Shown here one piece after another: positions 1 to 21,136 of a stretch of DNA of 21,136 nt. Under the pieces are notes generated by a model. That model ran no database searches. It was not told where the DNA came from and saw only the letters and a program-made list of their open reading frames with translations. Positions within the stretch are counted from its first letter, which is position 1, and each line of letters opens with the position of its first letter. The position numbers were made by a program, and so were the translations under genes. This DNA comes from a virus: the IMG/VR virus record IMGVR_UViG_3300037042_003263, positions 1-21,136 of that record. One strand, given 5' to 3'.

Positions 1-278
1 CCAGTTACGGTTGATGCATCTCCCGTGGGTCCCGTCGGGCCGGTCGGTCCGGTCGGGCCGGTAGGCCCCGCGACCCCAGTCGGCCCAGTCGCCCCAGTCG
101 GACCCGTTGCGCCTGTATCGCCCGCAAGCCCCGTTGGACCCTGCGCGCCAGCAGCGCCTGTCGCCCCGGTCGGCCCGGTTGGGCCAGCGACACCATCCGG
201 TCCTGTCGGGCCTGTCGGGCCGGTTGGCCCAGTTACGGTTGATGCAGCTCCCGTGGGTCCCGTCGGGCCAGTCGGACC
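1..278. repeat. In-frame direct repeat inside the collagen-like gene
   Basis: About 50 bases at 1-50 recur at 229-278 with only a few mismatches (for example bases 19-20 versus 247-248). The offset is 228 bp, exactly 76 codons, so both copies are in frame and encode the same T-G-P-T-G-P-T-G-[A/D]-A-S-T-V block. The pattern suggests duplication or recombination within the fibre stalk. Part of the repeat may continue beyond the left edge. Confidence 0.8.
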
Positions 279-449
279 AGCGCCGCCACCACCGCCGACC
301 TCGACGTCAACGCGCTGGTTCGCCGGATCATTCGTGACCGACGAGCTTCCGATGATATTGATATTCGGCTGTTGACCCACGGGTACGCCATCCGCCTGGA
401 TGACCGGCGGCCCGAATTCTACCAGTCCCGGCCACGGGGACAGGCTCAT
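1..449 (-). CDS. Collagen-like tail fibre or head-fibre protein, 5' part only
   Basis: I translated this gene by hand from the ATG at 449; it stays open to the window edge (about 149 codons seen), so the C-terminus is missing. The TGA of the upstream coiled-coil gene overlaps its ATG (TGATG). Residues 1-50 are a unique head, ending in a run of glycines (about 50-54). From about residue 55 the protein is almost pure Gly-X-Y triplets, mainly G-P-T, with short breaks reading A/D-A-S-T-V-T. Collagen-like triple helices of this kind are known in phage tail fibres and head fibres, where they form rigid trimeric stalks. The position at the end of the structural module fits a fibre. The opposite strand also reads as Gly-Pro-Val repeats, but that is a mirror of this sequence. 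Family is clear; which virion part it belongs to is inference. Confidence 0.82.
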
Positions 450-1015
450 CAGACCTCGCTTGCGACGGCCCGCAGCCGTTCGGCGATATCCTTGAGTCGT
501 TTCAGTTCCGTCTGCGCCGCGTCATGCTGATCTTCGGCTGCTTCCGCCAGCGCGTCGATCGTCGCGTGCTTGGCCGCCAGATCGTCGGCGCTGTCTTTCA
601 TCGCGTCGCGCGCCGCATCGGCTTCAGCCGCCACCGCCGCCCGCAACCGGGCCGCTTCCGCCGCGTCCCGCTCGGCCGCCAGTCGGCTTTCCTCGGCCTG
701 CGCCTTGGCTTTCGATATCTCGGCGTTCGCGGCCGCAATCCCCGCCTGCGCCTGCGCGCGGGCGTCCGCCACGATCTGCTCGGCACGCGCCTGCGCGGCT
801 GCCAGCGCGGCCGCCGCTTCCCGTTCGGCTGCTTCGGCGTCGGCCAGCAGCTTGGGAATTTCCTGCGCCTGCCCGACCAGCGCCACAGCAGCGTCGGCCG
901 CGGCCTTGGCACGCTCGTATTCCGCCAGCCTGCGCCCGAGTTCGCCCGGGTCCGCCAGCAGCTTCAGGATACCGATATCCGTCCCCATGACCGCCTCTGT
1001 GTTGGATAGTGACAT
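449..1015 (-). CDS. Ala-rich long coiled-coil protein, probably virion-associated
   Basis: A 188-aa protein whose ATG at 1015 overlaps the TGA of the upstream gene (TGATG), so translation is probably coupled. Residues about 25-185 are a nearly unbroken run of Ala, Glu, Lys, Arg and Gln with heptad-like spacing, predicted as one long helix or coiled coil. There is no signal peptide, Cys or membrane segment. It sits between a 220-aa structural protein and the collagen-like fibre, so it could be a fibre base, a chaperone or a structural helix bundle. I do not recognise a specific family. The low-complexity, GC-rich codons make antisense frames look open; those are shadows. Confidence 0.7.
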
Positions 1016-1677
1016 CAGGCAATCCCCGCTTGAATGACCGTGAGGGTGAATGCGCCGCTACCCGACGAACTGTTCATCACAGCGCGAACATATCGGGCGG
1101 GATAGGCATAATTTCCTTCGGCGCTACCGGTGAGGGCCGCCAGCGTCGGGTGATTGAATATCTCCGCAGACGACGGTGCACCTGCCTGCACGTCGGCCGG
1201 CGTATCCTGAACCGTGACGTTAACGGTTGCCGTGATCGCCAGCGATACCGACAGATTGGCCGGCGAGATATTCACGTTCGACATCAGCCACGCGGTATTG
1301 CCGGTCGTGCCGGATCCTGCCGAGACAGCCGTGCCAACTGCGCCATCCGGCGTGATCGACGTGACCGTATTATAGAGCGCCGTGGTGGAAACCGTGTTGT
1401 TGCTCGGGCCGGCCAGGACTTCCGTCACGTCGGCGCCCTCGACATCGGTTCCGACGATCGTGAAATCGATGCCGCTGAGATTGGCAACCGCGACGGTAAG
1501 CGTTACCGGCCGCTCAATCCCGGCGCCCATGACGGCGCGCGTGACCTGCTGCATGGTGGCAGGCAGATCCTTGAGCGCCCCGTTGATGATGAGCGGCGTC
1601 GCGCCGGCGGTGGTCTGCGCAAGGCAGATACCGTCGGCGTCGGCCGCAGGAAAGGTGATTTGAATCGGTCTGGCCAT
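1015..1677 (-). CDS. Phage structural protein, Ig/beta-sandwich-like repeats
   Basis: A 220-aa protein with a CAGGAG ribosome site a few bases before the ATG at 1677. The sequence is rich in Thr, Ser, Val, Ala and Gly with alternating hydrophobic strands and almost no charged clusters, as in beta-sandwich virion proteins. The middle section (about residues 65-115), with the pattern G-T-D-x-x-G-A-x-V-T-E-x-x-x-G-P, resembles conserved phage structural proteins encoded just downstream of capsid genes. It lies in the virion module and is coupled to the coiled-coil gene after it. A role as head decoration, head-tail joining or tail protein cannot be decided from sequence alone. Confidence 0.65.
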   Translation of the reverse strand: MARPIQITFPAADADGICLAQTTAGATPLIINGALKDLPATMQQVTRAVMGAGIERPVTLTVAVANLSGIDFTIVGTDVEGADVTEVLAGPSNNTVSTTALYNTVTSITPDGAVGTAVSAGSGTTGNTAWLMSNVNISPANLSVSLAITATVNVTVQDTPADVQAGAPSSAEIFNHPTLAALTGSAEGNYAYPARYVRAVMNSSSGSGAFTLTVIQAGIA

Positions 1678-1736
1678 GCCGTACTCCTGTTATGGCACGG
1701 CCAGAACCCGTGTGTGCCGCCGTGCCGATCCTTCTG

Positions 1737-2714
1737 TTACGCCGGAGCGTTGACGACGGTCAGGCCGCTATCGCTGGCTGCCGCGGCAGTCATCGCCATA
1801 TAGACGTCGCCGCTGGCGGTCGTCTCGACATTCGTACAGCCGGTGAACCAGCAATTGAGCATCTGCAGGAGACCGCCCGGAGCCGCGTTGACATTCGCCG
1901 CCTGCGTCATCGCCGATGAGCCGCCCGAACTGGTCGACGCCAGGAAGCTGCAATTCGTGAACCGCGCGTACCGGTCGATGCCGCCGGCGCCGATCAGGAT
2001 ATGCGCCGCATTTGAGCCCGAACCGGTCAGGTAGGATTCGAACACGCAGTTGTTGAAGTGATTGCGCGGACTGCCGCCGGCGATCTCCAGCGTATAGTTC
2101 GCGGCCGTGCGGGCGACGGTATCGACGCCGAACACGCAGCTATCGAACGTGCATTCGCCGGTATCGCCGGAGAGAACGAAATCCCGGCTGCCGGTATGCG
2201 CCGCCGCCAGTGCCGCGCCGAAGCCCATAAACTCGACGCCGAAGTAACCGTTGCGGCCGCCGGTATCCGACCACAGCACCTGCGCACTGTTGTCCGCGAA
2301 GCCGTAGAACGTGCCGATGTTCATGAACATGCAGCCGGCCGCCGTCACCGAAATGAACGGTGTGAACACCGTCGCATCCGATGCCATGGAAATCCGGCTG
2401 CGCTTGCCGCGCATCAGCGGGTTGCTGACACCGATGAGATGCGTCTGGGCCTTGTTCCAGACGATCGTCTCGTCGATATACATCGTCCCCTTAAAGATGA
2501 TGACGTCGTTGTTGTTCGCCGTGCAGGCTGCCAGCGCCGTGTTGATGTCCGTGAACGGACTTTCCAGCGTGCCGGAACCGCCCGGACTCGCCTGCGTGGT
2601 CGTGCCGGTGGGCTGCTGAACCCAGTAGTAGTTACCGGTGAACGGCAGCGGGACGCCGGCGACCCAGGGAACACCGAAGCTCGTGGCACCGTTAGGAAAA
2701 TTCGTGAATCCCAT
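1737..2714 (-). CDS. Predicted right-handed beta-helix virion protein
   Basis: A 325-aa protein starting M-G-F-T-N-F-P-N-G. Residues about 55-310 show repeated short strands ending in Asn, Cys or Gly turns (for example F-N-N-C-V-F, F-T-N-C-S-F, M-L-N-C-W-F-T-G-C), the signature of a parallel beta-helix (pectate-lyase-like fold). An earlier segment reads as an I-N-T-A-L-A-A-C / D-V-I-I-F-K-G pattern typical of the first helix rungs. Such proteins serve as tailspikes or head-decoration proteins; its place soon after the major capsid gene favours a head-associated role, as inference. No catalytic residues are assigned. The start is 2 bp after the HNH gene stop. Confidence 0.68.
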   Translation of the reverse strand: MGFTNFPNGATSFGVPWVAGVPLPFTGNYYWVQQPTGTTTQASPGGSGTLESPFTDINTALAACTANNNDVIIFKGTMYIDETIVWNKAQTHLIGVSNPLMRGKRSRISMASDATVFTPFISVTAAGCMFMNIGTFYGFADNSAQVLWSDTGGRNGYFGVEFMGFGAALAAAHTGSRDFVLSGDTGECTFDSCVFGVDTVARTAANYTLEIAGGSPRNHFNNCVFESYLTGSGSNAAHILIGAGGIDRYARFTNCSFLASTSSGGSSAMTQAANVNAAPGGLLQMLNCWFTGCTNVETTASGDVYMAMTAAAASDSGLTVVNAPA

Positions 2715-2715
2715 T

Positions 2716-3300
2716 TTAAATCTCCTGACTTGGGTCCCAAACTCGTGGGCGGCTATTGTTTTCTTCTGCGGTGATTACCCGCAAGTTCCAGTGGACATGT
2801 AGCCCGCAAACCGTTTTTCCCCGCAAGGGGACCATGTGGTCCACTTCGTGTTTGACGCCAGTCGCAGCAGTCATGTCGGAAGCATTTTTGTAAATGCGCC
2901 CAGTGCGCCCAGTGCGCCCAGCATCTGCGCTAGACAGCCATTCCGGTGTGGCATTTAACCGAAACGCAATCCTTTCCATAGCATCTTGGCGCACACGATG
3001 CGGGTTCGCTTTTTTCCACGCCGCCTTCATCTCGGCATGAGCCGCCTTGTTTGTTGACTGCCATGATGTCCCCTCCGCCCGTTTCTGGGCTTCGTGGACG
3101 CGCGCCTTTTCCCGAATCACATCACCGTTCTTGGCGTAGTGATTTCTGGTGGCCCTTCTGCCCCATGCGCGCTGGCACTCAATGCAAGAACGGCGTGCCG
3201 TAGACCGCTCGCACACATGGCCTGCTTTGCAGGGCTGGCCGGTGAAGTACCGATCAGCACCGCATCGCTTGGCTTCTGTGTATGAGGACGGCATGTTCAT
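2716..3300 (-). CDS. Free-standing HNH endonuclease, homing type
   Basis: A 194-aa protein. The N-terminus carries Cys pairs (C-x9-C-x5-C and C-x2-C spacing, about residues 13-42), likely a zinc-binding treble-clef/ribbon module. The middle is a basic helical linker. The C-terminus has the HNH core: V-D-H-M-V-P-L (first His, about residue 153), C-G-L-H-V-H-W-N-L (Asn about residue 171) and a final N-N-S-R. Freestanding HNH enzymes of this kind are mobile genes in phages. It is wedged between the major capsid gene and the beta-helix gene with 24-bp and 1-bp gaps. A short in-frame triplet repeat (R-T-G-R-T-G-R, bases 2903-2932) lies before the HNH core. Start at 3300 or 3294; neither has a strong ribosome site. 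Confidence 0.85.
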   Translation of the reverse strand: MNMPSSYTEAKRCGADRYFTGQPCKAGHVCERSTARRSCIECQRAWGRRATRNHYAKNGDVIREKARVHEAQKRAEGTSWQSTNKAAHAEMKAAWKKANPHRVRQDAMERIAFRLNATPEWLSSADAGRTGRTGRIYKNASDMTAATGVKHEVDHMVPLRGKTVCGLHVHWNLRVITAEENNSRPRVWDPSQEI

Positions 3301-3324
3301 GCGGCTACTCTATCACACTTTCCG

Positions 3325-4230
3325 TCAGGTCGCGCCCTGGCTGCCCCACGAGCCGCGGAAATTCGACACGCCGAACGAATAGCGTTCGATCGCCGACACT
3401 TTCACCGACTGGGTATCCGGGTCGGTGTACATGTCGGTTTCGAGGGCTTCACGTTCGTAGTGCTTGAAGGAGCCGTCGCAATCGGTCTGCAGGAACCACG
3501 CGTTCGCGTCGGTGAAGTAGTGGTTGAGCGACGCGCCGCCCGGCACGCTGCCCATATTGTAGACGGCAGAGATGTCGTTGTTGGCGGTGTTGGTGCGATA
3601 CGCCGAGCCGAGGATGCGGTCCGCGGTGAACTGCAGGCCGTTGGGGACCAGCAATTTCGTGACCTTGAACTGCTTCCGGAGGCCGGCGGCGTCCTTGAAG
3701 TTGGCGATGCCGATGATGGCCTGTTCGAGCGACGTCTCGTTGAGATCCGCCTGGACAGTGAATGTGTTGGCCACCGTGCCATTGTCGATCGGATGCGTCG
3801 TCGAGTAGACCGGCTTGCCGTCGCCGATCGGGTAGGAGGTCGAGAACCCGTTGTTGAAGATCGATGCGCCGAGGACTTCCTTGGTCTGCGCCATGGACGA
3901 CTTCAGGGCCTTCGCCTGCAGCGGGAACGCCGACTTGTAGAGGTTGTCCTTGATCGCCTGGCGGGTGATGATGAACCCAACGGCGACGTAGCGGTGCAGG
4001 TAATTGGTGATCGAACGCTGCCCCATGTCGTCGTAGACGGTGCTGGCGCCTTCAGCCTTGATCTGCGCCAAGCCGAGGAGCTTGGTTTCGACCTCGATTT
4101 CCTGCTGCATGTCGGAAGTGTGCTTCTCGAATGCCTCGGTCCATTCCGCCGGGAAGTCTCGGTAATCACCAAAGACCGCCGCGAGGCCGGGGCGCAGGAG
4201 GGACCGGATGGCAGTAGTGTTAATGGCCAT
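3325..4230 (-). CDS. Major capsid protein (Mu gpT-like / HK97 fold)
   Basis: A 301-aa protein with an excellent ribosome site (AAGGAGG) about 10 bases before the ATG at 4230. It begins M-A-I-N-T-T-A-I-R-S-L-L-R-P-G and has the layout of the Mu-like major head subunit family: an N-terminal helical region, an E-V-E-T-K strand near residue 46, a Y-D-D-M-G segment, and a central T-H-P-I-D-N-G-T loop (about residue 144), related to the S/T-x-x-H-P motif of this family. The C-terminus has an F-x-x-D-A-W-F-L-Q-T-type strand and ends G-S-W-G-S-Q-G. It forms the icosahedral shell after assembly on the scaffold. The putative scaffold, a conserved structural protein and portal lie upstream, as expected. 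No slippery site for a C-terminal extension is evident. Confidence 0.82.
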   Translation of the reverse strand: MAINTTAIRSLLRPGLAAVFGDYRDFPAEWTEAFEKHTSDMQQEIEVETKLLGLAQIKAEGASTVYDDMGQRSITNYLHRYVAVGFIITRQAIKDNLYKSAFPLQAKALKSSMAQTKEVLGASIFNNGFSTSYPIGDGKPVYSTTHPIDNGTVANTFTVQADLNETSLEQAIIGIANFKDAAGLRKQFKVTKLLVPNGLQFTADRILGSAYRTNTANNDISAVYNMGSVPGGASLNHYFTDANAWFLQTDCDGSFKHYEREALETDMYTDPDTQSVKVSAIERYSFGVSNFRGSWGSQGAT

Positions 4231-4244
4231 GATTCATGTCCTCC

Positions 4245-4844
4245 TTACACGCCCGACGTGCCGACGGACTTCAGTTCGTGGGTGTTCCACGTAACCAGCC
4301 AGTTGGCATACGAGCCGACCACGTTCCCGGGGGTGGGATCGAGGCCCATGATTTTCAGGTTCAGCGTCGCAGTGGTGTCCTCCGACGCGTTGTTGATGGT
4401 GGTGCCGCTGATGTAGCTCGGCGCAGCGCCTGCCTGGACGTAGAAGTTGATGTTCAGGTTGACGTCGGTGAGCGCCAGCGGCGTGCCGGCCGCGCCGGAA
4501 CCGTTGGTTTCCTGCATCGTCATGACCAGGTTGGGGTCATCCTCGATGAAGGCGGTCGCGTTGGCCGAACCGAAGGTCGCCTGTGCGGCTGGCCAGTACG
4601 GCAAATTCTGCAGGGTGCCGGTCGTGTCGGTGAACTGGATGCCGGTGAACACACCGCGCACGGGGCTGCCCGCGACGCCGATGCCGATCGTGCCGTCATT
4701 CAGAGAAATGACCGGATCATACTGATAGACAGCCGTCGGATAGGCGGACGCAATGGGATATGCGTTCTGCGCGCCGTTCCAGGGGCTGCCATTGAGGTAG
4801 CGGATCGGCTTGCAGCCGTTACCGCGATTCGTACCATAGGACAT
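4245..4844 (-). CDS. Conserved phage structural protein encoded before the major capsid gene
   Basis: The supported start is the ATG at 4844 (M-S-Y-G-T-N), which has AAAGGAAG about 8 bases upstream; a longer open frame reaches 4934 but lacks such a site. The product is 199 aa, Gly/Asn/Thr-rich and beta-type, with the early pattern K-P-I-R-Y-L-N-G-S-P-W-N-G that I associate with phage virion proteins found next to Mu-like capsid genes. No catalytic motif, signal peptide or membrane helix is visible. The major capsid gene starts 14 bp after its stop with its own strong ribosome site, so the two are probably co-transcribed. Likely a head-decoration or head-stabilising protein, by inference. Confidence 0.65.
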   Translation of the reverse strand: MSYGTNRGNGCKPIRYLNGSPWNGAQNAYPIASAYPTAVYQYDPVISLNDGTIGIGVAGSPVRGVFTGIQFTDTTGTLQNLPYWPAAQATFGSANATAFIEDDPNLVMTMQETNGSGAAGTPLALTDVNLNINFYVQAGAAPSYISGTTINNASEDTTATLNLKIMGLDPTPGNVVGSYANWLVTWNTHELKSVGTSGV

Positions 4845-4982
4845 GGCTATACTTCCTTTCGTGAAGCGATGTTCGCTGACGATTTCCCGCGCGTATCGCG
4901 CGACGTGGCTGAGGAAGTTAACCAGCCAAACCATGTCCGACGTTGCCGTCGAGGGCGCCTGTTGCAGGTGGCCTATCTGCGT

Positions 4983-5011
4983 AGATTACGTTATTCGTTA
5001 TACCGTGTAAA
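4983..5011 (-). promoter_or_regulatory. Candidate sigma70-like promoter for the capsid genes
   Basis: On the minus strand TTTACA (5011-5006) is followed after 17 bases by TAATCT (4988-4983). This lies in the only sizeable gap of the structural module (4845-5114) and would start an mRNA about 130 bases before the 199-aa gene. The -35 box is good but the -10 box is weak, so this is only a candidate. Confidence 0.3.
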
Positions 5012-5033
5012 GCGGTTTTTATAGAGTGGTGGT

Positions 5034-5070
5034 GGGGCCGCCGCCGGAGGGTTAGGGCAGCGACGGCCCC
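5034..5070. other. GC-rich stem-loop in the gap upstream of the capsid genes
   Basis: GGGGCCGCCG at 5034-5043 pairs with CGACGGCCCC at 5061-5070 (nine pairs, one mismatch) around a 17-base loop. It lies just after the stop at 5115 and before the candidate capsid promoter in the direction of transcription. No T-run follows on either strand, so it is not a standard intrinsic terminator. It could mark a processing or pause site. Apart from this hairpin and the candidate promoter I see nothing in 4845-5114. Confidence 0.45.
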
Positions 5071-5114
5071 GACGCCAGCGCCGCGGGACAGGGGGAACAC
5101 GGCGCAGCGTTCTG

Positions 5115-5603
5115 TTAATCCTGGAACTCCGGTTTATCCGTCACGCGCTCGAACTGGACGCGGCCGGAATTGTTGAACGTCGGTGCGCCGCCGAGTCCTT
5201 CCTGCTGCCAGGCGATGCCTTCCATGACGACGCGGTTTTCTGATTCAAGCTCCTCGCGCCGGCGCCGGAAATCCTTGGTCGGCATTTCGCAGAGGATCAA
5301 CCCGCCTTCCGCGATGATGCTTTCGTTGGACTGCATGACGCCGGAAATGTTGATCATCGGGAACATATCGGGATGACGATCACGCGGGACCGGCGACCAA
5401 CCGGCGCGGATTTTCTTGGAGATGTGCGTGTTGTCCGGCTGGTTCATCGATGCCGAGCGGATCCACGCATAGGTCATGCCGTTGGGAATGACGTGCTGTG
5501 GAATGTGCAGGGTGCTCTGAAAGACGCTCTGCAGGCTTTCGCGGTGGTTCGCCCGACGGGTTTCCGCGCCGCGCGACTGGGCCTGGCGTGATTGATGTGG
5601 CAT
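5115..5603 (-). CDS. Conserved phage head-region protein of unknown role
   Basis: The start is taken as the ATG at 5603 (M-P-H-Q-S), preceded by AGGACACCCAA; the open frame runs further to 5654 without a better site. The 162-aa product has a basic, Gln/Arg-rich N-terminus. A core follows: Y-A-W-I-R near residue 47, then K-K-I-R-A-G-W-S-P-V-P, then G-G-L-I-L-C-E-M-P near residue 102, and a charged helix E-E-L-E-S-E. I recognise this core from uncharacterised proteins encoded beside scaffold and capsid genes in other tailed phages, but no function is established that I can name. It is soluble and follows the putative scaffold gene by 14 bp. Confidence 0.65.
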   Translation of the reverse strand: MPHQSRQAQSRGAETRRANHRESLQSVFQSTLHIPQHVIPNGMTYAWIRSASMNQPDNTHISKKIRAGWSPVPRDRHPDMFPMINISGVMQSNESIIAEGGLILCEMPTKDFRRRREELESENRVVMEGIAWQQEGLGGAPTFNNSGRVQFERVTDKPEFQD

Positions 5604-5617
5604 TTGGGTGTCCTTTC

Positions 5618-6697
5618 TTACTGCCGAGCTCTGTCGGACTGTTCGGTTTTCCATTTGGTGATTGCGTAGGACTTCATGGCCTCGCCGAAATCCTTCACGG
5701 GCTTGCCGGTCTTGGGGTCTTTGATCAGGCCCTGCGTCATGTAGCGGCGCACCATGTCCTTCTCGTCGGCGCTCAGGCTGACTTTCGTGCTGGGCGTGCT
5801 GGCCAAGCCGCCATTGCTGGCCCGGGTCGCCGGGGCCGTATCCGGTCGGCCGCCGTTCATGGCCGGGACCTTGCTGCCGTTCGGCTTTTCCAGATCGACG
5901 ATGTTGGCGAACCGATCAGGGTATTTTGCCTGAACAAAGTCCTCGATTTCCTTGAAGTATTCCGGAGACTTGCCGATTTCGTCACCGCGTCCGGCCTCGA
6001 TATATTCGGCTTCGATCACATTGGCGTAGCTGACGGCGACCTTGTGCAGCAACGGGTCGTAATCGTCGGATTCCGGATTGAACCATGTCGTGCCGGCGAT
6101 CCATTTCTGGGCCTCCGGCGCCATGGTCGGCTGTTGCTGTTGCTGCTGGCGTTCCTGCTGTTCCGGGACACGCTCGCCGCGATGTTCAGTCTGCTGGGTT
6201 TCCTTCTTCGGCTGCCGGGCCTTGAACCGATCGATCTCGGTCTTTTCAGACGCCCATTTATTAAGCTCAATGGTGGCATCGCCCATCTTCTCCGGGTCGC
6301 CGGTTGCCATGGCATCCGCGTATGCGCGCTTGGCAGACTCAAGGCTGACGCTGACCGTGCGCTCATAGTTCGCGAAATTGGCCCGGTCCAACTGGGCTGA
6401 CCGCTGGGCCTCTTTCTCGGCCTGCTGCCGCCACTCGTCGCGCTCGCGTTCCAGCTTCTGCGCGTATTCCAGCGCCTCCTGCCGTTCGCGGGTCAGCGTG
6501 TTGATGCGCTTGTTGGCCGGCACGCGGTTTCTCTGCTTGTCAGCTGTGGCTGCCGCAGCGGCCTTGGCCGTCGCGTCCTCGTCGGCAACGGAATCCGCTG
6601 TCGATAGGTCCTCGTCTGAAAGTTCGACATCTACCGGCAGGTTCTCGTCGTCGCCGGTATCAATTGTGGTGTCCTTCTCGCCGTCCATGATATTCAT
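5618..6697 (-). CDS. Putative scaffolding protein
   Basis: A 359-aa, highly charged protein starting at 6697 with GAGG seven bases upstream (an ATG at 6688 is the alternative). Residues about 1-50 are acidic and disordered. Residues about 60-175 are helical and coiled-coil-like (repeated E-R-E-R, Q-K-L-E-R, A-E-K-E-A). A Gln-rich stretch follows (about 175-190), then W-I-A-G-T-T-W-F-N-P-E-S-D-D-Y-D, and a final helix. Coiled coil, acidity, absence of Cys and the position between portal and major capsid gene are those expected of a scaffold that directs procapsid assembly. Scaffold sequences diverge fast, so the call rests on composition, length and place, not on a motif. Confidence 0.66.
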   Translation of the reverse strand: MNIMDGEKDTTIDTGDDENLPVDVELSDEDLSTADSVADEDATAKAAAAATADKQRNRVPANKRINTLTRERQEALEYAQKLERERDEWRQQAEKEAQRSAQLDRANFANYERTVSVSLESAKRAYADAMATGDPEKMGDATIELNKWASEKTEIDRFKARQPKKETQQTEHRGERVPEQQERQQQQQQPTMAPEAQKWIAGTTWFNPESDDYDPLLHKVAVSYANVIEAEYIEAGRGDEIGKSPEYFKEIEDFVQAKYPDRFANIVDLEKPNGSKVPAMNGGRPDTAPATRASNGGLASTPSTKVSLSADEKDMVRRYMTQGLIKDPKTGKPVKDFGEAMKSYAITKWKTEQSDRARQ

Positions 6698-6705
6698 CTG
6701 CTACC

Positions 6706-7227
6706 TCACATCCTGTCCGTCACATTGGCGGCCATCACGTCGTTCGGATCCTTGATGACGGCCATGATCTTGTCGTCCGCGATGATGCCGACCGCCACGG
6801 ATTCGCGATACGTGATCTGGAAGCACTCATAGCGCGGAATCACCACCCAATCGCCGACCTTGCACCACGGGCTGACATAGCGCGGCGTCCCGTCGGCATG
6901 CGTGCCCTTGTAGGCGTCCGGTCCGACAGCCACCACCAGCGCGGCCACCGACGTGTAGCGGTCGCGCGCAGCCGCCTGACCGGGCAGGTAGATCGTCGCT
7001 TCCGTGCCGTCGTCGCGCACGAGCGTTTTGTATTCTTCCGGTCGAACGTAAATCTTGACCGCGATCTGATACCCGCATGGCCGCAGATGCAGCACGTCGC
7101 CGGTAATCTCGCGAATCTGTTCGTCGATCAGCGTCTGCGCCTCGACCTCTTCATGCGGCTCGATATAGCTCAATGGCATTGCCGGCCCGTTTGGCAGCGA
7201 CGCCGCCCCGTTCGTAACCCCTGTCAT
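6706..7227 (-). CDS. GroES-like (10-kDa co-chaperonin fold) phage protein
   Basis: A 173-aa protein whose ATG at 7227 overlaps the TGA of the upstream gene (ATGA). After a 45-residue variable lead it shows the GroES-type order: V-K-I-Y-V-R-P-E-E-Y (about 57-66), I-Y-L-P-G-Q (about 79-84), a mobile-loop-like charged stretch, A-L-V-V-A-V-G-P-D-A-Y (about 95-105), V-G-D-W-V-V-I-P-R (about 124-132) and a final I-I-A-D-D-K-I-M-A-V-I. Phage proteins of this type can replace host GroES during capsid folding (as T4 gp31 does) or may be repurposed structural parts. Its place directly before the putative scaffold fits capsid assembly. The fold match is good; the chaperone function is inferred. Confidence 0.7.
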   Translation of the reverse strand: MTGVTNGAASLPNGPAMPLSYIEPHEEVEAQTLIDEQIREITGDVLHLRPCGYQIAVKIYVRPEEYKTLVRDDGTEATIYLPGQAAARDRYTSVAALVVAVGPDAYKGTHADGTPRYVSPWCKVGDWVVIPRYECFQITYRESVAVGIIADDKIMAVIKDPNDVMAANVTDRM

Positions 7228-7532
7228 CCGTAAAACCTCTCTTGCTGTTGCGGCTCCTGCTCTTCCTCCGGCACGGCGGCCGGCGACGTGAGCACCCTGT
7301 ACGTGTCGTTAATGATTTCGATCGCCTTCTCGATGGCCTCGACCGATGCCACGATTTCACAGTGCGTGACGCCGATATATTCGATCGTCACCGGCGGCAC
7401 GGATGTCATGCCCTTCTCGCCCTGCACGACCTGGCCGGGGCCATGGCGCAACCGACGCAGCTTATCCATTTCCCTGTCTCTGTGCGTCTCCAGACGGCTG
7501 ACCGTCCGGCGGCGCATTTCCTCGGCACTCAA
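7224..7532 (-). CDS. Small hypothetical protein with a TTG start
   Basis: The 102-aa frame begins with TTG at 7532; AGGAGGG sits at the right distance before it, which is better than the ribosome site of the internal ATG at 7517. The N-terminal 35 residues are charged and helical (E-E-M-R-R-R, R-D-R-E-M-D-K-L-R-R). The middle is a short beta/helix segment with I-E-Y-I-G-V-T-H-C, and the tail is Glu/Gln/Pro-rich. No family is recognised. It is coupled to the GroES-like gene by an ATGA overlap. Confidence 0.6.
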   Translation of the reverse strand: MSAEEMRRRTVSRLETHRDREMDKLRRLRHGPGQVVQGEKGMTSVPPVTIEYIGVTHCEIVASVEAIEKAIEIINDTYRVLTSPAAVPEEEQEPQQQERFYG

Positions 7533-7541
7533 ATTACCCTC

Positions 7542-7697
7542 CTATTTCTTCCGCTTCCCCTTCAAAATCCCGGTCTTGGCATCCGCGCGATTGAACTCTT
7601 TGGCAACCTTGGGCGGGATTCCCATCTTGCGCGCCATCTTTGGATTGTGCGCGGCCATGGCCATCGTGACGGCCTGTTTTTTCGTTTTTGACGGCAT
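7542..7697 (-). CDS. 51-aa basic phage protein
   Basis: Found by hand translation. The ATG at 7697 has a near-perfect ribosome site (GGAGGTAGGG). The protein begins M-P-S-K-T-K-K-Q-A and contains A-A-H-N-P-K-M-A-R-K-M-G-I-P and V-A-K-E-F-N-R-A-D, ending in Lys/Arg. Tiny proteins with this H-N-P ... G-I-P ... K-E-F ... A-D pattern are common beside portal genes in many phages and have no assigned role that I know of. It sits between the basic 180-aa gene and the TTG-start gene with very short gaps. Confidence 0.72.
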   Translation of the reverse strand: MPSKTKKQAVTMAMAAHNPKMARKMGIPPKVAKEFNRADAKTGILKGKRKK

Positions 7698-7699
7698 CC

Positions 7700-8242
7700 C
7701 TACCTCCGTTTACGAGGCGGCGTCATGTTGACCGGAATCTTACCACCCTTCGGCAGCGGCGCTGGCTTGCCGCTGGAATCGGAGACTCCGCGCCGACTTT
7801 TGGCCGCCCCGCCTGCCGCCATTTTCAGCGCAGCAGGCTTCATACCCGCGCTCGGCGTGCGCGGTGCGGGCTTCGGTGCGCCGGCCGCCGCGCCCTTCCC
7901 GAGGCCGCTGGTGCCGCCGTTCGCCATGCACTTTCCGCCTGATTTCTTATGCATCACGGCCGTGCCAGCATCCGAACCGGGCGACGCCTTCGCGCGCGCC
8001 ACGGCGCCACCACCGGCCTTCTTCAGCGCCGAAGGCTTCACCATGCCGCGAACCATCGCCTTGTCCTGCTTGGCGTCCGAATGAACGGCGCCGCCCTTCG
8101 CGAAATTCCGCACCGTGCCGGGCGCCGTGACCATCGATCGCGGGCCCATCGCGGGCGCGGTCGGCTTCACAATCTGCGCCACTTCCGGCATGAGGGCGCG
8201 GGCTTTCGCGCGTTGGCCGGCACCAAGATCCTTCATAGCCAT
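7700..8242 (-). CDS. Basic low-complexity protein downstream of portal
   Basis: A 180-aa protein rich in Ala, Gly, Pro and Lys/Arg, with an ATG at 8242. Short recurring patches read F-A-K-G-G-A, G-G-G-A-V-A, C-M-A-N-G-G and A-A-G-G-A; a final K-R-R follows M-T-P-P. Such K-G-G/A-N-G-G repeats occur in uncharacterised virion-region proteins of other phages. The composition suggests an extended, nucleic-acid-binding or head-internal protein, but that is inference. It follows the portal stop by 11 bp and is probably co-transcribed with it. Confidence 0.6.
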   Translation of the reverse strand: MAMKDLGAGQRAKARALMPEVAQIVKPTAPAMGPRSMVTAPGTVRNFAKGGAVHSDAKQDKAMVRGMVKPSALKKAGGGAVARAKASPGSDAGTAVMHKKSGGKCMANGGTSGLGKGAAAGAPKPAPRTPSAGMKPAALKMAAGGAAKSRRGVSDSSGKPAPLPKGGKIPVNMTPPRKRR

Positions 8243-8253
8243 GACACTCTCCT

Positions 8254-10671
8254 CTAAACGCCGGTCTGTTTCCGGCCTTCGTTAACGACATCCCGGACAT
8301 ACCCGACATCCGGATTCTGGTTGTCAGCGATATTGGCCGTCGCCCGAACGAGTTCAATCTCTTCCTTGGACTCACGGTCCAGCGTCTTGGTCTGGGCATC
8401 GACGGCGATCTTCTCGCGCGACACGTCGACCTTGGCCATGCCGACGGCGAATTCGCCTTCCGCCTTCTTGGCCTTGATCTCCAGATCACGGGCGGCAATC
8501 TGCTCCGCCGTCATATCCGGACCGCCGCGTTCGGCTTCCAGCAACTTGACGGCCTGCGCGACCATGACGGCAATCTGGTTCTCGACTTCCGGCGGCAACT
8601 GCGCGCCCGGCGGCGGCAACTGGATGCCCAGCACGCGCTCGACGTCGACGCGCATCTTCAGCGCCAGATGTTCCGCGATATGCGCCTGCATGGCCGGCAT
8701 GTCGCCGATCATCTTGTGAACCTCGATATGGGCCTGGTGATCCTGCGCCAGCCCGGCTTTCAGCGGCTGGTTCTGCATGGCGTTCATGTTCTCGGTCAAC
8801 GGGTCCAGCGGCTGCGCCTGCTGCGGCGGCGGCATGATGGCGTTGATCTGGTCATCCGGCATGCCCATGGCCTCATAGACCTGCCGATACAGCAGCGGGA
8901 TATTGTGCGAACCCGGAGGCGCCTGCAGACCCATGGTGAGCTTGGCCTGTGCCGTGACCATCCGCTGCGACGACGACGTGATGTTCGGATCGGATACCGG
9001 GATGACGTCGATTTCGTCACTGAAATCCCCGCGCATGATCGTCGACATGCCGCCGCGGACCGGGAACGGATACGGCTCCTCCGGCAGATTGGCGCCGAAT
9101 TCGGACTTCAGCAGCGCCAACTCTTCCTTCATCGCCTGATGACCGAACTTGATCATCTGGGTTTCGATCTTGTTGGCGGCTTCCAGCAGCGCCAGCGTGG
9201 TGCCGACCGGGGCATCCTGCCGCCCGTCGCCGACCGCAATTTCGGTGGCGCCTGATAGGCGGCGGCCGTTTTCCTGCGTATGCTGGAGCGTCGCCAGCGA
9301 CACCGGCGAGACTTCCTTGTACGGCATTGCCATGAACGCCTGGTTGATCGGCATGCCGGCCGTGTCGATCTCGACGAACTGGCACGGCCCGATCATCAGG
9401 CTGTTTTCTTCCATCCGCAGGCCCTTCTGCTTCAGGCCGCCGGGGAACATATTGAGGGTATTCGCGTCAATGATCTGACGGGTCAGTGATGTTGCCGTTT
9501 TCGTCGAATTGCCGAGCACGTGGCACATGCCGAGGCCGTAGAAGCCCGGGCCCTGCAGCAGCTTGTAATGGACGAATTGCTGCTTTTTCTGGAAAGCCGG
9601 ATCGCCCTGTTTCCAGTTCCGGTAGATGGCGAGGATCTTGTTGGTTTCCGGGTCGAGGGTGATCCGGTAGGGGAGCGGCAGTCCGGACGGCACATGCGCG
9701 CCTTCGATGCGGTGCTCGTAACCCTTCAGGTCCAGGTCGACATGGGATTCGTAGAACGTGAAATCTTCGTCGCCGTTGTAAAGCGACTGGTTGTTCGGAT
9801 TGTACTGGCCGGATGCCTGATCGATTGCGGCCTCGAGTACCGTTTGCTGGACGTCAGGGCCGCTGTCGATGAGTTCGATATCCCGCCAGAACCCGCTGAG
9901 TTGCAGGCCGCGGACCTGCCGGCGCGACATCGTGCTGATCTGCGTCATGCGCGGGCAGTCGTAGAGGGATTTGGTGTCGTAGGAGACGACGAAATGGTCG
10001 GCGCGGATGAACGGGCTGACCGGGCGTCTGAGAATGGGGTGCTGGTAGACCTTCTTGAACGTGCTGCCCGCGAAATACCACCAGAACAGCATTTGCGCAT
10101 AGTCAGGATAATATTCCGGCGCCAGCTTGGTGAGATAGAGGTTCATCCAATCCTTGACGCGCCGGGCCTTGTCCTCGCGGGCGGTATCCGAATACCCTAT
10201 GAGTTGGGTCTTGACCGGGCCGGATGGCGGGATGAGCTCGGCGTTGGCGTTGGCGGTGCCGCGCAGGATGGCTTCCATGAGCAGCGGGTCGACGGCTCCG
10301 GAGGCACCCTTGAACGGAAACTGTCGGTCCTCAATCTTGATCCCCAGCAGTTTCATGCCTTCCGCGAGTTGGCCTTCCCAGTCCTGCCGGCTGTTTTTGT
10401 CCTCGCCGACCGCCTCAACCAGCCGTTCGGCTATGGCGTTGAGATCCGTCTCCCGCATGTGCTCGGCCAGATTGGCACCGTGGTCGCGGGATGGGTCGCT
10501 GTCTGTGATGAGTCTGCTGGAGAAATCGATGATTGCGCCGCCGTCGGGCGTATCGCTGACCGTCGCGCCGTCGATATCGGCTGTGAAATCCAGAATATCG
10601 GGATCATCCGACAGGTCAATTTCTGTCGGGCCGTCGTCAACGATCCGTTCCGCTCGGCGCCCTGCGTTCAT
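8254..10671 (-). CDS. Portal protein
   Basis: An 805-aa protein, in the size range of the large P22-type portals. After an acidic, disordered lead (about 1-60) comes the conserved portal region: W-E-G-Q-L-A-E-G-M-K-L-L-G, F-P-F-K-G-A-S-G-A-V-D-P-L-L-M-E-A, R-G-T-A-N-A-N-A-E-L-I-P-P-S-G-P-V (about 95-150), then F-W-W-Y-F-A-G-S-T-F-K-K-V. The C-terminal third (about 600-805) is helical, Gln/Ala/Glu-rich and coiled-coil-like, as in the barrel. The portal forms the dodecameric ring through which the terminase pumps DNA. The ATG at 10671 lacks any ribosome site but lies just after a good promoter, so the message may be leaderless. Confidence 0.88.
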   Translation of the reverse strand: MNAGRRAERIVDDGPTEIDLSDDPDILDFTADIDGATVSDTPDGGAIIDFSSRLITDSDPSRDHGANLAEHMRETDLNAIAERLVEAVGEDKNSRQDWEGQLAEGMKLLGIKIEDRQFPFKGASGAVDPLLMEAILRGTANANAELIPPSGPVKTQLIGYSDTAREDKARRVKDWMNLYLTKLAPEYYPDYAQMLFWWYFAGSTFKKVYQHPILRRPVSPFIRADHFVVSYDTKSLYDCPRMTQISTMSRRQVRGLQLSGFWRDIELIDSGPDVQQTVLEAAIDQASGQYNPNNQSLYNGDEDFTFYESHVDLDLKGYEHRIEGAHVPSGLPLPYRITLDPETNKILAIYRNWKQGDPAFQKKQQFVHYKLLQGPGFYGLGMCHVLGNSTKTATSLTRQIIDANTLNMFPGGLKQKGLRMEENSLMIGPCQFVEIDTAGMPINQAFMAMPYKEVSPVSLATLQHTQENGRRLSGATEIAVGDGRQDAPVGTTLALLEAANKIETQMIKFGHQAMKEELALLKSEFGANLPEEPYPFPVRGGMSTIMRGDFSDEIDVIPVSDPNITSSSQRMVTAQAKLTMGLQAPPGSHNIPLLYRQVYEAMGMPDDQINAIMPPPQQAQPLDPLTENMNAMQNQPLKAGLAQDHQAHIEVHKMIGDMPAMQAHIAEHLALKMRVDVERVLGIQLPPPGAQLPPEVENQIAVMVAQAVKLLEAERGGPDMTAEQIAARDLEIKAKKAEGEFAVGMAKVDVSREKIAVDAQTKTLDRESKEEIELVRATANIADNQNPDVGYVRDVVNEGRKQTGV

Positions 10672-10679
10672 AAACGAAG

Positions 10680-10708
10680 ATAGTAAATCCGTTATGCTCG
10701 GGTGTCAA
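10680..10708 (-). promoter_or_regulatory. Sigma70-like promoter directly before the portal gene
   Basis: On the minus strand a perfect TTGACA (10708-10703) is followed by a 17-base spacer and TACTAT (10685-10680, 4/6 match to TATAAT). The expected start site, about seven bases on (near 10673), falls within two or three bases of the portal ATG at 10671. It sits in the 45-bp gap between the exported-protein gene and the portal gene, one of few gaps in the module. Confidence 0.6.
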
Positions 10709-10716
10709 TTGCGTAA

Positions 10717-11226
10717 TCACATTGCAATCCCCTCACGCCGCTGCTTCTCGGTCCAGCATTCGGATGCCGCGTTCATGGCCGCGCCGATTCCGTCGAGCGG
10801 ATAGCGATAGCCGCCGGATTTCGTCGTGACCAGCAGATAGGGTGCGGTTTCCAGCGCGGCCAGCGTGCCGGGCGTGGCGGCCGTCCAGAAATAGACCAGC
10901 CATTCGCCATCGGAAATGCCGACCAATTCCGTCGATTGCGTTTCGCCAAACTCAAAAAGCGCGTGGATCAGTTCGCCATCCTGGTTGTTGTACGCCTTGG
11001 AATAAAAGGTCAGCCATAGTGACCATGTGCCGTTCATGTCCGGCGCGACCGCGAACGAGAAGATCACCTGATCGTAAATCCGGCTGCCGATACACGATGT
11101 CTGCGGCATGTCCGGCATGGCGATTTCCCATGGCCCGACTGTTTCATATGGGCGACTGACCCAGGCATAGGCGGCGGCGGTTATCAGCATGCCGATCAGC
11201 GCGGCAGGAAGGATTCGCAGTCTCAT
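10717..11226 (-). CDS. Exported or membrane-anchored protein of unknown function
   Basis: Start chosen at the ATG at 11226, which overlaps the TGA of the upstream gene (ATGA); the open frame extends to 11475 but only as an out-of-frame shadow of the terminase and zinc-ribbon genes. The 169-aa product begins M-R-L-R and has one hydrophobic segment (about residues 5-26, I-L-P-A-A-L-I-G-M-L-I), read as a signal peptide or anchor; A-Y-A-W could hold a cleavage site. The rest is soluble beta-type with two Cys (in T-S-C-I-G and S-E-C-W), consistent with a periplasmic disulfide. No family recognised. An exported protein between large terminase and portal is unusual; a host-modifying or superinfection role is only a guess. 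Confidence 0.65.
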   Translation of the reverse strand: MRLRILPAALIGMLITAAAYAWVSRPYETVGPWEIAMPDMPQTSCIGSRIYDQVIFSFAVAPDMNGTWSLWLTFYSKAYNNQDGELIHALFEFGETQSTELVGISDGEWLVYFWTAATPGTLAALETAPYLLVTTKSGGYRYPLDGIGAAMNAASECWTEKQRREGIAM

Positions 11227-11417
11227 GGCGTCGTCTCCGTTGGTTTTTCCAACACCTGACAGCGATGGCAGATGAACGCGCCCGGCTCCGGCTCGAGCCA
11301 TCTGGCCGCCCGGGCGAAGCGTGTGAGGGCGTCCGTGTTCAGCGCGGCCGTCGATAGTTCGACCCCGCACCGGTCGCAGGCGGCGATGTAATCGGTAATC
11401 CGGCGTTCTTTGATCAT
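11223..11417 (-). CDS. Small zinc-ribbon protein
   Basis: A 64-aa protein coupled to the large-terminase stop by ATGA and to the next gene by another ATGA. It has two Cys pairs, C-D-R-C (residues about 14-17) and C-H-R-C (about 50-53), a typical zinc-ribbon spacing. The lead is basic (M-I-K-E-R-R). It may bind nucleic acid or protein; no specific family recognised. Confidence 0.62.
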   Translation of the reverse strand: MIKERRITDYIAACDRCGVELSTAALNTDALTRFARAARWLEPEPGAFICHRCQVLEKPTETTP

Positions 11418-12628
11418 CCGTAAATAGCCTCCGGTATATCGCGCACCTCATCCGGCGGCGGCACATTGGCGTCATCCGATCGCCACACCCAGCCGGATTC
11501 CTGCGCCCTGATAATAGCCTGTGTCATGGTATCCACCAAATCTCGGCTGGCGCCCTTCGGAAAACTCGCGAACTGCGACAGCGCCACGTCCGCAAAATGC
11601 CGCGGGCGCGTGAAATCCGGCGGTAGGCCCGGCACCCAGATATGGCCGCTTTCCAGCGTCGGCGTCGTGAACCGCACGCGCTGCGTCTTGTCGCCGTACC
11701 GATCGGGATTGAACCCTGACACCGTGACACCCGCCCGCTGCAGATCGCGGATGAGGATCTTACCCGTCGTCTTATCTTCCACCAGGATCATATCCGGTTT
11801 CAGCGCACGCTTGGCAGGCTTCGGCGGCTTGTCCAAATCCCCGTCGTCCAGGTAGTTTTTCGACAGGCGCTTGGCGTGCTCGCGGAGTTCATTGTATTCA
11901 CACCGCTTGCGCCATGCCGCCAGAAGGATCATATTCGGCAGTTCGTGCTGGTCCTTGAACACACCCCATGTCGTGCAGGCGTTGAACGCCGCCTCCTTTT
12001 TTTCCGACAGCGCGGTATCCCACGATTGGATGATGTAATCCAGTTTCGGGGTCGCTTCCTGCGTCCACAGCCGGAACCATTTCCGTTTGATAATCCCGCC
12101 TTCGCCGGGCGCCGGGCGTTGTTGAAGCTGGCCGGAGATGTTGTATTCGGTGCGCAGTTCTCGTTTCAGCCGGTCGAGTTCCGGGCGACCGACGCGCTCG
12201 GGCCATAGCAGGTCGTTCTCTTCCTTGCGCGGGTCACGCCATTTCTTGCCGTTCGTCGACGGCAGCACGACGGTCACGCACCGACTGCCCGGCTCGAATT
12301 CCATGGGCAGCCTCAGATGCACCCAGCCGTTATCCTTGGCGGACGTGATGATGCCACTCAGATCCTTCTCGTGAATGCGCTGCTGCACGACGATGCGGCG
12401 ACCGGTCCGGAAGTCGTTCAAGCGCGTCGGCATGACATCTTCCCAGAAATGCTGCACGACATCGAGGCCGGCTTCGCTGACGTCGGAGGCCGAGTTGGGA
12501 TCGTCTAGACAGTTGTGGACTAGAATCCCATTGGCGTAGTAGTTGCGATTGTTGGCGACGCTGATGTTGTAGACCGGCGCCGCTGCTGACGACAATTTCC
12601 TGACGGATGTGACCTTAGAAGTTTTCAC
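11414..12628 (-). CDS. terL: Large terminase, C-terminal half, with C-terminal split intein at its start
   Basis: A 404-aa protein starting with GTG at 12628; AGGTGA lies just upstream, inside the endonuclease gene, which it overlaps by 14 bp. Residues 1-39 are the C-intein: block F (V-Y-N-I-S-V-A-N-N-R-N-Y-Y-A-N-G, 19-34) and block G (I-L-V-H-N, ending at Asn39), followed by the +1 residue Cys40. Residues 40-404 are terminase: L-D-D-P (end of Walker B, 41-44), the coupling segment V-Q-Q-R-I-H-E-K-D-L, and the RNase-H-like nuclease with S-W-D-T-A (Asp204), V-E-D-K-T-T-G (Glu284) and R-D-L-V-D (Asp363/Asp366). After trans-splicing to the product of 14332-13520 the mature terminase would be 539 aa. 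The tail is joined to the zinc-ribbon gene by ATGA. Confidence 0.9.
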   Translation of the reverse strand: MKTSKVTSVRKLSSAAAPVYNISVANNRNYYANGILVHNCLDDPNSASDVSEAGLDVVQHFWEDVMPTRLNDFRTGRRIVVQQRIHEKDLSGIITSAKDNGWVHLRLPMEFEPGSRCVTVVLPSTNGKKWRDPRKEENDLLWPERVGRPELDRLKRELRTEYNISGQLQQRPAPGEGGIIKRKWFRLWTQEATPKLDYIIQSWDTALSEKKEAAFNACTTWGVFKDQHELPNMILLAAWRKRCEYNELREHAKRLSKNYLDDGDLDKPPKPAKRALKPDMILVEDKTTGKILIRDLQRAGVTVSGFNPDRYGDKTQRVRFTTPTLESGHIWVPGLPPDFTRPRHFADVALSQFASFPKGASRDLVDTMTQAIIRAQESGWVWRSDDANVPPPDEVRDIPEAIYG

Positions 12629-13810
12629 AGTTCACCTGCTTTATCCACCCGCGGTCTATCGCCCGCTCAAATTCTCTCCCAAGCCATCCGCGCCGTATCG
12701 CATCGATCGCTGAAAACGGATTCGGCAATAGCGGTATTGACGATTGCAACAACCCACCGCGATCATATTTTGAGAGCACCGGCGCGCCTGACTTTACAAA
12801 GACGCGGTTCTTAAACTTAGAAAGCGAGTGTGCGATTTGTAGACGCATCTCTGGATCAGCCATAACCCTCTTCTGGTTCTCGGACAATTTCTTCAACTCA
12901 TCCGGATTGGATAGGCGCGCAAGATTTCTCTGTCGGGCGCCTTCTCTAAAGTCTGGATTGTCCCAATGCTTCGCGCGCAGCCGTCTCTTTACATCGGTTT
13001 TGTTTTTTGAAAATGCGAACCCCATCTGCAATGGCTTCTGGCGGGCGGACAAAATCATGGCCCGGTACTCCGGGTCGGCCCACTTTTGCTTAATGCTCTC
13101 TGCCCGCTGCGCTTTTCTTTCTTCAGTCCAGTACTGTTTTTGAATTTCCAGGTTTTTCTTCATGGCAGATGGCGTTTTGTGAGTGCGAGATAATTTCTTT
13201 CTGCGATTTATCTCCGTCTCGGAGGCCGCCCCGTGTACGCCATCGCCGCCGATCGTATTGTTGTAGCCGTTCGGCCACTTTGAATTAAACGCCACGATGG
13301 CCTTGATCTCTAGGTCCTTCAGATAATCGGCGTCGTTAGCAATCACCAAAACTCTTTTCTTGATGGTATCCGCACCATATTTTTTAATTGCCTTGGCGAG
13401 ATATGTTTTGTTCCGCACCGATGCCGAGACGTGTTGCTTAAACCGCCACTCTATGTCGCGCGTAGTTATGCCGACATACTTCTTGTCATTCGGGAATGTC
13501 AGCATGTACAGGCAACCCATCAGAACCTAACCACTTCATCGCCGTCACAAATTTCCGATGCCCTAATATATCCCTTTCCAACCACAAACACCGAATGATT
13601 TTCCGTTAGGCGCAGTGTTGTTCCATCGTCCAGTTCAATCTCCACCATGTCGGTCGCATGATTGGCGTGCCGCATTTCAATTTGGCGCAACTCGGATAGG
13701 CAAAGGTCGTGATTGAAAGACCAGACTGCACCACACCACGAGTGTTCCACGATATCGCCAATCATCATCGGACCGCTTTCCGTGCTGATCATCGCGTCAT
13801 ACGGCAGGCA
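12512..13810 (-). mobile_element. Split intein plus homing endonuclease cassette inserted in terL
   Basis: The element spans from intein Cys1 (13810) to the intein's last Asn (12512). It consists of N-intein (96 codons, 13810-13523, then TGA), the GIY-YIG gene (13520-12615) and the C-intein (39 codons, 12628-12512). The 96+39 residues equal a normal mini-intein of 135 aa with all splice residues present: Cys1, T-x-x-H, His-Asn at the end, and +1 Cys. Removing it joins G-A-D-I-F to C-L-D-D-P, giving an uninterrupted terminase Walker B region. The two terminase halves are in the same reading frame; the endonuclease is in another. Arrangements of split intein plus endonuclease ('fractured genes') are known from environmental phage DNA; this is the same logic in a terminase. 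Confidence 0.87.
12615..13520 (-). CDS. Free-standing GIY-YIG homing endonuclease between the two intein halves
   Basis: A 301-aa protein. The GIY-YIG domain spans about residues 1-95: L-Y-M-L (Tyr5) in place of GIY, K-K-Y-V-G-I-T (Tyr15), R-F-K-Q-H (Arg26 is the likely catalytic Arg), L-E-I-K-A-I (catalytic Glu71) and G-Y-N-N-T-I-G-G-D-G (about 85-94). Residues 105-240 are basic, with repeated W/x-D/N-P-E/D-x-R patches (A-D-P-E-Y-R, D-N-P-D-F-R, A-D-P-E-M-R), resembling NUMOD-type DNA-binding repeats. Its ATG overlaps the TGA of the terminase N-half (TGATG), and its end overlaps the GTG of the C-half by 14 bp. The DNA is visibly richer in A+T than its neighbours, a sign of recent arrival. 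It probably cuts intein-less terminase genes to drive spread of the whole insert. Confidence 0.9.
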   Translation of the reverse strand: MGCLYMLTFPNDKKYVGITTRDIEWRFKQHVSASVRNKTYLAKAIKKYGADTIKKRVLVIANDADYLKDLEIKAIVAFNSKWPNGYNNTIGGDGVHGAASETEINRRKKLSRTHKTPSAMKKNLEIQKQYWTEERKAQRAESIKQKWADPEYRAMILSARQKPLQMGFAFSKNKTDVKRRLRAKHWDNPDFREGARQRNLARLSNPDELKKLSENQKRVMADPEMRLQIAHSLSKFKNRVFVKSGAPVLSKYDRGGLLQSSIPLLPNPFSAIDAIRRGWLGREFERAIDRGWIKQVNCENF

Positions 13811-14332
13811 AAAAATATCCGCGCCTTCCCCCGTGACCGTGCCGGTAATCGACGACGTGACGCGATACCCGCCGGCCGTATTGTCGAACCGCACCTTCGT
13901 GTTCTGGTCGAGCGCCAGCGTGAACGCCGACCCCCATCTGCGCTGATACCAGTCTGATTCCAGCACGCGGCGCGACCGAACGTGATCGCGTCCGGAGAGC
14001 TTATCCGAATAGCTGACATACATGAACTGCAATTGCGGATGATCGATCCATGCCCATGGCACGAGGGCGACGGATACCAATGAGGATTTGCTGGTCCGCG
14101 GCGGTTGATTGATCAGCAGATCGCGTATCTGCCCGTCGACGACGGCCTGGACGTGCTCGGCAATAGCACCGATCGCCCAGCCCCCTATGAACGGCCGAGC
14201 GCCTTCCCATTGTGGCCACGCCTGCTGCAGAAATTCATACAGACTCCCGCGCGCTGCCCGGCGCCGCATCAGTTCCTGCGCGGCTTCCTCCGGTGTCGGC
14301 GGTTTCAGGATGGCGGTCACGCGCGCATCCAC
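13520..14332 (-). CDS. terL: Large terminase, N-terminal half, ending in the N-terminal split intein
   Basis: A 270-aa protein. Residues 1-174 are the terminase ATPase N-terminal part: the P-loop-type motif Q-P-P-R-T-S-K-S-S-L (76-85), F-M-Y-V-S-Y-S (103-109), and G-E-G-A-D-I-F (168-174), the first part of Walker B. Residues 175-270 are the N-intein: Cys175 is the intein's first residue (block A C-L-P-Y-D-A-M-I), followed by E-L-D-D-G-T-T-L and block B T-E-N-H-S-V-F-V-V (Thr243, His246), G-Y-I-R-A-S-E and G-D-E-V-V. The frame then stops, at the usual split point of natural split inteins. Alone this half lacks the acidic residues of Walker B and the nuclease. It overlaps the end of the glycosyltransferase gene by 16 bp. 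Confidence 0.9.
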   Translation of the reverse strand: MDARVTAILKPPTPEEAAQELMRRRAARGSLYEFLQQAWPQWEGARPFIGGWAIGAIAEHVQAVVDGQIRDLLINQPPRTSKSSLVSVALVPWAWIDHPQLQFMYVSYSDKLSGRDHVRSRRVLESDWYQRRWGSAFTLALDQNTKVRFDNTAGGYRVTSSITGTVTGEGADIFCLPYDAMISTESGPMMIGDIVEHSWCGAVWSFNHDLCLSELRQIEMRHANHATDMVEIELDDGTTLRLTENHSVFVVGKGYIRASEICDGDEVVRF

Positions 14333-15351
14333 TCCCCATTCCTGACAATCCGTTCATCGTTCGGCGCCATCTCAACAGCCTTCTCCCAATACCCGCGCGC
14401 GGCGTCCTTCAGGCCCATATGCCACGCCGCGACGCTCGCGATATCGTAGGCACCATAGCCCCATGCTTCGGCTGTGACCAGATAGTGCCCGGGCCGTTCC
14501 GTGATCGACAGCGCCCGCGTCGCCGCCTGCAATGCGCCGATCCAATCGTTTCGTTTCAGTCGGAACTGCGCCAGTTCATACCACGCGTCGCGACTGTACG
14601 GCGCTTCTGATACAGCACCCAGATACCAGCCTTCGTCGCCGGTCATGCGCCCGAGAAACCGCATGCTGGCCGCCCGCTCCTCGTTCCATTTCGCGGTCGG
14701 CAGTGTCAGGTGGCGCTGCAGTTCCGCAATGCCTTCCTCGGTGCGACCCTGAAACATATATTCGCGCCCGAGATAATGGGATGCCCGGTCGTCCATCGGG
14801 TTTTCGCGGACCGAGAGTTCCAGCAGCGGCAGATACGAACTGCGGGGTTTGCTGTCGTCCGCGTGATGGTGGATCAGCGTCGCCGTGGTCGTGACGATGT
14901 GTTCCGCGCCGGATGGGCAGATCGTTTCGTGGACGGCGCCCTTCCACTGGTAGCCGTTGCGATGGTGCGCGCGGTCGGCCTGGAATTGCACGTTCGGCGT
15001 GCCGTCGGCATTCCAGTTCCAGACGTAGTTATAGCGCAGGCGCGTTGCTTCCGGCGTCCAGACAGATTCGACGATCTCACGCCAGCCGGGCACCAGGATT
15101 TCATCGAGGTCGAGGGTGATGCAGAGGTCGATGTCGGCGGGCAGCAGAGCGAGTGCCGCGTTGCGGGCGTGGTCGAAGCGCCAGGGGGAGATGTGGATGC
15201 GGTACACGCACGGGTACGGCGGCATGTTCCTCGTGGCGTCCGTCGACCCCGTGTCTGCCAGCAAAATACGGTCCGCGTCGCTGGCAGATTTCGCCCACCG
15301 CTCGACGTGCTTCTCTTCATTCAATGCAATCGCCGCAACCGCAATTCTCAT
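14317..15351 (-). CDS. GT2-type glycosyltransferase with TPR-like C-terminal domain
   Basis: A 344-aa protein; its ATG overlaps the previous TGA (ATGA). Residues 1-165 form a GT-A glycosyltransferase domain: A-L-N-E-E-K (9-14), A-D-T-G-S-T-D (32-38), F-D-H-A-R-N-A (59-65), metal/nucleotide-sugar motif D-L-D-E (81-84) and W-K-G-A-V-H-E (136-142). Residues about 185-340 are TPR-like helical repeats (S-H-Y-L-G-R-E-Y, A-W-Y-E-L-A-Q-F, A-R-G-Y-W-E-K-A-V-E-M-A-P-N). This combination is known in bacterial sugar-transferring enzymes related to cell-surface and peptide glycosylation. It is soluble with no signal. Lying between small and large terminase genes, it may glycosylate virion protein, DNA or a host surface; the target cannot be read from the sequence. 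Confidence 0.82.
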   Translation of the reverse strand: MRIAVAAIALNEEKHVERWAKSASDADRILLADTGSTDATRNMPPYPCVYRIHISPWRFDHARNAALALLPADIDLCITLDLDEILVPGWREIVESVWTPEATRLRYNYVWNWNADGTPNVQFQADRAHHRNGYQWKGAVHETICPSGAEHIVTTTATLIHHHADDSKPRSSYLPLLELSVRENPMDDRASHYLGREYMFQGRTEEGIAELQRHLTLPTAKWNEERAASMRFLGRMTGDEGWYLGAVSEAPYSRDAWYELAQFRLKRNDWIGALQAATRALSITERPGHYLVTAEAWGYGAYDIASVAAWHMGLKDAARGYWEKAVEMAPNDERIVRNGEWMRA

Positions 15352-15590
15352 CTCCGCTTCCTTCTACCAATCCAAGCCTCAGACGGCAGGACCGTATCCA
15401 CCACATGCACGGCACCCTGCTTCTTCAGATATTCCAGCAGGTCCATTAGGTCCATTTCCGTAATATTGTTGCCACATTCATTATAGCAGCGTATCACCAG
15501 ACGGTCGTTCGACCGCATGCGCAATTCGACCTGCATTTCTTCACAATATTCCCTGACCGGAATCGTAGCCAGCGCGACAGACTCACTCAT
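15348..15590 (-). CDS. 80-aa hypothetical protein in the packaging module
   Basis: Start taken at the ATG at 15590, with GAGGTGG immediately before it and an 8-bp overlap with the small terminase gene. The protein has a short beta-type middle (V-E-L-R-M-R-S-N-D-R-L-V-I-R-C-Y) and an acidic helix (M-D-L-M-D-L-L-E-Y-L-K-K), ending in a basic G-R-R-K-R-R. Three Cys are present but not in a clear zinc pattern. No family recognised. It is coupled to the glycosyltransferase by ATGA. Confidence 0.6.
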   Translation of the reverse strand: MSESVALATIPVREYCEEMQVELRMRSNDRLVIRCYNECGNNITEMDLMDLLEYLKKQGAVHVVDTVLPSEAWIGRRKRR

Positions 15591-16047
15591 CCTCCACCTC
15601 GATAACATCCTTGCTGATATCCTTGGACGACGCGATGCGCATCAATTGCTCGTCAGTCATCATCTCGGGCCGAAATCCGTGAGTGACCGAAATATTTGTC
15701 TGCAACAGCCCGAGTAACATCGACTGCAATTTTTTCGCGCCGATCGCGCTGGCATGTTGGCCGTCGTCCAGCGCGCGCTGAAACACGGTTTCCATATCCG
15801 CCACGATACTATCCCGCGTGACCTCCAGCGGCTGCATGCTCGTCTCAATCCGCTCCAGCGCCTTCAACGCGGCGACGATCTCCGGCTTCTGCAACTGCCT
15901 GTTGGCCACCACCGTGATCGGATAGCGCGCGTCGCGGATGCCTGCCCGGATGCACGCCTGCACGGCGTCGCCGGTCAGCCGGTACTGTTCGACGAATACC
16001 GCGTCCTTGTCGGATTGATCGTCGGCGTCGGTGCGGTCGGGGATCAT
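15583..16047 (-). CDS. terS: Terminase small subunit
   Basis: A 154-aa protein with ATGA coupling to the gene before it. Residues about 16-65 match the DNA-binding head of the Terminase_2-type small subunit: A-V-F-V-E-Q-Y-R-L-T-G-D-A-V-Q-A-C-I-R-A-G-I, then a helix and L-Q-K-P-E-I-V-A-A-L. The middle is a long helical segment (oligomerisation, about 65-115) and the tail is acidic (I-E-V-E-D-E). It recognises the packaging site and stimulates the large subunit. Genomic order (small subunit, two genes, large subunit) supports the call. Confidence 0.8.
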   Translation of the reverse strand: MIPDRTDADDQSDKDAVFVEQYRLTGDAVQACIRAGIRDARYPITVVANRQLQKPEIVAALKALERIETSMQPLEVTRDSIVADMETVFQRALDDGQHASAIGAKKLQSMLLGLLQTNISVTHGFRPEMMTDEQLMRIASSKDISKDVIEVEDE

Positions 16048-16211
16048 CCTACCACCTTAAACTTAGCCCGCCGTTTCAGCGCTTCGATCTCGCGGCGTTC
16101 CAGCCGGTCGGCTTCCTGAATTGCCGCCAGGAACGCTTCCATCATGGCCGCCGTGTCCTGCGCGCGGCGCTTTTCGACAAGGAGCGTGGCTAGGAATTCT
16201 TCGGTGGTCAC
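16044..16211 (-). CDS. 55-aa helical protein with GTG start
   Basis: Found by hand translation. GTG at 16211 overlaps the TGA of the upstream gene (GTGA), with GAGGAG about 9 bases before it; its own TGA overlaps the ATG of the small terminase gene. The product (M-T-T-E-E-F-L-A-T-L-L) is one charged helix with A-D-R-L-E-R-R-E-I-E-A-L-K-R-R, probably a short coiled coil. Position directly before the small terminase is the only clue to its job. Confidence 0.62.
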   Translation of the reverse strand: MTTEEFLATLLVEKRRAQDTAAMMEAFLAAIQEADRLERREIEALKRRAKFKVVG

Positions 16212-16486
16212 TGCAAATGCTCCTCATCCGGTTCCCATTCCTGCAGCGCCGCCGCCAGATTCATCTTCTCGATTTCGTCCGCGTGCTCGCGCATCATCTC
16301 CTGTGCCTGTTCCTGCAGAAACAACTGCGTGCAGCCCTGGACGCACATCGCCTTCAGCCGCGCGTTATCCGACGCCAGCACGAGCACCGTCGCATGGTCG
16401 ATCCTGTTGGCACACCGGCGCAGCCAGCGGGCCAGCCGCGCGCGCCAGGTCGTATATTCAGGGATCGTGCCGATGCGGATGATCAT
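16208..16486 (-). CDS. 92-aa hypothetical protein
   Basis: The ATG at 16486 has GGAGGATTAG upstream. Residues 1-30 are basic with several Arg/Trp (T-T-W-R-A-R-L-A-R-W-L-R-R), the middle has A-T-V-L-V-L-A-S-D-N-A-R-L-K, and the tail is acidic and helical (E-M-M-R-E-H-A-D-E-I-E). Two Cys are present, no clear motif. No family recognised; it is co-translated with its neighbours. Confidence 0.58.
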   Translation of the reverse strand: MIIRIGTIPEYTTWRARLARWLRRCANRIDHATVLVLASDNARLKAMCVQGCTQLFLQEQAQEMMREHADEIEKMNLAAALQEWEPDEEHLQ

Positions 16487-16490
16487 AGGG

Positions 16491-16715
16491 CTAATCCTCC
16501 AGCAGGTTCATCGCGTGCCGCTTGGCGAAATCGATCATCCAATTGGCGTCCTTCCGCGACATCGCCGACGATCTTACCATAAGATTATTGTCGTGGTCAT
16601 AGCCGATCACCATCACGTCCTGATACTCGACATGGCGGCGGCAGCAGAATTCGAGGCATTCCTCGACTGACATATTAGTGTGCGCCCCGAACGCCTGCAC
16701 CACGTTATCCGCCAT
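16491..16715 (-). CDS. 74-aa conserved-looking phage protein
   Basis: Start set at the ATG at 16715 because a strong AGGAGGTG lies just upstream; the open frame to 16769 has no such support. Residues about 38-70 read V-M-V-I-G-Y-D-H-D-N-N-L-M-V-R-S-S, then W-M-I-D-F-A-K-R. This strand-turn-strand followed by a helix resembles small phage proteins of unknown role. It overlaps the end of the ribbon-helix-helix gene by 11 bp. Confidence 0.62.
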   Translation of the reverse strand: MADNVVQAFGAHTNMSVEECLEFCCRRHVEYQDVMVIGYDHDNNLMVRSSAMSRKDANWMIDFAKRHAMNLLED

Positions 16716-16893
16716 CCCCCACCTCCTTCTCATACTCCGCCGCCAGAAACCGCGCCAATGCCAGTTCAAACACGTCGCACTTCTTCACCTTCCGCCGACG
16801 GCAGAACCCGTCCAGCCGCGTCACCAGATCCAGCGGCAGGTCGGTCGCGATCTTCACCTTCAGCGTGCGCTCGGAAACGGGCTTACGGGGCAT
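16705..16893 (-). CDS. Ribbon-helix-helix-type DNA-binding protein, putative
   Basis: A 62-aa protein if started at 16893 (M-P-R-K-P); the ATG at 16917 would add eight residues, and neither start has a strong ribosome site. The pattern of a basic strand T-L-K-V-K-I-A-T, then D-L-P-L-D-L-V-T-R-L-D-G-F-C, a basic turn R-R-R-K-V-K-K, and helix D-V-F-E-L-A-L-A-R-F-L is that of small CopG/Arc-like regulators. Such proteins bind operators as dimers. Its target is unknown; the fold call rests on pattern only. Confidence 0.55.
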   Translation of the reverse strand: MPRKPVSERTLKVKIATDLPLDLVTRLDGFCRRRKVKKCDVFELALARFLAAEYEKEVGDGG

Positions 16894-17203
16894 GCTGCTG
16901 TCCGTTCCGTCGGGCATGATACGCCCAAACCAAATTCATCTTCTTCGCCCGCGCGATCACGGAGGACGGCGAGCGGCCCGGCAGTTCCGCGGCAATTTCC
17001 CTAGCCGGGGCGCCCTCCGCCATCATGCGCTGCAGCGTCTCATTCTCAGTGTCAGAATATTCCTCGCGGCCACGAACCGGCTGCAGCCCCAGCATATCCA
17101 GTCGCCGTTGCAGCATCGTCCAGTCGAACCCGGTTTCGCGCATCATATGCGCCTTCGTGTGGCCCGCCTCGACCATGCGCCGGATATCCGCCAGTGATCT
17201 CAT
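16883..17203 (-). CDS. Small HTH protein, GcrA/SANT-like C-terminal half
   Basis: Start at the ATG at 17203, overlapping the TGA of the upstream gene (ATGA); a longer open frame to 17386 is out-of-frame shadow. The 106-aa product has two helical modules. The first (M-R-S-L-A-D-I-R-R-M-V-E-A-G-H-T) looks like a short winged or simple HTH. The second (Y-S-D-T-E-N-E-T-L-Q-R-M-M-A-E-G, then A-R-E-I-A-A-E-L-P-G-R-S-P-S-S-V-I-A-R-A-K-K) resembles the GcrA/Myb-SANT HTH that is common in Alphaproteobacteria and their phages. Probably a transcription regulator; target unknown. Confidence 0.6.
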   Translation of the reverse strand: MRSLADIRRMVEAGHTKAHMMRETGFDWTMLQRRLDMLGLQPVRGREEYSDTENETLQRMMAEGAPAREIAAELPGRSPSSVIARAKKMNLVWAYHARRNGQQHAP

Positions 17204-17370
17204 TCTCTTACCTTTTCCAGCCAGTACCGCGCCGTGATCGTCGCCGGCAGCGATCCGATCTGCTGCCACTGCCTGAGCACCGGTCGACCGGCGTGTTCGC
17301 CGATATCCAGCCACGTCACGGTTTCCGCCGTCCCGATCTGCCGGATCGACAGGGTGGTGCGATCGAACAT
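17200..17370 (-). CDS. 56-aa hypothetical protein
   Basis: Found by hand translation from the ATG at 17370, which overlaps the last base of the upstream stop; GGAGGGAAGTG lies just before it. The product (M-F-D-R-T-T-L-S-I-R-Q-I-G) has a beta-rich start and a helical end (T-A-R-Y-W-L-E-K-V-R-E). No Cys, no motif known to me. It is coupled to the HTH gene by ATGA. Confidence 0.58.
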   Translation of the reverse strand: MFDRTTLSIRQIGTAETVTWLDIGEHAGRPVLRQWQQIGSLPATITARYWLEKVRE

Positions 17371-17558
17371 CACTTCCCTCCATCATCTTCCCACCGGCCC
17401 ATCTGGGTCCGGCGAAACTTCAGTTCACGGCGCGCGGCCAATAACTCCTTCGCGTGGGCAACAACGTGCTTACGTAGTGGTGGCCCGGCATTGCGCATCA
17501 TTTCCGCCAGCACATCGGCTCTGACACGCACCAGCCCGTCGCTATACCGCGCGCGCAT
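17370..17558 (-). CDS. 62-aa basic hypothetical protein
   Basis: Start at the ATG at 17558, overlapping the upstream TGA (TGATG). The protein is basic and mostly helical: V-R-A-D-V-L-A-E-M-M-R-N-A-G-P-P-L-R-K-H-V-V-A-H-A-K-E-L-L-A-A-R-R. The open frame continues upstream to 17603 without a ribosome site. No family recognised. Confidence 0.55.
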   Translation of the reverse strand: MRARYSDGLVRVRADVLAEMMRNAGPPLRKHVVAHAKELLAARRELKFRRTQMGRWEDDGGK

Positions 17559-17734
17559 CACACCCCCACCCCGCGCGGCCGCCCGCGCATCCTGCTCATC
17601 CAATCCGACCGGGCCAGCGCGGAGCCGAACGCCGCCGACGCCCGCAGATACGCCCGCTCGTTCTCATCGAAATACAGCGCCATCAGGTTCACCAACGACA
17701 CGCGCACGTCGTCCGGCATCGGTTGCTTACGCAT
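17558..17734 (-). CDS. 58-aa hypothetical protein
   Basis: Found by hand translation. The ATG at 17734 follows a GGAGGG site and lies just inside the end of the upstream gene (8-bp overlap). The product reads M-R-K-Q-P-M-P-D-D-V-R-V-S-L-V-N-L-M-A-L-Y-F and ends in a basic M-R-G-R-P-R-G-V-G-V. No family recognised; tight coupling on both sides is the main support. Confidence 0.58.
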   Translation of the reverse strand: MRKQPMPDDVRVSLVNLMALYFDENERAYLRASAAFGSALARSDWMSRMRGRPRGVGV

Positions 17735-17897
17735 CGGTTCCCTCCAAAAACTTCAGATACCTGCGCGCCAGTCGCAGCACGCGGTCGCCGCGCTTATCCG
17801 TCTCCGGCGCGATGTTCCGGTCGGCCATCTCCAGCGCTTTCAGACGCAGGTCGCCGCGGTCATCGATATCGGTCTGTCGAATGTCGGTTGTCACCAT
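17727..17897 (-). CDS. 56-aa charged hypothetical protein
   Basis: Found by hand translation. AGGAGGG lies two bases before the ATG at 17897 and five before the GTG at 17894, so the true start may be the GTG. The product is highly charged (D-I-R-Q-T-D-I-D-D-R-G-D-L-R, then D-K-R-G-D-R-V-L-R-L-A-R-R-Y-L-K-F-L-E) and helical. No family recognised. Confidence 0.58.
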   Translation of the reverse strand: MVTTDIRQTDIDDRGDLRLKALEMADRNIAPETDKRGDRVLRLARRYLKFLEGTDA

Positions 17898-17903
17898 ACC
17901 CTC

Positions 17904-18176
17904 CTATATCACCGTCAATTCCGTCCCAACCCCACCCATCGCCGGCGTCACCACCTGCGACACCCAGGCCATCGCGCGCTTATCCGACCCGATCACCAGC
18001 GCCCGGTCATACCCGCTGGTCCGCGCAATCTTCTCGCCGATCGCCGCCACCAGGAACCAGTCGGCGCCGGCCTTCCACGCGCGCCCCACGCCGTCGACGG
18101 ACACGGCTTCCGGCCGCGTCATCCGCACGATGTTCTGCGCGTCACGGATCGTCGAGGCTGCTATGAGGATTTTCAT
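17904..18176 (-). CDS. 90-aa hypothetical alpha/beta protein
   Basis: Start at the ATG at 18176, which overlaps the TGA of the upstream gene (ATGA). The protein begins with a buried strand and helix, M-K-I-L-I-A-A-S-T-I-R-D-A-Q-N-I-V-R, then W-F-L-V-A-A-I-G-E-K-I and A-L-V-I-G-S-D-K-R-A. The alternating strands and helices suggest a small Rossmann-like or nucleotide-binding-like fold, but no P-loop or catalytic motif is present. No family recognised. Confidence 0.6.
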   Translation of the reverse strand: MKILIAASTIRDAQNIVRMTRPEAVSVDGVGRAWKAGADWFLVAAIGEKIARTSGYDRALVIGSDKRAMAWVSQVVTPAMGGVGTELTVI

Positions 18177-18322
18177 GCAACCACCCGTGCAAAATACAGC
18201 CGCCACGATGCGACACCAGCCACCACGGCGCATAGGAGCCAGCCGTCGGCGCCCATGGTTGCCAGCGTCTGCCGCTCACCCTCCGGCGTGTACGCGACCG
18301 CAATCGTATACTCGTACTTCAC
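18173..18322 (-). CDS. DUF4177-like small protein, GTG start
   Basis: Best start is GTG at 18322, overlapping the upstream TGA (GTGA) and preceded by GGAGAGG; the ATG at 18400 lies in a shadow frame. The 49-aa product reads V-K-Y-E-Y-T-I-A-V-A-Y, then L-A-T-M-G-A-D-G-W-L-L-C-A-V-V, ending R-L-Y-F-A-R. The layout Y-E-Y, G-x-x-G-W-x-L, Y-F-x-R is that of DUF4177, a small family common in phages with no settled function. Confidence 0.62.
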   Translation of the reverse strand: MKYEYTIAVAYTPEGERQTLATMGADGWLLCAVVAGVASWRLYFARVVA

Positions 18323-18495
18323 AGCGTCCTCTCCTCGATCTTCTGTTCCAGCATATCGGCGGCTGTTTCCATCGCCACGCGCCCGTCCATGCCAACACAC
18401 CCAGGCGCCGCATCCCGCAGCATCTTCACCACCACTCTGCCGAGCCGCGCGGTCAGGGCCTTCACTTCCTCGGCGGCGGCTTCCTCGGGGGTCAT
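18319..18495 (-). CDS. 58-aa acidic-start helical protein
   Basis: Start set at the ATG at 18495, overlapping the TGA of the membrane-protein gene (ATGA); the ATG at 18507 is an alternative. The product reads M-T-P-E-E-A-A-A-E-E-V-K-A-L-T-A-R-L-G-R and then A-M-E-T-A-A-D-M-L-E-Q-K, all helical. No family recognised. Confidence 0.56.
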   Translation of the reverse strand: MTPEEAAAEEVKALTARLGRVVVKMLRDAAPGCVGMDGRVAMETAADMLEQKIEERTL

Positions 18496-18656
18496 CGCAT
18501 CACCCACCGATCCATCTGCTCATACGCGACACGCCCGTTCTCAAACGCCCGCGCCAGCACCTCCCACGCGACGCCCAGGCAGAAAAACGGCACGCTCACC
18601 GCCACGACCGCCGACGCCACCACGAACGTCCCGGCCTCGCGCACATAGCTACTCAT
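18492..18656 (-). CDS. Small single-pass membrane protein, first gene of the minus cluster
   Basis: Start taken at the ATG at 18656 (M-S-S-Y-V-R-E-A-G), preceded by GGAGACAGGCGA. The 54-aa product has one hydrophobic helix (about residues 9-32, T-F-V-V-A-S-A-V-V-A-V-S-V-P-F-F) and a charged tail. The open frame continues to an ATG at 18746, also with a GGAAGG site, giving 84 aa, so a longer form is possible. A second frame at 18747-18654 (ending E-Y-V-K-P-K-E-T-G-E) ends in an ATGA with this gene but has no clear start, and may be a gene remnant. Confidence 0.55.
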   Translation of the reverse strand: MSSYVREAGTFVVASAVVAVSVPFFCLGVAWEVLARAFENGRVAYEQMDRWVMR

Positions 18657-18893
18657 TCGCCTGTCTCCTTCGGCTTCACATACTCGGCCTGCACAATCTC
18701 CGGCTCGGCGAACCGCAACGGAGACGACCCGCATACCGTCCTCCATACAAAACCTTCCTACCTAACTTACGCCACACCATACGGCTGGCAACCCAAATTT
18801 TTTCCGGCGGTATATCCGACACTCCGACAGAAATATGCAGCGAAATGTTAAGAATGGTATTGTGCGGTTGCGTCTACGAATTTTTGGCGGGAA

Positions 18894-18921
18894 TTGGGGA
18901 GAGTGGGCGGACTGGTATATA
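18894..18921 (+). promoter_or_regulatory. Candidate extended -10 promoter, plus strand
   Basis: TTGGGG (18894-18899), a 16-base spacer and TATATA (18916-18921) preceded by TGG give an extended -10 type site. It would transcribe the plus-strand small genes with a leader of about 285 bases. The long leader and non-ideal -35 box keep this tentative. Confidence 0.28.
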
Positions 18922-19133
18922 TGCCGGCGCATACCCTTAATAAGTGGGTGGGTGGGGTCGGCTGCTGCCCGCGGTCGGACCTGGCCCGAGCTCGTCGACG
19001 CTGGCTGGATAGGGCAGTACCGTTGACCTATACATCCGTACAACAGCACGTGACCTGTGGCCAGCACGCGCGGTGCTCGTCGATCGATAGCACACAGCGC
19101 ACGAGCCGGCCTGCTCGACCGGATGCGGGAATC

Positions 19134-19198
19134 GTATCGTTAACCATATTATTCCGTTGCGTTACGTGGTTGTATGTGGTAGCGTGCAGTATCGTTAA
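19134..19198. repeat. Direct repeat GTATCGTTAA upstream of the plus-strand genes
   Basis: GTATCGTTAA occurs at 19134-19143 and again at 19189-19198, 55 bases apart (about five helical turns), the second copy ending 15 bases before the first plus-strand ATG. The spacing suggests paired binding sites for a regulator, but no protein is identified. Confidence 0.45.
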
Positions 19199-19213
19199 TG
19201 AGGGAGAGACATC

Positions 19214-19351
19214 ATGCTCAATTGGATCAAAGCTGAAATCAAAAACGAACGCGCATATCGCCGCGAGTACGCGCCCTATCAAACCGTGATCGAGGCCGCG
19301 TGCTTTGCGGCCGTGATGATGCTGGCCACTGCGCTTCTCGCAATCGCCTAA
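19214..19351 (+). CDS. 45-aa single-helix membrane protein
   Basis: Found by hand translation. The ATG at 19214 follows GGGAGAGACATC. The product has a charged N-half (M-L-N-W-I-K-A-E-I-K-N-E-R-A-Y-R-R-E-Y) and a C-terminal hydrophobic helix (A-C-F-A-A-V-M-M-L-A-T-A-L-L-A-I-A) ending the protein. It is a small tail-anchored-type membrane peptide; no family recognised. First gene of the plus cluster. Confidence 0.6.
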   Translation: MLNWIKAEIKNERAYRREYAPYQTVIEAACFAAVMMLATALLAIA

Positions 19352-19371
19352 CCCAGAAAGGATCCCAGATC

Positions 19372-19764
19372 ATGGACCGCGATACACTCGAAACCCTGTG
19401 CGCCGAGATTGCAAAAAGCGTTGGCGCGAATTGGAACATCATGGGGACCGGCGGCGGATGCACCGCGTGGTGTTATGACGTGAGCGCCAGCGAGGTCGGC
19501 CCCAAAGGCTATCTTATGGTCGAATCCGATCTTAGCCACTACGGCGATCCGCACGCTAAAGAGTGGTCGGTCGGTGTTTATAATAGCAACGGCGACGACT
19601 GGATCTGTGCGTACGACTACCGCACGCTAGATGAAGCCCTGCGCCTTGCGCTGCGCCTTGCAGTCCCCGCCGAAAATTCTGGCCAGCGGGTAGTTGAGGA
19701 CCTCGACGCAAATTATTTGACGCACGATCCGGGCCGTTTGTGGCTTGCCAATGACCGCGACTAA
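19372..19764 (+). CDS. 130-aa hypothetical phage protein
   Basis: The start is the ATG at 19372, with AAAGGATCCCAGATC upstream; the open frame back to 19300 lies within the previous gene. The protein has a helical lead (M-D-R-D-T-L-E-T-L-C-A-E-I-A-K-S), then a beta-type section (G-G-G-C-T-A-W-C-Y-D-V and E-W-S-V-G-V-Y-N-S-N-G-D-D-W), and a helix D-E-A-L-R-L-A-L-R-L-A. The shape resembles small uncharacterised phage proteins that present a ligand-like beta sheet; no family is named. It shares its leader sequence with the gene at 19978. Confidence 0.62.
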   Translation: MDRDTLETLCAEIAKSVGANWNIMGTGGGCTAWCYDVSASEVGPKGYLMVESDLSHYGDPHAKEWSVGVYNSNGDDWICAYDYRTLDEALRLALRLAVPAENSGQRVVEDLDANYLTHDPGRLWLANDRD

Positions 19765-19788
19765 CAGCCCCCCGGAAAGGCAAGGAAC

Positions 19789-19962
19789 ATGAAACCCAAT
19801 CGCAAACCTTTTGAACTGACCGCCGCGCGCGCCGAGTGGCTGGCGAAAGCCTGCGAGATTGCGGCCGCGCAATGGCCACTCGGATCCGTCAATCACGCCA
19901 CCTACCTGATGCTGGCTGAGAAGCTGGTCGACGGCGACACACTGACCCCTAACGCCAATTAG
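19789..19962 (+). CDS. 57-aa helical hypothetical protein
   Basis: Found by hand translation. The ATG at 19789 has AAGGCAAGGAAC just before it. The product (M-K-P-N-R-K-P-F-E-L-T-A-A-R-A-E-W-L-A-K) is helical, with N-H-A-T-Y-L-M-L-A-E-K-L-V-D-G. No known motif. It ends 15 bases before the next ATG, inside the duplicated leader. Confidence 0.6.
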   Translation: MKPNRKPFELTAARAEWLAKACEIAAAQWPLGSVNHATYLMLAEKLVDGDTLTPNAN

Positions 19963-19977
19963 AGAGGATCCCAGATC

Positions 19978-20199
19978 ATGGCAACAAAAACATACACAGC
20001 GACGATAACCCATGCGTCCATCAGCCGGGCGCGGGTCATCCCCATCACAGGCTCACTGCTGGCCGCAAAACAGGCGGCGACGCGGGAGTTTGCCGGGGAT
20101 TTTAACGACTACAACATTGTGATTAGCGACGCGGACGGGCGCACTGTCGCGATCCGCAAGATGGGCGCGCGGCAATGGTCGACCTGGGAGGTCGATTAA
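19978..20199 (+). CDS. 73-aa hypothetical protein
   Basis: The ATG at 19978 lies in the duplicated leader (GAGAGGATCCCAGATC). The product begins with strands (T-Y-T-A-T-I-T-H-A), then a basic helix (L-L-A-A-K-Q-A-A-T-R-E-F), then Y-N-I-V-I-S-D-A-D-G-R-T-V-A-I-R-K-M. This beta-alpha-beta-beta layout is common among tiny phage proteins of unknown function. Confidence 0.62.
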   Translation: MATKTYTATITHASISRARVIPITGSLLAAKQAATREFAGDFNDYNIVISDADGRTVAIRKMGARQWSTWEVD

Positions 20200-20229
20200 C
20201 TATCCTAAACCGGTTAACAGGAGAATAAA

Positions 20230-20427
20230 ATGGAATGGGTTAGACACTGTGAAATTGACGCCCAAGGATACAAGATTCCCGGCGTCATCAAGTGCGACTG
20301 TGGCGCCAAGGTTGAGCTTGATTCTGGGTGGGCAAATGAGTGTCGGCGTTGCCATGCCGAGTATAACGGCAGCCGCCCGCGCGGAGATCGAGCGGCACCA
20401 TGTCCGCTGGTCCCGCTTGGACGCTAA
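20230..20427 (+). CDS. Zinc-ribbon phage protein
   Basis: The ATG at 20230 has a good AGGAGAATAAA site. The 65-aa product has C-D-C-G (residues about 22-25) and C-R-R-C (about 38-41) with A-K-V-E-L-D-S-G-W-A-N-E between, a pattern I recognise from small phage zinc-ribbon proteins (there usually ending C-x-x-C-G-A-E-Y-N). The part after A-E-Y-N-G is Pro/Arg-rich and unlike the usual tail, and it runs in a different frame from an overlapping gene candidate, so the end may have been altered. Confidence 0.66.
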   Translation: MEWVRHCEIDAQGYKIPGVIKCDCGAKVELDSGWANECRRCHAEYNGSRPRGDRAAPCPLVPLGR

Positions 20428-20515
20428 GTTCGACCGGCAGTATCACAAGGCACTGCACGACACCCACGGGCGGAACAATTACCTGTGGTGCTCGTATTGC
20501 CGCGCGGCGAAATGA
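20336..20515 (+). CDS. Overlapping small gene candidate, basic with C-x-x-C
   Basis: A second frame overlaps the end of the zinc-ribbon gene by up to 92 bp and ends at 20515. The ATG at 20336 (59 aa) is one start option and the ATG at 20354 another; neither has a strong ribosome site. From about 20370 the protein looks coding: A-R-A-E-I-E-R-H-H-V-R-W-S-R, then F-D-R-Q-Y-H-K-A-L-H-D-T-H-G-R and W-C-S-Y-C-R. It could be an independent gene, or the true C-terminus of the zinc-ribbon gene after a frameshift. Confidence 0.4.
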   Translation: MSVGVAMPSITAAARAEIERHHVRWSRLDAKFDRQYHKALHDTHGRNNYLWCSYCRAAK

Positions 20516-20593
20516 CGCCGCTATTACACAACTGTATTTCTACGGATACGCAAGCCAAATACGCAGGAATACATTCCATGGACCACAACATAA

Positions 20594-20619
20594 CCCCTAC
20601 CCCCCTACCCCACCCCCCC
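20594..20619 (-). other. Strong G-quadruplex motif on the minus strand
   Basis: Four C-runs of 4, 6, 4 and 7 bases (20594-20597, 20600-20605, 20608-20611, 20613-20619) are separated by TA, TA and A. The minus strand therefore has four G-runs of at least four with one- or two-base loops, a textbook intramolecular G-quadruplex; the plus strand could form an i-motif. It lies in a gap without genes (20516-20711). Confidence 0.75.
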
Positions 20620-20664
20620 ACTACATCTTGTGTTTACTAAATTTTGCAAAACTCACATACGCAA

Positions 20665-20680
20665 GTGAACGCTCGTTCAC
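20665..20680. promoter_or_regulatory. Perfect palindromic operator candidate between two TACGCAAG repeats
   Basis: GTGAACGCTCGTTCAC has 7-bp arms (GTGAACG/CGTTCAC) around two bases. It abuts one TACGCAAG copy (ending at 20665) and another begins four bases after it. It is 31 bp upstream of the ATG at 20712. The geometry is that of a dimer-binding site such as those of TetR- or Cro/CI-like repressors. Confidence 0.6.
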
Positions 20681-20711
20681 ATTTACGCAAGCGTAACAAA
20701 TGAGGCTCAAA

Positions 20712-20879
20712 ATGGACACCCTGAACCCGACCGATTACCCAACCCAAGACGCCTACCTGCAGGCAATGCGGCTCAAATATCACACGCGCCACAGGACCAA
20801 GGATCAGGCCGGCATCGCGGATCTGCCGCTATTTCAGACCGACCTCGAGGAGTTCACCAGCCAGACCCCGCACGAATAG
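20712..20879 (+). CDS. 55-aa hypothetical protein
   Basis: Found by hand translation. The ATG at 20712 has GAGG six bases before it. The product begins M-D-T-L-N-P-T-D-Y-P-T-Q-D-A-Y-L-Q-A-M-R-L-K-Y-H-T-R-H-R and ends acidic (F-Q-T-D-L-E-E-F). It looks like a small soluble helical protein. Control is probably through the palindrome and repeats just upstream; an intrinsic terminator follows 68 bases after the stop. Confidence 0.6.
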   Translation: MDTLNPTDYPTQDAYLQAMRLKYHTRHRTKDQAGIADLPLFQTDLEEFTSQTPHE

Positions 20880-20947
20880 GCCCACAACGGCCCGGAAACA
20901 GGGCTCCATCGCCCGCTGACACCACGCCAGCTACCACCCTACCTGAC

Positions 20948-20984
20948 ACGGCGCCCGGCCACCACCGCGGCGCCGTTTCTCTTG
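20948..20984 (+). terminator. Intrinsic terminator of the plus-strand genes
   Basis: ACGGCGCC (20948-20955) pairs perfectly with GGCGCCGT (20969-20976) around a 13-base loop, and TTTCTCTT follows. The stem is strong; the T-run is interrupted. It would end transcripts from the plus-strand cluster. Confidence 0.65.
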
Positions 20985-21099
20985 CCTGGATTAAGCCGCC
21001 TGTCGCCTGGCAACATCGCCCCGGATCGCCGTCTGTCAACCGCGGCGAGCTTTACGCAAGCGCCGACCTAACAACACATAACACACACTATACTGTGCT

Positions 21100-21136
21100 G
21101 TAATGCCGGTAATGAAATGTAATGGACTTGTAATGG
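21100..21136 (+). repeat. GTAATG tandem repeats running off the right edge
   Basis: GTAATG starts at 21100, 21109, 21119 and 21130, about one helical turn apart each time. The last copy reaches the window edge, so the array may continue. Possible iterons or a regulator array; no further feature is seen in 20985-21099 except the TACGCAAG copy at 21053. Confidence 0.5.

What the first reader, a model, noticed from the sequence alone, without database searches (positions are those of the whole stretch)
11414..14332. Terminase large subunit made from two genes by a split intein, with a GIY-YIG endonuclease gene between the halves
The ATPase half ends in a complete N-intein (Cys1, T-x-x-H block B, 96 aa). 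The nuclease half starts with a complete C-intein (blocks F and G, terminal His-Asn, +1 Cys, 39 aa). All splicing residues are intact, and the joined exteins give a normal 539-aa terminase with Walker B restored. The gene between is a GIY-YIG homing endonuclease. Known 'fractured gene' systems pair split inteins with free-standing endonucleases, mostly in replication and nucleotide-metabolism genes. A phage packaging motor that must be trans-spliced, with a GIY-YIG partner, is to my knowledge little or not described.
Basis: partly seen in the sequence, partly recalled or inferred. Interest (0 to 1): 0.93.

Follow-up and report, generated by a model that had tools for sequence, protein, structure and literature searches.

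The report
Phage packaging gene fractured by split intein
An uncultivated phage makes its DNA-packaging motor protein as two pieces that should be glued together by a self-cutting protein splice (a split intein), with a gene-drive-like DNA-cutting enzyme coded between the pieces; it is a clear new example of a known arrangement, and relatives show that it keeps recurring in this one gene.

Summary
TerL is split at Walker B into TerL-N+IntN (14332-13520) and IntC+TerL-C (12628-11414). A GIY-YIG homing-endonuclease gene lies between (13520-12615), and all three ORFs overlap. The joined exteins align without a gap to uninterrupted TerLs. The 1,299-bp insert is 50.3% GC in a 60.7% window.

It is not a one-off or an assembly error. 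IMG/VR holds one phage with the same TerL-N+IntN / GIY-YIG / IntC+TerL-C order (two separate assemblies), four with an HNH or HNH-like gene between the halves, one with adjacent halves and no endonuclease, and one with the halves in different places. Unsplit inteins sit at the same and neighbouring positions.

Most likely mechanism: polycistronic expression, class 1 protein trans-splicing to a 539-aa TerL, and spread by the endonuclease. Splicing and cutting are inferred, not shown.

Naturally split TerL inteins (AceL-TerL, GOS-TerL) and a fractured gene with a GIY-YIG endonuclease (AceL NrdHF) are published, and Vibrio phage VP-1 carries an unannotated split TerL intein with GIY-YIG. 'All splicing residues intact' is slightly overstated: block F has Asp to Asn and His to Arg, but both recur across this intein lineage.

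The parts
13811..14332 (-). TerL N-extein, 174 aa, ATPase part with P-loop PPRTSKS, ends ...TGEGADIF
   Evidence: PHROG terminase large subunit, E 6e-28; aligns to uninterrupted TerL
13523..13810 (-). N-intein, 96 aa: Cys1, blocks A, N2, B (TENH), N4
   Evidence: NCBIfam TIGR01445 above cut-off; PDB NrdJ-1 and DnaE split inteins by sequence; profile match shared with L032, L038, L047, L049, L062
13520..13522 (-). TGA stop of TerL-N+IntN, sharing one base with the ATG of the endonuclease gene (TGATG)
   Evidence: sequence
12615..13520 (-). GIY-YIG homing endonuclease, 301 aa; Y5, Y15, G17, R26, H30, E71, N87 conserved; helical C-terminal part
   Evidence: Pfam PF01541; PHROG homing endonuclease; invariant residues in A4; model matches I-TevI catalytic domain 1ln0
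12512..12628 (-). C-intein, 39 aa: blocks F and G, terminal His-Asn; GTG start inside the endonuclease gene (14-base overlap), AGGTG just upstream
   Evidence: NCBIfam TIGR01443 above cut-off; sequence; profile
11414..12511 (-). TerL C-extein, 365 aa plus stop, begins Cys+1 LDDP (rest of Walker B), nuclease domain
   Evidence: PHROG terminase large subunit, E 1e-40; C-extein tree
12512..13810 (-). whole inserted element (IntN + endonuclease + IntC), 1,299 bp = 433 codons, 50.3% GC in a window of 60.7%
   Evidence: composition
15583..16047 (-). terminase small subunit (context)
   Evidence: PHROG 51, E 7e-5
8254..10671 (-). portal protein (context)
   Evidence: PHROG 1216, E 2e-31

Best explanation
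The phage terL gene is a fractured gene. A class 1 intein of the usual Hint kind sits in the Walker B motif of TerL and is broken at the usual endonuclease position, so that TerL-N+IntN and IntC+TerL-C are separate, overlapping genes of one operon with a GIY-YIG homing endonuclease gene between them. The two precursors should associate through IntN and IntC, splice in trans (Cys1 thioester, Cys+1 branch, Asn cyclisation) and yield a 539-aa TerL with Walker B restored; the unspliced halves should be inactive as a motor because the cut separates the P-loop from the Walker B acids. The endonuclease most likely cuts uninterrupted terL alleles at or near this site and so copies the whole 1.3-kb cassette into them. 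Shown here: anatomy, homology, precise insertion, and recurrence in other phages. Inferred: splicing, requirement for packaging, cutting and homing.
For: Curated intein N and C models, both above cut-off and ending exactly at the extein borders. Gap-free empty-site alignment. The element is compositionally foreign: 50.3% GC against a mean of 60.5% (SD 3.0) for windows of its length. The same three-gene order, site and endonuclease family occur in L030/L032, two assemblies with no difference over the compared terL region, about 2.25 kb; identities to the window are IntN 45%, IntC 47%, endonuclease 32%, exteins 43% and 32%. Split TerL inteins occur in L038, L047, L048, L049 and L062, and all keep Cys1, the block B His, terminal His-Asn and Cys+1. 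A cis mini-intein relative at the same site (L068) models as a Hint fold (pLDDT 91.5) and matches solved inteins including NrdJ-1 and gp41-1. The GIY-YIG catalytic residues are conserved and the model matches I-TevI 1ln0 (TM-score 0.74 by target).
Against: No experiment shows splicing or cutting. Block F departs from consensus at two positions, which could slow C-terminal cleavage. The endonuclease model is weak outside its catalytic domain (mean pLDDT 57.6). No second assembly of the window's own phage was found (very near records may be left out of that search), so its two frame breaks rest on one contig plus homology.
Confidence: 0.9

Rival explanations
1. The intein is one continuous polypeptide (IntN-endonuclease-IntC) and the two frame breaks are sequencing or assembly errors or programmed frameshifts.
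For: The ORFs overlap at both junctions and large contiguous inteins at the same site are common.
Against: Two separate frame changes of opposite sense would be needed. The same breaks occur in L030/L032, assembled twice, and equivalent breaks in L038, L047, L049 and L062. The overlaps are start/stop overlaps with nearby ribosome-binding-like sequence, not evident slippery heptamers.
Confidence: 0.04
2. The intein is dead and the two TerL pieces work as two separate subunits, as some genes split by homing endonucleases do.
For: Genes split by an endonuclease that remain functional as two peptides are known (a ribonucleotide reductase case is described in PMC10448857). Block F deviates from consensus.
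Against: The cut lies inside Walker B between the strand and its acidic residues. All split relatives keep the splicing residues, and the block F changes are shared with unsplit inteins.
Confidence: 0.04
3. The cassette is real and splices, but the GIY-YIG gene is a passenger that no longer homes or serves another role.
For: Endonuclease genes often decay. L038 and L048 keep split TerL without an endonuclease next to it.
Against: The catalytic residues and full catalytic domain are intact. The same family is at the same site in a different TerL lineage.
Confidence: 0.25

Closest known systems
Fractured genes of Dassa et al. 2009 (split intein plus free-standing endonuclease between the halves)
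   Same: host gene broken inside an intein at the usual endonuclease position, free-standing endonuclease between, phage-like source
   Different: host gene is TerL and the endonuclease is GIY-YIG; the original paper could not be read here, only its citations
AceL NrdHF split intein (PMC7891396)
   Same: fractured gene in a phage-like contig with an intervening GIY-YIG endonuclease; IntN 98 aa, IntC 48 aa, typical split
   Different: host gene is ribonucleotide reductase; class 3 intein without Cys1; trans-splicing shown in vitro
AceL-TerL and GOS-TerL split inteins (reviewed in PMC11766414)
   Same: naturally split inteins in a phage terminase large subunit, class 1
   Different: atypically split (IntN 25 and 37 aa, IntC 104 and 115 aa); apparently at another TerL site (from memory of the extein sequence); trans-splicing shown in vitro
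Mycobacteriophage TerL1-e intein (PMC5050341)
   Same: intein in the Walker B motif of TerL, splicing shown
   Different: contiguous, not split
Vibrio phage VP-1 terL (MH363700, L021)
   Same: TerL broken by a split intein with a GIY-YIG relative between the halves (33.5% identity to the window's enzyme)
   Different: other TerL site (HN|CSFLGS), short IntN fused in frame to the endonuclease, plus a contiguous Walker A intein; not annotated as such
IMG/VR L030/L032 (3300023435_001416, 3300005918_001408)
   Same: same site, same three overlapping genes, homologous intein and GIY-YIG enzyme
   Different: TerL of another lineage, enzyme 32% identical

Membership tests
class 1 intein (Hint), naturally split | Cys or Ser at position 1 | tested here: met
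   Cys1 at 13810-13808
class 1 intein (Hint), naturally split | block B T-x-x-H | tested here: met
   TENH in IntN
class 1 intein (Hint), naturally split | terminal Asn with penultimate His and Cys/Ser/Thr at +1 | tested here: met
   HN|C
class 1 intein (Hint), naturally split | block F consensus Asp and His (usual, not strictly defining) | tested here: not met
   Asn and Arg instead. Relatives share them, and AceL NrdHF splices without its block F and G His
class 1 intein (Hint), naturally split | the two intein halves on separate open reading frames | tested here: met
class 1 intein (Hint), naturally split | protein trans-splicing | not testable with these tools
   needs co-expression
fractured gene (split intein plus endonuclease) | free-standing endonuclease gene between the split-intein halves of one host gene | tested here: met
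GIY-YIG homing endonuclease | GIY-YIG catalytic domain with Tyr, Tyr, Arg, His, Glu, Asn | tested here: met
   Pfam over the whole model; invariant residues; fold match to I-TevI
GIY-YIG homing endonuclease | cuts intein-less target and drives homing | not testable with these tools
   patchy distribution over TerL lineages is consistent
AceL-TerL / GOS-TerL family of split TerL inteins | atypical split with IntN of 25-37 aa | tested here: not met
   IntN is 96 aa against 25 and 37 (PMC11766414)
phage terminase large subunit | P-loop, Walker B and nuclease motifs in the joined exteins | tested here: met

The most novel reading that the evidence does not exclude
The Walker B motif of TerL hosts one old lineage of split inteins that moves among phage TerL lineages, swaps its endonuclease (GIY-YIG, HNH or none), shifts its insertion point by one codon, and in one phage has ended with the two TerL halves in different parts of the genome, giving the series from unsplit to fractured to dispersed in a single gene.
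Probability: 0.4. Interest if true: 0.65.

Novelty: new member of a known kind. Interest (0 to 1): 0.52.

Why it matters
It extends fractured genes to a typically split intein at the ATPase site of the packaging motor, with a GIY-YIG partner, and shows that this is recurrent rather than a curiosity. The set of relatives (unsplit mini-intein, fractured with two or more endonuclease families, endonuclease lost, halves apart) makes the origin and fate of split inteins testable within one gene. Annotation pipelines will call such phages terL-less or double-terL, and TerL trees or marker searches will misplace them. The small matched IntN/IntC pairs are candidate ligation tools.

Tried and rejected
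Klebsiella Jedunavirus and cyanophage TerL hits that seemed to include the C-intein are uninterrupted TerLs with chance N-terminal extension. Pseudomonas phage MR14 has a GIY-YIG gene beside terL, but its terL is intact. Direct scans with the endonuclease alone and with TerL-N found no close relative with this architecture; the architecture was found only by a DNA pattern for HN|C-x-DDP and a profile. The genome contigs pattern scan gave 4 hits that were not studied. PDB sequence search with the endonuclease gave nothing. No further assembly of the window's own junction was found. The single-origin test for the split inteins is inconclusive: 2 changes against 6.7 in shuffles, one clade not rejected (p-AU 0.37); the search profile was seeded with split sequences, so sampling is biased. 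Dassa et al. 2009 was not available in the library.

Full report
What is there. On the minus strand three ORFs overlap head to tail: TerL-N+IntN 14332-13520, a 301-aa GIY-YIG protein 13520-12615, and IntC+TerL-C 12628-11414. The first junction is TGATG (stop and start share one base). The second is a 14-base overlap in which the GTG start of IntC lies inside the endonuclease gene, with AGGTG four bases upstream. Curated intein N- and C-terminal models are met above their cut-offs at exactly the extein borders. Both exteins are terminase large subunit by PHROG, and the middle protein is GIY-YIG by Pfam and homing endonuclease by PHROG. The window is a 21,136-bp linear IMG/VR record with small terminase, portal and a major-head-protein-like gene around terL.

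The insertion is precise. With the 433-codon element left out, the 539-aa product aligns without a gap at the junction to uninterrupted TerLs: GADIF|CLDDPN against GGDII|CIDDPH (CRP-902), GADII|VLDDPN (L002) and others. The element has 50.3% GC; windows of that length average 60.5% (SD 3.0), and only 0.35% are as low. IntN, endonuclease and IntC therefore look like one foreign unit inside a native gene.

It is recurrent. A DNA pattern for HN|C-x-DDP and a profile scan of IMG/VR gave many TerL inteins in Walker B at neighbouring insertion points: C-xxx-DD (mostly contiguous), C-x-DD (the window's) and C-DD. Split ones: L030 and L032, the same phage assembled from two metagenomes with no difference over the compared terL region, with TerL-N+IntN / GIY-YIG / IntC+TerL-C; L047, L049 and L062, with an HNH-type gene between the halves (the L062 match is below Pfam's cut-off); L037, with an I-HmuI-like gene and a divergent N-intein; L038, with no endonuclease and an ATGA overlap; and L048, where TerL-N+IntN and IntC+TerL-C lie near opposite ends of a 50-kb contig with unrelated small genes on the inner sides. 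The L048 contig shows no end repeat, so its halves are about 45 kb apart, or about 4 kb apart if the genome is circularly permuted. A cis mini-intein (L068) with almost no linker sits at the window's site and models as a Hint fold close to solved inteins.

Evolution. The seven split inteins compared in the tree need only two changes against 6.7 in shuffles, and a single clade is not rejected; sampling is biased because split sequences seeded the profile. In the TerL C-extein tree the window groups with L047, L048, L049 and L002 (96/93), whose insertion point, endonuclease or intein state differ. L032 and L038 group with L068 and L016, which has no intein there (100/100). The same intein plus GIY-YIG combination in two TerL lineages, with members lacking a Walker B intein in both, fits a mobile element. 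L037 lies inside a clade of unsplit TerLs (100/100), so splitting at this site probably happened more than once.

Splicing chemistry. Cys1, block B TENH, HN and Cys+1 are present. Block F reads VYNI...NNRNYY, with Asn for the usual Asp and Arg for the usual His. The Asn is shared by all split ones in the table and by unsplit relatives, and the Arg by L032, L049, L062 and the unsplit L081, so these are lineage traits. AceL NrdHF splices without its conserved block F and G histidines (PMC7891396). I infer trans-splicing is active but this is not shown.

The endonuclease. Tyr5, Tyr15, Gly17, Arg26, His30, Glu71 and Asn87 are invariant in the five aligned relatives and correspond, from my knowledge of I-TevI, to its catalytic set. 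The model is good only in the catalytic domain, which matches I-TevI (1ln0, TM-score 0.74 by target). The rest is helical and probably binds DNA (inference).

What is known. AceL-TerL and GOS-TerL are naturally split TerL inteins of the atypical kind (IntN 25 and 37 aa; PMC11766414). AceL NrdHF is a fractured gene with an intervening GIY-YIG endonuclease (PMC7891396). Mycobacteriophage TerL1-e is a spliced, contiguous intein in Walker B, and TerL is the commonest intein host in those phages (PMC5050341). Vibrio phage VP-1 carries, unannotated, a split TerL intein with a GIY-YIG domain at another site. I found no paper in the searched library on a typically split Walker B TerL intein with a GIY-YIG gene; subscription journals are mostly absent from it.

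Verdict. Real, well supported and functional-looking; a new member of a known kind, with a more interesting family behind it than the single locus.

Noticed in passing
L048/L129/L131 (IMGVR_UViG_3300049175_000049, 50,043 bp): TerL-N+IntN at 2925-3782 and IntC+TerL-C near 48-49 kb, both minus strand, no endonuclease next to either: possible dispersed split terminase.
   Followed up: partly
L021 (Vibrio phage VP-1, MH363700) 2456-5798: TerL carries a contiguous intein at Walker A and a second, atypically split intein whose short IntN runs in frame into a GIY-YIG domain; the annotated start of the second half (4761) is too late and omits block B.
   Followed up: partly
L097, L101, L106, L107, L110, L112, L116, L118, L120, L123, L094: Other fractured genes found by the same profile, by eye ribonucleotide reductase (L101 and L107 with GIY-YIG-like genes), DNA ligase, RNA ligase-like and DNA polymerase III-like hosts, with HNH-like, Vsr-like or GIY-YIG-like genes between the halves.
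   Followed up: partly
L029, L033, L035, L036, L050-L053, L067 and other cis Walker B inteins: Contiguous TerL inteins carry an insert of about 160-250 aa where an endonuclease would be, without an evident endonuclease motif by eye; function unknown.
   Followed up: no
window 2716-3300 (-): HNH-like protein matching PHROG endonuclease VII (E 4e-12) next to the major-head-protein-like gene: a second possible homing endonuclease in this phage.
   Followed up: no
window 6706-7227 (-): Weak GroES co-chaperonin match (PHROG E 5e-7, Pfam just below cut-off) between head genes.
   Followed up: no
window 14317-15351 (-): Glycosyltransferase with TPR repeats (PHROG E 2e-99), its end overlapping the start of TerL-N by 16 bases, lies between the small terminase gene and terL.
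   Followed up: no
L030 2654-2719 vs L032: Two otherwise identical assemblies differ by 15 substitutions packed into 64 bases of the gene downstream of terL, nearly all synonymous: looks like a recombined patch or an assembly joint.
   Followed up: no
window 25-375 (+): Collagen-like GPVGPVGP repeat ORF at the contig edge (strand uncertain).
   Followed up: no

Follow-up and report, generated by a model that had tools for sequence, protein, structure and literature searches.

Genomic setting of the right-end region

The right end of an IMG/VR viral record carries a small ORF, a terminator-like hairpin, two inverted repeats, an AT-rich spot and two classes of short direct repeat within a non-coding stretch that is strongly A+C-rich (about 65%). 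The record is linear, and the window (the whole 21,136-base stretch of DNA that was analysed) is probably a fragment of a phage genome; the genomes of its relatives are 52-65 kb long, which puts the visible share of this genome at about a third. The source is predicted to be a roughly 60-kb podovirus-like phage, a distant relative of HTVC023P-type pelagiphages, DSL-LC04, and MinM2/Pag-Yong1. The major capsid protein has relatives at 70% and the portal at 50%; the relatives with annotation, whose portals are about 33-39% identical, are DSL-LC04, HTVC027P, 023Pt_psg01, MinM2/Pag-Yong1, and Roseobacter CRP phages.

The leftward genes encode terminase, portal, a scaffold-like protein, and the major capsid protein. 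The rightward small genes from 19300 on, e1-e5 among them, gave no recognised domains or relatives. No repressor, integrase or initiator gene was recognised in the window; most early genes fall beyond the contig, and the relatives encode AEP-type or Toprim/DnaB primases. The window is a fragment with a strand switch, and its own GC skew is therefore uninformative.

Several other features of the contig are recorded here in their own right. The large terminase gene (11414-14332, minus strand) is fractured: the N-terminal part of TerL with an intein N-half lies at 13520-14332, a GIY-YIG endonuclease ORF at 12615-13520 (Pfam), and an intein C-half with the C-terminal part of TerL in an ORF with its own start at 11414-12628 (Pfam). 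The arrangement resembles a natural split intein whose two halves are separated by a homing endonuclease. A glycosyltransferase gene lies between the terminase genes (14317-15351, minus strand; phrog_13126, beta-1,4-glycosyltransferase, E 2e-99). The ORF at 16883-17386 (minus strand) weakly matches a GcrA / D5-like transcriptional regulator (Pfam E 0.001, which misses the curated cut-off; PHROG E 0.00025), a hint that the host is an alphaproteobacterium. An HNH-endonuclease-like ORF, recognised by eye, adjoins the major capsid gene (2716-3300, minus strand), and at the left end of the contig (1-449, minus strand) collagen-like GPTGPT repeats probably explain why the assembly stops there.

Features of the right-end region

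The features of the region are as follows.

20547-20554, plus strand: TACGCAAG, copy 1
20560-20567, plus strand: near copy TACGCAGG, starting 13 bp past the start of copy 1
20622-20651: the contig's most AT-rich 30-mer (23% GC), with TTTTGCAAAA at its right end
20642-20651: TTTTGCAAAA, a true 10-bp palindrome
20658-20665, plus strand: TACGCAAG, copy 2
20665-20680: inverted repeat GTGAACGCTCGTTCAC (GTGAACG-CT-CGTTCAC), 7-bp arms with a 2-bp CT centre
20683-20696: inverted repeat TTACGC-AA-GCGTAA (6+2+6), which holds copy 3
20684-20691, plus strand: TACGCAAG, copy 3
20700-20879, plus strand: small ORF e5, 59 aa from the ATG at 20700 or 55 aa from the ATG at 20712 behind GAGG
20945-20979, plus strand: terminator-like hairpin ACGGCGCC...GGCGCCGT, then TTCTCTT (z -3.5)
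21053-21060, plus strand: TACGCAAG, copy 4, inside TTTACGCAAGCG, which is common to copies 3 and 4
21100-21136, plus strand: iteron-like array of four GTAATG (at 21100, 21109, 21119, and 21130)

The 8-mers thus sit in the gap ahead of e5 and past the hairpin behind it. e5 itself was without relatives or domains in searches. The hairpin was overlooked in the first-pass annotation and missed by a simple terminator scan with a loop limit of 8. RNA family and tRNA searches of the region found none, the sigma-70-like promoter scan detected none, and a structured DNA hairpin over 20630-20720 scored no better than shuffles (z -0.28). As a side observation, window positions 20566-21099 and positions 23047-23366 of another genome (L135, OR003939) are both A+C-rich on one strand (~62-73%).

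The AT-rich stretch that had been reported beside the repeats is confirmed as the contig's lowest-GC 30-mer, and 21069-21128 is likewise among its lowest-GC 60-mers. The reported perfect 16-bp palindrome needs correction: the reverse complement of GTGAACGCTCGTTCAC is GTGAACGAGCGTTCAC, so the element is a 7+2+7 inverted repeat whose centre is not palindromic. The 6+2+6 dyad at 20683-20696 had escaped notice. The remaining TACGCAAG copies agree with this 14-mer at 9-11 of 14 positions, mostly through the 8-mer itself, and their right halves agree with it barely above chance. The dyad may be a candidate full operator of which the other copies are degenerate versions, and the TACGCAAG site is a possible dimeric operator.

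The TACGCAAG cluster

Four exact copies and one near copy of an 8-mer had been claimed for the right end, and all five are present. The exact copies are all on the plus strand, are all non-coding and span 514 bp; counted on both strands of the 21,136-base contig, TACGCAAG does not occur beyond the cluster. The concern that the 8-mer might be common genome-wide is answered accordingly for this fragment, about one third of the genome.

For this chosen 8-mer, 0.28 copies are expected in the window, and four copies were reached in none of 100 shuffles. Since TACGCAAG was picked post hoc, a fairer test accepts any 8-mer with at least four copies in 514 bp; 11 of 100 shuffled whole windows were then positive, as were 7 of 2000 when only the final 737 bases were shuffled. 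Because 11 of 100 shuffled windows match its clustering, the TACGCAAG cluster taken alone is suggestive, that is, moderately significant and not overwhelming.

The start-to-start spacing of the series, near copy included, is irregular (13, 98, 26, and 369 bp), and for this reason TACGCAAG does not resemble classical iterons. A promoter set for a phage RNA polymerase is unlikely, as TACGCAAG is absent from the contig's late region and so does not precede late genes. A collection-wide scan for close TACGCAAG pairs returned 101 contigs, among which no close relative could be recognised. Two matches near a terminase gene proved to be different things: a 16-bp tandem repeat in L094 and a duplication within an ORF in L111. 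A literature search for the 8-mer gave, among the papers listed, unrelated matches only.

The GTAATG array at the contig end

The first-pass annotation made no mention of the GTAATG array, which lies 40 bases to the right of the range it reported. The four copies are spaced 9, 10, and 11 bp apart and the array runs into the contig end, past which it may continue. When the criterion was any 6-mer occurring four times within 36 bp, with copies spaced by 8 bp or more, none of 200 shuffled windows held such an array and the real window held one, GTAATG; a paired-motif scan blind to motif and place likewise ranked GTAATG as the contig's top array.

An iteron origin is characterized by direct repeats at regular, helical-turn-like spacing and by an adjoining AT-rich element. 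Such spacing is found in the GTAATG array and is lacking in the TACGCAAG series; the AT-rich element is present, with a putative role in unwinding. The GTAATG array is thus a stronger feature than the TACGCAAG cluster and a better iteron candidate, and the iteron role formerly given to the 8-mers is better transferred to it. Searches of other viruses for the exact edge sequence and for dyad-plus-8-mer patterns gave no match, and neither other viruses with these motifs nor homologues of e1-e5 were found.

Arrays and strand asymmetry in relatives

Upstream of terL, short-motif arrays spaced at 9-11 bp occur in four relatives, each with a different sequence. L024, which is among the nearest relatives covering that side (capsid 77% over the available part, portal 49%), has nine TGTAACA in the gap upstream of terS, five forward and then four reversed, with spacings that include 9, 11, 9, and 9. 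023Pt_psg01 has seven TGGCACA beside terS (spacings include 9 and 9), MinM2 has nine GTCATAC in the annotated gap 57079-57592 (spacings include 10 and 10), and G019:C7, a Pelagibacteraceae-derived contig, has ten AATTGTA (spacings include 9, 10, 9, and 9) in a stretch that overlaps ORFs of at least 100 aa in crude gene calling, which leaves its non-coding status uncertain. Second motifs also occur in two of these genomes. Four GTTGAC-like/GTCAAC dyads flank the TGTAACA array (L024, 5794-6011), a second motif class analogous to TACGCAAG, and a GCTCGCT (AGCGAGC) array lies on the opposite side of terS from TGGCACA in 023Pt_psg01 (L138, MW574966; 15370-15460).

The relatives' arrays share with the window the 9-11-bp pair spacing, a lineage-specific motif and a comparable genomic place, ~1.5-6 kb upstream of terL. 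Their motifs are unrelated to that of the window, and the arrays extend further, with both orientations present in three of the four. In the motif-blind pair scan the L024 and G019 arrays rank first in their own genomes, whereas in 023Pt and MinM2 coding matches score equal to or above the array. The same scan found no clear non-coding paired array at this place in HTVC027P, G020, G022, and others; DSL-LC04 has a repeat-rich gap (z 7-9) that the pair scan missed and that lies away from the skew maximum. The paired geometry therefore recurs in a minority of the relatives examined and is not universal.

Strand asymmetry was assessed in 12 complete or near-complete relatives. In each, the strongest repeat window was located in the 10 kb upstream of terL, and its distance to the point where the detrended cumulative GC skew peaks over the whole genome was measured. 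The repeat window lay within 1 kb of the maximum in 4 of the 12 genomes (~0.4 expected for random places in a 60-kb genome), a count to be read with some terL starts being homology-estimated and the skew of four genomes having been viewed before the test was fixed. The three strongest arrays, those of the complete genomes among the four array-bearing relatives, lie 43, 245, and 353 bp from the maximum. When a position in the 10 kb upstream of terL is taken as given, the link to skew is weak (Fisher combined P 0.02). A bacterial-type origin lies at the minimum of cumulative GC skew; the arrays lie at the maximum, the opposite polarity. The coincidence is compatible with either a replication-linked or a packaging-linked site.

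Interpretation of the region

The reading that we favour, tentatively and as one that may well be right, makes the stretch a non-coding control region that lies to the early side of the packaging module and probably includes the edge of a replication-initiation region. Its basis is the presence of two motif clusters, a pair of dyads, a hairpin and an AT-rich spot in the place where several relatives have iteron-like arrays. A phage-coded protein would bind cooperatively to the GTAATG sites, which recur at about every helical turn, and the bound initiator would help to open the neighbouring AT-rich DNA. A second protein, probably dimeric, would bind the TACGCAAG/TTACGCAAGCGTAA sites and, as a regulator, could control a small transcription unit from e5 and a unit starting beyond the contig end. 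Counted against this reading are the visibility of only about one third of the genome, the end of the contig inside the array, the irregular TACGCAAG spacing, the negative searches for an initiator gene, for other viruses with these motifs and for homologues of e1-e5, the small share of relatives with paired geometry, the position of the arrays at the skew maximum and the weak conditional link to skew.

The earlier description of the region as an origin or repressor region holds as a class, in that the stretch is non-coding, has AT-rich DNA beside repeats and lies where relatives have iteron-like arrays. Its immunity component finds no support: neither a repressor nor an integrase could be recognised in the window, and the adjacent small genes are without relatives or domains. 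For the visible third of the genome, an immunity region of a temperate phage is rejected, as operator-like dyads occur with no repressor, integrase or prophage context; the relatives found are free phage genomes or mostly phage-sized contigs.

The possible, if unlikely, alternative that survives best is control of transcription only, with TACGCAAG and the dyads as operators through which a phage regulator would act on early promoters, before e5 and after the terminator, and with no role in replication. The placement of the sites fits this, since e5 is closely preceded by copies 2 and 3, copy 3 forms a full dyad, and copy 4 lies past the terminator-like hairpin and upstream of TATACT; in DSL-LC04, moreover, the repeat-rich gap adjoins a gene annotated as an HTH regulator (Pfam: no domain). 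However, no sigma-70-like promoter was detected, and the helical-turn spacing of GTAATG, the equivalents in relatives and the skew coincidence are left unexplained.

It is improbable that the repeats cluster by chance in a non-coding stretch of odd, A+C-rich composition. The composition (about 65% A+C) and the 11% of shuffled windows with an 8-mer cluster as good as TACGCAAG would allow it, as would the lack of a recognisable close relative among the 101 contigs with close TACGCAAG pairs, but the AT minimum, the dyads, the relatives' equivalents and the four GTAATG copies, matched in 0 of 200 shuffles, would all have to come together by chance.

A packaging site (pac or cos), in which arrays near the terminase genes are binding sites for the small terminase, is quite improbable: the relatives' arrays do lie near terminase genes, on both sides of terS in 023Pt, the skew changes there, and the MinM2 array comes just after an unnamed gene in the expected terS place, shortly before terL, but that gene is without a terS family match, the DSL-LC04 array is about 3 kb from terS, and 4.5-5 kb separate the window's array from the terS-like gene (15583-16047).

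Significance for the phage group

As a control region combining a putative initiation edge with regulatory sites, the locus is an instance of an already known kind; its greater interest is as part of a possible family-wide element. It is conceivable, if doubtful, that an element upstream of terL keeps its architecture (~7-bp sites, 9-11-bp spacing, and a skew switch) while the word that is recognised changes completely between lineages. The window would then show one word, GTAATG, together with a second class, TACGCAAG. If this is true, a large, environmentally common podovirus group would have a fast-evolving, self-specific initiator or packaging protein, and the combination of similar layout with unrelated motifs would make initiator-site co-evolution tractable here. 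A literature search, in which one HTVC023P-type paper was examined, turned up no published replication origin for this group, to which abundant pelagiphages belong. Should the arrays prove to be origins or packaging sites, the place upstream of terL would be a simple rule for finding them in metagenomic genomes.

Comparison with known systems

The phage lambda origin contains four 19-bp repeats bound by the O protein (PMC3985674), and iteron plasmids have origins of the kind represented by the oriV of RK2-type plasmids (PMC4980987). The window resembles both in having tandem short repeats beside AT-rich DNA, in its case in a phage early region. It differs in its 6-8-bp motif and 9-11-bp spacing, in having no recognised initiator gene, and in that its array is not inside a gene and is cut by the contig end. 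The origin of the PLE satellite, a RepA_N system, is non-coding and has repeat classes 1-4, only one of which is the iteron (PMC7145576). The window differs from it in that no RepA_N gene is seen and the repeats are shorter; the two are alike in being non-coding regions with more than one class of repeat.
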